DNA of 64,000 nt from an uncultured Selenomonadales bacterium. Its GTDB lineage: Bacteria > Bacillota > Negativicutes > Selenomonadales > Selenomonadaceae. A program made the position numbers and the translations under genes. Below the pieces are notes generated by a model, which was given only the letters and a program-made list of their open reading frames with translations, ran no database searches and was not told the DNA's origin. The number at the start of each line of letters is the position of its first letter. Position 1 is the first letter of the stretch. The stretch lies in NCBI GenBank assembly GCA_946407095.1, contig CAMJMR010000003.1, positions 1 through 64,000 on the forward strand. Direction: 5' to 3'. Positions 1-64,000 of this stretch are shown piece after piece.

Positions 1-155
1 CTTTTTGCTGCTATTCTTCTCTGGTTAAAATGAATTGTCCACAGTCCCTAGTTGTACCATTTTAAAAGCGATCGTCACGTTGCCAAAATGTTTAGGGCTT
101 GATTCTGCTTTAAGGTTGCGCTATAGTAAAAAAAACTTTTTGACAAGGAGTAGCT

Positions 156-1079
156 ATGAAAAAATTTTTTTGTTTGACGATGATTTTGTTGACGATGATT
201 TTTGTCGGCTGCGGCGAGCAGTCAAAGCCCGCAGACGTTAATCAAATTCCGACCGAAGTGGCTGACCCGAATGTCGCTAAGCCCGCCGAAGAGCCTAAAC
301 CTGCCGAGCCCGTCACGCCCGCGCAGGAGGGCAAAGACTACATTGTTGCCGACGACGACTTGTCAAACTTGCAACTGTCCGACCCGACAATCCCCGTTTA
401 CGATAAATACATCATTTGGGAGCGACAGGAAAAAGGCTTGCCGATTGTGCTTCCCTACCTTGAGCCCTACGAGACCGAATCGACGGTTTATCTGACTTTC
501 GACGACGGTCCCGACGATAAAGTTACGCCGCAGATTTTGGACATCCTAAAGGCCGAGGGCGTCAAGGCGACTTTCTACGTTTGCGGCAACATGGTTGAGG
601 CTTATCCCGACGTGCTGAGGCGCATCTTCAACGAAGGGCACGCGATAGGCAACCACAGCTACAATCACCGCTACGACGAACTTTACAAGAGCCCGTGGAG
701 CTTCATGGAGCAGATTATTCAGACCGACACCGCGATTAAAAACGTCATAGGCGTGCGCCCGTTCATAATCCGTGCGCCGGGCGGCGTGGGCATGTTCAGC
801 GAAAACTACTGGACGATGGTTGAGGATTGCGGCTATATCGAACACGATTGGAACGTCTTGACCGAGGACGCGACGCCCGCCAAGCCCAATGCCTCCCAAC
901 AGATTAACAACGTCCTGAAGTATTTGGGCGACAATCCGCCGCGCTCCGTGATTATCCTTATGCACTCAAACAGCGACAAGGCCGAGACCGTCAAAGCCTT
1001 GCCCGAACTGATTCACTTCCTGCGCGATTGGGGCTATCAATTCGGTGTCGTCACGCCCATGACGCCGCAGCCGTGGTAA
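156..1079 (+). CDS. Polysaccharide deacetylase (NodB-like) lipoprotein
   Basis: Lipobox-like signal (MIFVGCGEQ), TFDDGPDD, GNHSYNH and RAPGG motifs; AAGGAG upstream of ATG. Confidence 0.93.
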   Translation: MKKFFCLTMILLTMIFVGCGEQSKPADVNQIPTEVADPNVAKPAEEPKPAEPVTPAQEGKDYIVADDDLSNLQLSDPTIPVYDKYIIWERQEKGLPIVLPYLEPYETESTVYLTFDDGPDDKVTPQILDILKAEGVKATFYVCGNMVEAYPDVLRRIFNEGHAIGNHSYNHRYDELYKSPWSFMEQIIQTDTAIKNVIGVRPFIIRAPGGVGMFSENYWTMVEDCGYIEHDWNVLTEDATPAKPNASQQINNVLKYLGDNPPRSVIILMHSNSDKAETVKALPELIHFLRDWGYQFGVVTPMTPQPW

Positions 1080-1100
1080 TTTTCTGAAACCAAAAAGAAA

Positions 1101-1133
1101 ACTCCCGCCGATTTCGACGGGAGGTAATTTTTT
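1101..1133 (+). terminator. Intrinsic terminator after deacetylase
   Basis: ctcccgccgatttcgacgggag hairpin followed by a T-rich tract. Confidence 0.7.
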
Positions 1134-1148
1134 GTTGCGGTTAAAACT

Positions 1149-1394
1149 TTACGCGGCTTCTTCTTTCAAGACGTAGCGCATATACAACGGGAGCTTTTCA
1201 ATCGTCTTGTCCAAGCGGGGATTCTTGCGCCAAAGATTGTATTTGTGCAGTTCCGATTCAGATCGTCCGCTCTTGAAGAATTGGTAGACGCCCTTAGAAA
1301 AGTCTTGCGTGAACAGGTAATACCGCTTGCCGTTTGAAATCAGATAGAAATGGAGCTTCTCGTTTAACTTGTTTACGGTTATCTTGTTCTTCAT
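1149..1394 (-). CDS. Small hypothetical protein (81 aa)
   Basis: Complete ORF with start next to a purine-rich RBS (agggggaatg). Confidence 0.6.
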   Translation of the reverse strand: MKNKITVNKLNEKLHFYLISNGKRYYLFTQDFSKGVYQFFKSGRSESELHKYNLWRKNPRLDKTIEKLPLYMRYVLKEEAA

Positions 1395-1544
1395 GAAACA
1401 TTCCCCCTATGAAAGCTGAATGAAAATTCTTCTACGCCGCTATTTTAATCGAAAAGTTTTTGCTTGTCCATAAGCGCGGAAAATTTTAATGAAAAAATAA
1501 TGATTCGTAATCTTCCGGCAGAGGCGTGTTGACGGCGGGTTTAA

Positions 1545-1885
1545 AATTAGAGGAACAGGGGCTTTTGGTAAATCGGCGTGTTCCTTCGATTCGGCGATTC
1601 GATGACTTTCAAGTTGATTAACTACTTTCTTTGACCGAGCAAAGAAAGTAGCAAAGACCCGCTTTAGAAGCGGGGGAACAGCGTGGACGCGGCGTCCCCC
1701 CTTAAGCCGTCGAAGAGTTTCAACGCGCTATCTGGGTCAAGCTTCAAGCTTGCGCCTCGCAGGGGCGGCTACTGACTACTTGTTCAACGTCCGCGCAACC
1801 CGAAACCACTTGTGCCCGCTGTTTAAGACGCGGGCGGCCGACTCCTTGTCGGCCTCGTCCCTTGCAACTCGTTTCTTATTTTGCT
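1545..1885. repeat. Modular hairpin-rich intergenic repeat, copy 1
   Basis: Contains ctactttctttgaccgagcaaagaaagtagcaaag, cctcgcaggggcg and ggccgactccttgtcggcc modules shared with ~27.84-28.07 kb and ~54.40-54.65 kb. Confidence 0.65.
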
Positions 1886-1909
1886 AACAGACCCTAAGGA
1901 GGTGTCGAA

Positions 1910-2575
1910 GTGCCGATTTACAACGCGCAGATTTTGGCGATAGACGCGGCGGAAACTCGTCGATACGCGGGCTTGCGGAAGGTGCCGACCTTCGGCGAAA
2001 AAAATATCCTTGACGCGTGCCAAGAGGCTTTGCTACTTTCGGAAGTGCGCGGCGTCTGGGAGGTTTACGGCTACGACTGCGCCAAGCACACCGTCGAAAG
2101 CCGACCGCCCGTCACCATTGAGGGCAAGTCGATTGTCAAACACCTTGACGGCTGCGAAAAAGTCATTTGCATGGCGGCGACCGTCGGCTTTGCCGTTGAG
2201 CGCGAGATAACCAAAAAGTTTGAGCGCGGCGAATACCTTGCGTCGGTGCTGTTGGATGCGGCGGCTACTGCAGCGGTGGAACAGGCGGCTGACGCTATGG
2301 AAAAACATTTCGCGGCGACCTTCGCCAAAGACGGCTTCAAAATGCGTTGGCGCTTCAGCCCCGGCTACGGCGATTGGGATTTGACCGCGCAGGAGGAACT
2401 TTTTAAAATCGCTGGCGCAGAGCAAATCGGTATGAAGTTGAGCTCGGCAATGATGCTTGAGCCGCGCAAATCCGTCACGGCGATTATCGGGCTGTATAAG
2501 GGACAAGGGACAAGCGATAACCGACAAGCGGCTTGCAAGGCGTGCAACCGAATCGATTGCTCGATGAGGAAATAA
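1910..2575 (+). CDS. Vitamin B12-dependent methionine synthase activation-domain protein
   Basis: SPGYGDWDLTAQEELFKI...KSVTAIIG motif characteristic of the MetH activation domain; GTG start with AAGGAGG RBS. Confidence 0.85.
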   Translation: MPIYNAQILAIDAAETRRYAGLRKVPTFGEKNILDACQEALLLSEVRGVWEVYGYDCAKHTVESRPPVTIEGKSIVKHLDGCEKVICMAATVGFAVEREITKKFERGEYLASVLLDAAATAAVEQAADAMEKHFAATFAKDGFKMRWRFSPGYGDWDLTAQEELFKIAGAEQIGMKLSSAMMLEPRKSVTAIIGLYKGQGTSDNRQAACKACNRIDCSMRK

Positions 2576-2579
2576 ATTC

Positions 2580-3485
2580 ATGATAAAGTTTTTCAGGGAG
2601 ATGTTGCGACGTATGAAACGAAACGACCCGTGTTGGTGCGGCAGCGGCAAGAAGTACAAGAAATGTCACGAAGACTTCGACGCCCGAATCGACGAAATAA
2701 AATTCATTAAGGCAAAGAATCAGGTGCGCCCGCCCAAGAGGCTGATTAACAACGCGGCGGACATCGAAGGCATAAGGCGGGCGGCGGTTATCAACACGGG
2801 CGCGCTCGATTTGATGAGCGAACTCGTCAAGGAGGGCGTCGACACTTTGACACTCAACGACGCCGCGCACGAATTCATTGTAAGTCACGGCGCGAATCCC
2901 AGCTGCTTGAATTTTGAAGGCTTCCCGAAGAGCATTTGCATTTCCGTCAACAACGTCGTCTGTCACGGCATTCCTTCGCGAAAGGAAATCCTGAAGGCGG
3001 GCGACATTCTCAATATCGACATAACGACCGACCTTGACGGATACTTTGCAGACGCCTCGCGCATGTACACCGTCGGCGAAATTTCGCCCGAAGCAAGGCG
3101 GCTAATCGACGTGACGCACGACATCATGGAGGCGGGCATTGCGGCGGCGAAGGCTTGGCATTTCGTCGGCGATATCGGCGCGGCTTGCGGGAAAATGGCG
3201 CACGATAACGGCTACTCTGTCGTCACCGATTTGGGCGGGCACGGCGTCGGGAAAAAATTTCACCTAGAGCCGTTCGTAAGTCACGACTGCGCCGCCGATA
3301 CGGGAATGCTTTTGGTGCCGGGCATCGTCATTACCGTCGAGCCCATGATTAACGCGGGCAAGAAATACGTCACGGTCGACGAGGACGACAAATGGACTGT
3401 CCGCACGAAGGACGGTAGCTTATCGGCGCAATGGGAGAAAACCATTTTGATAACCGAGACAGGCGCGGAGGTTTTGGCAAGCTGA
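2580..3485 (+). CDS. map: Type I methionyl aminopeptidase with N-terminal SEC-C zinc motif
   Basis: NDPCWCGSGKKYKKCH (SEC-C) followed by MetAP core (VCHGIPS, GDILNIDITTDLDGYFADASRMY, GHGVGKKFH). Confidence 0.93.
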   Translation: MIKFFREMLRRMKRNDPCWCGSGKKYKKCHEDFDARIDEIKFIKAKNQVRPPKRLINNAADIEGIRRAAVINTGALDLMSELVKEGVDTLTLNDAAHEFIVSHGANPSCLNFEGFPKSICISVNNVVCHGIPSRKEILKAGDILNIDITTDLDGYFADASRMYTVGEISPEARRLIDVTHDIMEAGIAAAKAWHFVGDIGAACGKMAHDNGYSVVTDLGGHGVGKKFHLEPFVSHDCAADTGMLLVPGIVITVEPMINAGKKYVTVDEDDKWTVRTKDGSLSAQWEKTILITETGAEVLAS

Positions 3486-3641
3486 TTGTGAATTAAGAGG
3501 CCGCCCAAGGACGGGCAGACGTCCGCCGATGATTTTGCGTGACGCAAAAACCGGCAACGTGACGTTGCATCCAGATAGCGCGCTGAAACTCGTCGACGGC
3601 TTAAGGGTGAACGCCGCGTCCACATTGTTCGTCTTTGGGCA

Positions 3642-4089
3642 CGCGAATAGTCAAGCTAAGTGCAACACAATGAAAAACTCATAGTTTCCTGCTAAGATGT
3701 TTATCGTAATGGTGGTGAATACTTGCTACACGCGAAGACGTAAAAAATGCCGCCCGAACAAATTGCCAATCGTCTCAAGCTCGAAAATTATCCGATTCAG
3801 ATAAGTTACAGGACGATAGCAATCTACGCAGGGATACGCCGGAACAAAAACGTTCATTGAGGTATTTCAGTGTCAACCGCTCTACACGATAACCCCTGAC
3901 AGAGGGCAAGGTAACGACGGAGTTGGGCGTTGAGTTCTACTTTCCGCCGGTAGCATCACGCGCCTTAGCAAGGAAGACTTACAAAAAGTCGTTGACCAAC
4001 TAAATCACCGTCCCAGAAAATGTTTGGGTTATAGAACACCCGCAGAAGTATATTTTTCTACTACGTTGCACTTAGCTTGACTATTCGCG
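3642..4089 (+). mobile_element. IS30-family insertion sequence relic
   Basis: Perfect 25-bp terminal inverted repeats (3642-3666 cgcgaatagtcaagctaagtgcaac / 4065-4089 reverse complement); conceptual fragments PPEQIANRLKLENYPIQISYRTIAIYAG, ITPDRG and LNHRPRKCLGYRTPAEVYF match IS30 transposase segments but are frameshifted and internally deleted. Confidence 0.85.
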
Positions 4090-4184
4090 CGGTCAAAGAC
4101 CCGCTTTAAAAGCGGGGGAACAGTTAAGGCGCGGACATCCTTCAGCCGTCAACGAGTTTCAGCGCGCCCCAATATTCGGAGGCT

Positions 4185-4841
4185 TTGTTTATGAGAAAAT
4201 TTTCTGTCGCGGCGGATATCGAGCGCGTTAAAAATCTTTACCGCTACGAAGACGAATATCGCGCCAAAGGTTACGATTTGATTGCGGGCGTCGACGAGGC
4301 GGGACGCGGCTCACTTGTCGGGGCGGTCGTAGTGGCGGCTACCGTCCTGCCCGCCGATTTGTATCTTGAACGCCTTGACGATTCAAAAAAACTTTCCGCC
4401 AAGATTCGCGAAAGACTTTACGAGCAAATCACGGAGGCGGCTGTCAGTTGGAGCGTCGTGGCGGTGCCCGTCGAGGAGGTTGACAATCTGAACGTCTATC
4501 AAGCGACGTTGGCGGGCATGAAACGCGCCGTCGAAGGTTTGAACGTTCAGCCGGAATTCGTCCTTACCGACGCCATGCACGTCGACTTCGGCGAAAAAAT
4601 TCCTTCCTTGCCGATTGTTCACGGCGACGCGTTGAGTGCTTCCATTGCCGCCGCGTCGATTATCGCCAAGGTGACCCGCGACCGCCTCGCCGACCAATGG
4701 GCAGTTCAATATCCCGAATACGGCTTCGAGCGCAATCGCGGTTACGGCACCAAGGAACATATCGCCGCCATTTACAAGCACGGAGCCACGCCCATTCACC
4801 GCCGCTCGTTCAATCCCGTCAAAGAACTCTTGAGCCAATAA
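4185..4841 (+). CDS. rnhB: Ribonuclease HII
   Basis: GVDEAGRGSLVGAVVVAA, DDSKKLS and KVTRDRL motifs. Confidence 0.95.
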   Translation: MFMRKFSVAADIERVKNLYRYEDEYRAKGYDLIAGVDEAGRGSLVGAVVVAATVLPADLYLERLDDSKKLSAKIRERLYEQITEAAVSWSVVAVPVEEVDNLNVYQATLAGMKRAVEGLNVQPEFVLTDAMHVDFGEKIPSLPIVHGDALSASIAAASIIAKVTRDRLADQWAVQYPEYGFERNRGYGTKEHIAAIYKHGATPIHRRSFNPVKELLSQ

Positions 4842-4876
4842 AAAAAACCCCGCGCAGGTTGCGGGGATTTTTTTTG
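4842..4876. terminator. Bidirectional intrinsic terminator between convergent genes
   Basis: aaaaaaaccccgcgcaggttgcggggattttttttg. Confidence 0.8.
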
Positions 4877-4877
4877 C

Positions 4878-5516
4878 TTAAAGCAGAATGCCGACGATGC
4901 CTTGAAATATTCCGAAGATGAATCGTTGCAACGGAACAAAGACGTAGCTCAGCACGGGCGTCGCGATTATTATCAGCAGGAAGATGAAGCTGTAGCGTTC
5001 GAGCCCTTCAAACTGCCGCGCCAATTCGTAAGGCAACAGGTTGCGCAAGATGTGCGAGCCGTCGAGCGGCGGTATCGGCAGCATGTTGAAAATCGCGAAG
5101 TTTATGTTGTAAATGATTATCAGATTGAAGACGACGAGCAGCCCCTCCGTGAACGGCACGTTGAGCTTCGCCAGCAAAACCAAGACGATCAGCGCGATAA
5201 ATGCCGTGATTAAATTCGACGCGGGACCTGCCAGCGATACCAAGATGTCATCTCTGCGCGGGTTGCTGAAGTTCATTGGGTTTATGCGAACGGGCTTAGC
5301 CCAGCCGAAGTGCACCAAGAACAGCATCAGCAAGCCGATTGGGTCGACGTGAGCGGCGGGGTTGAGCGTCAAACGTCCTTCGAGCTTCGGCGTATAATCG
5401 CCCAGGGCGTAGGCGACGCGAGCATGAGAGAATTCGTGCACGACCATGGCAATAACAATGCCCGGCAAGCCCGCGATTAAATTCATCAGGAAGCCGCCAA
5501 TATCATCAAACATCAA
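4878..5516 (-). CDS. Site-2 protease family (M50) membrane metalloprotease
   Basis: HEFSHARVAYALGD zinc motif, NMLPIPPLDGS, hydrophobic segments. Confidence 0.92.
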   Translation of the reverse strand: MMFDDIGGFLMNLIAGLPGIVIAMVVHEFSHARVAYALGDYTPKLEGRLTLNPAAHVDPIGLLMLFLVHFGWAKPVRINPMNFSNPRRDDILVSLAGPASNLITAFIALIVLVLLAKLNVPFTEGLLVVFNLIIIYNINFAIFNMLPIPPLDGSHILRNLLPYELARQFEGLERYSFIFLLIIIATPVLSYVFVPLQRFIFGIFQGIVGILL

Positions 5517-6091
5517 AACACCTCCGGCTTTTTAAGGAAGACTTGCTTGGCGAGCAACAGGATTGATACGGCTGATTTGGCGTCGAAAATTTTTCCGCTC
5601 TCAACCATTTGCAAGGCGGCAGTCAGCGGAATTTTCACGACGTTGATAAATTCGTCAGAATCGGGATGAATTTTGCCCGGCGTCAAGTCGCTTGCGGCGT
5701 AAAGGTGAATGTATTCGTTGCTGAAGCCGACCGTCGTGGCAATCGTCGTGAGTTTCCAATATTTGCCCGCCGTGTAGCCCGTTTCCTCCGACAGTTCGCG
5801 CTTGGCGCATTCAATCGGGTCTTCGCCGACCTTGTCGAGTTTGCCCGCGGGCACTTCAAGCGTGACTTGACCGACGGGATAACGGAATTGGCGCACAAGG
5901 ATAATCTGATTGTCGGGCAGGAGCGGGATAATCGCCGCCGCGCCGGGGTGTTTAATCCATTCGCGCGTGGCCGTGTGTCCGTTGGGCAATTTCACTTCGT
6001 CCTTGAACACATGCAACAGCACGCCGTCAAATATCGGTTCGCTTGAAATTTTTTTCTCGACCAAAGTTTTATCTTCGTTGTCAATCAACAT
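5513..6091 (-). CDS. NUDIX hydrolase, ADP-ribose pyrophosphatase-like
   Basis: Nudix box GKLDKVGEDPIECAKRELSEETGYTAG. Confidence 0.92.
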   Translation of the reverse strand: MLIDNEDKTLVEKKISSEPIFDGVLLHVFKDEVKLPNGHTATREWIKHPGAAAIIPLLPDNQIILVRQFRYPVGQVTLEVPAGKLDKVGEDPIECAKRELSEETGYTAGKYWKLTTIATTVGFSNEYIHLYAASDLTPGKIHPDSDEFINVVKIPLTAALQMVESGKIFDAKSAVSILLLAKQVFLKKPEVF

Positions 6092-6304
6092 GCCAATCGC
6101 TCCTCAAAAAATTTTTCTGCTGTATGATACAGGAGGCGTGGCGGAATGTAAAGTTGCGAATCGAATTTTCAAGCGACCGCCGCCTCAACACTTGTTCCTT
6201 GTTCCTACTTCCTTGTTCCTAAAAAAAATTTTTTAGCAGGAAATTTTCAGACTCAACCCGAATCAACCGCTAACGAACAGAAAATTTTTCGGGAGGTTGA
6301 AATT

Positions 6305-6958
6305 TTGGTTCACATAGTGATTGATTTGGAAATGAATCCCGTCAACAAGACTTTCAAGGACGTGCGCCGCTACACCACCGACGAGGTGATAGAAATCGGC
6401 GCGGTCAAGCTTGACGACGATTATAAGCAGGTAGACGAGTTTCAATGCTACGTCCGCCCGCAATACGGCGAGATAACCAAGCACATAACCAAGCTGACGG
6501 GCATAACGCAAGAGACCGTTGCCGACAAGCCGCTTTTCCCCGAGGCTTTTCAGAATTTCATGGATTGGATTGGCACGTGGGATATGACGCTCTATTCGTG
6601 GAGCAATTCCGATATTAATCAGTTGCGCGACGAGTGCAAGTTCAAAATGCCCAAATACGACGTGAGCCGCCTGGAAAGGCAGTGGCGCGACTTGCAGAAG
6701 GCGTTCGACGAGCGAATCGGTTTGCATTCGAGCCTTGCGCTAAAGCACGCTATCGGCGCGATGAATCGCGACTTCGAGGGCACGCAACACACCGCCCTTG
6801 CCGACGCCGCCAACACCGCCGCCATCCTTACGCTTTTGCAGGACGACGAAGAATTTTTCCGCGTCATGCAGCCCGTGATTGATTTGTTGCGCCCGAAACA
6901 ACTTTCGCAATCAATCGGCGACCTTTTCCCCGAACTAAGCAAGCTGAAATTCGATTAA
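6305..6958 (+). CDS. DEDDh 3'-5' exonuclease (RNase T/KapD-like)
   Basis: VIDLEMNP, EIGAVKLD, LTGITQETV and HTALADAANTA motifs. Confidence 0.88.
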   Translation: MVHIVIDLEMNPVNKTFKDVRRYTTDEVIEIGAVKLDDDYKQVDEFQCYVRPQYGEITKHITKLTGITQETVADKPLFPEAFQNFMDWIGTWDMTLYSWSNSDINQLRDECKFKMPKYDVSRLERQWRDLQKAFDERIGLHSSLALKHAIGAMNRDFEGTQHTALADAANTAAILTLLQDDEEFFRVMQPVIDLLRPKQLSQSIGDLFPELSKLKFD

Positions 6959-6967
6959 CGTTCGGCT

Positions 6968-7007
6968 GATAAAAAAGCTCTTCGTCACTGGGCGAGGAGT
7001 TTTTTTG
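6968..7007 (+). terminator. Intrinsic terminator, duplicated downstream at ~7070-7104
   Basis: aaaaagctcttcgtcactgggcgaggagttttttt; near-identical ctcttcgtcatcgggcgaggagttttttt about 100 bp downstream. Confidence 0.6.
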
Positions 7008-7183
7008 CGCGGCAAATTCGTTGCGGTCATGAGCGATTAATCGCGCTATCTGGATGCAACGTCACGTTGCCTCTTCGTCATCGGGCGAGGAGTTTTTTTG
7101 TTGCGCCGCCAAGTGCCATTCGTGTAAAATGCTCGGCGAAGCTAAAACAGCGACCCAAAATTAAATGCAAAGGAGCACTTGAT

Positions 7184-7876
7184 GTGAGCAATACTTCAAA
7201 TTCGGAAGCCGAAAAGGGAAGTAAATTTTGGATGCAGAAAATTGTAAACGAAAATTCTTTCAAGGCGCGTTTGGAAGAATTTCTCGACGAAAAATTTTTG
7301 AACTTCTTCTGCCCGTTGCAAGCCGAAGCGTATAAAGAATATCAGCTTAAAGAGACGAAAATTATTTCCGAAGTACTCGGCTTGTCTCGTGAAGGTTTCA
7401 AAGAACGATTTTCTTTCTGGCCGACGAATCAGCCGCATTGGGACTCAATCGCATTGTCCGCCGACGGAAAAATTTTGTATCTGTTCGAGGCAAAAGCTCA
7501 TCCAAAAGAAATTTTCAGCAAAATCAGTGCCGTCAACTTAAACAGCATTGAAAAAATTACAAACTCCATGCGCACAGTTTTCGAGGAAATATCTGACGCG
7601 GATGAGAAAAATTTTGCCGCATGGCTGAACAAATATTATCAGCTCGGAAATCGATTCACTTTTTTGCATTTCATGAATCGAATGACGTTTCCCAAAATCA
7701 AACGCACAGTTTTGGTTTTGTTGAACATTACAGACGATAAAACTTATATAGCCACTTCCAAAGCGGATTGGGTTCGGCATTACGAAGAAATTTTTCAAGA
7801 GATGCTCGGTCAAAAAATTCCGCCGCCGAATGTGGAAATGATTTATTTTCCGGGCAACATTTCGCCTCCAAGATAA
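7184..7876 (+). CDS. Hypothetical protein (possible nuclease-like)
   Basis: GTG start behind AAAGGAG; the ORF track start at 7067 lies in a repeat/terminator and is unlikely; WDSIALS...LYLFEAKAH resembles a D-x(n)-ExK pattern. Confidence 0.65.
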   Translation: MSNTSNSEAEKGSKFWMQKIVNENSFKARLEEFLDEKFLNFFCPLQAEAYKEYQLKETKIISEVLGLSREGFKERFSFWPTNQPHWDSIALSADGKILYLFEAKAHPKEIFSKISAVNLNSIEKITNSMRTVFEEISDADEKNFAAWLNKYYQLGNRFTFLHFMNRMTFPKIKRTVLVLLNITDDKTYIATSKADWVRHYEEIFQEMLGQKIPPPNVEMIYFPGNISPPR

Positions 7877-7896
7877 AATCTGCCCATTAAACAAAA

Positions 7897-7926
7897 ATTC
7901 CCCGCCAATCGACGGGGATTTTTTTG
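7897..7926 (+). terminator. Intrinsic terminator
   Basis: ccccgccaatcgacggggattttttt. Confidence 0.75.
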
Positions 7927-8025
7927 AATTTAGAAACACGCAAGCATTTCGTTTCGGCGCGGCGATTTGCTGAAGTCACGGGCGATTGGACGCGCTAACT
8001 GTTCCGCCGCTTTTAAAGCGGCTTC

Positions 8026-9486
8026 TTAGCGCAGGTTTCGTGACGAGACGGAACGCTGTCCGAAACGGACAATCGCTACTGCATAAGCCGCCGCGCAGAC
8101 CGCCGCCAAGATATAGCTGAGCGTGTAGCCCAAGCCGAAGCCTATCGGCGCGTGCAAAATGTACGTCGAGACCATGTACATGTAGAACGTGCCGGGAATG
8201 ACCGCCATAAGGTAGGGCATGTTGTTTTTCATCATGTAGACTGCAATCATAGCGAAGGCAAAGACCGCAATCGTTTCGTTCGCCCAAGAGAAGTACCGCC
8301 ACAGGAGCGCGAAGCCGCTTGCGTCGGTTTTGGCAATGTAAAGCACGCCCGCCACTATCGCGAAGATTATCAGCGCAAGGACGAACACGTTGGATTTTTT
8401 CTTGTTGTCAATGTGGATGGCATCGGCAAGCATGAGGCGCAACGAACGCAAAGCCGTATCGCCCGACGTGATAGCCAAGACTATGACGCCGAGCACAGCG
8501 ACCATGCCGCCGATACTGCCGAGCATGTCATTGGCGATAATGCCGACGACAACCGCCGCCTGCTTGAAAAGATTTTCTTCCGTGGCAATGCCGCTGCCGA
8601 CCGCGCCCATAGCCGCGCCCGCCCAGCTCATCGCGATAAAACCTTCGGCAATCATCGTGTTGTAGTAAACCAGCCGCCCGTGCGTCTCATTCGTGACAGA
8701 GCGGGCAATAATCGTTGCCTGCGTCGAGTGGAAGCCGCTCGTTATGCCGCAAGCGACCGTTATGAAGAATATCGGGATAAAATTTTCGCCGTAGGGGTGA
8801 ACGTTCGCTATGCCAACTTCCCAAACTTCCTTCAGCGGATAGCCGCCGATAAACAGCCCGAAGAAAATTCCGACCGCGCTAAGCAAAAGTATCGCGCCGA
8901 AAATCGGATAGATGCGCCCGATAATTTTATCAATCGGCAAAAGCGTTGCGAGCAGGTAGTAGGCGAGGATGACGGCGTAAACTATGACAATTTCGGTGCT
9001 CAACGTGGAGACATCGCCTTTGAGAATCTGCGCGACGAACAAATCGCCGGGCGTGTAGATAAAGACGACGCCGACCAAAAGCATAAGCAGGCAGACGAAA
9101 ATGTTGTAGACCGTGTAGACGCCGCCGCCCAGGAACCGACGGACGAGCGCGGGCATTTGTTCGCCGTTGTTGCGCACGGAAATCATGCCGCTCATATAAT
9201 CGTGGAACGCGCCGCCGATAACGCAACCGATTGGAATCGTAAGGAAGGCTATCGGTCCGAACAAAATGCCTTGAATGGGACCGAGCACGGGACCCGTCCC
9301 CGCAATGTTCAACAGCTCAATCAGACAATTTTTCCATTTGTTCATGGGCACGTAGTCGACGCCGTCACGAAGTTTAATCGCGGCCGTCTGCGCCGAGGCG
9401 TTGGGTTTCATGATTCGTTCGCAAAACGAGCCGTAAATCGCCGCGCCGACGAACAGAATCACCAAGCCGATTATAAACGTAATCAA
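8026..9486 (-). CDS. Carbon starvation protein CstA-family transporter
   Basis: NIAGTGPVLGPIQGILFGP and GGAFHDYMSGMISVRN motifs plus multiple TM segments. Confidence 0.93.
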   Translation of the reverse strand: MITFIIGLVILFVGAAIYGSFCERIMKPNASAQTAAIKLRDGVDYVPMNKWKNCLIELLNIAGTGPVLGPIQGILFGPIAFLTIPIGCVIGGAFHDYMSGMISVRNNGEQMPALVRRFLGGGVYTVYNIFVCLLMLLVGVVFIYTPGDLFVAQILKGDVSTLSTEIVIVYAVILAYYLLATLLPIDKIIGRIYPIFGAILLLSAVGIFFGLFIGGYPLKEVWEVGIANVHPYGENFIPIFFITVACGITSGFHSTQATIIARSVTNETHGRLVYYNTMIAEGFIAMSWAGAAMGAVGSGIATEENLFKQAAVVVGIIANDMLGSIGGMVAVLGVIVLAITSGDTALRSLRLMLADAIHIDNKKKSNVFVLALIIFAIVAGVLYIAKTDASGFALLWRYFSWANETIAVFAFAMIAVYMMKNNMPYLMAVIPGTFYMYMVSTYILHAPIGFGLGYTLSYILAAVCAAAYAVAIVRFGQRSVSSRNLR

Positions 9487-9557
9487 AGAGAAATTCCTCC
9501 TTCACATGTCATTCGTCAAATATTTTTGGTAAAGTAGCAAGCAAGAAGGCTGATAAC

Positions 9558-9956
9558 ATGACCGTTAAAGATTTTGCCGACAAATATTTTTTACACGACA
9601 GCGGCATTGAGGAAATTGAATACGACGCCGCCAAGAAAAGCCTCGTGCTGAAAATCGACAGTTGCCATTGGTGGGCAATATACGGCAAGCCAAACGAAAT
9701 GATTATCGGCGTGATTCGCGTGACGTTCACGGACGTTTCGCGCTTTGAATACGACGCGGACGCCGCCAACAGGATTTTTGCCGCCGAGCTCAACAACGAA
9801 ATTTTTGACAGCGACGTTGAAGACCGTGACACGTTGATTCTTACCATAGGTGACTACTTGCCGCCCGAAGATGTTTTTTATCGGCTGACAATCTGCGCGG
9901 CTTGCGTCGAAGTCAAAGAGCTTGCCGAGCTTGAACGATTCATTTTTGACTACTGA
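9558..9956 (+). CDS. Hypothetical protein (132 aa)
   Basis: Complete ORF with coding-like composition in the gap between minus-strand genes. Confidence 0.6.
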   Translation: MTVKDFADKYFLHDSGIEEIEYDAAKKSLVLKIDSCHWWAIYGKPNEMIIGVIRVTFTDVSRFEYDADAANRIFAAELNNEIFDSDVEDRDTLILTIGDYLPPEDVFYRLTICAACVEVKELAELERFIFDY

Positions 9957-12554
9957 TTAATCGCGGTTGACGTCCTCAATCGACGTTTCGACTTCCTCCA
10001 TCTTGTAAGCCTCGATGATGTCGCCCTCCTTGAAGTCGCGATAGTCGACAAGCGAAATGCCGCATTCGTAGCCTTGAGCCACTTCCTTGACGTCGTCCTT
10101 GAAGCGGCGCAGCGAATCAATTTCGCCGTCGAAAATCTCAACGTTGTCGCGCAGGAGGCGGACTTTGCTGTTGCTGAAAATTTTGCCTTCCAAAACATAC
10201 GAGCCCGCAACCGACGCCTTGGAGTACTTGATAATCTTGCGAACTTCGACGCGCCCTTGAATGACTTCCTTGAACTTAGGCGCGAGCAAGCCGCTCATTG
10301 CGTTTTCTACGTCGTGAATGGCGTCGTAGATGACGCGGTAGGTGCGAATGTCGACGTTCTCTGCCGCCGCCGCCTTGCGAGCGTTGTTGTCGGGGCGCAC
10401 GTTGAAGCCGATAATCAAAGCGTTCGACGACGAGGCAAGCATAACGTCATTTTCCGAGACCGCGCCGACGCCCGAATGCACTATGCTGACGCGGACTTCG
10501 TCGTTTTTGTTCAAGCCGAGCAGCGAAGACTTCAAAGCCTCAATCGAGCCTTGAACGTCCGCCTTAATGACGATGTTCAAATCTTTAAGCGAGCCTTCCT
10601 GAATCTGATTGAACAGGTCGTCGAGCGAAACTTTCTTGGACTTAATCAGCTCATTGCGCTGACGTTCGATGCGGTGTTCGGCGATTGACTTGGCAAGCTT
10701 TTCGTCGAGCGCGGCAAGGATATCGCCCGCAGCCGGCACGTCGTTCAAGCCCAACACTTCAACGGGGACGCTGGGTCCCGCCTTCTTCAGGTTGTCGCCG
10801 CGTTCGTTCATCATGGCGCGCACCCTGCCGTAGGTCGTGCCCGCGACAATGTAATCGCCGATTCTTAGCGTGCCGTTCTGCACCAAAACCGTAGCGACGG
10901 GGCCGCGTCCTTTGTCGAGCTGCGCCTCAATGATGACGCCGCGAGCTTCGCGATTCGGATTGGCCTTGAACTCTTGAACGTCCGCTTCAAAAAGAATTTC
11001 TTCAAGCAAATCGTTAATGCCAATGTTTTTCTTCGCCGAGACTTCAACCATAGTCGTGTTGCCGCCGAAATCGCGGCTGACCAATTCGTGCTCCAACAGC
11101 TCCTGCTTGACGCGCATGGGATTGGCGTTGGGCTTGTCGATTTTGTTAATGGCAACGATAATCGGGACGTTCGCCGCCTTCGCGTGGTTGATAGCCTCAA
11201 TCGTCTGCGGCATAACGCCGTCGTCCGCCGCGACAACCAAAATCGCAATGTCGGTAACCTGCGCGCCGCGAGCCCTCATGGCCGTGAAAGCCTCATGCCC
11301 CGGCGTGTCGAGGAAGACGATTTTCCTGTCGTTGCAAATGACTTGGTACGCGCCGATGTGCTGGGTAATGCCGCCCGCCTCCGTGGAAGTGACGCGCGTT
11401 TTTCTGATAACGTCGAGCAGCGACGTTTTGCCGTGGTCGACGTGACCCATGACCGTGACGACGGGCGGACGGATTTTGAGCGTGGCGGGGTCGTCTTCGA
11501 TTTCGGGGATAAGTGTCGGGTCGACTTCGGGCGGCAATTCCTCCGCCGTCACGCCGAATTCGGAGGCAACGAGCGCGGCGGTGTCGTAGTCAATGACTTG
11601 GTTAATCGTGGCGACGACGCCCATCATCAAAAGCTTCTTGATGACTTCGACGGCGGTGCAACTCATTTTGCTTGCCAAATCTTTGACGGCAATGCTTTCG
11701 CCGACTTTGATATGCGTCGGGCGAGCGATTTCAACTTTATGGACGGGCGCGGGCGCGGGACGATTTTTCCTGCGAGCCGAACGCGGAGCGCGTTGCTTGG
11801 TGTCACCCGATTGAGCCGCTTGAGTTTTGGCCGCCTCCTTGGCATTGGCGGGGCCGCGCTGGTTGCGGTTGCGGTTGCGATTGTTCCTGTTGCCTGCGTC
11901 GTCGCGCTGACGGTTTTTGGATTGACGGTCGCCGCGTTCGCCGCGAGTGTCTTGCTTTTCCTGCTTATCCTGCGCGCGAGTTTCGGGCTTGTCTTGAGTG
12001 CGAGCGTCTTGCCGTTCGGGACGAGCCTCCTGCCGTCTGGTATCGTTGCGCCGTTGTTGAGGCTGTTGCTGTTGAGGCTTGCCCTGCGCGGAGGCTTGCG
12101 GTTTCGGTTGCGGCTTATCGGCGGGCTTTGCTTCGACTTTAGGCGCGGGCTTGACGGTCTTGGCTTGTTGCGGCGGCTTGTCGACGGTTTTGGCTTGCGG
12201 CTTTGCTTCGACCTTAGGCGCAGGCTTAGCGGTCTTGGCCTGTTGCGGCGGTTTGTCGACGGTTTTGGCTTGCGGCTTGGTTTCAACCTTAGGCGCAGGC
12301 TTAGCGGTCTTGGCCTGTTGCGGCGGTTTGTCGACGGTTTTGGCTTGCGGCTTGGTTTCAACCTTAGGCGCGGGCTTAGCGGCCTTGCGACGCCCGAATT
12401 GCGCCTTGACCAGCTCGTAAGCCGCGTCGTCCACGCTTGAGAAACGATTCTTGGCTTTAATCTTGCGCTTGTTCAGAAAATCGACTATGACTTGCGCCTC
12501 CTGATTGAATTCTTCCGCCAACTTATAAACTATATATTTGGTCGGTTTTGACAT
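9957..12554 (-). CDS. infB: Translation initiation factor IF-2
   Basis: [20 protein letters not shown] and [10 protein letters not shown] motifs; long charged N-terminal extension. Confidence 0.98.
12138..12375 (-). repeat. In-frame ~75-bp tandem repeat in the infB N-terminal linker (about 3 copies)
   Basis: Repeated [24 protein letters not shown](T/A). Confidence 0.9.
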
Positions 12555-12576
12555 AGATCCACCCCCGTTGAAAAGT

Positions 12577-12885
12577 TCAATTTACATTGCGGATTATCTC
12601 CTTTGTTAAGCCTTCGATTTTGTCGTAAACATCGGCGGGCACCTTGGCTTTGAGGACTCTGTCGAAATTGCGCCGCTTCCTTAGGGTTGCGAGGCATTCG
12701 GGCGACTTGCAAACATAAACGCCGCGACCTGATGCCTTGCCCGTTTCGTCGAATGAAATATCGCCCGCCGCAGTTTTGACGACGCGCAACAGTTCAGACT
12801 TGTGAAAGCTTTGACGGCAGACGACGCAACGGCGCATTTCGATTTGCTTGGTAGCGATGCCTTTGGCGGCTTTACCCTTCGACAC
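12577..12885 (-). CDS. ylxR: YlxR family protein
   Basis: [32 protein letters not shown]; located between nusA and infB. Confidence 0.93.
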
Positions 12886-12891
12886 GACGCC

Positions 12892-14034
12892 TCACCGCTT
12901 GCCTTTCTTCGGACGCGGCTTGAAGACTGCCATAGCCTCCGAGATGTCGACTTCGTGCATTTCGTCGGGCAAGGGGTCGTTCTTCGCCTGCTTTACGCTC
13001 TTGATGTCGATTTTCCAACCCGTAAGTCTTGCGGCAAGCCGCGCGTTCTGACCTTCCTTTCCGATAGCCAAGCTTAGCTGATTATCGGGGACGACGACGC
13101 GGCAATTTTTATCCTCGTCGTTCAGCGCGACGCTGACGATTTTCGACGGGCTTAGGGCATTGGCAATGAAGACGCCCGCCTTGGGGCTCCATTCGATGAT
13201 GTCAAGCTTTTCCTCGCCCAATTCGTCAAGCACGGGCTGAATTCTTGTTCCGCGCTGGCCGACGCACGAGCCGACCGCCTCAACGTTGGGGTCTTTGGAA
13301 TTGACGGCGACTTTGGCACGCGCACCCGCCTCACGCGCCACGCCTCTTATTTCGATTATGCCTTCCTGAATTTCGGGCACTTCAAGCTCGACGAGCCGAC
13401 GCACGAAATTGGGATGCGTCCGCGAAAGATACACTTGCGGACCTTTGCCGCCCTTGCGCACTTCGATAATGTAGGCACGCACCCAATCGCCGATTTGGTA
13501 ATGGTCGTTGATCGTCTGCTCGCTGGGCACCAATATCGCTTCGGTCTTGCCGACTTCGACGATTAAATTTTCGTCCTCGATGCGAACGACTTTGCCGCGA
13601 ACAAGGTCGCTGTCACGGTTTGTGAATTCGTCGTAGATGACGCCGCGTTCGGCCTCGCGCAACTTCTGCACGACGATTTGTTTGGCGGCCTGCGCGGCGA
13701 TTCGCCCGAAATCCTTGGGCGTGACTTCAATTTCTATAACGTCGTCAATCGCGCAACCGGGACTGATTTTTTCGGCGTCCTCCAGCGAAATTTCGATAAC
13801 GGGGTCTTCGACGGTCTCGACGACGCTTTTAAGCGAATAGACGTGATAACTGCCGTCCTTGCGGTCCATTGTTATCTCGACGTTGTCGTCTTGGTTGAAA
13901 TTTTTCTTATACGCTACCTTGAGCGCGGACTCGACGGCCTCGAAGAGGACATCGGGCGAAATTTCCTTTTCGGCGCACAAATCCTTCAGCGCGTCCATCA
14001 AATTCAATTCGGGTTTCTTTTTTCTGACTGCCAA
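12892..14034 (-). CDS. nusA: Transcription termination/antitermination protein NusA
   Basis: VGSCVGQRGTRIQPVLDELGEEKLDIIEW and AIGKEGQNARLAARLTGWKIDI motifs. Confidence 0.98.
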   Translation of the reverse strand: MAVRKKKPELNLMDALKDLCAEKEISPDVLFEAVESALKVAYKKNFNQDDNVEITMDRKDGSYHVYSLKSVVETVEDPVIEISLEDAEKISPGCAIDDVIEIEVTPKDFGRIAAQAAKQIVVQKLREAERGVIYDEFTNRDSDLVRGKVVRIEDENLIVEVGKTEAILVPSEQTINDHYQIGDWVRAYIIEVRKGGKGPQVYLSRTHPNFVRRLVELEVPEIQEGIIEIRGVAREAGARAKVAVNSKDPNVEAVGSCVGQRGTRIQPVLDELGEEKLDIIEWSPKAGVFIANALSPSKIVSVALNDEDKNCRVVVPDNQLSLAIGKEGQNARLAARLTGWKIDIKSVKQAKNDPLPDEMHEVDISEAMAVFKPRPKKGKR

Positions 14035-14057
14035 GTAAATCTTCCCTCCAAAAGTTT

Positions 14058-14501
14058 CTAAAAGTCTATGTGAAGCCGCACTTGAGCAACTTTATCGCGC
14101 GGCAAGGGCGCAACGTCCTTCAAGTGCAGAAAATTTTCGTCACGACCTTCAAGCTCGCCGACGAAAAATTTTTTCCCGTCCAGCGGGGCGTAAAGCGTCA
14201 CGTCGACGACCTTGCCCGCCTCGCGAACAAAATCTCTGTCCTTTTTCAAAATGCGGTCAATGCCGGGCGACGACACCTCCAAAATGTACGCGCCGCCGAT
14301 TATGTCAGCCGCGTCCAGTTTCGCGCTCAACTGCTCGCTGATACTCTGGCAATCGTCCAAATCGATGCCGCCCGCCTTGTCGACGAAAACGCGCAGATAC
14401 CAATCGCGCTCCTTGACGTATTCCACGTCAACCAGCTCAAAAGCCGTGTCCTGCAAAATTTCCGTCATCAAACTTTCAACCTGTGCTTCAACCTTACTCA
14501 A
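14058..14501 (-). CDS. rimP: Ribosome maturation factor RimP
   Basis: FELVDVEYVKERDWYLRVFVDK...ISEQLSAKLD...LEVSSPGIDR; TTG start preferred (GGGGGTGAGCGATTG) over the upstream 14714 ORF start. Confidence 0.9.
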   Translation of the reverse strand: MSKVEAQVESLMTEILQDTAFELVDVEYVKERDWYLRVFVDKAGGIDLDDCQSISEQLSAKLDAADIIGGAYILEVSSPGIDRILKKDRDFVREAGKVVDVTLYAPLDGKKFFVGELEGRDENFLHLKDVAPLPRDKVAQVRLHIDF

Positions 14502-14717
14502 TCGCTCACCCCCGAAATTTCCCCTTACAACGTGAAAGAGTGGACGCGCGCCCACTCTTTCAACTAAGCTATGTCCGTTTAAATCGTCCTCCGCCCGCGC
14601 GAAGAGAGTTTCAAGCCTGCAATTAACGCCCTCCGAAAAATTTTTGTTTAAACTTCGCGCCACATTGTAACCAAAAATAAAAACGTTTGCAAGCACTTTT
14701 TGCCGCCGCCGCAAAGT

Positions 14718-15557
14718 TTATTCGTCGAAGACAAGATGGCGTCCGAAATTTTCTGCGCGGTCTCGGAGGAAATTCTTCGCCGCCGCGTGAACTACAACTT
14801 GATTGACGAAATCGCTCAAGTACTCGTCGAAAATGCCTGCGCGGTCGCACAGCACCATCAAGCGCAAAAAATTTTCTTCGGCGTCAAGGTCGTATTCGAT
14901 TCGGTGCAAAAGCCTGGACAGCTCGGCGCGGTCGTCGTCGGTGAACAAATCCTTCAGCGCGGCAACCTCGGCGGTACACTTGCAGGCTTTGACCAACCAA
15001 ATGCGCGTCGTCAAGTCGTCGTTGAAATTGTCGAAGCCGAATGCCTCCCAAGCCTCCGCCGAAAAATTTTTGGACTCGGCGGGCAGAAAGTGAATCTCTT
15101 TGTAAATCGCGTCGTCCAAAAGCTTAACGACGTCGGCCTTCGCCCAAAGTCGTTGCTCGTTGTTTGAGAACTTCCCGCGCCGCAAATTTTCCAGCACGCC
15201 GACAAAACGCACGTTGCGGAACTGCGTCAAGAGCGCGCCCGAATCTTTCAGCAGGTGGTTGAACGCCATCAGCCGCGCGTAGAAGTTTTCGTCAGTTGTC
15301 AGCACTTCCGGCGCGATTATCAGATCGAAAAGTTTCGGCTCGCTCGGCAAGGCAGTTATCAAATCTGCGCGGGCGTCGTCGCAGAGCGATTTAAGCTTGG
15401 GCGTCGGCTCCGCCGTCATGAAGGCGATTTGCGAGGCGGGCAAAAGTTTTCGCAAGCCCGTCAGCAAATCCGCCGTCTCGACCAGCAAAACGGTTACAGG
15501 CAAAAAATTAGGCGGCACGAACTTCATCAGCCCGCGCCGCTCGTTTTCCGTATTCAC
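14718..15557 (-). CDS. SAM-methyltransferase-fold-like protein, function unknown
   Basis: Rossmann-like LFDLIIAPEVLTTDENFYARLMAFNHLLKDSGALL; start may be internal. Confidence 0.55.
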   Translation of the reverse strand: MNTENERRGLMKFVPPNFLPVTVLLVETADLLTGLRKLLPASQIAFMTAEPTPKLKSLCDDARADLITALPSEPKLFDLIIAPEVLTTDENFYARLMAFNHLLKDSGALLTQFRNVRFVGVLENLRRGKFSNNEQRLWAKADVVKLLDDAIYKEIHFLPAESKNFSAEAWEAFGFDNFNDDLTTRIWLVKACKCTAEVAALKDLFTDDDRAELSRLLHRIEYDLDAEENFLRLMVLCDRAGIFDEYLSDFVNQVVVHAAAKNFLRDRAENFGRHLVFDE

Positions 15558-15573
15558 TTAATCAACTCCAATT

Positions 15574-15628
15574 CGTTTCAATCTCCGCCCTTAAAGCCTC
15601 GAACAGCGCGATAAACTTTTTCTGCGCG
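15574..15628 (-). pseudogene. Duplicated 3' fragment of the HEPN-domain gene
   Basis: Reverse complement encodes AQKKFIALFEALRAEIETNWS, near-identical to the C-terminus of 15752-16147 (AQKKFIVLFEALRTEIETNYSRL). Confidence 0.8.
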
Positions 15629-15751
15629 GGTCGCTTTAAAAGCGACGGAAGCAACGTGACGTTGCATCTTGATAGCGCGCCGTGCCGCTCGTGACTTCAA
15701 AGGTTATAGCCGCGCTTGAACGCAACGCTTGCGTATTGCTAGCTTTACCGA

Positions 15752-16147
15752 TTACAGCCGTGAATAATTCGTTTCAATCTCCGTCCTCAAAGCCTCGAAC
15801 AGCACGATAAATTTTTTCTGCGCGGCGTCGATAATCTTAAGCGCGACTTCCTCGTTGTAGGAATGAGCTACGTCGTTTCGCGTCGTCAACATCTCAAGCC
15901 AAAGCTCCTCGTCGTCAATCATGCCTGCCGCGAACGCTTGCTTGATTATCATTCGCGGCGAACCGATTTTTCTTTCGCCGAAGCCGTGAAGCTCCAGAAT
16001 TTCTTTTATCGCTTTCCAAGACTGCTCAAAACAAATTTCAAACAGCGCGACCATGCCCGCCGTCGTTATCGCGTCGAAGGGCGGCGATTTCGTTTCAATC
16101 TCGTGCAGGTTGGTCAACGCCCGACAAAAATTTTCAAACTTTTTCAT
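15752..16147 (-). CDS. HEPN / nucleotidyltransferase substrate-binding protein (HI0074-like)
   Basis: MKKFENFCRALTNLHE, TTRNDVAHSYNEEVA (RxxxxH-type HEPN motif); start set at the internal MKKF; overlaps the MNT gene. Confidence 0.87.
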   Translation of the reverse strand: MKKFENFCRALTNLHEIETKSPPFDAITTAGMVALFEICFEQSWKAIKEILELHGFGERKIGSPRMIIKQAFAAGMIDDEELWLEMLTTRNDVAHSYNEEVALKIIDAAQKKFIVLFEALRTEIETNYSRL

Positions 16148-16430
16148 AGAGCAAGACGCCCTCCCGTTCAACAGCCTCGCGCAGTTCCGCCGACAAAAAT
16201 TCATCCAGAACAACAAAGTCGAACATCAGCAACGTAGGGACAACTTCCTCGACGGCAAGCGCGAACTCAACGTAATTGCCGCCGCTTATCGCCAAGTCAA
16301 TGTCACTGCGCTCCCGATTGTCGCCGCGCGCCCGTGAGCCGAACAAAATCACCTTGTCCACGTCGTAAGCCTTCGCAAGGGCAATTATGCTGTCCCTTAT
16401 ATTGTCGCGCAGATTCATTTGTAACCCCAT
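16134..16430 (-). CDS. Minimal nucleotidyltransferase (MNT)
   Basis: VILFGSRARGDNRERSDIDLAI (GSxxxxD...DxD). Confidence 0.92.
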   Translation of the reverse strand: MGLQMNLRDNIRDSIIALAKAYDVDKVILFGSRARGDNRERSDIDLAISGGNYVEFALAVEEVVPTLLMFDFVVLDEFLSAELREAVEREGVLLYEKV

Positions 16431-17005
16431 TTGAAAATGTACTTCAGCGGCACTTTCAGCCCTTCCAAAATCGAAACGGGCACCTCGTATTTGACTTCGG
16501 CTTTTTCGGCGTCGGTGAGCTTTTCAAATTCGTCGGCGTCAAACAAAATGTATTCGTCGCTGAAAAAATATTTTCCGTCGTGCAGAAGATAAACATCAAC
16601 GCTTTTTGCCCACGGGTCGATAATCCAATACTCGCGGACGCCGTTTGCCTCGTAAGCGTCCTTTTTGACGGTAACGTCCCGCTTTTTGGTAGACCGCGAC
16701 AAAACCTCGACGACCATGTCGGGCGCGCCATAAATTCCTTTGTTCCAATCGATAATCGACGAATTTTCTTCCAAAACGACAATCAAATCAGGCTTAAAGA
16801 GCGGTCCTTCCAGAAGATAAACGTCAACATCGTCCGCGAAAACGTAGCCGGCATTTTGGGCATCCAAATAACTGAAAAGAAATGCATATAGTCTTCCGAT
16901 AATGCTGCCGTGAGTGGGATTTGCCGCAGGTGCCATGACTTTTTTACCTCCAATGACTTCGTAGGACGGGTAAAGCTCCCGCTCGTTGAAAACCTCGGTC
17001 GCCAT
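16415..17005 (-). CDS. Uma2-family (DUF820) PD-(D/E)XK endonuclease-like protein
   Basis: PDLIVVLEE...GAPDMVVEVLSRSTKKRD...GVREYWIIDPWAKSVDVYLL. Confidence 0.9.
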   Translation of the reverse strand: MATEVFNERELYPSYEVIGGKKVMAPAANPTHGSIIGRLYAFLFSYLDAQNAGYVFADDVDVYLLEGPLFKPDLIVVLEENSSIIDWNKGIYGAPDMVVEVLSRSTKKRDVTVKKDAYEANGVREYWIIDPWAKSVDVYLLHDGKYFFSDEYILFDADEFEKLTDAEKAEVKYEVPVSILEGLKVPLKYIFKWGYK

Positions 17006-17059
17006 TCAAATCGCCTCCAATCGCGCGTAAAAATCTTCGACAAAAGCCGCCGCGCAGAT

Positions 17060-17650
17060 TCATTTGTAAGTTCGTTTGAAAATGTACTTCAGCGGAACCG
17101 TCAGCCCGTCGACGATTGAAACGGGCACTTCGCTTTTGACTTCGGCGCGTTCGGCTTCCGTCATAAGCTCCAAGTCTTCTTCGTCGAGCAACATGTATTC
17201 ACCGCTCAAAAAATATTTTCCGTCGCGCAGAAGGTAAACGTCGATGATTTTCGCCCACGGGTCGATAATCCAGTATTCGCGGACGCCATGCGCTTCGTAA
17301 GTGTCTTTTTTGACGCCGAGGTCTTTTCTGCGCGTCGAATAGGACAAAATTTCGACGACCATGTCAGGCACGCCGTAAATCCCCTTGCGCCAATCAATAA
17401 TCGACGAATTTTCTTCAAGGACGACGGACAAATCGGGCTTGTACAAACTGCCGTCGGGAAAGTGAATGTCAATGTCATCCGCGAAAACGTAGCCGCCGTT
17501 GGTCTCCTCCAAGTAATTTTCGATAATCGTACCAAGTCTCATGATAACTCTGCCGTGAGTCGGTGCTGCCGAAGGTGCCATAAATTTTTCGCCTCCAATG
17601 ATTTCGTAGGACGGGTAAAGCTCCCGTTCGTTGATAATCTCGGTCGCCAT
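17060..17650 (-). CDS. Uma2-family (DUF820) protein, tandem paralog
   Basis: Same motifs as 16415-17005 with high identity. Confidence 0.9.
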   Translation of the reverse strand: MATEIINERELYPSYEIIGGEKFMAPSAAPTHGRVIMRLGTIIENYLEETNGGYVFADDIDIHFPDGSLYKPDLSVVLEENSSIIDWRKGIYGVPDMVVEILSYSTRRKDLGVKKDTYEAHGVREYWIIDPWAKIIDVYLLRDGKYFLSGEYMLLDEEDLELMTEAERAEVKSEVPVSIVDGLTVPLKYIFKRTYK

Positions 17651-19063
17651 TTAAATCGCCTCCAATCGCCTATAAAAATCTTCGACAAAAGCTTTCGTGT
17701 CAGTCAGTTTATCAAGGTTAATCTTCGCCGTCAACGCAGCCAGCCGCCCGCGATTCGTCGCAAGCTCGACGGCTTTTTCAACGTAAGCGTCTGCGTCGCC
17801 TGTGATAAGCTCGCCAACGTCGGCGATGTGCAAAATGTCCGCGCCCGTCCGCCAACTCGCCAAGCCGCCGCGCAGATTCAAAACGGGCACGCTCATGTAC
17901 AAAGCCAAAGCCGTCATCATGCCGCCGGGGTAGGGGAACGCGTCAAGAATCAAATCGACCTCGGCGTAGTCGGTGAAGAAGTCGTCGGAGCCTCGACGCA
18001 CTTCAAAACGCTCAAGCCCAAAACTTTCAAGCCGCTCAATCAGCGCGCGTTGACGGCTCGCAAGCGGCGTGGTGTCTCGGAAAATGATTCGGGCGTCGGG
18101 CACGGCGTCAAGGATTTTCTTCACGGCGGCAAGGTAAACGTCGCTCAACTTCATGAAGTTGTTCAGACAGCCGAACGTGAAATTTTTGTGCGGAAACGGT
18201 CGGCGCGCTTGTCGTTCGCGAATCATGCGGGCATTCGGGCGGAAGGCAAAGGCATTGGCAAGCGGGAAAATTTTTTCGGCAAAAGTCGTGTCGCCCGCCG
18301 TCAAGAAGTCGTCGCCGATAAAGTAGTCAATCGCCTCAAGCCCCGTCGAATCAAAGTAGCCGATGCCGCACAGCTGCACCCGCGCAGGTTTGTACGCCGC
18401 GATTTGCAACGTCATGCCGCCCTCGGTGTGCCCGCCCAAGTCAATCAGAATGTCGGTGCCCGCGTCGCGAATTTGCTCGGCCGCCTCCTCGAAACTCGTT
18501 TCCGATATGTCAAAGTAGCCGTCGACGTTGCGGCGAATTTTCCTCGTGAAGGCGTCCTCCTCGCTCGACAAACTCCAAGCCGTCACGTTGAATCGGTCGC
18601 GGTCGTAATCGGTCAACAACGCCTCGTAAAAGCGCGCGGCAGATGAATCGCAAAAGCTCGGCGCAAGGAAGGCAACGGAAATTTTTTCGGCAAGGTGTTC
18701 GGCGGCGGGCAAGGGCTCGGCGTCGTGATAAAGGAAAGTGTAAACCGCCAGCTCGTTTGTCAAAGTCGACGCGTCCAGTTGCGGCAGATAGTGCAGCGCG
18801 AACAGATAATTTGAGTAGTGCGCCCGCTGACTGCGCAAATATTTATCGGCATAGGCGGCGTTGAAGTAAGCCTGCGCGGCACCGTCGGCGTCCGCCAAGT
18901 CGTGGAAACATGCGCCAATCAGCTCGTGCACTCGCCACTGATTTTCGGCGTCGACGTTCGGCAAAAGTGTCTTCAGCCGCTCCAATGCCTCGCGCGGTTT
19001 GCCGTCGTCCAAAAGTTTTTTCGCAATGTCCATGTCATCAGCCTCCGCCGCCGATTTTACCAT
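17651..19063 (-). CDS. TPR/O-GlcNAc-transferase-like (GT41, SPINDLY-type) glycosyltransferase
   Basis: DILIDLGGHTEGGM...KPARVQLCGIGYFDSTGL, FGCLNNFMKLSD, LDAFPYPGGMMTALALYMSVPVL. Confidence 0.88.
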   Translation of the reverse strand: MVKSAAEADDMDIAKKLLDDGKPREALERLKTLLPNVDAENQWRVHELIGACFHDLADADGAAQAYFNAAYADKYLRSQRAHYSNYLFALHYLPQLDASTLTNELAVYTFLYHDAEPLPAAEHLAEKISVAFLAPSFCDSSAARFYEALLTDYDRDRFNVTAWSLSSEEDAFTRKIRRNVDGYFDISETSFEEAAEQIRDAGTDILIDLGGHTEGGMTLQIAAYKPARVQLCGIGYFDSTGLEAIDYFIGDDFLTAGDTTFAEKIFPLANAFAFRPNARMIRERQARRPFPHKNFTFGCLNNFMKLSDVYLAAVKKILDAVPDARIIFRDTTPLASRQRALIERLESFGLERFEVRRGSDDFFTDYAEVDLILDAFPYPGGMMTALALYMSVPVLNLRGGLASWRTGADILHIADVGELITGDADAYVEKAVELATNRGRLAALTAKINLDKLTDTKAFVEDFYRRLEAI

Positions 19064-19077
19064 TCCGCCTGCCGAAA

Positions 19078-19118
19078 TACAAAAACCCTCCGACCGTAGC
19101 CGAAGGGCTTTTTATTTT
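19078..19118. terminator. Terminator of repeated AACCCTCCGAC...GCCGAAGGGCTTTTT family
   Basis: aaaaaccctccgaccgtagccgaagggctttttat; same architecture at ~35665, ~37523 and ~38034. Confidence 0.75.
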
Positions 19119-19127
19119 TTGCGACGT

Positions 19128-20228
19128 TCAATATGTGCGCGTGTGAATGAGCATATATTTTCCGCGTTGCCAGTAACGATAACTAATATTCTTGTTGCAT
19201 TCCTTACAGACTTTGTTGTATATGGCGGTTTTCATAACATCATTATCGGAATATTTTGCGTCGAACGGCACCATGACGGAAGCCCAACCGTTTCGTTCCT
19301 TGAACTTTTGAGCGATAAAATTCAAGCCCGCTTCAACATTGTTTGCCCGCGCAAGATGGCTGTCAAGAAAGCAATAGGAATAGCAGTTGTCGACGCTCGG
19401 TTGAAGATTTGCCGGAGCCAACGACCAATCCCACGAGTGAGTATCTTTCATAATCTCCACGGGCGCGTTAAAATAAACATAACCGTTGTAGGTTACGTCG
19501 CCGTTTTTAATCGAATTGTCGTCCCCCGTCGCGTCGACGAAATATTTTTTGCCGTTGATTTCAATCCAGTTCCAAGCGTGACCGCCGCCACCCGCCGTGC
19601 CGCTCATTCTGCCTACGTTCCAGCCCATCATGCGCCCGAGCATGTAGAACGCGTCCGCGTAGCCTTGACAATTTGCTTTGTGGTCAATAAGAACTCCATA
19701 CGCCGTGACGAAATGCGGCTGATTGCTCATATCGCCCGTCAGGTAAGTCGAACGGTTCATTATCGTTTCGTAAATGGAAACTTCTTGATTAATTATGCCG
19801 TTACGTTTCTTCGCCTCGTTGACGATTTTGACAGCTTCGTCGTAAAGTCGTTTCTCTTCGGCGTTGAGCCAAGTCGTGTCGTTTTTTAGGTAGGCGTTGG
19901 CGACCTTCGTGCCGGGATAGTCCATAAGCGTATAAATCATTTGAGTATTTTTCCCGTCGTTGGCGACGGTTTGCCAATGGACAATGGACGACGGGCACAG
20001 CGTGATAAAATCTTGACCGGTGACAGTTAAGCCGTTCGTGAGAATAACAGGAATGATAGTTTCTCCGGCTTTCTTTTGGCCTTCGACGTACTGACCGAGT
20101 TCGGTTTTGTCGCTTATGCGCTTGACTTTGCTCCAGTCGATTGGCGGAGCGGCGGAGGCGATTTGCGAACTTATCACGAGCAAACCGACAATCATGACGA
20201 CGAAAATTTTCCTAATCATGGCGACCAC
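19128..20228 (-). CDS. Secreted transglutaminase-like domain protein
   Basis: Signal peptide, NCQGYADAFYMLGRMMGWNVGRMSG, HAWNWIEINGKKYFVDAT. Confidence 0.85.
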   Translation of the reverse strand: MVAMIRKIFVVMIVGLLVISSQIASAAPPIDWSKVKRISDKTELGQYVEGQKKAGETIIPVILTNGLTVTGQDFITLCPSSIVHWQTVANDGKNTQMIYTLMDYPGTKVANAYLKNDTTWLNAEEKRLYDEAVKIVNEAKKRNGIINQEVSIYETIMNRSTYLTGDMSNQPHFVTAYGVLIDHKANCQGYADAFYMLGRMMGWNVGRMSGTAGGGGHAWNWIEINGKKYFVDATGDDNSIKNGDVTYNGYVYFNAPVEIMKDTHSWDWSLAPANLQPSVDNCYSYCFLDSHLARANNVEAGLNFIAQKFKERNGWASVMVPFDAKYSDNDVMKTAIYNKVCKECNKNISYRYWQRGKYMLIHTRTY

Positions 20229-20292
20229 TTCCTTTCTTGCGGTAGGAGTTTACTATAAAAAAAAACCTCAAGCAATATGCCTGAGAGTTTTT

Positions 20293-22170
20293 TCAGATTT
20301 TCGCTATCAAGTCGCGGTTGGCAACGTCGCTGACCAGTTCAAAGCTCAACTGCCTAAGCTTGGTGTTCGCCGCCGACAACTTCACGCGGACGCCGTCGCC
20401 GATGTGAAAGCTTTTGCCCGTCGCGTTGCCGATAAGCGCAAATTCCCGCTCGACGAACGCGTAATAGTCGTCTTTCAGCTCCGCCGCCCGAACAAGCCCG
20501 TCGACGCCGTTATCCAGCTCGACGAAGAAGCCAAAGTTCGTCACGCTCTCAATCACGCCGTCGAAGTGCTGACCGACAAACTGTTGCATGTACTCGACCG
20601 CCTTCAAGTCCAAAGCCTCGCGCTCAATGTCAATCGCCCGCCGCTCGCGCTCCGACGTCTGCTTCGATATTTCCTCCAGATTTTTTATGACGCCGCCGCG
20701 CAGTGCCCGATGAACGATTAAGTCGGGGTAGCGTCTTATCGGCGACGTGAAGTGCGTGTAGAACTTCGCCGCCAACCCGAAGTGCCCCAAGTTTTCCGGC
20801 GAATAGCGCGCCTGTTGCATTGTCCGCAGCGCGTAGGTCGTGATGACGCGTTCGGCGGGCAAGCCCTTGACTTTCGACAAAATCTTTTGGAAGTCTCTCG
20901 GCTCGGAGGCCTTCGATATGTGCAGGCTGAAGTGCGCAAGCAGTTGATTCAGCGTCAAGACTTTGTCGGGATTGGGCAGCTCGTGGACGCGGTACAGGCT
21001 CGGAATTTTTTTCTTGAGCGTGTGCTCGGCGACGGTCTCGTTGGCAAGCAACATGCATTCTTCGATTATCGATTCGGCGACGGTCTGAATGCGTTTCGTT
21101 ATCGCAAGCGGCTTGCCCGCCTCGTTCAGGACGATTTTCATTTCGGGCAAGTCAAAGTCAATCGCGCCGCGCTCCGCCCGAATTTTTTTCCGCAAGCCGT
21201 GAATTTTTTTCAGCGCGTTTAAGTTGTCGGCGCAGGCAGAAAGTTCGCGGTCTCCGTCCAGAAAACGGTTGACTTGCGTATAACTCAGCCTCTTGAAGAC
21301 GTGAATCACCGTCGGGAATATTTTATAGTCGACGACGTTGCCCTCCGCGTTCAAGTTCATTTCGCACGCCACAGCCAAGCGGTCGACACCCGCGTTGAGG
21401 CTGCAAATGCCGTTGGACAGCTCGCGGGGCAACATGGGGACGACTCGGTCGACGGGATAAATGCTGGTGCCGCGCTCGAAGGCCTCGCGGTCAAGGGCGG
21501 TGTGCGGGCGGACGTAGTGGCTCACGTCGGCGATATAAACTCCCAAAAAAAATCCGCCGTCGCGTTCTTCGGCGAAAACCCCGTCGTCAAGGTCTTTGGC
21601 GTCTTCGCCGTCGATAGTGACGATTTTCAAGTTGCGGCGGTCGATTCGGCTGGCAACCTCCTGCGCGGCGGGCTCAAGTTCGATTCTCGATGCCTCGGCC
21701 TGCACTTCGGGCGGAAAATCCTCCTCGACGCTGTGACTGCGCAAAATCCCGCGAATCTCGACGCCGGGCGCATTCTCCTTGCCCAAAACCTCGACGACGT
21801 GCCCGCGCAGGGGACTCCATGACGTGACTTTGACGACGACCTTAGTTTTGGCGGCGAAGTGTTCGCGGTAGTGCGGCAAGACGATTTCTTGAGTGATGCG
21901 CTTGTCGTCGGGCTCGACGGCGATTTTTTTGCCCAAGCGTACCAGCGTGCCCACGACGATTTGATTGACGCGCTCCGTGACTTCGACAACGTGACCTTCT
22001 CGCCGCCCGCGCCATTGGTCGACGACTTTGACTTTGACTTTATCGCCGTTGAAAGCTCCGCGCAGATTGTCGGGCGCAATGAAGATATCCGTGCCGTCGT
22101 CATCGGGCGTGACGAAGCCGAAGCCCTTCAAGTTGACGCTTAGCTTGCCGACGATAAACTTATCCCTCAT
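20293..22170 (-). CDS. rnr: Ribonuclease R
   Basis: TIDGEDAKDLDDGVFAE, YIADVSHYV, SPIRRYPDLIVHR, C-terminal S1 domain. Confidence 0.96.
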   Translation of the reverse strand: MRDKFIVGKLSVNLKGFGFVTPDDDGTDIFIAPDNLRGAFNGDKVKVKVVDQWRGRREGHVVEVTERVNQIVVGTLVRLGKKIAVEPDDKRITQEIVLPHYREHFAAKTKVVVKVTSWSPLRGHVVEVLGKENAPGVEIRGILRSHSVEEDFPPEVQAEASRIELEPAAQEVASRIDRRNLKIVTIDGEDAKDLDDGVFAEERDGGFFLGVYIADVSHYVRPHTALDREAFERGTSIYPVDRVVPMLPRELSNGICSLNAGVDRLAVACEMNLNAEGNVVDYKIFPTVIHVFKRLSYTQVNRFLDGDRELSACADNLNALKKIHGLRKKIRAERGAIDFDLPEMKIVLNEAGKPLAITKRIQTVAESIIEECMLLANETVAEHTLKKKIPSLYRVHELPNPDKVLTLNQLLAHFSLHISKASEPRDFQKILSKVKGLPAERVITTYALRTMQQARYSPENLGHFGLAAKFYTHFTSPIRRYPDLIVHRALRGGVIKNLEEISKQTSERERRAIDIEREALDLKAVEYMQQFVGQHFDGVIESVTNFGFFVELDNGVDGLVRAAELKDDYYAFVEREFALIGNATGKSFHIGDGVRVKLSAANTKLRQLSFELVSDVANRDLIAKI

Positions 22171-22559
22171 GACAAAGCCACGACCGCGAATTTAGCCGTC
22201 GCCTCCGCCGTGATTGTGCCGTCCGCCGTCTCGACAGTCGCGCGCGTCGTGATGATGTTGCGCCGTTGACTTTCCGCCCATGCCGAAATTTTCAGCTCCT
22301 GTTCGACGGGCGTCGGGAATTTGTAACGGACTTCAAGCCGTCCTGTCATTGCCCGCTCGTTATACTTCGCGGCGATAAATTTGCACATGGTCTCGTCCAG
22401 CATGGTTGAGATAATGCCTCCGTGCGCCGCGCCCTCGTAGCCTTGAAACTCTTTGGGCAAAGTCTTTCGCGTCGTGACCTTTTCGCCGTCGAAGTCGAAC
22501 GTCAAATGCAAGCCGATAGGATTTTTCGCCCCGCAAGCAAAGCAGTAATCGTCACTCAT
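22167..22559 (-). CDS. PaaI-family hotdog thioesterase
   Basis: CFACGAKNPIGLHL...GAAHGGIISTMLDETM. Confidence 0.9.
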   Translation of the reverse strand: MSDDYCFACGAKNPIGLHLTFDFDGEKVTTRKTLPKEFQGYEGAAHGGIISTMLDETMCKFIAAKYNERAMTGRLEVRYKFPTPVEQELKISAWAESQRRNIITTRATVETADGTITAEATAKFAVVALS

Positions 22560-22571
22560 TCAATCATCTCC

Positions 22572-23160
22572 TTAAAGTTCAAAGTACCAGCCGAAAATAT
22601 TTTTGATTTTGACTTTGAAGCCGTCCAAAACATCCACGGGCACTTCCGATTCTACTTGCGCGCGTTCGTCTTCGGGCAGCCTCGCCAATTCGTCGTCGCT
22701 CCAATTTTGATACAGCCCGCCGAATTCGTATTTGCCGCCGCGCAAGAAGGTAAACTTCAACGGTTTCGCGCCACGGGTCAATCATCCAATATTCTTTGAC
22801 GCCGTTGCGCTCGTAGGTGTCTTTCTTGATGCCGATGTCGCGTTTCATTGTCGAGCGGGAAAAAACTTCGGCAACCATGTCGGGCACGCCGTCAATCGTC
22901 TTTTTTATGTTGTCGAAGACGGTTTTGGGGGTCGACGCGCTGTAATAGACAAAATCCGGACGAAAAATATTTTCAGGCGAAAAATCCAGTTCCAAATTAC
23001 AAAATTGACAGCCGAGCTTATTTGTCCGCGCGTGCCAGCCAATGAGTATGGCTAAATTCGATTTAATTATTCCTTCGCCAATGGTATCGCTAAGCTGAAT
23101 AAATTTTTTCCCGCCGATAATCTCGTATCTGTCGGGGTCGCGGAAAATTTCGGTTGCCAT
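22572..23160 (-). pseudogene. Uma2-family gene disrupted by a +1 frameshift near ~22745
   Basis: Frame 1 gives MATEIFRDPDRYEIIGGKK...EYWMIDPWRETVEVYLL, then shifts; RGGKYEFGGLYQNWSDDELARLPEDERAQVESEVPVDVLDGFKVKI continues in another frame (CTTCTTGCGCGGCGGC versus expected CTTCTGCGCGGCGGC). Confidence 0.85.
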
Positions 23161-23173
23161 TTGAATCGCCTCC

Positions 23174-23593
23174 TCAAGAATATTTTTCGGCAAGCCACCC
23201 CGCCAACATATCGCCGACTTCGCGCAGATAAGTGACATGTTCGCGAAAAGTTTTACCGTCCATTGCCTCGAAGGTTTGCGCGGTTTTTTCGTAGCTGTCC
23301 AAAATCGCGCGCGGAGCCGACTTGCCCGCGTCAATCAAATCCTGAACCTCGTAATGGGCGGCGGGGTCTTCAATCATGACGATTTTCACTTCAAGAGCGT
23401 TGGCGTCTCGGTCGGTTATCGCCAAATGTTTTCCGCCCGAACGAAGATTTTCGGCTACCTGCGCGAATGCATTGGCGGCGCGTTTCTTTTCGACGGCGGG
23501 GCTGCCCGCAACGTAACCGTCCAAGGAAATCGTCTTGCGCTTGACGACGGGCGTTTCAATCAGGAAAAATTTTTGTCCGAACATTTCAGTCAA
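23174..23593 (-). CDS. Hypothetical protein (139 aa)
   Basis: Complete ORF overlapping the downstream esterase start by 4 nt. Confidence 0.6.
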   Translation of the reverse strand: MTEMFGQKFFLIETPVVKRKTISLDGYVAGSPAVEKKRAANAFAQVAENLRSGGKHLAITDRDANALEVKIVMIEDPAAHYEVQDLIDAGKSAPRAILDSYEKTAQTFEAMDGKTFREHVTYLREVGDMLAGWLAEKYS

Positions 23594-24339
23594 CCTCTCA
23601 AGAAATGCAAGACCGTCTCGAAGACGAAATCCCTTTCCTCGGCAAGCGGCAACAAATGACCGCTGTTGGGCACCGTGACGATTTGTTTTGCCTTTGCGCC
23701 GACGTTGTCCATTATGAAGCGTGCAGAGCGCGGCTGAGCCGTATGATCCTCCTCGCCGTGCATGATGAGTATCGGCGTGTTGATTTGCGGCAAAAGGTTT
23801 TTCACGTCGTCAATCAAGTCAAGCAGCTCGTGCACGCTGACCAGCGGCGTCTTCTTGTAAACTTCATTGGCGGCTTGCGGCACGTTGTCCAATTTTCGGC
23901 GCGGCTGAACGATGCAGGCATTCCCGCAAAATTCTCGCGGCGGCAGGTTTTTAAGCCCCAAGCCCTCGTCAATGAAAATCGGCGCGGCAAGCGTCACAAT
24001 CTTTGCAACTTCGCGCTCCGTCGAAAGTTTTAGCGTCAAGAGCCCGCCCATTGAGTGTCCGACTGCGAAAATGGTATCGCAAGCCCCGCGCAGAATCGCA
24101 AAGCCGTCGAGCACCGAATTAAACCAATCATCTTTGTTGGTGCGCATAAGATTGTTTTCGTCGACGCCGTGCCCCGCTAAGCGCGGACAAAGCACCGTGA
24201 AGCCTGCGCGGTTAAGGCATTCGCCGAGCAAAAGCAGTTCGACGGGCAAGCCCGTGAAGCCGTGAATCAACAAGACGCCGTTCTTGCCGCCGCCGATGAA
24301 AAAAGGTTCTCCGCCGTTAATCAAGGTATATTCCTCCAA
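23590..24339 (-). CDS. Alpha/beta hydrolase (carboxylesterase-like)
   Basis: VLLIHGFTG, GHSMGGLL, HGEEDHT, PNSGHLLPL. Confidence 0.9.
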   Translation of the reverse strand: MEEYTLINGGEPFFIGGGKNGVLLIHGFTGLPVELLLLGECLNRAGFTVLCPRLAGHGVDENNLMRTNKDDWFNSVLDGFAILRGACDTIFAVGHSMGGLLTLKLSTEREVAKIVTLAAPIFIDEGLGLKNLPPREFCGNACIVQPRRKLDNVPQAANEVYKKTPLVSVHELLDLIDDVKNLLPQINTPILIMHGEEDHTAQPRSARFIMDNVGAKAKQIVTVPNSGHLLPLAEERDFVFETVLHFLRG

Positions 24340-24561
24340 AATATTTTTTACGAGACTAGCAATGCGTCAGCGTTGCGTTTCGGCGCGGCGACTAACTCAA
24401 AATCATTCACGAGTAGCGGCGCGTCCGCTGTTCCGCCGCTTTTAAAGCGGCCGAAAGGGCAATCATAACTTTCAGCACAGAAAAAAAATATCCTGTTTAT
24501 GCCGCAAAAAAATCGACGCGGAACGGTTAAGCTCTGCGTCGGTTTAAATTTTTGTCTGTAA

Positions 24562-25200
24562 CTATTTGGTCAAGCTGTCCATGCGTTCAAGCGGCGTGCT
24601 CAAATCCATGTGCCCCGAAAGAGTTTCAATTTCCTTTCCGTCGACCAAAAACTTCACGCGCTTGACTTCGGGGAAATTGGTCAGCGTGTCGACGACCGAG
24701 CCTATCAAAAGTTCTTCGCCCGTCGAGCCGCCGACAAAAGTTTTCGTCAAGCTGCCGTCGAAATCAACCGTCGCGAGTTCGCCGTCAACCTTGACGCTCC
24801 TAATCGCCGCGTTCTTCGGGAAAATTTTCGTCAAGTTCGTTTCCTTCGGCTCCTCAAGCAGACTTTCAACGGCGGCGGTGTACTTATCGGTTTTGTCGCT
24901 TACGAGGACTTCGCGCTCCACTTCGACGAGCTTCATGCCCGAATCGTCGGGATAGTAGACTTTGACGTTCATCGATTGGACATCCTTTCCGTGTTTCGCG
25001 GTCGCGGGTGCCTTGGGCTCAACGTTTTTGTCAGGCGCGGGTTCGACGGGTTTTACTTCGGGCAAGTCGGGTTTCACGTCGGTTTGAGCCTGCGCGGGCG
25101 TCTTGGACGGTTTTTCGGGCGGATTGTCGACGGGCGGCTTATCGCAACCCGCCGTAATCAGCATCAGCGCGAGCAGTGCCGGCATTAAAATTTTCTTCAC
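24562..25200 (-). CDS. GerMN-domain lipoprotein
   Basis: LITAGCDKP lipobox; VKVYYPDDSGMKLVEVERE...VESLLEEP...LLIGSVVDTLTNFPEVKRVKFLVDGKE. Confidence 0.87.
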   Translation of the reverse strand: MKKILMPALLALMLITAGCDKPPVDNPPEKPSKTPAQAQTDVKPDLPEVKPVEPAPDKNVEPKAPATAKHGKDVQSMNVKVYYPDDSGMKLVEVEREVLVSDKTDKYTAAVESLLEEPKETNLTKIFPKNAAIRSVKVDGELATVDFDGSLTKTFVGGSTGEELLIGSVVDTLTNFPEVKRVKFLVDGKEIETLSGHMDLSTPLERMDSLTK

Positions 25201-26249
25201 GATTCATATCCTCCTTGATTGAAGTAGCGGTTGACGGCGTTTGTAATTGCTTGCGCAAGTTTCTGCTGATAATCGCTTGAAGCCAAAAGTTTTTCTTCGC
25301 GCGGGTTGGTGATAAAGCCCAGCTCAATCAGCGAGGCGGGGCATTGCGAATGCGTCATAACGTAGAATCGAGCCGCTTTGACGCCGCGATTGTTCAGCCC
25401 GCCGAGCCTAAAAAGTTCTTCGTTGAGCAGGCGGGCGAGCCGCGAGCCTTTGACGGCATTTGGCGCGTGATAAGTTTCGACACCGTTGGCGTTGCTGTTT
25501 GAAAAGGCGTTGCAGTGGACGCTGATAAACAATTCGGCATTGGGTGGCGCCTTGTCGACGCGCGCTTGAAGTTCGGCGGCATCGGGCACGCCGGGCGCGG
25601 CAACGTCAATATCGGTCGTGCGTGTCATTACGACTTGATAGCCCGCGTCGGTCAAAAGCCTCTCCGCCTTGAGCGAGACTGCCAACGAAACAGATTTTTC
25701 GCTGACACCCGTGGGACCTATCGCGCCCCAATCGGAGCCGCCGTGACCGGGGTCAAGCACGACGATTCTGCCGTTCCCGTCGTAAGACGAGTAAGTGTCC
25801 TCTTTGGGCGCGGAATATTTTTTCACGTCGAGGACGATACGAGCGTCCTTTTTGTCGGAGCGGTTGGCGGGCTCAAGCAAGACTGTCACATTATCTGCGA
25901 CAGCCTCTTTGAAGTAAACTTGGATGCCGGTGTGACGTTTCTGCGTCTTGTTGACGAGGATTTTCTCTACGCAGTTGCGCGCGTCCGATTGAATTTGCGT
26001 GCCCGAAACGCGGCTTACTCTGCCGGGCAAAGCGTTATCGAGTTCGACGCGCAGGAGCCCTTCGCGCAATTCGGTCGACACGTTGCTTGAGTCGAGCTTG
26101 CCGCCGCTGTAGGAAATTTCAATGCGCACGGTTTCGTTATTCAAGTCGAAGGCGGTTATGCCCGTGAGTTCGGCGGGCTTGGCGGAGGCCGTCCCAGCGA
26201 GTGCCAGCACCAGCATAAGACTGAAGCACGTCAAAATTTTTCTCAGCAA
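25197..26249 (-). CDS. N-acetylmuramoyl-L-alanine amidase (AMIN + Amidase_3)
   Basis: VVLDPGHGGSDWGAIGPTG, VMTRTTDID, SVHCNAFSN, ELGFITNPREEKLL. Confidence 0.94.
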   Translation of the reverse strand: MLRKILTCFSLMLVLALAGTASAKPAELTGITAFDLNNETVRIEISYSGGKLDSSNVSTELREGLLRVELDNALPGRVSRVSGTQIQSDARNCVEKILVNKTQKRHTGIQVYFKEAVADNVTVLLEPANRSDKKDARIVLDVKKYSAPKEDTYSSYDGNGRIVVLDPGHGGSDWGAIGPTGVSEKSVSLAVSLKAERLLTDAGYQVVMTRTTDIDVAAPGVPDAAELQARVDKAPPNAELFISVHCNAFSNSNANGVETYHAPNAVKGSRLARLLNEELFRLGGLNNRGVKAARFYVMTHSQCPASLIELGFITNPREEKLLASSDYQQKLAQAITNAVNRYFNQGGYES

Positions 26250-26258
26250 ATTAATTCC

Positions 26259-26525
26259 TCATTCCTGATTCCTTGTTCCTAATTGACTTCGCGCCTCGTC
26301 GAGTGCCGCTTGAGTTTTTTCTTCGGCGCGGGCAAGCGTCAGCGTAAAGTATTCGCCTTCGGCGGCGTCTTCGGGCAGGAAGTCGGCGGGCAACACGAAT
26401 TGCCTGAACTCGTCCTCCTCGTCTTCGACGTAGAAAACTGCCGTCGCCGAGCCGTCCTCCAGCTCTTCGATTCGGTCAAGGTACGCGGTTATTTCTTTTT
26501 GTCTTTTTTCTTCTGCGCTATCCAT
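26259..26525 (-). CDS. DUF3006-like small acidic protein
   Basis: YLDRIEELEDGSATAVFY...FRQFVLPADFLPEDAAEGEYFTL; adjacent to ComEC-like hydrolase. Confidence 0.75.
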   Translation of the reverse strand: MDSAEEKRQKEITAYLDRIEELEDGSATAVFYVEDEEDEFRQFVLPADFLPEDAAEGEYFTLTLARAEEKTQAALDEARSQLGTRNQE

Positions 26526-27556
26526 TTGTCGAGCCAATCCTCCTTTCGTTCGGGCGTGACGGAAAAGGTTTTGCCGTCGCTTACGACAGTGATTGTGCCG
26601 TTCCAGCGCGTGCAGTAGATGTGATTTTTGTCGATGCCTTCCGCCAAATAATTTTGAAGCGGATCAAGGTGCGGGTGTCCGTAGGTGTTGCGGCGTTCTT
26701 CTTCGGGGCCGCAGGAAATTAAGACGCAGCTCGGCGCAACGGTCTTGACGAAATTTTCCGTCGACGCGGTGTAGCTGCCGTGGTGTCCCGCCTTGAGGAT
26801 GTCGCATTTCAAATCCTTGGCGTCGTTGTCAGCCCAAATTTCGGATTCGACTTTGCGTTCGGCGTCGCCCGTGAACATCATGGAAAATTTTTTGTAAGTG
26901 AGCTTGCCGACGACCGATTCGTTATTGGGGTCAGATTTTTCCTTGCCGCCGTTGACGGCGTTGACGACTTCGGGCAAGGGGTAAAGCACTTTGAACTTGA
27001 CGGAGTTCCCGAAGTCAAGCGTGTCGCCGGCCTTGAGCGCGGTGCACTTAATGCCCTTATCGGCGGCGGCCTTGATGTAGCTTTTGTAGAGCGGCGCGGC
27101 GGCGGCTACGCCGTTATCGTAGACTTCGCCGACAGAAATTTTTTCCAGATAGGGATTTGCCTTGAGTTCCTTGTTGCTCGGGTTGATTAAGACTTTCGCG
27201 TTGCCTATGTGGTCTGCGTGCGGGTGCGTCAAGATGAGCTTGTCGATTTTGGTGACGGAAAGTTTTTCCAGCTCGCCGACCAAAAGTTCGCGCTCGTCAG
27301 TGTCCGACGTGTCGATTAGGACGTTTTGCTTGCCGGTCTGAATCAAAATCGCATCGCCCTGCCCGACGTTCAGCATGGAAATTTTCAAGTCGCCTTTGAC
27401 GACCTGCGCGGGCGCGGCTTCCGCTTGAGTTTCCTGCTTGGGTTGAGTGTCCGTCTTGGCTTGCGAATCGTTTTTGGGTTCGTCCTTTGCTTGACTGCCG
27501 CAGCCGCCCAGAATGAACGTCGCAAGCATGAGCACCGTTAAGAAAATTTTTTTCAT
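26489..27556 (-). CDS. ComEC/Rec2-like MBL-fold lipoprotein hydrolase
   Basis: Lipobox FILGGCGSQ; MLNVGQGDAILIQTGKQNVLIDT, LTHPHADHIGN, GHHGSYTAS. Confidence 0.9.
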   Translation of the reverse strand: MKKIFLTVLMLATFILGGCGSQAKDEPKNDSQAKTDTQPKQETQAEAAPAQVVKGDLKISMLNVGQGDAILIQTGKQNVLIDTSDTDERELLVGELEKLSVTKIDKLILTHPHADHIGNAKVLINPSNKELKANPYLEKISVGEVYDNGVAAAAPLYKSYIKAAADKGIKCTALKAGDTLDFGNSVKFKVLYPLPEVVNAVNGGKEKSDPNNESVVGKLTYKKFSMMFTGDAERKVESEIWADNDAKDLKCDILKAGHHGSYTASTENFVKTVAPSCVLISCGPEEERRNTYGHPHLDPLQNYLAEGIDKNHIYCTRWNGTITVVSDGKTFSVTPERKEDWLDKWIAQKKKDKKK

Positions 27557-27560
27557 TGAA

Positions 27561-27755
27561 TCATCCTTTCTGCTCGTTTTTGTAGACGATGTAAAGCCGA
27601 ATGAGTTTGGTAACCGTCCAGAAAGCGAACGACGCCATGTAGATTTTGTCCAGCAGTGACAGGTTATCGTAGTCGAAGTGCACGAACAGGAATATCGCCG
27701 CCAAAATGATTAGCCCGTCCATTTTGTCGAACGCTTTCCGCAAAATCTCAATCAA
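27561..27755 (-). CDS. Small membrane protein
   Basis: 64-aa ORF with two hydrophobic segments. Confidence 0.5.
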   Translation of the reverse strand: MIEILRKAFDKMDGLIILAAIFLFVHFDYDNLSLLDKIYMASFAFWTVTKLIRLYIVYKNEQKG

Positions 27756-27837
27756 TGTTGCCGCCTCCTTTTTGCGAGGGATTATATCATGTTCCTTTCA
27801 TGTTTGACAAAGACTTTAATAAAAAATTTTGCAGGGC

Positions 27838-28072
27838 AGGGGCTGTCGGTAAGTTGGCGGCTCTGATTCGTTTCAATGACTTTTTTGTTTAGGATCTACT
27901 TTTTCTTTGTTCACCCAAAGAAAAAGTAGCAAAAAGAAAAGGTGCCTCGCAGGGGCGTAAATGTCCGCAACCCGCGCTGTCCGATAATTTAAGGTTGGTT
28001 GCCGCCGACGGTATTTGCATCACGCAAAAGCGTCGGCGGACGGCCGCCCGTCCTTGGGCGGCCTTTTTTCAG
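27838..28072. repeat. Modular hairpin-rich intergenic repeat, copy 2
   Basis: actttttctttgttcacccaaagaaaaagtagcaaa + tgcctcgcaggggcg + gcatcacgcaaaagcgtcggcggacggccgcccgtccttgggcggcc. Confidence 0.65.
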
Positions 28073-28142
28073 CAAATCTTCCCTACTTTACCAACAAACT
28101 AGCCTCAAAAAAATTTCCCCGCTGATGTCGGCGAGGAATGGT

Positions 28143-28883
28143 CTACGTGTTGTAAATTTTATAAATCTCGTCGGTATAAGAGCCGTCGGCATTGTGCACT
28201 ACAAGCGGCGGCAGAATTTGCAAGTTACCGGCATTCGCGCCCACGACCGCCTCCAACATTATCAAGTTAGCGTCGCGATTTGCTTTAGGCTGAATCGGGC
28301 GCAAGCGTTTCATTTCCATTTGCCTCCTGTGAAGTGCGTCTACTATTTCGCAGAGCCGCGAAGCCAAGTGAATCATGCAGAAGACGCCACGAAATTTCAA
28401 GGCGAAACGCGCCGCCGTCACTACGTCCTCAAGTGTCGCCGTGAACTCGTGCCGCGCCCGCGCTATGCCCGAAAGTTTATTCGCCGCGCCGTTTTTTATC
28501 GGCGTGTAGGGCGGATTCGCTATCGCCAAGTCAAAGCTCTCCGCCTTGAACAGCTCGCGATGTTTGCGATAATCGCCTTCCACTACCGAAATTTTTTCAG
28601 ATAAGCCGTTCAGTTCGACGTTGCGCCGCGCTATGTCTGCCATTTGCGCATTCAGCTCGACCGCGCAGATTTCCTTGACTTCGTCGGCTATCAAAAGCGG
28701 TATGACGCCCGTGCCCGTGCCCAAGTCCAGGACGCGGGCATTTCGCTTGAAGCGCGGGAAGTGCGCGATTAATACCGAATCCATCGAAAAGCAGAATTCG
28801 TTTTCGCTCTGAATGATGACGCGTCCCGACCGCATTAAGTCATCAAGCCGTTCGCCCTCGCGCAAGGAAATTTCGTCGCCCAT
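28143..28883 (-). CDS. tRNA1(Val) A37 N6-methyltransferase-like (TrmN6/YfiC)
   Basis: VLDLGTGTGVIPLL, IANPPYTP (NPPY). Confidence 0.9.
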   Translation of the reverse strand: MGDEISLREGERLDDLMRSGRVIIQSENEFCFSMDSVLIAHFPRFKRNARVLDLGTGTGVIPLLIADEVKEICAVELNAQMADIARRNVELNGLSEKISVVEGDYRKHRELFKAESFDLAIANPPYTPIKNGAANKLSGIARARHEFTATLEDVVTAARFALKFRGVFCMIHLASRLCEIVDALHRRQMEMKRLRPIQPKANRDANLIMLEAVVGANAGNLQILPPLVVHNADGSYTDEIYKIYNT

Positions 28884-29917
28884 TACTTTTTGGGCTCTCG
28901 CGAAGATTGACGACGCGTTTTATCGCCGCGCGGTCTGGTAGGGCGTTCGGGGTGCGGCGTGCGTTCGGGATTTTCGTTGCGGTTGTAGCGGCGATTGAAA
29001 GCCTCCGTCCTGCGCGGGCGTTCGGGACGTTCGGGCTTAGGCGCGGGCTCTTCAACCTGCGCGGCGTCCTCGGTCGATTCAAAATCCTCGGCATTGACGG
29101 GCAAAATATCTTCCCAACCAGCGACGACGGTTTTGTTGGTGTCAAGCAGAATCGTGGCGTTTCTGCGCGAAAAACTCACGGCAACGACTTTGCCCTCGCC
29201 GTCGGCCATCACTACGCGGCTGCCGACCCTCGGCTTGAACGTGACGCTTTGACGCGGCGCATTCTCGCAATACAAATCGTTTTCGTACTTGAGGCAACAC
29301 ATGAGCCGCCCGCAGACGCCGCTGATTTTCGTCGGGTTGAGCGACAAATTTTGGTCTTTGGCCATGCGAATCGACACGGGAATGAACTCGCCCAAGAACG
29401 ACGCGCAACAAAGCGGTCTGCCGCAACCGCCCATGCCGCCCAAAAGTTTTGCCTCGTCACGAACGCCCACTTGCCGCAGCTCGATACGCGTGCGGAATAT
29501 CGACGCCAAATCGCGGACAAGCTCGCGGAAGTCGACGCGCCCGTCCGCCGTGAAGAAGAAAATTATTTTGTTCACGTCGAATGTGAATTCCACGTTGATT
29601 AATTTCATCGGCAGGTTGTGTTCGGATATCTTCTGCAGGCAAATGTCGAACGCTCGCCTTTCGCCCGCGCGATTTTCTTCCAGCTTCAGCAAGTCGGCTT
29701 CGGTCGCCTTCCTGAAGATTTTTTTCAGCGGCAAACCAGGCTCCGATTCGGGATTTTCTTCGGCGGAAAGTTCGCGCGGCGCGACGACGACTTTGCCGCA
29801 CTCCAGCCCGCGTGCCGTCTCGACGATTACCGAATCGCCTTTGACCAGTTCCTCCTCGCCCGGCTCGAAGAAATAGATTTTCCCTGCCTTTTTTATTCTG
29901 ACTCCTATTATTTGCAC
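28883..29917 (-). CDS. ricT: PSP1-domain protein RicT (YaaT)
   Basis: GVRDEAKLLGGMGGCGRPLCCASFL, ISGVCGRLMCCLKYEN. Confidence 0.93.
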   Translation of the reverse strand: MQIIGVRIKKAGKIYFFEPGEEELVKGDSVIVETARGLECGKVVVAPRELSAEENPESEPGLPLKKIFRKATEADLLKLEENRAGERRAFDICLQKISEHNLPMKLINVEFTFDVNKIIFFFTADGRVDFRELVRDLASIFRTRIELRQVGVRDEAKLLGGMGGCGRPLCCASFLGEFIPVSIRMAKDQNLSLNPTKISGVCGRLMCCLKYENDLYCENAPRQSVTFKPRVGSRVVMADGEGKVVAVSFSRRNATILLDTNKTVVAGWEDILPVNAEDFESTEDAAQVEEPAPKPERPERPRRTEAFNRRYNRNENPERTPHPERPTRPRGDKTRRQSSREPKK

Positions 29918-30017
29918 GAATCATCCTCCAAACGTGACGTTTGATCCAGCGGACGCGCCTCAACGTTTCACAGTTGAAAGTAACCGCCCGCGTTCATACG
30001 CTTGCCCACAGGGCGCG

Positions 30018-31022
30018 CTAGCTCACGATTTTTCTAAGCTTGAACAGATACGCCTCGGCAATCAGGCGCAAGTTCGCGTTGGACTTCAAACGCCGTCGGA
30101 ACTCGACGCCCGCCTCTATCATCAAAAAGATTTTTCGTTCGGGAAGTTTTATCGCCTGCAAGCGCGGCGCAAGGTCGGGATTATGCGGCTCCAGCACCTC
30201 GGCAAAGCAAACGTCTCGCAAAAGCTTTTGGATATGCGTCAGGAAGTCGGCGAATTTTTCTCGCGACCACTCGGCGATTTGTGCGCCCTTGGCAAAGATG
30301 TCTTCGTTTTTCAGCTCTGCGCGGGCAAGCCGTTCCAACGTCGAAAGTGCCTCCTCGCGAAGCTGCGCGCCGCCCGAATCTTTCAGCTTGAGTGCCCGCC
30401 CGAAACTGCCGCCCGCGATTACCGCCAACCTTTCCGCCTCCGAAGCCTCCACGTCTCGACTTATCAGCGCGTCCCGAATTTCCGCCGTCGACAGCTTGTC
30501 GAAGTTCACGGTTGAGCAACGCGACCGAATCGTCATGAGCAGGCTTGAGCGGTTCGCCGTCAGCAATATGAAAATCGTTTGGCTCGGCGGTTCTTCAATC
30601 GTTTTCAGCAGGCAATTCGCCGCCGCATTGTTCATCAGCTCCGCGCCGTCGATTATCACCACTCGCCGCGCAGAATTTATCGGGCGCAAGGACGCCTCGC
30701 TTTGCATTTCGCGAATCTGTCCGATTTTGATGTTGCGCGTCGTCTTGGTCTCTTCCGCCTCCACGACGTAAAAATCGGGGTGACTGTGCGCCGCCGTCAG
30801 TTGACAGCTCTCGCACTCGCCGCAAGGTGCTCCGTCAACGGGATTTTCGCACAACAAGGCCGCCGCGCAGATTTCCGCCGCCAATCGTTTGCCCGTGCCT
30901 TCCTCGCCCGAAAACAGCACCGCGTGTGGAAATTTGTCTTCGGCGATACTTTTGCGCAAATGATTCGCCGTGGCCGCGTGCCCGATTAAATTTTCCCAAC
31001 TAAGCTTGTAAGTGTCCATCAC
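30018..31022 (-). CDS. holB: DNA polymerase III delta' subunit
   Basis: PHAVLFSGEEGTGKRLAAE, zinc module CENPVDGAPCGECESCQL, NAAANCLLKTIEEPP. Confidence 0.93.
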   Translation of the reverse strand: MMDTYKLSWENLIGHAATANHLRKSIAEDKFPHAVLFSGEEGTGKRLAAEICAAALLCENPVDGAPCGECESCQLTAAHSHPDFYVVEAEETKTTRNIKIGQIREMQSEASLRPINSARRVVIIDGAELMNNAAANCLLKTIEEPPSQTIFILLTANRSSLLMTIRSRCSTVNFDKLSTAEIRDALISRDVEASEAERLAVIAGGSFGRALKLKDSGGAQLREEALSTLERLARAELKNEDIFAKGAQIAEWSREKFADFLTHIQKLLRDVCFAEVLEPHNPDLAPRLQAIKLPERKIFLMIEAGVEFRRRLKSNANLRLIAEAYLFKLRKIVS

Positions 31023-31474
31023 ATGAAAATATCGACGAGCATACCGCGAATGGCATCGTGCGCCGCGATAACGTCAAGCTGTTCCGATTGTCCCAGCCGA
31101 ATTTTTTCAGCCATTTCCTCCAGCCGATTATCGATTTTGCGGACGGTCGTGTAGACGCGTTGGCGCCCCATTCTGTCCCAACCGGCAGACGTGTGCACTT
31201 CGTACATGTTGCTTATCGCCGCGCTCACGAAATTTTTTATCAGCGTGCGATACTCTTTGAGCTCGTCGTAAGTCGGCGTTTTGGTAAGGCGTGCCGCTTG
31301 GTCGTCGATTTTCTTCAGCATCGCCTCCATTTCCTCGTGCGAAACGCCTTCGTCTTGTTGCTCAAGAAGTTCCGCCTCGAAGCTCAATTCTTTATCGCGC
31401 GGGTGTTCGCTCGTGCCGCGCAGAAGTTCAAACGGCGACGCGGGGACTCCCGTGTTTGAAATTTTTACTGCCAT
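31019..31474 (-). CDS. yaaR: YaaR family (DUF327) protein
   Basis: YRTLIKNFVSAAISNMYEVHTSAGWDRMGRQRVYTTVRKIDNRLEEMA; adjacent to holB. Confidence 0.88.
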   Translation of the reverse strand: MAVKISNTGVPASPFELLRGTSEHPRDKELSFEAELLEQQDEGVSHEEMEAMLKKIDDQAARLTKTPTYDELKEYRTLIKNFVSAAISNMYEVHTSAGWDRMGRQRVYTTVRKIDNRLEEMAEKIRLGQSEQLDVIAAHDAIRGMLVDIFM

Positions 31475-31561
31475 TTCAATTCACCTCGCGTGCAGTTTAT
31501 ACATTTTGGTCGCCAAATGCAAGAAGAGACTGCCGATTGATAATCAGCAATCTCTTCTGAA

Positions 31562-31751
31562 AAAGGGCTCCGAAATGCCGGTTCCTCCGAATGTCTAAAC
31601 CTGCTTACTCGCAGGTGGGTTCCCTAAGCTCGGTTTCTGTTACTCGCCGCGCGGACAATTCTCCATCTTCCGAAATCAATTCGGGTTCCCTAAAATTAAT
31701 GTAGGTTAGACATTAATTGAGTCCTCGTACCTCCCAGATGGTTCCTTCTTC
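31562..31751 (-). ncRNA. Putative structured non-coding RNA (~190 nt), identity unresolved
   Basis: Non-coding interval with its own promoter; hairpins ATTAATGT/ACATTAAT and ACCTGC/GCAGGT; alternative long-range helix AATGTCTAA/TTAGACATT; repeated AGGGAACCC boxes; ends GGAGCCCTTTTT. Confidence 0.5.
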
Positions 31752-31757
31752 GCGCCG

Positions 31758-31786
31758 ATAATAGCACGAAAATTTTTTTATTACAA
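31758..31786 (-). promoter_or_regulatory. Sigma70-type extended -10 promoter for the putative ncRNA
   Basis: -35 TTGTAA, 17-nt spacer, TGCTATTAT. Confidence 0.65.
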
Positions 31787-31825
31787 GACTTGACAAGCCT
31801 CGCCGCCGAAATTTTTTGCAAGCCG

Positions 31826-32995
31826 TCAGCGGTAGGACTTTTGGTAAATTTTCAGCATGTCGTCGTCGCTAAGGGCAACAGGGTCGAACTGCAAGAGGAA
31901 GCCCATCGCGTCGCGAGTATTCTGCACCATTTTGGGGAATTCGTCGGGCTTAATGCCGTAGTCGCTCATTTTGAGATTGTCGACGCCGCAAGCCGCTTGC
32001 ATTTCCTTCAGCGCGTCGATAAAGTCTTCGGGCTTGTCGGCATTGACTTTGCCCATGGCGCGCGCCATAGCGATAAATTTTTCGTCGCAAGCGTGTTTCT
32101 CGACGAAGTGTCCGAAATATGCCAGCGAAATCATAATCAAGCCCGCGCCGTGCGGCAATTCGGGATGATAAGCACTCAAGGCGTGTTCAAGGGAATGTTC
32201 CGCCGTGCAAACGCAAACGTCCATCGAAAAGCCGCCCAAGGTGTTCGCGAAGGCAACTTGCGTGCGCGCCTCAAGATTCTTTCCGTCGTTGACGGCAACG
32301 GGCAAATACTTCGCGAGCTTTTCAATCGCCGTCAGCTCAATCATCGACGAAGCCTCATTGCACGCGTTGGAAATGTAACCCTCGGCGTTGTGGAAGAAAG
32401 CGTCGAAGCCTTGATAAGCCGTGAAGTGTTTCGGGACGGTCAGCATGTAAATCGGGTCGACAATCGCCAAGTCGGGATAGCTGCCGAAAAACGCGGTCTT
32501 CTCGTTGGTTTCAAGGTTTGTGATGACTGCGCCCGCGTCGACTTCGGAACCCGTGCCCGCGCTGGTCGTTATCGCAATGTAAGGCAAAGCTTTTTCCGTC
32601 AAGGGCTTTTTGCCGCCCGTGCCGAACATGATGTAATCCCAGACGCGCCCGCCGTCCTTTTGCGGAATGACCGAGGCGATAGCCTTCGCCGCGTCGAGCA
32701 CCGAGCCGCCGCCTAAGCCCACGACGAAATCGCAACCGTTAGCGCGCCCGAAGTCCACGCCCTCCTGAACGACAGGCTCCGTAGGATTCGCGCCAATCTT
32801 GTTGAAGACGACGAAATCCGCGCCCCAAGCCGTCAGTTCTTCCTGCAACTTGTCGAGACTGCCGTTGGTTTTCGTCGAGCGTCCGTTTGAAATGACAATC
32901 AATGCCTTTTTGCCGAAAGGTGCCTCTTTGTGCAGTTCGCCGAGCTTGCCCGCGCCGAATAAAATCTTTGTCGGAATGTGCCAAGTAAATGCCAT
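31826..32995 (-). CDS. Iron-containing alcohol dehydrogenase
   Basis: GLGGGSVLDAAKAIAS, TSAGTGSEVDAGAVI, HGAGLIM; start chosen at MAFTWHIPTKILFGAGK. Confidence 0.95.
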   Translation of the reverse strand: MAFTWHIPTKILFGAGKLGELHKEAPFGKKALIVISNGRSTKTNGSLDKLQEELTAWGADFVVFNKIGANPTEPVVQEGVDFGRANGCDFVVGLGGGSVLDAAKAIASVIPQKDGGRVWDYIMFGTGGKKPLTEKALPYIAITTSAGTGSEVDAGAVITNLETNEKTAFFGSYPDLAIVDPIYMLTVPKHFTAYQGFDAFFHNAEGYISNACNEASSMIELTAIEKLAKYLPVAVNDGKNLEARTQVAFANTLGGFSMDVCVCTAEHSLEHALSAYHPELPHGAGLIMISLAYFGHFVEKHACDEKFIAMARAMGKVNADKPEDFIDALKEMQAACGVDNLKMSDYGIKPDEFPKMVQNTRDAMGFLLQFDPVALSDDDMLKIYQKSYR

Positions 32996-33066
32996 AAAAA
33001 ATGCCTCCCAAAAATTTTGTCGAGGCAATTATATCACTTCAAGTCAACTTTAATGCAAGATGTTTT

Positions 33067-33429
33067 TTACTCCGGCAAAACTTCAAGCCAGTAGCCGTCG
33101 GGGTCTTCGATAAAGTAAATTCCCATTTCGCGGTTTTCGTAGCAGATACAGCCCATCTTTTCGTGGCGAGCGTGCGCCGCAGCGAAATTTTTCGTCGTGA
33201 ACGCCAAATGTACTTCATTATCGCCCAATTCGTAGGGTTTTGTCCTGTTTTTGAGCCACGTAAGCTCCAATTTGTGGTGACTGCCGAACGAATCGCCTAA
33301 ATAAACGATTTTGAAGGCGTCGCCGCCGTCTATCCCGCCTACCTCGTGCAAATCGAGCGCGTCAGCGTAAAATTTCAGGCTCCGCTCCAAATCCAAGACG
33401 TTCAAGTTGTTGTGAGCGAATCGAAACAT
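33067..33429 (-). CDS. VOC/glyoxalase-family protein
   Basis: NLNVLDLERSLKFYADALDL...YFIEDPDGYWLEVLPE. Confidence 0.92.
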   Translation of the reverse strand: MFRFAHNNLNVLDLERSLKFYADALDLHEVGGIDGGDAFKIVYLGDSFGSHHKLELTWLKNRTKPYELGDNEVHLAFTTKNFAAAHARHEKMGCICYENREMGIYFIEDPDGYWLEVLPE

Positions 33430-33447
33430 GTTATCGCCTCCAAAAAA

Positions 33448-34530
33448 TTAGTTTGACCGTTTAACGTTGTCGCCGTAAATCGTTTTGAAGTCGTCGCGCA
33501 TGGAAATTGTAATCCAGCCGTTCTTTTCCGCCAGCGAAATGCACTTGTTCGCCTTGTCGATGTTGCCGAGTTCGCGCTCCGTGTCGTCGCAGATGACGAA
33601 AAACGCCAAGCTCTTGTATTTGTTGCCCGCAAGCGCGTAATTCAGCATGGAAGTATCGCCGCCGCTGTTTCCGAACGCCAAAACCGGCTGCTTGCCAATT
33701 TCGTGCTCAATCGCAATGACTTTGTTCATTTTCAAGTTCTTTTGCGTGAGCCCGCCGCGAATCAGATAATCGTCTTGGCGATAGTTGTAATCGTCGGCGG
33801 ACTTGTCGCCCTGATTCGACGCAATTATCGCGGGATTGGTGCCGATAACGTTGTCGTAGGGGATTTTCAGCAGTTCCGAGGCCATGACGCGCGTTGCGGG
33901 ACGGTCGGAGCCCGTGACGATATAAACCGTGAAATTATTCGCCTGCAAGTACTTGATGACTTCAACCATCGGCAGATAGAACGCTTCGCCCCATTTTAAG
34001 TTCGTGAGGCCTTCGACGGGCTTTTTCATGAAGTTTTTGACGTAAACCTCGTAATCCTTGGGCGTCATGCCCGCGAAGACCGATTGTTGCGATTTTGCCT
34101 CGCCTAAATCGATACCCTTGGGGAATTTGCCCGTCATGAAGTGCCCGGCGCGAATTTCGGCGTCAACCATTTCCGCATAGGCTCTGTCTTCGGGCGAAGG
34201 CGTGTAATCGGGGTCGTTCAGCGCGCGTTCAAGGTACAACATCCACTCAAAGTAGCACGGCATCGACTCTCCGATAAAAGTTCCGTCCATATCGAAGACC
34301 GCCAATCTGTCCTCGACGGGGATAAAGTTTTTAGACTTCTTGTTCGTCACGTCGGTGACAAATTCGATTAATTTTTGCTTGGCAACGGCGTCCTTCGTCC
34401 AATACTTGAAATCTTTCGCCTTCTTGACTTGAATTTGAGCGATTTGGTCGCGGGGCATGGCGTCAGCCGCTCCGAACGTGCCAAAAGCGATTAATCCAGC
34501 CGTCAATGCCGCCAAAATCTTTTTACGCAT
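33448..34530 (-). CDS. Secreted HAD-family phosphatase, paralog 1
   Basis: Signal peptide; FDMDGTF, VTGSDRP, AFGNSGGDTSML. Confidence 0.88.
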   Translation of the reverse strand: MRKKILAALTAGLIAFGTFGAADAMPRDQIAQIQVKKAKDFKYWTKDAVAKQKLIEFVTDVTNKKSKNFIPVEDRLAVFDMDGTFIGESMPCYFEWMLYLERALNDPDYTPSPEDRAYAEMVDAEIRAGHFMTGKFPKGIDLGEAKSQQSVFAGMTPKDYEVYVKNFMKKPVEGLTNLKWGEAFYLPMVEVIKYLQANNFTVYIVTGSDRPATRVMASELLKIPYDNVIGTNPAIIASNQGDKSADDYNYRQDDYLIRGGLTQKNLKMNKVIAIEHEIGKQPVLAFGNSGGDTSMLNYALAGNKYKSLAFFVICDDTERELGNIDKANKCISLAEKNGWITISMRDDFKTIYGDNVKRSN

Positions 34531-34548
34531 GAAAACATCTCCCGAAAT

Positions 34549-35613
34549 TTATTTTGAAAGTTTAACGTTGTCGCCGTAAATCGTTTTGAAGTCGTCGCGC
34601 ATGGAAATTTTTATCCAGCCGTTGGCGTCGGCGAGCTTGATACATTTGTTCGCCTTGTCGATGTTGCCGAATTCGCGCTCCAAGTCGTCGCAGATGACAA
34701 AAAACGCCGCCGTCCGATATTTATTGCCGCGCAGAGAAAAATTTATCATCGAACTGTCGCCGCTGCTGTTTCCGAATGCCAAAACCGGTTTTTTGCCGAT
34801 TTCGCGCGCCATGTTGCTGACTTTGTTCATATTTATATCTTTGCTGACGAATTCGCCGCGCACGACCTTGTCTTCGGGCTTCAAAGTGTAGTCCATGCCG
34901 TCCGTGTCGCCTTGATTCGTCGCAACGTGTTTGTAGTCGGTGCCAATCATGTTGTCGCTGTCGACGGGCAAAATTTCGGCCGAAGTGCGCATATAGTCTC
35001 TGTCCGCGCCGCTAATCAGGAAAATTTTAAAATCGTTCGCCTTGAGATAAGAAATTACTTCAATCATCGGCAAATAGAAAGCCTCGCCGACTTTTAAGTT
35101 GTCAAAACCTTCGACGGGCGTGTTCAAGTAGTTTCGCGTGTAGGCGGCGTATTCGTCAGCAGTCATGCCCGCGAAGACCGACGCATTGGATTCGCAATGT
35201 TTACGGCGAACGTCGTTGGTCATCTTGCGGTTGTAAATCGCCGCTTTTACCGCCTCGCCGTTGGCTCTGTCCTGCGCGGAGGCAATGTAATTGGGGTCGT
35301 CAAGCGCGCGGTGCACGAACATCATAAAATCGAAACAGAACGGTGCAGTCTCGCAAGCAATGGTGCCGTCCACGTCGAAGACCGCGATTCTGTCGGCAAC
35401 TGGGATAAAATTTTTGCTGCGCTTGTTAGTTACGTCGGTGACGTATTCGACGAGCTTTTGTTTGGCAACGGAATCTTTAGCCCAGTATTTGAAATCCTTG
35501 GCGCGTTTGACTTGAATTTGAGCAATTTGGTCGCGGGGCATGGCGTCGACAACTCCGAACGTGCCAAAAGCGATTAATCCAGCCGTCAATGCCGCGCAGA
35601 TCTTTTTACGCAT
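34549..35613 (-). CDS. Secreted HAD-family phosphatase, paralog 2
   Basis: Near-identical signal peptide; FDVDGTI, AFGNSSGDSSMI; start chosen at MRKKICAALTAG. Confidence 0.88.
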   Translation of the reverse strand: MRKKICAALTAGLIAFGTFGVVDAMPRDQIAQIQVKRAKDFKYWAKDSVAKQKLVEYVTDVTNKRSKNFIPVADRIAVFDVDGTIACETAPFCFDFMMFVHRALDDPNYIASAQDRANGEAVKAAIYNRKMTNDVRRKHCESNASVFAGMTADEYAAYTRNYLNTPVEGFDNLKVGEAFYLPMIEVISYLKANDFKIFLISGADRDYMRTSAEILPVDSDNMIGTDYKHVATNQGDTDGMDYTLKPEDKVVRGEFVSKDINMNKVSNMAREIGKKPVLAFGNSSGDSSMINFSLRGNKYRTAAFFVICDDLEREFGNIDKANKCIKLADANGWIKISMRDDFKTIYGDNVKLSK

Positions 35614-35904
35614 GTTTTCATCACCTCGAAGCAAACTTTAGCAAAAAATTTTCGCGCCGTCAACGAAAAAACCCTCCGACACTTGCCGAAGGGCTTTTTG
35701 AATTCGGTTACGACTTTTACGACGAATTATCTAACGGTCGCGAATCAGACGTCGCAGAATTTTGGAATGAACCTTCCTTAGCTGCATACGGAACCATAAT
35801 CATCCACAGTAATCCTCTCCTTCCGCATTGTAATTAAGTGTTGCGGACATTATAAAAAAAAAAAAACGGCTGTCAAGACATTTTGAAAATATTTTTCCGA
35901 GTAA

Positions 35905-36052
35905 AAAAATCCGCTATGGCGGACGTTTGACTTGAAGAATCCGCTATGGCGGATTTTTACGCACGCTTTTAGCCATGTTCACAGCCGAAATTTAAAGAAT
36001 CGCGTCATGACGCCATTTGTTAATGTCATTTATCCGTTATAGCGGATTTTAA
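35905..36052. repeat. Palindromic iteron/operator-like repeats upstream of RepL-like ORF
   Basis: ATCCGCTATGGCGGA at ~35909 and ~35939; ATCCGTTATAGCGGAT at ~36032; related aaGAATCGCGTCATGACGCC at ~35996. Confidence 0.75.
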
Positions 36053-36132
36053 CTTTTGAGCCGTCAAATAGCCTTTCAAAACCCATTTCAGCGTGTTATA
36101 ATCAAAAAAATTGCTCTCGGAGGGGTTAAAGC

Positions 36133-36525
36133 ATGATTTTCGACGACGAACGCACGCTTCGTATCATAAATGACGCTCCAAACGCTCATATCATTAAAAT
36201 TTTCTTCTGGCTCGCCTTTCATCAGCCTCAAGACGGCATTTACGGCTACAAAATCACAAAATCACAGCTTGCAGGCGATTTAAACCTCGGCAGAACCGTT
36301 TTATTTGATTCTCTGCACTGGTTGAAGGATAATTTATTCATTCAAGAGCTAAAATTCATTGACGAATCCGATTTCATGGTTAATCCCAATGTCGTAATGA
36401 ATAATTCCGACCGTGAAGCACGAATTAAGGAATGGAATCGCCGTTGCAAGCTCGATATTCAACGAGAATTGCGTTTGAGGAAAGAAAAACGCCTTCGCGA
36501 GGCTAGAAAAGCAGATAAGCAATAA
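36133..36525 (+). CDS. RepL-like winged-helix protein (plasmid replication initiator-like)
   Basis: GYKITKSQLAGDLNLGRTVLFDSLHWLKDNLFIQE...DFMVNPNVVMNN...EWNRRC resembles Firmicute RepL-type initiators. Confidence 0.6.
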   Translation: MIFDDERTLRIINDAPNAHIIKIFFWLAFHQPQDGIYGYKITKSQLAGDLNLGRTVLFDSLHWLKDNLFIQELKFIDESDFMVNPNVVMNNSDREARIKEWNRRCKLDIQRELRLRKEKRLREARKADKQ

Positions 36526-36578
36526 AAAAACGGGCTTAACTCCGATTTTCGGAGCCAAGCCCTAATTTTTTTAGCGAA
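36526..36578. terminator. Bidirectional terminator
   Basis: aaaaaaacgggcttaactccgattttcggagccaagccctaattttttt. Confidence 0.75.
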
Positions 36579-36580
36579 AT

Positions 36581-37423
36581 TTACTTTTTCAAGCCGATGT
36601 GGGCAATCGTATCTTGATAATAGGGGTCGCTGAGCGCAACGCCTTCCGGTTGGTCGATTTTCGCGGGGATTAAAGCTGTGTCCTTGGGCACGCTGACCCA
36701 AAAGACGACGTCCGCGCCCTTAGACGAGAGAATCGACGCCCTTGCCGCGCTGTCGACGCTTACCAGTTCGATATTTTTGTTAATTCGCCGCGAAAGTTCA
36801 GCCAAAACCGCCGTGCTGAAGCCTGCGGGCGTTCCGTCCGCCAAAATCATATCGAACGGCGGCAAATCGCCCGTGACGGCAACTTTAATCGTGTCCGCGC
36901 CGTCGATGTGCGCTATCGGGACTGCGGGCGGCTCCGCGCCGTCCTTAAGGTCGGTAATGTACTTTTTCGACAAATTCACCAGCGTGCCGTCGTTCACCAT
37001 TGCCTTAATCGCCTTGTTCAATTCACGTTGCAACATGGTATCGCCCTCGCGCACGGCGAAGCAAAACGAATCGCTTAAAGACCTTTCGGCTGGCAGCGTC
37101 TCAAATTTTTCATTCCGTTGAATCATGTAATTGGCGACGTTTTGATAGGTGCTCAGCATGTCGATTTGCTTGGCGTCGGGCGCCATTTGCATATCGTTCA
37201 TCTTGTCGAAGTATTTGTATTCGGCTGGGCTTGCCTCTGACGGGCGATAGCTTTTGTCCAACTTGTTCATCAGGTTGTTGTATTCAATTTCGCTGGCGTT
37301 GAGGTGAGTTATGACGCCGATTTTCGTTTTGTCGGTGTCCTGCGCTGGTGCCGAGGCATTATCGCCGCCGCAACCCGTCATAAGCAGTGCCGCCGCGCAG
37401 ATTGCCGCAAAAAATTTCTTCAA
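36581..37423 (-). CDS. Extracellular solute-binding lipoprotein (amino-acid ABC PBPb-like)
   Basis: Lipobox ALLMTGCGGD; IKVAVTGDLPPFDMILADGTPAGFSTAVLAELSRRINKNIELV. Confidence 0.87.
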   Translation of the reverse strand: MKKFFAAICAAALLMTGCGGDNASAPAQDTDKTKIGVITHLNASEIEYNNLMNKLDKSYRPSEASPAEYKYFDKMNDMQMAPDAKQIDMLSTYQNVANYMIQRNEKFETLPAERSLSDSFCFAVREGDTMLQRELNKAIKAMVNDGTLVNLSKKYITDLKDGAEPPAVPIAHIDGADTIKVAVTGDLPPFDMILADGTPAGFSTAVLAELSRRINKNIELVSVDSAARASILSSKGADVVFWVSVPKDTALIPAKIDQPEGVALSDPYYQDTIAHIGLKK

Positions 37424-37580
37424 GATAAATCAGCTCCTCAAAATTATTTCGCCGATTATAACACATTGCGCAAAAAAAATCGCCATTCAATCGTTGCGAG
37501 CGAAAATTTTCCTTCGACAAACGAAAAAACCCTCCGACATTGTCGCCGAAGGGCTTTTGGTTAGATATTTGTGTCAGGGA

Positions 37581-37919
37581 TTATTTGATAATATTGGTTC
37601 CGTTGTCAGCGTCGAAATTCTTCCAGAATTCTTCGCGGGTGAGCAAGTTGCCTTGTTTGTCCTTGTAGATGTTGGCGTTGAGGAGACCGCCTTTGTCTTC
37701 GTAGCCCGCGTAGCCCATTTGGTGCAGTTTTTCGCGCACGGGAGCCGATTTCAATGCGTCATCTGCGCTCAAGAGGCCGCGTTTGTACAATTCGTTGCCG
37801 TCCGCGAAAGTTTCGAGCCTGTTGCCGCCCGCCACGTTGTCGAGTTCGTCGTCCTTGAGGATTTCGTCCTTCAAGATTGCGTCCTTCAAGATTGCGTCCT
37901 TCAAAATTGCGTTTGCCAT
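37581..37919 (-). CDS. Small protein with double-glycine (bacteriocin-type) leader
   Basis: MAN(AILKD)n...DDELDNVAGG|NRLETF...; GG-leader pattern; promoter/5'UTR nearly identical to that of 38122-38493. Confidence 0.65.
   Translation of the reverse strand: MANAILKDAILKDAILKDEILKDDELDNVAGGNRLETFADGNELYKRGLLSADDALKSAPVREKLHQMGYAGYEDKGGLLNANIYKDKQGNLLTREEFWKNFDADNGTNIIK
37857..37916 (-). repeat. 15-bp in-frame tandem repeat (ILKDA) in leader of GG-peptide gene
   Basis: gcgtccttcaagatt repeated about 4 times. Confidence 0.9.
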
Positions 37920-37934
37920 GGTTATCTGCGACCT

Positions 37935-38022
37935 TTCTTTTCATTTTTGATTGGCTGTTTGCCTTTCTGTAGCTTATACGTTGGAAAATCGATTTCGTTA
38001 CAGAGTTTAGCAGAAAATTTTT
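37935..38022 (-). promoter_or_regulatory. Upstream/5'UTR element of GG-peptide gene 1 (duplicated)
   Basis: tttttgattggctgtttgcctttctgt..cttatacg..gatttcgttaca..ttagcagaaaatttt; matches 38505-38594. Confidence 0.7.
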
Positions 38023-38121
38023 GTTTTGGCAACGAAAAAACCCTCCGACAACCGCCGAAGGGCTTTTTTTTGCAGATTTGCGACCGTGACGCCGAATTTT
38101 AGGCGAGCCGCGATTAATTTT

Positions 38122-38493
38122 TTAGTAATCGATTTTGGGCAACGGTTTTCCCAACTTATCGGCAACGATTTGGAATGCTTCTTGACGACTAATCTCTTTT
38201 CCGCCGGTGCCGGCTATGTAGTAGCGATTTTGCACTGCTCCCCAAGACTGTTCGACCCTTATTCCGAACTTGTCGAAGACATTTGCGACTTCACTTGCCG
38301 TTTTGTGGAAGGTGGGAATCCAGAAGCATTCCAACGCGCTTCTTCCCGAAATTCCGAGTCCCAATTCGTTGAGTGCGCGCGAATCGGCCGCCGTGTTGTT
38401 GTAAGTGCCGCCTGCGACCTGTTCGAGTTCGTCATCGCTCATTGCTTCGAGCCCCGCGTTGATTTTTTTGATGTTTTCCTCTCTGTTTGCCAT
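38122..38493 (-). CDS. Small protein with double-glycine (bacteriocin-type) leader
   Basis: MANREENIKKINAGLEAMSDDELEQVAGG|TYNNTAADS...; canonical DDELEQVAGG leader end. Confidence 0.75.
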   Translation of the reverse strand: MANREENIKKINAGLEAMSDDELEQVAGGTYNNTAADSRALNELGLGISGRSALECFWIPTFHKTASEVANVFDKFGIRVEQSWGAVQNRYYIAGTGGKEISRQEAFQIVADKLGKPLPKIDY

Positions 38494-38504
38494 GGTTATC
38501 AGTC

Positions 38505-38594
38505 TCCTTTTGATTTTTTGATTGGCTGTTTGCCTTTCTGTCCCTTATACGCGGGAAGACTGATTTCGTTACACGGCTTAGCAAAAAATTTTCA
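38505..38594 (-). promoter_or_regulatory. Upstream/5'UTR element of GG-peptide gene 2 (duplicated)
   Basis: ttttttgattggctgtttgcctttctgt..cttatacg..gatttcgttaca..ttagcaaaaaatttt. Confidence 0.7.
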
Positions 38595-39668
38595 GTTGGC
38601 AAGCCTGACGTTGTCGCCGTAAATGGTTTTGAACTCATCGCGCATGGAAATGGGGTTCCAACCGCGCTTGAGAGCCAAAGCCGTATCGTTTGCCGCGCGC
38701 TTGGGGTTGCCGAGTTCGCGGGTCGTGTCGTCGCATATCACGAAGAACGACATCGAGCGATATTTGTTGTCTTGGAGCGTGTATTCGAGCATTCCGCTGT
38801 CGCCGCCGCTGTTTCCGAACGCAAGGACGGGTTTTTTGCCGATTTGATTCATTATGGAAAAGATTTTTATGGTTTTGGCGTTATCAAGCAGCGGCTTGCC
38901 CGAAATGACGATTTTTTCTTTGAAACGGTCGAAGAAATGGTCGTGCGGATTATCTTTTCCCATATTTGTCGACGTGTAATTGAAGTCGGAGCCGAGAATT
39001 CTGTCGAATTGAATGGGAATGACGCCGTTTACGAGTTCGCGCGTGGTTGAAACGCCGCAAGCCGAGTCAATGTAGACCGCGAAGCCGTTGTTGGTCAAGT
39101 AGGACATAATTTCGACCATGGGCAGATAAAACGCCTCACCGCGCTTGAGATTTGTAAAGCCGTCTTCGTCAGTTTGCATGAAATTGCGGACGTAAGCGCG
39201 ATATTCATCGTCAGTCATACCGGCATAAACCGCAGTGAGCCCTTCAAAGTAATTTTTACTTTCTGATGGCGTTAATTTTTGTTTCGCGTAGACTTTCGGC
39301 CTAATTTTCTTGGCAAGGGTGAGATATTTCTTCGGCGCGGTGTAATTCGGGTCGTCAAGGACGCGGTGAAGGAACATCGCCTCTTGAAAGTAAATGGGCG
39401 CGGTTTCGCAGTAAAAAGTTCCGTCCATGTCGAAGGTCGCGATACGATCTTCTGGCGGAATGTAGTTTTGACTGCGCGGATTAGTGACATCCTCGACGAA
39501 TTCGGTAATTATGCGCTTAGTGGGCGAGTCGTCGTTCCAAAATTGGAAATCGGCGGCGGTTTGGACGTTGATAGCGGCGATTTCGGAGCGAGAGGCGGCA
39601 TTTGACGCGTTGAACGAGCCAAAAGCGATTAAACCCGCCGCGAGAGCCGCCAAAAGTTTTTTCTTCAT
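38592..39668 (-). CDS. Secreted HAD-family phosphatase, paralog 3
   Basis: Signal peptide; FDMDGTFYCETAPIYFQEAMFLHRVLDDPNYT; AFGNSGGDSGML. Confidence 0.88.
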   Translation of the reverse strand: MKKKLLAALAAGLIAFGSFNASNAASRSEIAAINVQTAADFQFWNDDSPTKRIITEFVEDVTNPRSQNYIPPEDRIATFDMDGTFYCETAPIYFQEAMFLHRVLDDPNYTAPKKYLTLAKKIRPKVYAKQKLTPSESKNYFEGLTAVYAGMTDDEYRAYVRNFMQTDEDGFTNLKRGEAFYLPMVEIMSYLTNNGFAVYIDSACGVSTTRELVNGVIPIQFDRILGSDFNYTSTNMGKDNPHDHFFDRFKEKIVISGKPLLDNAKTIKIFSIMNQIGKKPVLAFGNSGGDSGMLEYTLQDNKYRSMSFFVICDDTTRELGNPKRAANDTALALKRGWNPISMRDEFKTIYGDNVRLAN

Positions 39669-39751
39669 GATAAAACCTCCTTGAGAGTAATTCCGCGCGA
39701 TTATAACACGTTTGCAAAAAAAAATCTGCCCGAAGGCAGAGGAAAATCTTT

Positions 39752-40402
39752 TCAGCCGATTTTGGCGGTGTGCACGACTTTGTAGCCGCGTTCTTCGAGA
39801 ATTTTTTTTATGTCGTCGAAACCTTCGGGGCGGTCGTCGAGGCGCACAACGAGTTCATAACGATTATTTTTGTGGCGGCACGTGATAAAACTGTCAATGT
39901 TGATGCCTTTGTCCGCGAAAATTTTTGTTATCTCCGCCATGACGCCGACTTTGTTATCGACTTCCAACGTTAAGCGGGTTTTGCCGCCGATAAGCCCCAT
40001 GACTTTGATAAACGTCTTGAGGATATCGGTCGCGGTGATGATTCCGACGAGCGCACCGACATCCGACAGCACGGGCAGGCCGCCGACTTTATTTTGATAC
40101 ATGATTAACGCCGCCTCTTCGATTGTCGCGCCTTCGTTTACCGTGATAACTTTGTCGTGCATGATGTCTTTGACGGAAATTTTGTCTAGCAGCGAGCGAA
40201 TTTCAAATTTCGACAGCGTAGTAGCGGGGCTGGGCGCCACGCGCATGATATCGCGGTCGCTGAAGTAGCCGACGAGCTTTCCGTCGTCGACGACGAGCAT
40301 TCTGTGGAACTTGTACTTTTTCATCAGCCTGTCCGCCTGCTGAATCGTCGCGTCGCTTGAAACGTACACGGGGTGCTTTGTCATTCTTGACGCCACAAAC
40401 AT
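39752..40402 (-). CDS. CBS-domain pair plus ACT-like domain protein (AcuB-like)
   Basis: Two CBS motifs (YFSDRDIM, VGIITATDIL) and C-terminal VMAEITKIFADKGINIDSF. Confidence 0.87.
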   Translation of the reverse strand: MFVASRMTKHPVYVSSDATIQQADRLMKKYKFHRMLVVDDGKLVGYFSDRDIMRVAPSPATTLSKFEIRSLLDKISVKDIMHDKVITVNEGATIEEAALIMYQNKVGGLPVLSDVGALVGIITATDILKTFIKVMGLIGGKTRLTLEVDNKVGVMAEITKIFADKGINIDSFITCRHKNNRYELVVRLDDRPEGFDDIKKILEERGYKVVHTAKIG

Positions 40403-40405
40403 TTA

Positions 40406-40606
40406 TCATTCCTCCTTCGGCGTTTCGGGTTCTGCTAAATTTTTAATCATTAATTCTATCTGCTTGTCGTTTGGAATTCTAACGTCGTCTTTCTTTGAGT
40501 AAATCGAGAGCAAATAAATTTTTTCGTCGATGACAACGTAATAAATTATGCGAAAACCATTCGACTTCCCGCTTTTGGTTGAACTGTTGGCGGCGCGTAC
40601 TTTGTA
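40406..40606 (-). pseudogene. Truncated RelE/ParE-type toxin fragment
   Basis: Start-less reading frame YKVRAANSSTKSGKSNGFRIIYYVVIDEKIYLLSIYSKKDDVRIPNDKQIELMIKNLAEPETPKEE-stop. Confidence 0.7.
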
Positions 40607-40767
40607 TCAGTTGCATTTGCTTTCTCCTGCTCTATCAACGCATTCATTTCGGCGAAGAAGTCTTCCATTGTCGGCTCCGGCTGTCTGCCCGCGCGCATTT
40701 CGCGCACTTCTCTGCAAGCGTCGGCTATCGATTGCTCAACAGATATGTAACGTTCGTCCTTATCCAT
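40546..40767 (-). pseudogene. Antitoxin-like N-terminus joined out of frame to the toxin fragment
   Basis: MDKDERYISVEQSIADACREVREMRAGRQPEPTMEDFFAEMNALIEQEK, followed by residues that are the toxin DNA read in another frame. Confidence 0.55.
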
Positions 40768-40797
40768 ATTATCTGCCTCCTTTCAGCTTGTCGGCGA

Positions 40798-41832
40798 TTA
40801 TCGGCGGGCATTCTTGTCGAAAACCTTTTGCAGCTCTTCGAAGGGTAAAACTTTCAAATGCGCCAGCTTGTTGCGGACTTCGCGATACATTTCCAAATCT
40901 TCGGCGTCGCGGTCGTCCAAAAGCCATCGTTTCTGCGTAAACAGCCCGTAAAGGTTGCCGATTTCCAATTCTTCGGGCGCGGAAGGGTAAGGCGGCGTGT
41001 TCTTTATCGTCATATCGTATTTCTTGATAAAGTTGCGGCGGAAGGTCTCGACCAGCGGGAAAACCAACTTTAACTGCGTCATCCAAATGGCGCGGTCAAT
41101 ATCCTCGGCGGTTTTGTGCGAAGTGAATCCGTCTTGGGCGGAAATATTTTCAAAGACGACGGCAGGGTTTTTCAAGAGCGTTTCGCCGCGCCGTATGCAA
41201 GCCGCTCCGAATTCGACATCGCCCTCGGTCAGCGCGGAAACAAGCTCGGCAAGGTACTGCTTCATGAGATGATTCGCCTTGCCGAACTCCGCCGCGATAA
41301 AAATAATGAACGCAAAGCTGTCGTAGTCGCTGATTCGCCGCGCGTAGGACATGACCTCAATGCCGGTCTTGCCGATTAAATGACATTCGCCTTGCCGCTC
41401 CAAAAGGAAGACGCCGCCGCGTTTGCCCGCCAAAAATCTGTGATAGTCGGCAATGAAGGCAAGCCACTGTTCGACCTGCGCGGGTTGGGCATTGCGAATC
41501 CAAATGCAGGAACTGTTCAGCGCAATGCCCGTGCGTTCCGCCAAAAATTTCGCGTAGGCTCCCTTGCTGTAGGGGCGGAAGCCGTCCTTGTTCTCGCAAA
41601 ACTCGTCGAAGACAAATTCTTGCGGGTCAGAAATATTTTCGGCGTCAACGATTTTGATACCCAATGTGCCGCTTTTGCGCAGCCGCTTTTCAAAAACCTC
41701 GCGCATCGTCTCAAGCCACGGAACGTGTTCGGGCAGACACAGCACGACGCTTTTGCCGTTCAAAAGGTGATTGGCCGCGTCGCGAATGAATCTGCTTGAG
41801 CCGTTTAGCTGTTCCCACCAAATTTTATCCAT
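40798..41832 (-). CDS. Partner protein of the giant ATPase, unknown function (345 aa)
   Basis: Start at MDKIWWEQLNGSS overlaps the stop of 41825-47047 by 8 nt; FIRDAANHLLNGKSVVLCLPEHVPWLETMREVF. Confidence 0.8.
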   Translation of the reverse strand: MDKIWWEQLNGSSRFIRDAANHLLNGKSVVLCLPEHVPWLETMREVFEKRLRKSGTLGIKIVDAENISDPQEFVFDEFCENKDGFRPYSKGAYAKFLAERTGIALNSSCIWIRNAQPAQVEQWLAFIADYHRFLAGKRGGVFLLERQGECHLIGKTGIEVMSYARRISDYDSFAFIIFIAAEFGKANHLMKQYLAELVSALTEGDVEFGAACIRRGETLLKNPAVVFENISAQDGFTSHKTAEDIDRAIWMTQLKLVFPLVETFRRNFIKKYDMTIKNTPPYPSAPEELEIGNLYGLFTQKRWLLDDRDAEDLEMYREVRNKLAHLKVLPFEELQKVFDKNARR

Positions 41833-44800
41833 TCTCGCCCTCCATGAGCTTGACGAGCGCGTCATCGACTTCGCCGCGCGTGCCGACTACGCGAAGAATC
41901 CTTTGCCGGGAAAAAAGATAGTTGCCCGCATTCGTCTTGCGCAAAATGTTCAGTTCGCAAAGTTCCTCCATGAGCGCGCCGATTTTTTCTTCGGAGGCGG
42001 GAAGAATTTCCTTGGCGACCAAATCGTAATCGTCGGCGGCTTTGAGGATATCGCGCGGCGAATAGCCTTCGACCTTGTTGACGTTGTAGTAAAGGTAGGC
42101 AAGCAGGTTGGCAATCGCGTGATAGTATTGGTCTCTGCCCAGGCCGAGCGTAATTTCGATTTTGGTCTTGATGTCCTTGGTGAATTCCTTATCGGCGAGA
42201 ACTTTCTTGATGTGGTCTTCGCTAATCGTGTAAATCGGCGTGTCGGCGTTGTAGCCCGCGTAGGACGTTTCAAAGAGAGCCTTGACGAGTTTTTCGCAGT
42301 AAAGCTGAATCAGACTTGGGAAGTAGTTCGCGCTTTCCAAAATCGTCAGAATCAGCGAATCTTTGTTGGTGTCGGGGAAGTACAAGCCCAGATAGCGGAG
42401 CGGCACTTCCAAAAGCTTGCGGGCGTCTTCGAGCCCGAACGGCTTAATCGTCAGCGACTTAAGCGTCGGCAGGATGTTGTTGTTGCTCAAAATTTTTTCG
42501 CGCTCAAAGCGGATGATGTTGCGCAAGCCCGCGATAACGAACTTGAAGCGGCTGCCGTTGTGATTGTCCTGCTGAATCTTGGCGAGCGCGGCAATCGGCG
42601 CGTAGTTGTCGTCCGCGCAGGATTCGATAAAGCCGTCCGCCTCGTCGAGCATGAGCAGGAAGTAAGGAATTTTCGTCGGCGTATCGCTTGCCAGACGGTT
42701 TTTGATGGCGCGCGTCAAATCTTCCCAGTTGTCGGTCTCAAAGGGCTCCGTGAAGAAATTTTTATCGCTAAGCTCTTGGCTGGTGAGGCGCGCGGCTTGC
42801 CGATAGTCTTTGTCGAGGATGTCGAGATAAATGGCGCGTTCGCCGTCGTGCCCGTCGATTTTCCTGCAAGCCATCTTCAAAAGCGCGGACTTGCCGAGTT
42901 GGCGGCCGCCGCAAACGATATTGACGCCGCCTTGCCCCGTGACTTCGTTTATTTCGGATTCGCGGCCGATGAACATTTCGGGAGGCAAGGGGACTTTCGG
43001 CGACCAGATGTAGGGTTGGCAGCGGGCGAACGGCATAATCAACGCCATGAGCGTATCGGTGATTCGTTTCGTGCCGAGCTGTTCCGCGCAGTTTTTGAAC
43101 AGATACATTATCGTCACTCTGTCGACGATAGCGAAAATTTTCGTCAAGCTTTTGTCGAGCTTAATTTCCTTGGCGAGGCGGCGGCGGGTCGGCAAATCGA
43201 GCGCCCAATCGAGGAAAACCAGCGTATGCCGGCTGTTGCCAATGTCCTTGAACTTGTCGATAAGATTTTTTTCGTCGTAGCGGCCGAACAGGCACGTCAC
43301 GCGGAAGCCGTCGACTTCGGCATCCGAGCCGAACGCCGCTATCGGGTGGCTGTATTTGATTTGACCCGAATCGACAATCCCGACGTGGAAATTTATCGTG
43401 TTGGCGGCGGACGAGGGAACTTTCTGCACGGTTTGAACGTCGAAGCCGAGCAACTTCAACAGCGCGGTGATTTTGTCTTCGCCGACGGGATTCGTTATCC
43501 AATTCTTCACGAGGTTGAGTTTGTTCTGCGAAACCTTGTTGTGGACGAAAATTTTCTTGGCGAGCAGATTTTCCAGCGAAGAGCCGCTGTCGTAAATTTT
43601 TTTGTAGCAGTCGTCGTAATCGGCAATGAAGCGGCTCAAGGCGTTGTCTTCGGCGTCGTCGAGTTTTTTGTACAGTTCGCCTTCGCTCAGCTTGAGAATC
43701 AGACTTTTGGCGACCGTGAAGTTTTTCGACGCGATAATCTGTTCAATTTCGTCGACGGCAGCCTTGAGTTCGTTGACGTCAAGATTTTGGGCAACCTGCT
43801 TGCAACTTTCAACGGCGGTCTGCAATTCGACGCGGAGGCTGTCGGCGTAGGCGGCGGCGTTCTTGTTGATGACGCCTTCCCAATGTTTAATGACGCGGAA
43901 GAAGACGCCGTAGTTTTTGCTTTCCTCCGCGTAGGCGTAGCAATTTTCGGCGAGCTGCAAAATTTTTTCCTTTTCGCCTTCGGGCATGACGTCGAATTGA
44001 CCGTAGCTCTGCGCGAGTTCGAGCCCGCCGATAAAACTTTCCTTGCGGCCGGGCGCGTCCTTGGCGGCACTGCTTATGCACTTTTTCAAGTCGTAATTCG
44101 CCTCAATGAAGGATTCGCCCTTGCAAGCCTTAAGGTAGTCGTCGAGCAGTTGCGCCGAGCCGAAATCGTCTCCGCCGTTTTCAAAAATCTGTTCGATACA
44201 CTTTTCGACCTTCGGCAACTTCGAGGCGGCGTGCTTTTGAATTTGTTCGAGGATGCCTGCCCGCGTGCCGTCCGAAATGTTCAAGTCGAGTTTCGGCAGA
44301 TAGTTTTCGTCGAGGATGACCTTATCGCCGCACAAAAATTTGATGTAGAAAAATTTATGGTCGAGCGGATTGAACGTGCCCTCCAGCCGCGCAGAAAGTT
44401 CTTCGAGCGTCTTGTCGACGACGCAAATGCCCGCCGAGGCAATGCCCTTGAAATTTTTGCGAGCGGCTTTGATATTGTCCAGCAGTTGCGAGCGAATTTT
44501 TTTGTAAGCTTCGGTGCCGCTGTCTTCGGTGTTTGCGCTGAAAATTTCCGCGCAGTTCGCCCACGCGCACATTATTTCAATAGCGCGCTCCAAAGTCTTG
44601 GTGATATTGTTTTTGAGTTCGCCCGTCAACTTGCCGGGATTTTTTTTGTCGCAAGCGTTGTCCCAATTTTCGGTTATGAACTGATTGAGCTTGTCTGCGT
44701 CGAGATTCACCGCGCTGAAACCCGCGTCCTCCCTGAGGAAATTCTCCGTCAAATACGTTTCGACGATGCCCAGCGTGTCGGCGGACGTGACTTCGTTCTT

Positions 44801-47047
44801 ATCCTTCATTGCGCGGAAAATTTGTCCCAAGTCGCCGTTCTGCGCGAAGATGATTTTCTTCATCCTTATGAACGCTTCGTTGTAAGCCTTGTCGGTCTGG
44901 TGCCCTTCAAAGTAGAGCGTGTAATAATCCTCCGCCGCTTGAATGACTTTGGTAAGATTTTTTTCGGCGGCGGCCTTGTCCTTCGTGCGGTAGTCGGCGT
45001 AGTAGTCGATGCCCCGTTGCATGTTAATCTTGAAGATTTTCAAGTCGTCAATCAGTTCGGCAAGCGGGGGATTGGAACGGACGACGACGAAATTTTTTAT
45101 AAGGACGCTGAGCGCGGGCACGCCGTAATCCCTGCTGAAGTCGTTGTAGAACAGCGCGCGCAAGGCGGCCGCCGTTATCAAAGCCTCGTTGAAGGCGTTA
45201 TCGTCCTCCGAGGACAGGTACGAAATGGAATCTGCGCGGTAGCCCTCATTGAGCAGCGGGTCGTCGAGCGCGAACGCCAATTGCCGATACAGCGGCTCCA
45301 AGTCTTCGCGCTCCAAGCTGACGGCTTTAAGGTAAGCGGTCGCGCAGTAGAATTTTTTATCCAGCAACATTTTGCGGACGACAGGCCAAAATTCTTCGTC
45401 GTTGCCCGCGTCTGACAAAAATTCTTCGGGCGGCTCCGCGTCTTCAATTTCCTCCGGCGCGTCCTGTTCGTCGACGGGTTCGGTGTCGTCGTCGTCAACG
45501 GGCGGCTCTTCGTCGGTCGAGTCGTCGTCAATTTCGTCAACGGGCGGCTCTTCGTCGTCAAAGTCGTCATCTTCGACGGGCGTGAAAAATTCTTCGGGCG
45601 AAATGGTTTCCTCCGTGCCTTCCAAGTAAAAAACGTCGTCGGCCGCCGAATAGAAGTAAACGTCGACGTAGGTCGGAATTTCCTCCGCCAAAACCGTTTT
45701 GAGCGCGGTGAAAACCCTTTCGGCGTGACCGAGCGTCAAACCCGCCACAATCACGCGGTCGAAGCCTCTGGTCATTTCGCTCAAGTACTGCCGCAACTTT
45801 TTCAGGAACTTGTCGCATTCGTCGAAGTCATCCCAGAAACAGCCGAGCATCAAGACGCGCTCATCGCCGACACGGAATTTTTCTCTGAAGGCTTGCGCAT
45901 AAAAATCGACGGCAACGAAATTTTTATCGGACTCCTTTTCGTAGGCGTTGAGCCGGAAGTAAATCGCGCGCGTCAAAGCAATTCGCGCATCCTCCGCCAG
46001 ATAGTTCGTGACGGCGGGGAAGCCCTTGTGCCCTTTGGTTATCGAATTGATGAATTTTTTGCCGCCGTCGCTGCGCATGAAGTCGGAAAACTTTTTCGTC
46101 ATGCCGTAGAAGCCGCCGAGGTCTCCGAAGGTAAATTTTTGCAAGTAGCCTTTGTTAAGCAGGAACTGCGCGGCGTTTTCAAATTCTTCAGGCGTGAACT
46201 TTTTGGGCGGCGTGACCGAAAACGCAACGCAACTGCGCGAGGCCGCCATCAAAAGCAACGGCTGCAGAGAACCCGTGTCGCCGAATTCCGCCTTGAAACG
46301 CTTGGCGGAAAATTCTTTGTCGCGGTCTCTTTTGTCGACGGAAAAACTTTCTTCCCACGGCGCAAAATCTTCGTCGGACAGGAGGGCATTGCTTTCGCGC
46401 AGGGCTTTGACGAAATCGCTTTCGGCGGGCTCTTCCGGAACAATTTCTTTAACCTCCGTCGCCGCCGCCTCTTCGACGGGCTCATTCGTGCTGTGAATCA
46501 ATTCTCCGTCGAAAAGCCCCGCTCCGATAAAATCTGCGCTGAAGAAATTCAACAGCTCTTGAGTCGCCGAAATTTTCGCGCCCGTAGTCGGCGCATTCAT
46601 TGCGTCGATAAATTTTGCGTAAGGCTCGGCGGCATTCTCGTTGAAGTTCTTCTTGCCGAACAATGCCTGCAATTTTTTCAGATGCCGCGTCAATTCCTTT
46701 TGATATTCGGGATTGTCGGTGACCAAATCCAAAAACTTCCGTGCGCGTCCGAAAACGCTCGTCTCCAGAATTTTGACTTCCGCCTCGTGTAAAAGCCGCT
46801 CCATTTCCCCGAAACTTTCGGGCGGCGGCTCCTGTAGCACTTCGCCGTACAAACCGTAACATGATTTCTGCTCCGCTATCAGCCGCGTCAAAAAGTCTCG
46901 CGTCGCGTTTAATCGCCCGAAGTTCAAAAATTTTTCCTCGTCGATGTCTTCGGTCAGCAATGAAAAATTTTCTTTGACAAATGCGCCGATTGTTCGCAAT
47001 TCGTTCAGCGTCTCGCGGATGTCGTTGATTGTCTTCAGTCGTTCCAT
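41825..47047 (-). CDS. Giant multidomain P-loop ATPase (1740 aa), candidate defence/conflict NTPase
   Basis: Walker A GGRQLGKSALL after MFIGRESEI; Walker B YFLLMLDEADGF; acidic low-complexity linker; long N-terminal region; C-terminal winged-helix-like region. Confidence 0.88.
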   Translation of the reverse strand: MERLKTINDIRETLNELRTIGAFVKENFSLLTEDIDEEKFLNFGRLNATRDFLTRLIAEQKSCYGLYGEVLQEPPPESFGEMERLLHEAEVKILETSVFGRARKFLDLVTDNPEYQKELTRHLKKLQALFGKKNFNENAAEPYAKFIDAMNAPTTGAKISATQELLNFFSADFIGAGLFDGELIHSTNEPVEEAAATEVKEIVPEEPAESDFVKALRESNALLSDEDFAPWEESFSVDKRDRDKEFSAKRFKAEFGDTGSLQPLLLMAASRSCVAFSVTPPKKFTPEEFENAAQFLLNKGYLQKFTFGDLGGFYGMTKKFSDFMRSDGGKKFINSITKGHKGFPAVTNYLAEDARIALTRAIYFRLNAYEKESDKNFVAVDFYAQAFREKFRVGDERVLMLGCFWDDFDECDKFLKKLRQYLSEMTRGFDRVIVAGLTLGHAERVFTALKTVLAEEIPTYVDVYFYSAADDVFYLEGTEETISPEEFFTPVEDDDFDDEEPPVDEIDDDSTDEEPPVDDDDTEPVDEQDAPEEIEDAEPPEEFLSDAGNDEEFWPVVRKMLLDKKFYCATAYLKAVSLEREDLEPLYRQLAFALDDPLLNEGYRADSISYLSSEDDNAFNEALITAAALRALFYNDFSRDYGVPALSVLIKNFVVVRSNPPLAELIDDLKIFKINMQRGIDYYADYRTKDKAAAEKNLTKVIQAAEDYYTLYFEGHQTDKAYNEAFIRMKKIIFAQNGDLGQIFRAMKDKNEVTSADTLGIVETYLTENFLREDAGFSAVNLDADKLNQFITENWDNACDKKNPGKLTGELKNNITKTLERAIEIMCAWANCAEIFSANTEDSGTEAYKKIRSQLLDNIKAARKNFKGIASAGICVVDKTLEELSARLEGTFNPLDHKFFYIKFLCGDKVILDENYLPKLDLNISDGTRAGILEQIQKHAASKLPKVEKCIEQIFENGGDDFGSAQLLDDYLKACKGESFIEANYDLKKCISSAAKDAPGRKESFIGGLELAQSYGQFDVMPEGEKEKILQLAENCYAYAEESKNYGVFFRVIKHWEGVINKNAAAYADSLRVELQTAVESCKQVAQNLDVNELKAAVDEIEQIIASKNFTVAKSLILKLSEGELYKKLDDAEDNALSRFIADYDDCYKKIYDSGSSLENLLAKKIFVHNKVSQNKLNLVKNWITNPVGEDKITALLKLLGFDVQTVQKVPSSAANTINFHVGIVDSGQIKYSHPIAAFGSDAEVDGFRVTCLFGRYDEKNLIDKFKDIGNSRHTLVFLDWALDLPTRRRLAKEIKLDKSLTKIFAIVDRVTIMYLFKNCAEQLGTKRITDTLMALIMPFARCQPYIWSPKVPLPPEMFIGRESEINEVTGQGGVNIVCGGRQLGKSALLKMACRKIDGHDGERAIYLDILDKDYRQAARLTSQELSDKNFFTEPFETDNWEDLTRAIKNRLASDTPTKIPYFLLMLDEADGFIESCADDNYAPIAALAKIQQDNHNGSRFKFVIAGLRNIIRFEREKILSNNNILPTLKSLTIKPFGLEDARKLLEVPLRYLGLYFPDTNKDSLILTILESANYFPSLIQLYCEKLVKALFETSYAGYNADTPIYTISEDHIKKVLADKEFTKDIKTKIEITLGLGRDQYYHAIANLLAYLYYNVNKVEGYSPRDILKAADDYDLVAKEILPASEEKIGALMEELCELNILRKTNAGNYLFSRQRILRVVGTRGEVDDALVKLMEGENG

Positions 47048-47071
47048 GATTGCACCCCTCCCAAAAAATTT

Positions 47072-48028
47072 TCACAAATGCGCCTTCAAAAACTGCGTCA
47101 TGACGTTGAAAACCTCCTCCTGTTGCCAATAGATGTCGGCGTGATTCGCGCCCGGTATCAAATAAAATTCCGCCTCGACGCCTTGAGTTCTTAACGCTTG
47201 GAAAAGCAATTCGGATTGCGCGGGCGAAACGACTTTGTCGGCCGTGCCGTGCATGATTAGCATCGGCGCGGAATTTTTTGTTATGTAGTTGATTGGATTG
47301 GCGGCGGCCGCCGCTCGCGGATTGAATACAATGCCTCCGTCGACGCCTCCGAAGGCCGGCACGCCGTTGACGAACAGCGAAGTCACAGAGCCCGCCGAAT
47401 TGTACTGATTTTTTATTTCGGGCGGAAAAGTCGCCGCGATTTGCGTCAAGTCCGAAATGCCGTACAAGTCTATCGCCGCCAAAATTTCGCTTGAGTGATT
47501 GAGATTGTCGCCGACGTTGAAGATTTTCGCTCCGTTGGTCACCGCCGCGAACGCCGCAAGGTAGCCGCCCGCGCTGTCGCCCACGAGGCAAATTTTTTCC
47601 GCGTTGACGTTGAATCTTGGCGCGTTCGCCTTAAGGAAACGAATCGCCGCCTTGACGTCCTCAATCGGTTGCGGGAAGCGGGCATTGGGCACCGTGCGAT
47701 AGTTTATGCTCGCCACGACGAAATTTTTTTCGGCAAGGTGCATACGCAGTTGCGGCAGGCGCGCTCTGTTCGACGAGATGAAGCCGCCGCCCGTCACGAA
47801 GATAACGGCGGGCAATTTCCCTGCCACTTCCGGTATCAGCAAGTCCATTTGCAAAAGATGATTCGGCTTTTCGAACGTCGGCACTTGCGCGTAAACGACG
47901 TCGGGCACCGAATGGATTTTCGGACGCCGCAGCGTCACGTTGAGGATTTTGCTTTCGTAAATCATTTCAACCACCCAAATAAGCTTTGCGACCGCTTTAA
48001 AAGCGGCGGAAAAGCGGACGCGTCTCAA
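47072..48028 (-). CDS. Alpha/beta hydrolase (BD-FAE/esterase-lipase type)
   Basis: AVIFVTGGGFISSNR, VGDSAGGYLAA, HGTADKVVSPAQS, GANHADI; start probably internal near MIYESKILN. Confidence 0.87.
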   Translation of the reverse strand: MRRVRFSAAFKAVAKLIWVVEMIYESKILNVTLRRPKIHSVPDVVYAQVPTFEKPNHLLQMDLLIPEVAGKLPAVIFVTGGGFISSNRARLPQLRMHLAEKNFVVASINYRTVPNARFPQPIEDVKAAIRFLKANAPRFNVNAEKICLVGDSAGGYLAAFAAVTNGAKIFNVGDNLNHSSEILAAIDLYGISDLTQIAATFPPEIKNQYNSAGSVTSLFVNGVPAFGGVDGGIVFNPRAAAAANPINYITKNSAPMLIMHGTADKVVSPAQSELLFQALRTQGVEAEFYLIPGANHADIYWQQEEVFNVMTQFLKAHL

Positions 48029-48060
48029 CGTTGCGCCGATTGAAACTAATCACCCGCGCC

Positions 48061-48777
48061 TTAACCGCCGAGGTAAGCTTTGCGAATGTCTTCGCTTGCG
48101 GCGAGTTCCTTGGCGTCGCCGCTGATTGTGATTCGTCCCGTCTCCAAAACGTAAGCGCGATTGGCTATCGACAACGCCATATTGGCATTCTGTTCGACGA
48201 GCAAAACCGTCGTGCCCGTCTTGTTGATGTCGACTATGATGTTGAAAATTTCTTTGATTAAAAGCGGCGCGAGCCCCATGCTTGGCTCATCCATAAGCAA
48301 AAGTTTCGGACGACTCATAAGGGCGCGACCCATCGCGAGCATTTGCTGTTCGCCGCCGGATAACGTCCCCGCCAGTTGCAGGCGACGTTCCTCCAGGCGC
48401 GGGAAGCGTCCGAAGACCATTTTCATATCGGCTTGAATTTCGTCCTTGTCGTTGCGCGTGAAGGCTCCGAGTTCCAGATTTTCAAGCACGGTCATTTCCG
48501 CGAAGATGCGCCGACCTTCGGGCACTTGCGATATTCCTTCGTGAACGATTTTATGGGCGGGCATTCCCGCGATATTTTTGCCGAGGAATTTTATTTCGCC
48601 GGTCTTGGGCTTGAGCAGTCCCGAAATTGTCCTCAACGTCGTCGATTTGCCTGCGCCGTTCGCTCCTATCAGCGTGACGATTTCGCCCTCGTCGACCGCA
48701 AGGCTTATGCCCTTTATCGCGTGAATTGCGCCGTAGTAAACGTTAATGTCTTTGACTTCAAGCATTGCCATAAGCAA
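48061..48777 (-). CDS. livF: Branched-chain amino-acid ABC transporter ATP-binding protein LivF
   Basis: GANGAGKSTTL, LSGGEQQMLAMGRALM, LLLMDEPSMGLAP. Confidence 0.95.
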   Translation of the reverse strand: MLMAMLEVKDINVYYGAIHAIKGISLAVDEGEIVTLIGANGAGKSTTLRTISGLLKPKTGEIKFLGKNIAGMPAHKIVHEGISQVPEGRRIFAEMTVLENLELGAFTRNDKDEIQADMKMVFGRFPRLEERRLQLAGTLSGGEQQMLAMGRALMSRPKLLLMDEPSMGLAPLLIKEIFNIIVDINKTGTTVLLVEQNANMALSIANRAYVLETGRITISGDAKELAASEDIRKAYLGG

Positions 48778-48782
48778 AACTC

Positions 48783-49728
48783 CTATCTGTCGTGCAGAGC
48801 GACGAATCGCTCAATGTCATTGAAATACTTAAAGTTGTCGTATATCTTGTCGAGACTCCAATCCCACCACTTGATGCGCAAAAGAGCTTCGATAACGTCG
48901 GGCGGGAAACGATATTTGATAACCTGCGCGGGGTTGCCGCCGACAATGGCATAGGGCGGCACGTTCTTGACGACAACGCTGTCAGAGGCGATAACCGCGC
49001 CGTCCCCGACAGTCAGCGGCTTTGAAGGCTTTGTCGATTTCAAAATGCTGCCGCGTCCAATCCACACGTCGTTGCCGATTAGAATTTTGCATGTTCCCTG
49101 CGGCGGACGAAATTCGGCGGGAACTTTCCAATCAAAAATGCCGTTGAGAGTCGAATACACCTTGCGGTAATTGTGAGAGTAATTTTGCCCCAAAGAAAAT
49201 ATCATGTCACTTGCAAGGGAAGAAAAATTTCCAACACATATCAAACCGTTTCCTTTAATGGCGGCATTCACTTGGAGAAAACTTTTTATACCGGATATGA
49301 ATTTTGAATTACTGTTTGTAAATTTGTAAATCTGTGGATAAACTGAACGTGAATTAACATCAAAAGAATTTTTAACCGTAATGCCGTAAGCGACGCCCTC
49401 CTTGACGAGGCGCGGAAAGTCGAGATTTGGGACTTGGAAAGCTCTGCCGTCGATGATTCGGTTGCGCGGAATGCCTTGCGCCTCCAAAAATTTCATTCGG
49501 TCGTAAAAATTTTGGTTGGAAGAAATTATCGCCAGCTCAAAGTTCAGCGGTTGATTAACCCCCCCCCCCACGCGATTGTCCGTCGGCAGGAACGAGACGG
49601 ATGCCGTTGTTTTCCAAGACGGCGTAGGCGACGATGTCAAGGTTACCGCGCTGAACTTCGCGGGCATAGTAGGGCTGAAGTTCGTTGAACATGTCGTCGA
49701 CGCCGAAAATCAAAGTCTTGTACGCCAT
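48783..49728 (-). pseudogene. Hexapeptide (LbH) acyltransferase, out of frame at a G11 tract (phase-variable candidate)
   Basis: MAYKTLIFGVDDMFNELQPYYAREVQRGNLDIVAYAVLENNGIRLVPADGQSR-G11-TTAA stop; the other frame continues VNQPLNFELAIISS...LIGNDVWIGRGSIL...DGAVIASDSVVVKNVPPYAIVGGNPAQVIKYRF. Confidence 0.85.
49559..49569 (-). repeat. Homopolymeric C11 (G11 on the coding strand)
   Basis: Direct count, cross-checked against the ORF track codons (VGGGVN at 49571-49557). Confidence 0.97.
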
Positions 49729-50546
49729 CAGTTAATCGCCTCCGCTCCAAGGTAGGCTCGAATGACTTCGGGGTTGTTCTGAATTTCGGCGGGCGTGCCG
49801 TCAGCGATAATCATGCCGTATTCCAAAACGTAAATCCGCTCGCATATGCCCATGACAAGGCTCATGTCGTGTTCGATTAAAAGCACCGTCAAGCCGAACT
49901 GCTTGCGAATCCAGCGAATCATTTCCATAAGCTCCTGCGTCTCTTGAGGATTCATGCCGGCGGCGGGCTCGTCCAAAAGCAAAAGCTTGGGCTTGGCGGC
50001 AAGCGCGCGCGCTATCTCCAATCGACGCTGTGCACCGTAAGGAAGATTTTTCGCGACCTCGTAGGCGTGCTCGTCCAGCTTGAAAATTTTCAGCAGGTTA
50101 AGCGCGTCGTCAGTGATAGATTTCTCCTCGCCGAAGTAGCGACCCATACGCAAGACAGTTTCCAGCAAGCCGTACTTAACGTGGCAGTGGTAAGCGATTT
50201 TGACGTTGTCCAAGACGCTAAGCTCGCTGAAAAGGCGAATGTTTTGGAAGGTGCGCGCAATGCCCCGCGTCGTAATTTCGTAAGGCTTGAGTCCGACCAA
50301 TGATTTGCCGTCGAAGGTAATTTCGCCCGTCGTGGGCTTGTAGACGCCTGTTATCAAGTTGAACGCCGTCGTCTTGCCCGCGCCGTTCGGTCCGATTAAT
50401 CCGATAAGCTCGCCCCTGTCAATGTAAATGTTGAAGTCCGAAACCGCCTTGAGTCCGCCGAAGACCTCCGACACGTCGACCGTTTCAAGCAAATGTTTAT
50501 TGTCCGCCAACTTTCGCGTCGCCTCCCTCGCCGACAAGATTTTCAA
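49728..50546 (-). CDS. livG: Branched-chain amino-acid ABC transporter ATP-binding protein LivG
   Basis: GPNGAGKTTAFNLITG, RRLEIARALAAKPKLLLLDEPAAGMNP; start probably internal (LLETVDVSEVFGGLKAV). Confidence 0.95.
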   Translation of the reverse strand: MKILSAREATRKLADNKHLLETVDVSEVFGGLKAVSDFNIYIDRGELIGLIGPNGAGKTTAFNLITGVYKPTTGEITFDGKSLVGLKPYEITTRGIARTFQNIRLFSELSVLDNVKIAYHCHVKYGLLETVLRMGRYFGEEKSITDDALNLLKIFKLDEHAYEVAKNLPYGAQRRLEIARALAAKPKLLLLDEPAAGMNPQETQELMEMIRWIRKQFGLTVLLIEHDMSLVMGICERIYVLEYGMIIADGTPAEIQNNPEVIRAYLGAEAIN

Positions 50547-50718
50547 CTTCCTCCATCAACGCCAAATCTTCCTCGACTCGCTCAATCAATCGCTCCTGCC
50601 GATTCGTATCGACGTTAAGCAACTCGCAAACGTTTTCTAAAATCTTCAAGACCGTCGCCGCCTTGTCATCGGGAATGCTCGCGATTAGGGCGATAGCCTC
50701 CAACTTAGCCTTCGTCAC
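50497..50718 (-). CDS. Small hypothetical protein in liv operon
   Basis: 73-aa ORF between livM and livG with overlapping ends. Confidence 0.55.
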   Translation of the reverse strand: MTKAKLEAIALIASIPDDKAATVLKILENVCELLNVDTNRQERLIERVEEDLALMEEVENLVGEGGDAKVGGQ

Positions 50719-51680
50719 GTTGTAGCCTCCTTTGCGCCCGAAAGTCTGTCAAGAAGTTTTTTAATCGGTTTGACGTTAGTCAGCTCCATGTAGCCGAACA
50801 AACCTTGCGGGCGATAGAACATCATCAAAATCAGTGCCAGGGCGTAGATAATCATGCGGGCTTCGGGGAAGGACGCCAACGCCGCCGATATGAACGTCAC
50901 GACGAACGCGCCCGCGATTGAGCCGGTGATTGAGCCCATGCCGCCCATGACGACCATTATCAGATAGTTGAACGACGACAGGAAAGTGAACGACGTCGGG
51001 CTTATCAGATAGAACTGGTGCGCGAACAAGCCGCCCGCCACTCCCGCGAACGCCGCTCCCAACGTGAACGCCATGACTTTGTATTTCGTCGTGTTGACGC
51101 CCATTGCCTCCGCCGCTATTTCGTTTTCGCGTATCGCTATGCACGCCCGCCCGTGCGATGAGTTCACGAAGTTTTTGATAAAGAACAGCGTCACGAGCAT
51201 CACGAAGAAAACCCATGTGAAGTTCGTCAAATGCGGAATGCCCTTGAAGCCCGCCGCGCCGCCGACGTAGTCAATGTTCATTATGACGATTCGGATTATT
51301 TCTCCGAGCCCCAACGTCGCAATGGCCAAATAGTCTCCGCGCAGGCGCAAGGTAGGCAAGCCGATTAGAAAGCCCAAACAGCCCGCCGCTATCGCTCCGA
51401 GGATCAAGGCGGCAATCAGCGGCAAGCCGAACTTGACCGTCGCAACGACCCCGACGTAAGCGCCGACCGCCATAAAGCCCGCGTGCCCCAATGAAAATTG
51501 TCCCGTGTAGCCGTTAATCAAGTTCAGGCTCACCGACATGATTATGTTGACGCAGATTAAAATGATGTTCAGCTCCCAAAACGAGCCGATAACTTTCGCG
51601 CTGATCATTGCTTGCAATGCGCCGTAAAGCACCAGTCCGAAGACGAGCATTATTAAATCGCGTTTCCTTGCCGAGTTCAT
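50715..51680 (-). CDS. livM: Branched-chain amino-acid ABC permease LivM
   Basis: NGYTGQFSLGHAGFMAVGAY, LPTLRLRGDYLAIATLG. Confidence 0.94.
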   Translation of the reverse strand: MNSARKRDLIMLVFGLVLYGALQAMISAKVIGSFWELNIILICVNIIMSVSLNLINGYTGQFSLGHAGFMAVGAYVGVVATVKFGLPLIAALILGAIAAGCLGFLIGLPTLRLRGDYLAIATLGLGEIIRIVIMNIDYVGGAAGFKGIPHLTNFTWVFFVMLVTLFFIKNFVNSSHGRACIAIRENEIAAEAMGVNTTKYKVMAFTLGAAFAGVAGGLFAHQFYLISPTSFTFLSSFNYLIMVVMGGMGSITGSIAGAFVVTFISAALASFPEARMIIYALALILMMFYRPQGLFGYMELTNVKPIKKLLDRLSGAKEATT

Positions 51681-51684
51681 ATCG

Positions 51685-52572
51685 TCACACCTTTTCGTTA
51701 GTGTTCTTGCCGAAGAGACCGCTGGGCTTGACAAGCAAAACCAAAATCAAAATCGCGAAGGCAGCGGCATCTCTGAAGGTGGACGACAAAAAGCCCGCGA
51801 CTAATGCCTCAACGACGCCCAAAACTATGCCGCCGACCACTGCGCCGGGCAAAATTCCTATGCCGCCCAAAACCGCCGCCACGAATGCCTTCAAGCCCGG
51901 CATAATGCCCATAAGCGGGTCAATCGTGTTGTAGTAGACGCCTACCAAGACGCCCGCCGCCGCCGCCAACGCCGAGCCTATGCAGAACGTCATCGAAATG
52001 ACTCTGTCGGAATCGACGCCCATGAGCTGCGCGGTCTCCGTGTCAAAGCTTGCCGCACGCATCGCCTTGCCGAGTTTCGTTTTCTGGACAATGTAAGTCA
52101 AAATCGCCATAAGCACGATTGTTATTCCGAGAATCAGCAGCTGTTGCCCGTTGATAATGAAGCCGCCGAGGTTGAATGAAATGTTGGGCATGACTTCGGG
52201 GAAAGTGCGCGGCGTCGGCGTCACGAAGTACATGCTGGTGTACTCCAGGAAAAACGACACGCCTATCGCCGTTATCAAAAGCGAAATGCGCGGCGCATGA
52301 CGCAACGGCTTGTAGGCGATTCGCTCGACCAACATGCCCAAGACCGCCGTCAATGCCATTGAGATTAAGAGCGCAGGGAAAATCGGCAGGTGGCCTATCG
52401 TGACTGCCGCGAAGCCGATATACGCGCCGACCATGTAAACGTCGCCGTGCGCGAAGTTTATCAACTTTATGATGCCGTAAATCATCGTGTAGCCCAAGGC
52501 AATCAGCGCGTAGATACTGCCCAGGCTCACGCCGTTTATCAACTGCTGAACGAGTTGATGCGCAAAGTCCAT
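51685..52572 (-). CDS. livH: Branched-chain amino-acid ABC permease LivH
   Basis: LINGVSLGSIYALIALGYTMIYGIIKLINFAHGD. Confidence 0.95.
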   Translation of the reverse strand: MDFAHQLVQQLINGVSLGSIYALIALGYTMIYGIIKLINFAHGDVYMVGAYIGFAAVTIGHLPIFPALLISMALTAVLGMLVERIAYKPLRHAPRISLLITAIGVSFFLEYTSMYFVTPTPRTFPEVMPNISFNLGGFIINGQQLLILGITIVLMAILTYIVQKTKLGKAMRAASFDTETAQLMGVDSDRVISMTFCIGSALAAAAGVLVGVYYNTIDPLMGIMPGLKAFVAAVLGGIGILPGAVVGGIVLGVVEALVAGFLSSTFRDAAAFAILILVLLVKPSGLFGKNTNEKV

Positions 52573-52645
52573 AAAAAAACCTCCCTGAAAAAATTTTCAA
52601 GGAGAATTTTAACGTTTTAGGGCGATATTGTCACGCGTTATTTTT

Positions 52646-53053
52646 TTACAGACATTCCCATTGGTAGTCGAAGATTTTACGGTAAAAGCCGTGGTTGCCG
52701 ACTTCGCCGCCGAAATGCCTGACGCGTTTGTTTGCCCACTGCCGAGTGAATTTTTTGTTGTAAGAGTATTCGACGACGCGCGCCGCCCGACTGAAGTAAA
52801 ACATTCCGGCAAGACCGCGATAACAGCTGTGGAAGCGGACGTGCCTCAAGTTTTCGTGCCGTTTGCCGTCGTTGAACAGCGATTTGTATGCGCCCAACTT
52901 GCAAGACTTGCCGACAGTGCACAGCCGCCAAATTCGGCGATTTTCCCAATCTTTGCGGCTGTAGGAATTTTGTTTGCGGCGCGGCTTGAGCTGCACGGTT
53001 ACGACTTGCGCAATCGCCTCGTTCAATTCGTCGGGCGTCATTTCGATAAGCAA
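52646..53053 (-). CDS. Hypothetical protein between livH and livJ
   Basis: 135-aa ORF, basic and Arg/Tyr-rich; no recognised domain. Confidence 0.45.
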   Translation of the reverse strand: MLIEMTPDELNEAIAQVVTVQLKPRRKQNSYSRKDWENRRIWRLCTVGKSCKLGAYKSLFNDGKRHENLRHVRFHSCYRGLAGMFYFSRAARVVEYSYNKKFTRQWANKRVRHFGGEVGNHGFYRKIFDYQWECL

Positions 53054-53060
53054 CGATTAA

Positions 53061-54266
53061 TTATTTTTCGGCTTCGGGAGAAACGGGCGCGATTTTCGTG
53101 CGGAGTTCGCGCACGCCGTTTTTGGTCTCGATGACGACGATGCCTTTAATCGGGTTGTGCGTCGCGGCGTCCATTGTGATTTTGCCCGTGCCGACTTGCA
53201 AATCGGTTATGGCTTCGATGTTGTCGCGAATCTTTTGGGAATCGTTGCCGCCCTTTTCAATCGCATTGACGAGCATTTTGCCCGCGTCGTAACCCAGAGC
53301 CGCGAAGACGTTCGGGTCGTTGTTGTATTCTGCCTTGTAAGCTTTGATGAAGGGTTGAACTTCCGCGTCGCCTTCAAAGTAGTGCGTGCAGAAGAAAGTA
53401 TTGTTGAGCGCGTCTTTGCCGGCTATGTCGGTAACTTTGCTGTCGTCCCAACCGTCGGTGCCCAAAATCGCGGCGTTTATGCCGAGCTCGCGAGCCTGCT
53501 TGACGATTTTGCCGACTTCCTCATAGTAAGCGGGGACAAAGATGACATCGGCGTTGGCGGTCTGAATTTTGGTCAACGCGGCCTTGAAGTCTTGGTCTTT
53601 GGCAAGGAAGGCCTCCTCCATGACGACCGTGCCGCCGTCGGCCTCGAAATGTTCCTTGAAGATTTTGCCCAAGCTCTTGGAATAGTCGGAGCTGGAATCA
53701 AGGTAAAGGACGGCAGTGTTCGCCATCAAGTCTTTGCGCGCGAATTGAGCCATGACTTCGCTCTGTTGCGGGTCAATGAAGCAACTGCGGAAGACGTAGG
53801 GCTTGACTTTGCCGTTCTCGACAGTGACGTCGGGATTTGTCGCGGCGGGCGCGATAATCGGAACCATGCTGTCAGTCGCCACTTGCGATTCGGCAATGAC
53901 GTTGGCTGTGACGGCAGGACCTACCAGCGCAACGACTTTGTCGTCGGAAATGAGTTTCGTCGCGGCGTTGACGGATTCGGCCGCCTCGGATTTGGCATCA
54001 GCCTCGACGATTTTGATTTTCTTGCCGCCGATGCCGCCCGCGTCGTTGACTTCCTTAATCGCAAGCTTGAGCCCGTTGTTGGCGTTGGCACCGTATTGCG
54101 CATGGTTGCCCGTCAGCTCGAAGTTCGCGCCGACAACAATTTCGTCGCCCGCAGCTTTTTCGCCGCCGCCGCCCGATTGTTCGCCGCAGCCCGTGAACAA
54201 TGCGCTCGCCAAAATCCCGCAAGCAATCATCGACGCCAATCTGAATTTCTTTTTAGAGAAGAACAA
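53061..54266 (-). CDS. livJ: Branched-chain amino-acid ABC substrate-binding lipoprotein
   Basis: Lipobox LFTGCGEQS; VGANFELTGNHAQYGANANNGLKLAIKEVNDAGGIGGKKIKIV. Confidence 0.94.
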   Translation of the reverse strand: MFFSKKKFRLASMIACGILASALFTGCGEQSGGGGEKAAGDEIVVGANFELTGNHAQYGANANNGLKLAIKEVNDAGGIGGKKIKIVEADAKSEAAESVNAATKLISDDKVVALVGPAVTANVIAESQVATDSMVPIIAPAATNPDVTVENGKVKPYVFRSCFIDPQQSEVMAQFARKDLMANTAVLYLDSSSDYSKSLGKIFKEHFEADGGTVVMEEAFLAKDQDFKAALTKIQTANADVIFVPAYYEEVGKIVKQARELGINAAILGTDGWDDSKVTDIAGKDALNNTFFCTHYFEGDAEVQPFIKAYKAEYNNDPNVFAALGYDAGKMLVNAIEKGGNDSQKIRDNIEAITDLQVGTGKITMDAATHNPIKGIVVIETKNGVRELRTKIAPVSPEAEK

Positions 54267-54394
54267 ACTACTCGACCTCCAAAAAAATTTTTGTAACCTT
54301 GGGAACTTCGGCGCAAGTATATTTTAACGGGCGGCTTTCGTCAAGATTTTTTTCCGCGCAGGGAACCCTTTCGTTTGTTAAGCAAAAGGGCTCA

Positions 54395-54655
54395 AAGTCA
54401 ACTGTCGCGGCGGCGGGCGTGTCCCTTCGATTCAGTCAATCAATAATTTTTATATTTAGTATCAACTTTCTTTTGCTTGCCCAAAAGAAAGTAGCAAAGA
54501 AAAAGGCCCCTCGCAGGGGCGTTAAGTTGTCGTGGACGAAACGTTATGCCAAGCCGAAGCCGCTTGTGCCGGCAAAGAAACATCCCTGTTTCTGTTTCTG
54601 TTGCCGGCGGCCGTCATCCGTGACGGCCTCAAGTTACGCGGCTCGTCTGTTCTTT
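54395..54655. repeat. Modular hairpin-rich intergenic repeat, copy 3
   Basis: aactttcttttgcttgcccaaaagaaagtagcaaag + gcccctcgcaggggcg + ggcggccgtcatccgtgacggcc. Confidence 0.65.
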
Positions 54656-55655
54656 AAGCTTTTCTGAAGGCGGAGGCAGGTTGTCTGCAACGCGGACAAA
54701 CGGCAGGCGGCTCGTCGCCGAAATGTTCGTAGCCGCAAACACTGCAGACCCATTTCGTGCCCGTCGCCTTGGGAGCCTCGGCTTGTTCCTCGACGGCGGG
54801 CGCGTCCTCAACGTCGGGAAGTTTCATAATTTTTTGCGCGTCAAGATTCTCGTAGCCGTAGGGCGTGTGCGTCGACAGGTAAACGGTCGGATTCGCTTTG
54901 ATGAAGGCGCGGACACGATTCAAGGTGTCGCGGGCGGCGGGCAAGTCCTCAAACACGACGGACAGTTTGTTTTCAAGCAAAGCCTCGTCGGTATAGGTTA
55001 CGTCGCCGTGAATCAGATAGAATTTGTCGCCGTCCTCGACTATGACGATGCTGTTGCCCTTGGTGTGCCCCGGCGCGAAGATGTAATAGACGCCGTCGGC
55101 GATTTTCTGGCAGGCGTCGAAGTTTTTGTACGCGCCGTCGGTGAAGTCGGTGCGGACAACGTTATCGCCCGTCAAATTCATGTCGTCGGCCTCGACGCGT
55201 GAAATGTAAATCTTGGCGTTCGGGAAGTGGCGCAGTTCGCCCGTATGGTCGGGGTGCTTGTGCGTGATGAGAATCTTCGACACATGCGCGGGCTCGTAGC
55301 CTGCCGCACGGAGCGCGTCGACGTAATCGGCAACCTTGTCGCCGAAGGTTATCACGGAGTCTTTCGTCACAGGAATGGTTTCCTCGGCGGGGAAGCCCGT
55401 GTCGACCAAGATAATTTCATTGCCCGTGTCGATAACGAAATTTTGCAGGCTGGAACGAAGTTTTTCTTCCTTAATCGCGCCTTCGGGCAAGCCGCCGCCG
55501 CACGCGAACGACTTCATCATGTAGCCGCCGTCGAAGAGCTTTACCGCAGAAATTTTCATGCCAAGAGACCTCCTCGCCTCAACAAAGTTTTGACCGTCAA
55601 GCATGAGACCAATCGTCGCAATGCCCGTCGTTTTAATAAAATCTCGTCGATTCAT
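54654..55655 (-). CDS. MBL-fold hydrolase with C-terminal rubredoxin-like zinc ribbon
   Basis: TAT-like N-terminus MNRRDFIKTTG, ITHKHPDHTGE, KWVCSVCGYEHFGDEPPAVCPRCRQPASAF. Confidence 0.9.
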   Translation of the reverse strand: MNRRDFIKTTGIATIGLMLDGQNFVEARRSLGMKISAVKLFDGGYMMKSFACGGGLPEGAIKEEKLRSSLQNFVIDTGNEIILVDTGFPAEETIPVTKDSVITFGDKVADYVDALRAAGYEPAHVSKILITHKHPDHTGELRHFPNAKIYISRVEADDMNLTGDNVVRTDFTDGAYKNFDACQKIADGVYYIFAPGHTKGNSIVIVEDGDKFYLIHGDVTYTDEALLENKLSVVFEDLPAARDTLNRVRAFIKANPTVYLSTHTPYGYENLDAQKIMKLPDVEDAPAVEEQAEAPKATGTKWVCSVCGYEHFGDEPPAVCPRCRQPASAFRKA

Positions 55656-56665
55656 GACGCTTTTTCCTTAAACACGGACGCGGGCTGACCGCAAATCGGG
55701 CAAACATCGGGCGGCGCGTCGCCTGTGCATTCGTAGCCGCAAACACTGCAGACAAAAGTTTTCGGTGCGGGCTTTTCCTTGAAGACCGACGCAGGCTGAC
55801 CGCACACGGGGCAAGCTTCGGGCGGCGCGTCTCCAACGTGTTCGTAGCCGCAAACGCCGCAAATCCACTTCTTGCCGCTCTTGACGGCATCTTTGGGCGC
55901 GTACTTGGCAATCAGCTCGTCGATGACGACGCCGTGATGCCATTCCTGCTCGGCAAAGACTTCCATCTCGTCCGCCGCCTTCGTCAAGCCCGCCGCGCGA
56001 ACCATATCAGCCAGCCCTTTGATTTTCGTCTTGCCGGCGTATTCGGCCTTGGCGACGCCCGCAACGAATTGCCAAAAGTCTTTCGGGACTTTGCCGCTAA
56101 GCACGGCGTAAAAGCCCGAGTGAACGGCCTCCTGATTCGCCGACTCGATGAAGGTGTTCGCAACCGCGTTGAGACCCTGTTCTTTGGCAAGGCGGGCAAG
56201 CGCGTAGTACATCATGACGCCGTTGGCCTCGCCCTGCGCCAATGTTGTCGTAGCGGCTTCAAGGTCGGTGCCCTTCGTCAAGCCGTGAAGGCTTTCGGTC
56301 GTCTTGGCGGAGGAGCTGCGGTCGATTTTCGGATAGTCGAACGCGTAGCCCACGCCGAAATGAATCACCCATTCGGGCTTTTCGGGAATCGGAATCCAGT
56401 AGCCGTAAGCCTTGCCGAATGCGCCCTCGTAGGTGCAGAATTGCGCCTCGCCCGTGTCGACTGCCTTATCGCACTGGCAGCCCTTGTGGTTTTCGGGCTT
56501 GCCGATTGTCGAACACTTAATGCCCGGCGCAAGTCCGAACTCGGCGGCCTTCTTGTTGACGGCGACAATTTCGCGGCTCTTCTGCGTTATCGTCACGGCT
56601 TCGGGGAAGTTGTCCCACATAAGATGGAAGGCTTGGATAATTTCTTCGTTGCTCACACGAATCAC
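55652..56665 (-). CDS. PAS-like / rubrerythrin / double rubredoxin-like domain fusion
   Basis: PAS-like N-terminus (FPEAVTITQKSREIVAVNKKAAEFG), ferritin-like helices (LAQGEANGVMMYYALARLAKEQ, AEQEWHHGVVIDELI), two CxxCGY...CPxCGQPAS modules. Confidence 0.85.
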   Translation of the reverse strand: MIRVSNEEIIQAFHLMWDNFPEAVTITQKSREIVAVNKKAAEFGLAPGIKCSTIGKPENHKGCQCDKAVDTGEAQFCTYEGAFGKAYGYWIPIPEKPEWVIHFGVGYAFDYPKIDRSSSAKTTESLHGLTKGTDLEAATTTLAQGEANGVMMYYALARLAKEQGLNAVANTFIESANQEAVHSGFYAVLSGKVPKDFWQFVAGVAKAEYAGKTKIKGLADMVRAAGLTKAADEMEVFAEQEWHHGVVIDELIAKYAPKDAVKSGKKWICGVCGYEHVGDAPPEACPVCGQPASVFKEKPAPKTFVCSVCGYECTGDAPPDVCPICGQPASVFKEKAS

Positions 56666-56781
56666 TCCCTAAAACAAAATACGCATAAAGAATAACCCGC
56701 GCAGATTTTTTCCGCAACGAGCTTGACTAAAATTTTTATGGCTCGACGATATTATAAAGCGCGGTGAAAAAATTTCCGCCC

Positions 56782-58185
56782 TCAGTCTTGTCCCTTCCTT
56801 GAGCGATAAAAGTAGTAGCCCATGACCGTCCAAACCAGCAGGAAGAAATAAGACTCTCTGCCCAAGGAAATGTTGAAGTACGGAATGGGAACCAGCAACA
56901 AAATCGCGAAAAGCACGGCGAAGGCAAAGCCCAAAAGCCCCGTGACTTTAACAATCGTGTCGTCGTTGTCCGTGGCGTATTTGTAGGCGACGAGCGAAGT
57001 ATAAGCGTAGCCGACGGCTGCACCCAAGGACGCCATGTCGACAATCCAACCCAAGACCGTCCTGCCCATGAACGGCGCAATCACCGAGACCGCTAAGATA
57101 AACAGAATCGCATTCCGTGGCGTCTTGTATTTTTCGTGCAGTTCGCTGAAGACGGCGGGTATTACGTTATCGCGCGCCATAGCGAATATCAAGCGGCTGG
57201 TTGCCATGTAGAAGCCGAGCAAGCCCGAAAGAATCGCCGCTATGACCGAAACGCTCAAGGCAATCAAGCCCGCTTGACCCAAAAGCAAATACGTCGAATA
57301 GAATGTCGGCAACGTCATCAAGCCCGAAGCCGTCTTGGAAGCCGCTATGTAAGCGACCCAATTATCGAAGCCCGACGGCAAAATCGCGATGGTTATCATG
57401 TTCAAAGCGACGTAAGCAGCCGAGCCGAACAGTATCGCTATAATCATTATGAAGAGGCTCCGCGCAGGCGAAAAGTTGAATTCCTCTGCCGCTTGCGGAA
57501 TGGTGTCGAAGCCGACGAACGCCCACGGCGATATCGCCAAAATCGAAAGTATGGCGACAAGATGATTGTCGATATTGGGCGGGAAGCCGGGCGAGAAATT
57601 CGCCCACGATGTTTGCGGATTTAAAATCGCCGCGACGGAGACAACGGCTATGCCGCCGACCAGGCACATTACCAACAGCGTTTGAAATTTTCCCGTGACG
57701 CTGACGCCTCTTATGCTGAGCCACGCGAAAAGACAAAGTGCCGTCAATGCCAAAAGCACTTCGCCCATGTAAACGTCATAGCCCGCTATCGTGTAGTGGA
57801 AGCCGAATTGAAAATCAAAAAAGTTGTGCAGAACCGTGCGGAAAATCAGAGCCAAAGCCGTGGCGTTCAGCGGCACTATCGACAGGTAGCACAGCATAAG
57901 GAACCACGAGCAGATGAACGCGTTTTTCTGCCCGAATATGGCGTTGACGTAAATGAATTCGCCGCCCGCGACGGGATAGCGCTTTATCATGTAGTAGTAA
58001 TTTATTGAAATGATAATCAGGATGACGGCGGCGGCAAGCATGGCAAGAGCCATACCCAATGGACCGGCTTTGACCAAAAAGATTTCGCCGGGCATGATGA
58101 AAGCTCCCCAGCCGATTATGCAACCAAATGCCAATGCCCAAACGTTCAGCGGCGACAACTGCTTCTTTAAACCCTTATCGGACAA
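56782..58185 (-). CDS. APC-superfamily amino-acid permease
   Basis: LSPLNVWALAFGCIIGWGAFIMPG, SPWAFVGFDTIPQAAEEF, ~12 TM segments. Confidence 0.9.
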   Translation of the reverse strand: MSDKGLKKQLSPLNVWALAFGCIIGWGAFIMPGEIFLVKAGPLGMALAMLAAAVILIIISINYYYMIKRYPVAGGEFIYVNAIFGQKNAFICSWFLMLCYLSIVPLNATALALIFRTVLHNFFDFQFGFHYTIAGYDVYMGEVLLALTALCLFAWLSIRGVSVTGKFQTLLVMCLVGGIAVVSVAAILNPQTSWANFSPGFPPNIDNHLVAILSILAISPWAFVGFDTIPQAAEEFNFSPARSLFIMIIAILFGSAAYVALNMITIAILPSGFDNWVAYIAASKTASGLMTLPTFYSTYLLLGQAGLIALSVSVIAAILSGLLGFYMATSRLIFAMARDNVIPAVFSELHEKYKTPRNAILFILAVSVIAPFMGRTVLGWIVDMASLGAAVGYAYTSLVAYKYATDNDDTIVKVTGLLGFAFAVLFAILLLVPIPYFNISLGRESYFFLLVWTVMGYYFYRSRKGQD

Positions 58186-58391
58186 AACGAAGACCTCCTA
58201 TAGCGAACAAAGCAGTAAAAGTATATCGACAGTTGCGCATTATAAAGCACTTCGACCGCTTAAGCAAATTAAAGCCAAAACTCAAGCGGTTACCCCCGAC
58301 AAATTTGCAAGCGACGCCACGGTTTTCCTTTAACAATTCAGCCGCTGTCTGTACAATTTGCTCGAATCAAAAATTTGGGAGGCTACCAATA

Positions 58392-59618
58392 ATGAGTGAG
58401 AAAAAATTTTTTATCAACGACGCCGAAAAAATCATCCCTGCCGTGAACGATTCGCCTTACAAAAGAATTTTGGCTATCGGCGACGTGCACGCGGCATTTG
58501 ACAAGCTGCTGTCACTTTGGGAAAAAATTTCCGTCACGGAGGACGACCTCGTTGTCTTCCTCGGCGATTATCTTTACGGCTTGAGTGACAAAAATGTTGA
58601 GACGTTGCATTAGCTGATAGAACACAGGAAGCAAAAAAATATCATCTTCCTGCGCGGCAACGTCGACGAAACGTATTTGCACCATCTCTTCGACGACGAC
58701 GGGAAAATTCATCAAAGGCTCAACAGCGGTGTTGCCCGCGCCATAAAAATCGCCGCTGTCAAAGAGCCGTACCTGCCGCGCGAAGTTTACGGCTTCCTGA
58801 AAGATTTGCCGCTGTATCATTGCGAAACTATCGGCGGACGAAAATATTTCTTCTGCCACGCCGGCATAAAGGTCGATGCCCCGCTCGACAGGCAGCCGAA
58901 AACTTATCTGATTGATCATAAAAATCTTTTAGGTTTTTACAGAGATTATTCGGGCAATGCCGTTATCGTCGTCGGGCACAAGAGCCCGAAAAAAATTTCC
59001 GCCAAAGTGCCGCGCCTGTTCGCCAACGCCACAGAAAAGCTCGACTTGTCAAAGCCGGTGAAAGTTCCCGGCAAAAATATCGTCATGCTCGACACGCACG
59101 CCAAGGAGGGCGGGCGACTTCCTTGCGTCGACATTCTTAGCGGCGAAGTGTGGCAAAGCGATAACACCGTCGACAGCATTCTTTTCGTCTGTGCGGGCAA
59201 CACTTGCCGCTCGCCCATGGCGAAATACATCATGCGCCACCTCCTCGACCAAAAAGATTTGTCGGGCAAGGTGATTGTCGACTCGGCAGGTTGCGGAACT
59301 CGCGGCGGCAGAAACATGAGCAAAGATGCCCGCAACGTTTTGGATGAAGAACGAATTCCGCGCGACGCGCACGTCTCCAAACCATTCACCCCTGAAGACT
59401 ACGACAAATTCAAATGCATCATTGCGCTCGACGAATACGTGTTGCGAAAGGCGAAGCGAATTGCCAAAGGCGACCCAGAAAAGAAAATTCGCCTCTTTAC
59501 CGACGCAGACGGTTACAGATTCATCGTCGAAGACCCGTGGGGCACGGGCGACTATCGGAAGGCTTACAAGGAAATTCGTATTGGCTGCTCTTCGCTGATA
59601 AATGAACTTTTCGGATAA
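58392..59618 (+). pseudogene. Metallophosphoesterase-LMW protein tyrosine phosphatase fusion with in-frame TAG (58611)
   Basis: ILAIGDVHAAFDKLL...FLGDYLYG...ETLH-TAG-LIEHRKQKNIIFLRGNVDE...FFCHAG...GHKSP, then ILFVCAGNTCRSPMAKYIMRHLL...DPWGTGDYRKAY; same frame continues across the stop. Confidence 0.87.
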
Positions 59619-59637
59619 TTGACGACTTAATCGGACA

Positions 59638-59690
59638 AAAAAACGGGCAGGCGGCTCAACGGCCTCTGCCCGAATTTTTTTTACGAATTT
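59638..59690. terminator. Bidirectional terminator
   Basis: aaaaaaacgggcaggcggctcaacggcctctgcccgaatttttttt. Confidence 0.75.
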
Positions 59691-59694
59691 CGTA

Positions 59695-60471
59695 TCAAAG
59701 CTGGTTGGCGAACCAATTTTGCTTGCCGATAAGCTCAACCAGCGCAAGCTGCTGTTCCGCCCAATACATGTCGCCTTCCTCGTCTTGATAGTACGCCTTC
59801 AAGATGTCGAAGGTCGTCGGGTCGTCCTGCGCGGCGATGACAATTTCCTTAAGCCATGCGAGCCCGTCCTTTGAAACTTGCAGGTCGTGCTTGAGATACT
59901 CGACGGCGTCGCAGATAACGGGCGCGGCTTGCTTGTCCTCCAGCTTGACTTCGCAACCCAAATCGATGAGGCGGTCAATGCACTTGGTGACGTAACCGCG
60001 TTCCTCGGCGGCGTGCTCTTCGTACTGCTTGGCAAGCTTGCTCAAGCCCTGCGCGGCGAAAATGCGCGATTGAATCAGATGCCCGTCGGCCTGTTGCGCA
60101 AGTTGCGTGACAATCGTCTGCAAGCCCGCGATAACTTTGTTGTCCATAAAATCTTCCTCTCCGTCAAGCGGGTCGTCGACGTAATCAACTTCGGAATAGC
60201 CCGCGTGCAAAGTGATTTGATGACGCAAGCCCGCCGGAATGAAATACGTTTCGCCCGCCGAATAAACTTTGCTTTCGCCGTTGGCAGTGAAGGTGCAAGA
60301 GCCGCTGACGACAATCGTCCACTGCGCGGCGTGTGCATGTTCGGGAAAGATAACTTCCTTTTCTGCGCTGACAAAGTATACAGTACCCGTCGACGTGTGG
60401 TCAACATGCGTGGTCAAGCCGTCGATGCCGTAATCGCGGCTTGGAATTTTTTTGATGATGTCGGGGAACAT
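59695..60471 (-). CDS. Cupin-ferritin-like domain fusion protein
   Basis: Cupin FPEHAHAAQWTIVVSGSCTFTANGESKVYSAGETYFIPAGLRHQ, then ferritin-like helices (EEHAAEERGYV...YYQDEEGDMYWAEQQLALVELIG). Confidence 0.8.
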   Translation of the reverse strand: MFPDIIKKIPSRDYGIDGLTTHVDHTSTGTVYFVSAEKEVIFPEHAHAAQWTIVVSGSCTFTANGESKVYSAGETYFIPAGLRHQITLHAGYSEVDYVDDPLDGEEDFMDNKVIAGLQTIVTQLAQQADGHLIQSRIFAAQGLSKLAKQYEEHAAEERGYVTKCIDRLIDLGCEVKLEDKQAAPVICDAVEYLKHDLQVSKDGLAWLKEIVIAAQDDPTTFDILKAYYQDEEGDMYWAEQQLALVELIGKQNWFANQL

Positions 60472-60480
60472 GTTATCACC

Positions 60481-61041
60481 TCAAAAAGATTTTATGCATT
60501 CAACGATATTATCTGCGTATTTTTTCGCCTTGTCGACGAGCGCAGCCTTTTGCGCGTCGATGGTGAGACCGGGGACGCACATCATGCCGCCGACAGTGAA
60601 CAGTTTCTTGAAGTCGAGCTTGCACAAGGCCGCGAAGGCTTTAATCGGATAGCTGAACTCTTCGACGGTGTGAGCCATGACGCCCGTTGCCGAGTAAGCA
60701 TTTTCGGGCGCGCCCGTCGTGACAGAGATAATGAACGCTTTGCCCGCCAACGCCGTGCCTTGCGAGCCGTAAGCCCAGCCGTGCTCCATAACCTTGTCGA
60801 TGTAAAGCTTGAGCAGGCCGGGGACGCCGTACCAGTGCATGGGATACGCGAAGACGATGACGTCAGCCTTTTCGAGTGCCGCCTGTTCCGCCTTGATGTC
60901 GAAGTCGTAAGTCGGATAGAGTTCGTCGAGCTTGTGAATTTCGACTTGCGGCAGCCGCGCAGATATTTCGTCCAAGATTGTTTTGTTCGCGAGCGAAATT
61001 TTCAAATCGGGGTGCCCGCTGATAATCACGACGTTTTTCAT
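60481..61041 (-). CDS. NAD(P)H-dependent flavodoxin-fold oxidoreductase (NQO/MdaB-like)
   Basis: [51 protein letters not shown]. Confidence 0.92.
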
Positions 61042-61859
61042 TTGCCAATGGCCTCCTTGTAAGTTTTGAGCGTATTGTCGGTCGCCGTCGTCAGGAAGGA
61101 GGTATCGCCGCCGAGCGCAAGGAAACTCACGCCCAAATCGACGAAACGCTTAGCCTGGTCAGTCGTCAAGGCGATTGTGCCGACGGGCTTGCCGAGCTTG
61201 CGAATGCGCTTAATCATGTCGTCCATTGCCGCTTCGACTTCGGGGTGGAAGATGTTAAGCCCGTGCCCCATGTCGACGGACAAATCAATCGGGCCGAGGA
61301 AAACTGCGCCGACGCCCTTCGTAGTGGCGATAGCCTCCAAATTTTCCCAACCGCGCACGCTTTCGATTTGCGGCAGGATACAAATTTCGTCGACGTTGCG
61401 GTCAAGATAATCTGCGTGGCGACCGAAACGACCTGCGCGGACGGCCGTTGCTCCGAAGCCGCGATTGCCGCGCGGCGCGTAGCTTGCCCAATACATGATG
61501 TCTTCGGTCTCTTCGCCCGTTTCGACCTTCGGGATGATGATGTTTTGAATGCCGCCGTCAAGGAGCTGTTTAATGATGCCGGTGCCGGCTTGCGGAATGC
61601 GGACGACGGGCGTCACGTCGTAAGCGGCAATGGCGCGGGCGATATCAAGAATCGTGGTGACGGTGTGCCCGCCGTGTTCGCCGTCGACGAAAAGAAAATC
61701 GATATCGGCCGTAGCCAAAATCTCGGCGACTTCAGCGGACGTGGTCTCTTGCCCGACGCCGTATTGAAGCTTGCCCGCCTCGATACCGTGCTTGAACTTG
61801 TTGTACAGATAATCTTTTACCATCGGCATGAAAGAATCGCCTCCAAAAAATTTTTTCAA
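61038..61859 (-). CDS. HpcH/HpaI aldolase family protein
   Basis: [38 protein letters not shown]. Confidence 0.92.
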
Positions 61860-61898
61860 GTGTACAATAGTTGGCAGGCAACTTCAATTATCAAAGCG

Positions 61899-62453
61899 TC
61901 AAATGTGTAAAAGCAGAGGCTTGAGCGGTTCGGGCATGGCCGCCACGAAAAATTTTGCCATATCGCGCGGCGGGCAGTCCCACTTGTCCAGAGCCCAATC
62001 GCTGACGAATTCCGATACCGCTCGCATGAAAAACCTTATGCAGAAAAAAATTTCGGGCGACAGCTCGCGCAGGTGGTGATGAGTCTTTATCCACTCCGCC
62101 AACAAGTTAATCGCGTGGTCGTTGGTCGTGTAGCGGAAAGAATTTTGTCCGACGGCATTTTTGAGCAGGTTGACGTAAAAATTTTCGTCCTCCAAAATAA
62201 TTTCCATCCACTTGCAGACGACGTCCTCGAACGAATCGCCGCGCCCGAAATTTTCCATAGACGCCTCGACGCGCCGATTGTAAATCCACGCCATCAAGTC
62301 GTACTTGTCGCGGAAGTGATTGTAGAATGTCGGCGCGGTGAGCCCGCAATTTTTAGTCAGCTCCTTGACCGTGATTTTGTCGACGGGCTTGAACTTCGCC
62401 AGCTCCTTAAGCGATTCAGCAAGCAATTCTTTTGTCGTGTGTCGCGTTATCAT
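61899..62453 (-). CDS. TetR/AcrR-family regulator (DhaS-like C-terminus)
   Basis: LAESLKELAKFKPVDKITVKELTKNCGLTAPTFYNHFRDKYDLMAWI HTH. Confidence 0.9.
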   Translation of the reverse strand: MITRHTTKELLAESLKELAKFKPVDKITVKELTKNCGLTAPTFYNHFRDKYDLMAWIYNRRVEASMENFGRGDSFEDVVCKWMEIILEDENFYVNLLKNAVGQNSFRYTTNDHAINLLAEWIKTHHHLRELSPEIFFCIRFFMRAVSEFVSDWALDKWDCPPRDMAKFFVAAMPEPLKPLLLHI

Positions 62454-62522
62454 TTAAAATCCCTCCACTCAAAAAATAAATCGCCGCGCAGATTTTTGCA
62501 ACCCGCTTTCAAAGAGGCAAAA

Positions 62523-62556
62523 AAATTATCCCCGCTCGTTTGAACGGGGATTTTTT
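62523..62556 (-). terminator. Intrinsic terminator downstream of ftsZ
   Basis: aaaaaattatccccgctcgtttgaacggggatttttttg. Confidence 0.7.
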
Positions 62557-62584
62557 TGAGGTCGGCAATGCGTATAAGCGTTTG

Positions 62585-63754
62585 TTATCTGCGAGTGCGC
62601 ATCCACGGCGGGATTTCGATAATATCCGCGCCGCCGTCCTTAGGTTGAGCATTCGTGTTGCCGAAGCCGCCGCTGAAGGTTCCGAAGGGCGATTGGCGCA
62701 AAACGTCTTGAGCACGCGGAGGCGTCGGCTGCGGAGCTTGTTCTTGGACGGTCGGGCGAACGGGTTCGGGCTCGTCGTAAGCCTGTTCCTCTTCCTCCTC
62801 GTCGAAGCGCGTGGCTATGACTGTGACGGAAACTTTATCGCCCAAAGACTCGTCGACGCTGACGCCCCAAATGATTTCGGCATCGGGATGCGCCGCCTCT
62901 TGCACGGTCGTCGACGCCTCGTTGACTTCCATCATCGAAAGTGAATCGGTTGCGCCCATAATGTTCAGCAGGACACCGCGCGCGCCTTGCAAGCTGGTTT
63001 CCAACAGCGGCGAATCGATAGCGGCTTTGACGGCGTCGACGGTCGCATTTTCCCCCGAAGCCTCACCGATACCCATAAGAGCCGAGCCCGCGTTCTGCAT
63101 GATAGACTTAACGTCGGCGAAGTCCAGATTAACCAGCCCCGGCACCGCTATCAAGTCCGAAATGCCCTTGACGCCTTGGCGAAGGATGTCGTCGGCTATC
63201 GTGAAGGCTTGCGTCATTGGCGTTTTCTTGTCGACGACTTGAAGCAGGCGGTCGTTGGGGATTGTGATAATCGTGTCGACGTTGCGCTTTAGGTTGTCAA
63301 TGCCGATATCGGCGTTCTTCTTGCGCTTGGGCCCTTCAAAGGTGAAAGGACGAGTGACGACGCCGACAGTCAACGCACCGATTTCGCGAGCGCATTGCGC
63401 CACGACCGGAGCCGCGCCCGTGCCTGTGCCGCCGCCCATGCCCGCCGTTATGAAGACCATGTCAGAGCCGCGCAGGACGTTGATAATATCTTCGCGACTT
63501 TCCATGGCGGCCTTTTCGCCGATTTCGGGACGAGCACCTGCGCCGAGCCCGCGAGTCAACTTTTCGCCGATTTGCATGCGCTTGGGTGCCATCGCCTTCA
63601 AAAGTGCCTGCGCGTCGGTGTTGACCGCGATAAACTCGACGCCCTCCAAGCCCAAAGAGATCATGCGATTGACGGCGTTGTTGCCGCCGCCGCCCACCCC
63701 GATTACTTTGATTTTGGCGAACTGGTCTAAAGTGTTGTCATCAAGTTCAAACAC
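62585..63754 (-). CDS. ftsZ: Cell division protein FtsZ
   Basis: [45 protein letters not shown]. Confidence 0.98.
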
Positions 63755-64000
63755 ACTCTCATTCCTCCATAAAACTTATTCAAGACTCCGAAGAGAAACT
63801 TTCCAAAGCTATTCGCCGTCATTATACTGTAAAATTTTCATTTGCAAAAGACTTCATGTCATAAAATTTTCAGCAAGCTGGTAGCCGCTTTAGAAGCGGA
63901 GGAACGGTAAGGACACGGCGATAAGTGACCGTCACTTTGAATTGGCATACAACATGGCAAGCAGATATTTCGCGGGCACGCCGATTATCGGCTTTTCGGG

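What the first reader, a model, noticed from the sequence alone, without database searches (positions are those of the whole stretch)
33448..39668. Double-glycine-leader small proteins embedded among three secreted HAD-phosphatase paralogs
Seen: two minus-strand ORFs (37581-37919, 38122-38493) with leaders ending DDELDNVAGG and DDELEQVAGG, and homologous-looking C-termini (KQGNLLTREEFWKNFDAD / GGKEISRQEAFQIVADKLG). They are flanked by three signal-peptide HAD phosphatases (33448, 34549, 38592), a solute-binding lipoprotein and a RepL-like ORF. Established: GG leaders are cleaved by C39-peptidase ABC exporters. Inference: an undescribed secreted peptide/bacteriocin-like locus whose cargo domains (~80-90 aa) do not look like known bacteriocins. 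The exporter is not in this window.
Basis: partly seen in the sequence, partly recalled or inferred. Interest (0 to 1): 0.72.

Follow-up and report, generated by a model that had tools for sequence, protein, structure and literature searches.

The report
ECF-controlled exported small-protein family, Quinella
Two small genes next to phosphatase genes in an uncultured rumen bacterium belong to a large, scattered family of exported small folded proteins that share a leader, their own promoter type, a matching sigma factor and an exporter; what the released proteins do is unknown.

Summary
The ORFs are real. GG1 (37581-37919) and GG2 (38122-38493) carry double-glycine leaders, and their cargos are homologous (hhalign 94%). 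The window is a Quinella MAG (uncultured rumen Selenomonadaceae).

The unit is not this locus but a dispersed gene set, each gene with its own promoter TGTAAC-N16-CGTATA, an ECF-sigma-type site: 350 sites in 60 genomes versus 8 for the reversed control. In four genomes 53 of 64 sites lie directly upstream of VxGG-leader ORFs. An ECF sigma gene, often beside the exporter, has the same promoter type just downstream in 11/11 genomes, and promoter type changes with ECF clade. The ~90-aa cargo is a confidently predicted fold (pLDDT 94.5) without Pfam or PDB match, found in 8 Selenomonadaceae genera.

The HAD neighbourhood is a conserved block that often holds GG cassettes (11/35 loci, 1.1 expected), but most cassettes lie elsewhere and the HAD genes in the window lack the promoter. 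"Bacteriocin" is unproven: no attached immunity gene, no modifying enzyme, few Cys. Regulation and export are inferred from sequence; function is open.

The parts
38122..38493 (-). GG2 precursor, 123 aa: 29-aa double-glycine leader + 94-aa cargo
   Evidence: cargo AlphaFold2 pLDDT 94.5, pTM 0.86
38407..38493 (-). GG2 leader MANREENIKKINAGLEAMSDDELEQVAGG; predicted cleavage after GG
   Evidence: sequence; weak match to the C-terminal end of TIGR03798 Nif11 leader (E 0.0095)
38122..38406 (-). GG2 cargo, ~90-aa domain without library match (three helices, two strands, helix)
   Evidence: no Pfam match (58), no significant PDB sequence match (56), no PDB or viral fold match at E<=0.001 (66, 67)
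38545..38573 (-). GG2 promoter TGTAACGAAATCAGTCTTCCCGCGTATAA (TGTAAC-N16-CGTATA, ECF type)
37581..37919 (-). GG1 precursor, 112 aa: 32-aa leader with tandem ILKDA/E repeats + 80-aa cargo
   Evidence: 25 distinct forms of this subfamily, median dN/dS 0.23
37824..37919 (-). GG1 leader MANAILKDAILKDAILKDEILKDDELDNVAGG
   Evidence: sequence
37581..37823 (-). GG1 cargo, FWKNFD subfamily of the same domain
   Evidence: hhalign to the rest of the family: probability 94.4%, E 8.8e-8
37974..38002 (-). GG1 promoter TGTAACGAAATCGATTTTCCAACGTATAA (ECF type)
37525..37558 (-). Intrinsic-terminator-like hairpin closing the GG1 cassette
   Evidence: such hairpins are not in excess over shuffles in this region
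38031..38064 (-). Terminator-like CCCTTCGGCGGTTGTCGGAGGG-TTTTTT between GG2 and the GG1 promoter
   Evidence: seen by eye; not reported by the scan
38592..39668 (-). Secreted HAD-like paralog 3, directly upstream of the GG2 cassette
   Evidence: HAD3 followed by a GG-type promoter also in L375 and L379
34549..35634 (-). Secreted HAD-like paralog 2
33448..34530 (-). Secreted HAD-like paralog 1
36581..37423 (-). SBP_bac_3 lipoprotein of the same conserved block
39752..40402 (-). CBS-ACT protein at the upstream end of the conserved block
33067..33429 (-). Glyoxalase-family protein at the downstream end of the block
36133..36525 (+). 'RepL-like' ORF; a homolog lies in the same block in G066
   Evidence: no family match; 70% identical copy in L376

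Best explanation
GG1 and GG2 are two members of a genome-dispersed exported-protein regulon. Step 1 (inferred): an ECF sigma factor (own genome C42:20087-20611; beside the exporter in several relatives) reads a TGTAAC-N16-CGTATA promoter that stands in front of each gene. Step 2 (read from sequence): each gene makes a precursor with a double-glycine leader of mostly 22-32 aa and a cargo, most often a ~90-aa domain; the cargo fold is a confident prediction, not a solved structure. Step 3 (inferred from family knowledge): an NHLM-type exporter (C39-peptidase ABC1 + ABC2 + HlyD + TolC) removes the leader after Gly-Gly and moves the small protein across both membranes. Step 4 (guess): outside, the proteins act on neighbours or on the cell surface; I hold interaction with other microbes as somewhat likelier than envelope maintenance or signalling. 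The HAD block is a recurrent place where such cassettes sit, not part of the machinery. The confidence given is for steps 1-3.
For: Exporter: own genome C1 has NHLM HlyD (222.9 bits, cut-off 156.2), ABC1 with C39 (972, cut-off 853.3), ABC2 (733.1, cut-off 709.4) and a TolC-like protein in a row. Leader-exporter link: Nif11-type precursors lie beside the NHLM exporter in G024 and G036 (one tested in G024 is above the TIGR03798 cut-off, the G036 one is below it) and end in the same acidic LE-VAGG box; one GG precursor sits beside the own C7 exporter; Haft 2010 (PMC2887384) ties this exporter to Nif11 and NHLP leaders. Promoter: 350 matches against 8 reversed-control matches in 60 Quinella genomes; with the spacer left free at 11-15, 10 of 11 matches in 21 genomes have exactly 13; in own genome all 6 exact matches precede GG-leader ORFs; in 40 sampled regions 53 of 64 sites lie upstream (10-92 bp) of VxGG-leader ORFs, 3 more of VAAA/CGA variants. 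ECF: confirmed by Pfam and NCBIfam; on the same contig within about 3 kb of an NHLM exporter in 8 genomes, plus a frameshifted copy at own C7; in 11 of 11 genomes with an ECF of 74% identity or more, the same promoter type (spacer 16 in nine, 17 in two) follows the ECF gene and drives a ~60-aa peptide ending in a VAAAG-like box. Promoter type follows ECF clade: 74% or more = TGTAAC..CGTATA; 56-58% = TTAAY..CGTATA (G018 mixed); 48-51% = TGTCAT..CATATA. Co-occurrence in 37 Quinella genomes: ECF with NHLM P=1.4e-4, ECF with GG P=0.006. Folded cargo.
Against: No transcript, sigma-binding, cleavage or secretion data. Genomes are MAGs (59-100% complete); five GG-bearing genomes show no NHLM ABC1 match and five lack the ECF, which I attribute to incompleteness without proof. 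The raw NHLM-GG co-occurrence is only P=0.067, and none of these tests corrects for shared ancestry. ECF clade and promoter type both follow phylogeny, so their match is not independent proof. A few promoters drive Sec-secreted or lipoprotein genes instead. One own-genome GG gene (C60) has a sigma-70-like instead of the ECF-type site.
Confidence: 0.75

Rival explanations
1. Classical unmodified class II bacteriocins: the mature cargos kill close relatives.
For: GG leader with weak matches to Bacteriocin_IIc, cerein-7B and cyanobacterial CTB leader models; arrays of diverged paralogs; one subfamily with median dN/dS 1.2.
Against: Those matches lie in the leader; the cargo matches nothing. No attached immunity gene; cassettes are single genes with their own promoter. 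Cargo is a ~90-aa folded domain with mean net charge about zero, not a short cationic peptide. The GG1 subfamily is conserved across species (25 forms, median dN/dS 0.23), unlike a strain-variable toxin.
Confidence: 0.2
2. Precursors of modified peptides (RiPPs): the cargo is enzymatically altered before export, as in NHLP/Nif11 systems.
For: NHLM exporter and Nif11-type leaders; one radical SAM gene about 1.4 kb upstream of the own C1 NHLM HlyD gene.
Against: No modifying enzyme beside the cassettes mapped; the radical SAM gene is not kept beside the exporter in the relatives mapped, apart from one weak distant match; cargo has about one Cys and 30% have none; a stable folded domain is an unlikely RiPP core. 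A genome-wide search for LanM or YcaO enzymes was not run.
Confidence: 0.15
3. The GG genes and the secreted HAD phosphatases form one functional unit.
For: 11 of 35 HAD loci lie within 3 kb of a GG-type promoter, 1.1 expected; HAD3 followed by a GG-type promoter and then the SBP gene in L375 and L379.
Against: The linked loci are largely one orthologous block, so not independent; cassette position and type vary within it; the window's HAD genes lack the promoter; GG genes occur without HADs (G026, G027) and HADs without GG genes.
Confidence: 0.12
4. The exported products serve mainly as signals, with the ECF-adjacent VAAAG peptide and the short-cargo members as pheromones.
For: Short cargos conserved across species (FYARSNGGD..., QIPMIKEPP...); conserved ECF-promoter-small peptide unit in 11 genomes.
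Against: The VAAAG peptide has no family match and its tail varies; it could equally be an anti-sigma peptide; ~90-aa folded members would be unusual pheromones.
Confidence: 0.15

Closest known systems
NHLM export system with NHLP / Nif11-leader (N11P) precursors (Haft et al. 2010, PMC2887384; TIGR03794/03796/03797/03798)
   Same: Same exporter families above curated cut-offs, same leader end (acidic-Leu...VAGG), large paralogous precursor families with conserved leader and variable cargo.
   Different: Leader of the window genes is much shorter and fails the Nif11 cut-off (16.2 against 32.3 bits); cargo is a folded ~90-aa domain poor in Cys; no modification genes beside the cassettes; genes dispersed under an ECF-type promoter.
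Cyanobacterial double-glycine 'bacteriocin' clusters with C39 transporters (Wang et al. 2011, PMC3140520; CTB family NF038167)
   Same: C39 ABC + HlyD and many GG precursors (28-164 aa) with little cargo conservation; weak similarity to NF038167 in 24 of 50 members.
   Different: Those precursors were sought within 20 kb of the transporter clusters; here most are far from the exporter and marked by their own promoter. The word 'sigma' does not occur in that paper's text.
ECF sigma regulons of the SigW/SigX/SigM type (promoters such as TGAAAC-N16-CGTA; own knowledge, not looked up)
   Same: Promoter layout TGTAAC-N16-CGTA and an ECF sigma gene with the same promoter beside it.
   Different: The regulon consists mainly of GG-leader precursors; no known ECF group was assigned here.

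Membership tests
NHLM export system (exporter) | HlyD (TIGR03794), C39-ABC1 (TIGR03796) and ABC2 (TIGR03797) above curated cut-offs, adjacent | tested here: met
   Own genome C1: 222.9/156.2, 972/853.3, 733.1/709.4 bits
Nif11-leader precursors (TIGR03798 / PF07862) | Leader scores above the curated cut-off | tested here: not met
   GG2 16.2 bits against 32.3, GG1 none; true Nif11 leaders occur elsewhere in the genus
NHLP/Nif11 RiPP precursors | Cargo rich in Cys/Ser/Thr and a modifying enzyme nearby | tested here: not met
   Cys mean 1.16 per cargo, 30% none (Ser/Thr not counted); no enzyme next to the cassettes mapped
Class II bacteriocins (Bacteriocin_IIc, cerein 7B, CTB) | Family model above cut-off over leader and core | tested here: not met
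   For GG1 and GG2 only weak leader matches below cut-off; no Pfam match for any of 41 cargos
Class II bacteriocins | Killing activity and immunity protein | not testable with these tools
   No immunity gene seen beside the cassettes mapped; activity needs a bench test
C39-processed GG precursors | Cleavage after Gly-Gly by the C39 domain | not testable with these tools
   Motif and exporter present; no biochemical data
ECF sigma regulon | ECF sigma factor protein | tested here: met
   Sigma70_r2 and r4_2 above cut-off; TIGR02937 129.1 bits against 42.9 for own C42
ECF sigma regulon | Shared two-part promoter with fixed spacing before target genes and at the sigma locus | tested here: met
ECF sigma regulon | Sigma factor shown to transcribe from these promoters | not testable with these tools
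   Only clade-promoter matching

The most novel reading that the evidence does not exclude
Quinella and relatives run a dedicated ECF sigma factor that controls a dispersed set of C39/NHLM-exported small folded proteins of a new fold family: a secretome in which leader, promoter, sigma factor and exporter stay matched while the cargo is swapped, used for something other than killing (for example surface coating, nutrient capture or contact with protozoa and other rumen microbes).
Probability: 0.35. Interest if true: 0.8.

Novelty: new variant of a known kind. Interest (0 to 1): 0.63.

Why it matters
Quinella is an iconic rumen genus without cultures, found at raised abundance in some low-methane sheep; the text of its genome paper (PMC9585023) does not mention bacteriocins or Nif11 proteins. 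If true, it gains a predicted exported secretome of around ten proteins per genome. The promoter-sigma-leader-exporter match gives a simple rule for finding GG-leader proteins that do not lie next to an exporter, where neighbourhood-based searches would miss them. The cargo is a domain without library match that spans 8 genera, including a Selenomonas ruminantium MAG; cultured strains of that species, if they carry it, would allow a direct test.

Tried and rejected
HAD as partner: first dismissed after reading hit lists by eye, then counted (11/35 linked against 1.1 expected), so I withdrew the dismissal; the linkage is real but mainly one conserved block. RepL: no family support. Fold search of full-length and cargo-only models gave nothing at E<=0.001 in PDB, nor did the cargo model in viral models; PDB sequence search gave at best E 0.59 and PHROGs one weak hit in three members. 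GG1 homology by profile against sequence was inconclusive and was settled by profile-profile. The C39-like ABC transporters on C33 were considered as exporter and set aside: the one tested matches HlyB type TIGR01846 rather than NHLM. dN/dS is mixed (0.13 to 1.2), so no selection claim is made for the family as a whole. Literature: no paper found joining ECF sigma, double-glycine leaders and Selenomonadaceae (open-licence library only, so absence is weak).
Full report
Observation. GG1 is 37581-37919 (-), leader MANAILKDAILKDAILKDEILKDDELDNVAGG; GG2 is 38122-38493 (-), leader MANREENIKKINAGLEAMSDDELEQVAGG. The three secreted HAD-like paralogs and the SBP lipoprotein are confirmed, with one HAD only weakly matched by Pfam but 47% identical to the others. 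The RepL label is not supported by any library used.

Where it comes from. The window is contig C3 of a 2.6 Mb, 101-contig genome, 89% complete. Close relatives by protein are titled Quinella sp. and Selenomonadaceae MAGs from rumen and gut of sheep, goat, buffalo and deer, so the genome is read as a Quinella species (inference from hits; no formal classification was run).

A large family. GG2 alone finds homologs in 24 of 37 sampled Quinella genomes, commonly in tandem arrays. From the first loci fetched I extracted 59 long and 21 short members. Leaders come as MATREENLKKINDELEKLSDEELEQVAGG, as the shorter MAKEILKDEILKDEELDNVAGG, and as true Nif11 leaders. Mean pairwise identity is 65% in the leader and 25% in the cargo. 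A cargo-only profile hits 71 of 381 genomes of the class, all inside the own family and spread over 8 genera.

Cargo. The GG2 cargo is predicted with pLDDT 94.5 and pTM 0.86 as three helices, two strands and a helix. It has no match in Pfam, no significant match in PDB sequences and none in PDB and viral fold libraries at E<=0.001. GG1 belongs to a well-conserved FWKNFD subfamily that aligns with the rest at 94.4% probability.

Exporter. The genome encodes a complete NHLM exporter plus TolC on C1, all three NHLM parts above curated cut-offs, and a second set on C7 whose ABC1 is split. In relatives, Nif11-type precursors sit directly beside NHLM exporters, one of them above the TIGR03798 cut-off, and one GG precursor sits beside the C7 set. 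Haft et al. (PMC2887384) linked this exporter to NHLP and Nif11 leaders. That NHLM exports GG1 and GG2 is therefore an inference from matching leader ends and presence in the genome.

Promoter. The two genes share an upstream element, TGTAACGAA-N13-CGTATAA, which is TGTAAC-N16-CGTATA, the layout of ECF sigma promoters of the SigW/SigX kind (own knowledge). With the spacer left free between 11 and 15, ten of eleven matches in 21 genomes have exactly 13. All six exact own-genome matches precede GG-leader ORFs. With one mismatch allowed there are 350 matches in 60 Quinella genomes against 8 for the reversed pattern (sums by me). Of 64 matches in 40 regions of four genomes, 53 precede VxGG-leader ORFs, 3 precede VAAA or CGA variants, 4 precede Sec-secreted or lipoprotein genes and 4 have no ORF (the strict regex counted 50, three more VVGG or VAGG were added by eye). 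With one mismatch the own genome has 11 sites: seven before GG precursors (C3 twice, C18, C21, C31, C39, C64), two before ORFs with CGA or TGS leader ends (C4, C35), one before the ECF-adjacent VAAAG peptide (C42) and one unresolved (C79).

Sigma factor. An ECF sigma factor sits near NHLM exporters in G016, G035, G032, G028, G002, G033, G007 and G031. In all eleven genomes whose ECF is at least 74% identical to the G016 one, the gene is followed by the same promoter type (spacer 16 in nine, 17 in two) and a ~60-aa peptide ending in a VAAAG-like box. Genomes with ECFs of 56-58% identity have GG promoters TTAAY..CGTATA (G018 also has one TGTAAC type), and those at 48-51% have TGTCAT..CATATA. ECF occurs with NHLM (P=1.4e-4) and with GG genes (P=0.006) in 37 genomes, ignoring ancestry; the near-complete genomes G003, G004 and G006 lack GG homologs, the ECF and NHLM ABC1 above cut-off alike. 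These lines agree, but none is a direct test, and clade matching also follows phylogeny.

The HAD question. The order CBS, HAD3, GG cassettes, SBP, HAD2, HAD1, glyoxalase recurs in part in relatives. In 22 genomes, 11 of 35 HAD loci have a GG-type promoter within 3 kb, 1.1 expected (two promoters of G015 were not listed, and shared ancestry is not corrected). The window's HAD genes lack the promoter, and most GG cassettes are elsewhere. I read this as a conserved block into which cassettes were placed, not as a functional partnership.

What is shown and what is not. Shown by computation: the ORFs, the family, the predicted cargo fold, the exporter genes, the promoter motif and its targets, the ECF gene and its position. 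Inferred: that the ECF reads the promoter and that NHLM cleaves and exports. Unknown: function outside. Bacteriocin and RiPP readings are possible but lack their defining marks here.

Noticed in passing
L257 2290-2484 (+); own genome C42 (L360, minus strand, about 7690-7940): A ~60-aa ORF with conserved MTxEERFxQxDFSQFSKxKDSLLxRLKLRRRAINEEMSLDELDxVAAAG and a variable tail follows the ECF gene under the same promoter type in 11 genomes; pheromone precursor or anti-sigma peptide are both possible.
   Followed up: partly
own genome C7 (L049 6366-14880): Second NHLM set: ABC1 split into two frames, an ECF sigma split into two frames, then an intact Nif11-like GG precursor, all next to a BamA-like ORF. 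Decay or assembly error not resolved.
   Followed up: partly
window about 35900-36050: Repeats ATCCGC(C/T)ATA(G/A)CGGAT upstream of the RepL-like ORF 36133-36525; operator-like or iteron-like palindromes.
   Followed up: no
L217 (G023 C23), L246 (G066 C43), L227 (G030 C94), L245 (G066 C18): The same ECF-type promoter also precedes a Sec-secreted small protein (MKKAFSI...) and a TPR-like lipoprotein, so the regulon is not only GG precursors.
   Followed up: no
L066, L032, L038, L058, L060; L370, L250: Short-cargo members with peptides conserved across species, such as FYARSNGGD..., and QIPMIKEPP... after a leader ending in CGA.
   Followed up: no
window 37824-37919: GG1 leader carries four tandem ILKDA/ILKDE units; relatives usually have one or two.
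   Followed up: no
family members with TAGDTRFLNDLAGL (L058, L061, L062 and others): Median dN/dS about 1.2 over 36 pairs, against 0.13-0.36 in three other subfamilies; gene conversion among paralogs not excluded.
   Followed up: no

Follow-up and report, generated by a model that had tools for sequence, protein, structure and literature searches.

Two overlapping genes on the minus strand of the window (the whole analysed stretch of DNA, 64,000 nucleotides in length) probably constitute a two-component conflict module switched by NTP, of the immunity or abortive-infection type, in which a 1740-aa ATPase would act as the switch and its small partner, with a predicted HEPN RNase domain at the C-terminus, as the likely effector. 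This reading draws on the computed pairing of the genes and their co-retention, the ATPase motifs, the ORC/STAND-like folds, the HEPN motif and profile similarity, the selection acting on the pair, and the conflict-linked relatives. The sensor/effector logic proposed in the first-pass annotation is thus upheld, with the HEPN-type domain, unrecognised there, as the predicted effector. The features of the pair are as follows:

41825..47047, minus strand: ATPase gene (1740 aa), encoding the large protein, placed by its model in the ORC/STAND clade, the proposed sensor/switch
45593..47047, minus strand: fast-evolving N-terminal region, residues 1-485, by identity profile and pN
45410..45574, minus strand: acidic linker, residues ~492-546
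43508..45427, minus strand: all-helical, repeat-like region, residues 541-1180, with TPR-model matches in some homologues
43028..43507, minus strand: alpha/beta domain preceding the P-loop, residues 1181-1340, with family-wide conservation
42128..43027, minus strand: AAA+ core and lid, ORC/Cdc6-like, residues 1341-1640
42878-42910, minus strand: Walker A, GGRQLGKSALL, residues 1380-1390
42629-42664, minus strand: Walker B, FLLMLDEADGF, residues ~1463-1473
41828..42127, minus strand: C-terminal winged-helix-like region, residues 1641-1740
40798..41832, minus strand: partner gene, 344 aa (355 aa if started at the upstream in-frame ATG at 41865)
41113..41832, minus strand: AAA+/ORC-like alpha/beta fold of the partner without Walker A, inactive STAND-like by its model, residues 1-240
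40801..41112, minus strand: HEPN-type helical domain of the partner, residues 241-344
40858-40875, minus strand: RNKLAH motif of the HEPN-type domain

The stop of the large gene overlaps the start of the partner gene by 8 nt (ATGGATAA, with the partner ATG at 41832), and a purine-rich stretch lies immediately 5' of this ATG. The identical overlap is preserved in four close homologues (L049, L051, L053 and L054), and the translational coupling of the pair, suggested earlier, is borne out by it. Both genes are intact, with pN far below pS for each in the comparison with three close relatives (pN of ~0.25 and pS of 0.61-0.71 for the large gene, 0.18-0.20 and 0.49-0.72, respectively, for the partner); therefore, both frames are truly coding and under purifying selection. 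The long open reading frame at 41771-45415 of the plus strand was rejected as a gene, being an antisense shadow. The length of the large protein, the places of Walker A (~42.9 kb) and Walker B (~42.65 kb), and the acidic linker, which begins at residue 492 (~45.4-45.6 kb), are those read in the first-pass annotation, as is the overlap, the partner being one residue shorter than the 345 aa given there.

The predicted structure of the large protein covers residues 541-1740 (mean pLDDT 85.4) and shows an extended helical region followed by an alpha/beta domain, the AAA+ core and an end resembling a winged helix. Its top matches among the solved structures were archaeal ORC2, eukaryotic ORC/Cdc6 and the clamp loaders, by which the modelled protein is placed among the ATPases of the ORC/STAND clade, in agreement with the type of P-loop ATPase named previously. 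The GGRQLGK and DE-x-D motifs are invariant across the aligned family, R1513 is nearly invariant in the homologues, and the Pfam matches on the family were weak but recurrent (AAA_14 in 20, ATPase_2 in 16 and AAA_22 in 14 of 26 members). Profile sequence searches of the PDB gave no meaningful match, and no NCBIfam or Pfam equivalog was found for the large protein, for which reason a housekeeping ATPase identity was rejected. Residues 1-485 share 31-43% identity with the clade relatives, and the sequence from residue 1201 onward 51-71%; in the comparison with three close relatives the non-synonymous change is ~4 times faster in the first 545 residues than in the last 560. The alpha/beta domain at residues 1181-1340 is kept in nearly all homologues, had no match in Pfam and, judged from topology alone, is possibly a catalytically dead, degenerate REase-like fold. 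The segment before the P-loop had been regarded as a possible added effector; this role was rejected, because the segment is part of the core that nearly all homologues share and shows no recognisable catalytic motif.

The partner was modelled with a pLDDT of 95.3, its best PDB matches being RFC, ORC and Apaf-1, with whole-chain TM-scores as low as 0.3-0.4, which is to be expected if only the N-terminal AAA+ part matches. This part begins with an invariant WW and appears to be inactive, the GxxxxGK[ST] pattern being found within the first 120 aa in only one of 69 partner homologues, among which no invariant arginine was found in the AAA+ part. Comparison of it with the ATPase core by hhalign found no sequence homology and, therefore, the relation of the two AAA+ parts is one of fold only. 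The C-terminus is helical in the model, and R-N-x3-H occurs in the last ~100 residues of all 69 homologues, most of them at 20-50% identity, with an invariant E262 and R265 on the long preceding helix (E273/R276 in the 355-aa numbering). In hhalign the partner scored 29.8 against HEPN_Swt1, the best of 200 column shuffles reaching 18.6. The Pfam HEPN models gave no match on the partner of the window and none above the cut-off on any partner; sub-threshold matches of HEPN_Swt1 fell on the RN-x3-H domain of distant partners (Salinibacter, Thiodictyon and a viral contig), and one of HepT-like type was placed in the same way in one distant partner. On the invariant motif, the profile score and these sub-threshold matches, the domain, a borderline case in each sequence test taken singly, is called HEPN-type with good, if not final, confidence.

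The scan of species genomes yielded 79 related loci in Bacillota, spanning Selenomonadaceae, Lachnospiraceae, Ruminococcaceae/Oscillospiraceae, Brevibacillus and Cohnella. A partner homologue was present in 73 of them and directly adjoined the large gene in 72, one other gene being inserted between the two in the remaining locus (L120). Three of the partnerless loci reach a contig edge (L075, L078, L117), whereas L115, L121 and L124 lack a partner in the vicinity; of these, L115 is apparently the genome G028, where the partner lies on a separate contig; the ATPase and the partner are also on different contigs in G009. In the survey of 61 related genomes, the ATPase and the partner were each found in 29, with four mismatches. 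In two of them (G013 and G023) the ATPase is cut by a contig end, in a third (G010) the partner lies at the start of a contig, and in G003 an intact partner stands behind a shortened large gene that has lost the P-loop. The retention of the partner in genomes where the genes are unlinked (G028 and G009, as assembled in draft) argues for functional dependence. Thus, the pairing expected from the first-pass annotation holds both as adjacency and as genome-by-genome co-occurrence.

From these data we infer the cue, the formation of the complex, the RNase activity and the phage-defence outcome. The large protein would sense a cue of invasion or stress by its fast-evolving N-terminal and helical-repeat regions, upon which the ORC/STAND AAA+ core would bind or hydrolyse NTP and assemble, probably with the partner through its Walker-less AAA+-like N-terminal domain. 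HEPN RNases are usually active when their HEPN domains are brought together. The assembly may bring together the C-terminal HEPN domains of the partners, which would then cleave RNA and so stop the growth. If this is right, a bacterial immune switch of a predicted class is available as a tractable pair of genes, which most of the species sampled in a rumen genus retain, and the pair suits the study of how an active/inactive STAND AAA+ couple would control a HEPN RNase, in an architecture that recalls the apoptosome-type assemblies.

The distant relatives link the module to loci bearing PIWI, DISARM-like and CBASS genes. The tblastn search with the ATPase core returned 24 plasmid records (Cyanobacteria, Rhodothermota, Actinomycetota and Pseudomonadota), and the phage genomes searched gave no match. 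An Azospirillum plasmid bears a pPIWI_RE island, its REase/Y and Z genes recognised as well, in which a pPIWI_RE protein (PF13032 at 4e-30, with PF13111 and PF18157) has the core fused behind it, and the gene following the fusion combines the HEPN-partner region with an AAA_33 domain; the gene order and annotations are the same in Microvirga and Bradyrhizobium, with AAA_33 in the following gene. The Agrobacterium Ti plasmid carries a WYL gene, the large gene and a second gene (weak AAA_33) between RelBE and a CBASS-like set, composed of Prok-E2, ThiF and JAB in one protein and a patatin. On the viral contig (L128) only a few genes separate the pair, with RNALAH in the partner, from genes of the GTA/phage-tail type. 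The second, overlapping gene of Burkholderia and Cupriavidus (920-930 aa) has a DISARM DrmE_C domain and is not the HEPN partner. Tentatively, and with somewhat less than even expectation, the ORC/STAND core with the inactive-STAND-HEPN partner may be regarded as a portable cassette for different sensors (the Bacillota giant, or pPIWI_RE in Azospirillum and related plasmids), or for the DrmE_C effector; if so, an invader recognised by PIWI would set off an RNase suicide switch.

The window belongs to a rumen-type Selenomonadaceae genome, the nearest named records being Selenomonadaceae and Quinella MAGs. In this genus, the pair occupies fixed chromosomal sites amid housekeeping genes, and one or the other gene was found in 30 of 37 genomes, many of which are incomplete; above the genus the distribution is patchy, with four strong matches besides that of the window among 300 genomes of the phylum. 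In the ATPase-core tree, a quick one in which long branches make the deep joins unsure, the sampled Selenomonadaceae split into separate clades, that of the window among Lachnospiraceae-rich sequences and the other beside Paenibacillaceae. The former adjoins a branched-chain amino-acid transporter cluster, and some members of the latter share another conserved site. Because of these separate clades and differing fixed sites, the system probably entered Selenomonadaceae at least twice and was afterwards kept in place. The neighbours of the Bacillota loci are mostly ordinary metabolic genes with few matches to defence models, so that the conflict role suggested at first finds its support in the distant relatives (beside CBASS and in pPIWI_RE islands) and not in the Bacillota flanks, which have no clear enrichment in defence genes, an outcome that the first-pass annotation had counted against its own proposal. 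The decayed toxin-antitoxin DNA noticed downstream is real, consisting of an antitoxin-like open frame (40588-40767) and a RelE-like fragment (40436-40603); at the same place L051 has an intact RelE-like open frame of 121 aa (Pfam RelE, E=0.0015, under its cut-off).

The main rival of the conflict reading is a chromosomal module of stress response or translation control, in which the ATPase and the HEPN protein would regulate the turnover of host RNA upon internal stress, with no dedicated role against invaders. Such a regulatory role, although rather unlikely, is possible because the sites are fixed and housekeeping, the genes occur in 30 of 37 genomes, and there is little defence enrichment; the fixed synteny, the near-universal presence within the genus, the strong purifying selection on the pair and the scarcity of defence neighbours in Bacillota are all what would be seen under it. 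Against it stand the patchiness above the genus (the four strong matches among 300 genomes), the two separate versions in Selenomonadaceae, the fast-evolving N-terminus of the large protein, and the settings of the relatives, namely plasmids, a viral contig, the vicinity of CBASS-like genes, and pPIWI_RE islands.

A narrow toxin-antitoxin pair, with the HEPN partner as a constitutive toxin restrained by the large protein, is improbable. The coupled translation, the adjoining decayed RelE-type system and the frequency of HEPN domains as toxins (PMC3710099) agree with it, but an ATPase of 1740 aa whose Walker motifs persist throughout the aligned homologues is unlike an antitoxin, and G003 speaks against a constitutive toxin because the loss of the P-loop with the partner intact would not be readily tolerated, even if the remnant of the large protein might still inhibit. 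Yet more improbable is a nucleic-acid-guided or replication-linked restriction, by which both ORC-like proteins would bind the nucleic acid of the invader and their complex degrade it in place of host RNA: the ORC/clamp-loader-like folds, the fusion to the pPIWI_RE protein in Azospirillum and the possible dead REase-like domain accord with this scheme, whereas the HEPN RNase motif is, besides the ATPase, the only conserved catalytic motif found, and no active DNase motif was found in the pair.

Among the known systems compared with the proposed conflict module, the PADLOC models gave no Avs match and weak matches only, chiefly to PDC-S01 over the P-loop, for which reason a known PADLOC defence system (Avs, BREX or other) was rejected. 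Avs-type STAND NTPases resemble the large protein in their size and in having a repeat-like sensor region, but they carry the effector at the N-terminus of the ATPase itself, unlike the window pair. The closest description is that of Kaur et al. (2021, eLife; PMC8195603, GT4 section, Fig. 6C), who predicted a counter-invader role for a mobile operon of two genes, in which both proteins are STAND modules, the eroded one being most commonly fused to GT4 or HEPN. The window pair fits the main features of this nSTAND2 operon, as compared by the described architecture: the genes are adjacent (8-nt overlap; 72/79 loci), the large protein is an active STAND with Walker A and B, and the second protein is an AAA+/STAND module with eroded NTP-binding motifs, here fused to a HEPN-type domain. 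As to the arginine finger described for both proteins, R1513 is nearly invariant in the large protein and may correspond to it, whereas the AAA+ part of the partner has no invariant arginine; mobility is seen in the plasmid-borne relatives and in that of the viral contig, whereas in this genus the pair is chromosomal and syntenic. The window pair differs also in the very large, fast-evolving N-terminus, and no GT4 version of the partner was found, the plasmid search with one distant partner returning only itself; the Pfam matches included no model named nSTAND2. Since the active STAND with an inactive STAND-HEPN had been predicted in that work (PMC8195603), the designation of the system as undescribed in the first-pass annotation falls. 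In the literature searched, with most subscription journals outside the search, no experimental test of the nSTAND2 operon was found. Apparently new here are the Bacillota lineage, in which the giant N-terminus evolves fast, the fusion to PIWI and the variant with DrmE_C.

The three-gene pPIWI_RE island (PMC3702460) holds, in its Azospirillum version, the homologous STAND core and the HEPN-partner-like gene, and differs from the window, which has no PIWI. The fusion may be unreported within the scope of the same search, because the 2013 paper on pPIWI_RE (PMC3702460) mentions neither a STAND NTPase nor a HEPN component. BrxB/BrxF and iSTAND resemble the partner in having a Walker-less ORC/STAND fold beside an active ATPase (PMC12839542, PMC7159879), but no PglZ, methylase, MoxR or vWA genes accompany the pair, and its inactive domain bears HEPN. 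DUF499/HmaC of the Hma system, related to Type-1 BREX, combines, like the pair, an ORC/STAND AAA+ ATPase with a Swt1-type HEPN (PMC3710099, PMC12839542), which is, however, fused at the N-terminus of the ATPase and accompanied by methylase and helicase genes, whereas the pair has HEPN on a separate protein and neither of these genes with it. The genome of the window also contains a 1188-aa Swt1-HEPN open frame of the size of DUF499/HmaC.

The following features, in the window, its own genome and related loci, are those to which the observations below refer.

Azospirillum plasmid locus L129, 4693-14463: pPIWI_RE protein and ORC/STAND core in one 3256-aa fusion
Burkholderia and Cupriavidus loci L141, 10376-13144, and L142, 10451-13252: DISARM DrmE_C-domain protein, 920-930 aa
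L155 (genome G003), 5332-8931: large protein, shortened version, 1199 aa
Window, 40436-40767, minus strand: remains of a toxin-antitoxin pair, with an ORF resembling an antitoxin and a fragment resembling RelE
Agrobacterium Ti plasmid locus L137, 12150-16658: CBASS-like genes, E2-ThiF-JAB protein and patatin phospholipase
Window's own genome, G000:C11:10310-10651 (L150): separate 1188-aa open frame with a Swt1-type HEPN

In L141 and L142, the DrmE_C-domain gene takes the place of the second gene and shares a 4-nt overlap with the ATPase gene. The L129 fusion is followed by a gene combining the HEPN-partner region with an AAA_33 domain, and the same order is found in Microvirga (L143) and Bradyrhizobium (L136). 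The shortened large protein of G003 lacks both the P-loop and Walker B, and an intact partner directly follows its gene, with a 4-nt overlap.

In the window, the toxin-antitoxin remnant is flanked by the partner and a CBS-ACT gene, and an intact RelE-like ORF occupies this place in L051 and L053, which carry close homologues of the pair. The CBASS-like genes of L137 lie immediately after the STAND gene pair. In L128, a contig of a viral collection, the pair is present a few genes away from GTA/phage-tail and NlpC/P60 genes. The Swt1-type HEPN of L150 is clear (E 3e-22), and its open frame is probably a DUF499/Hma-type ATPase.
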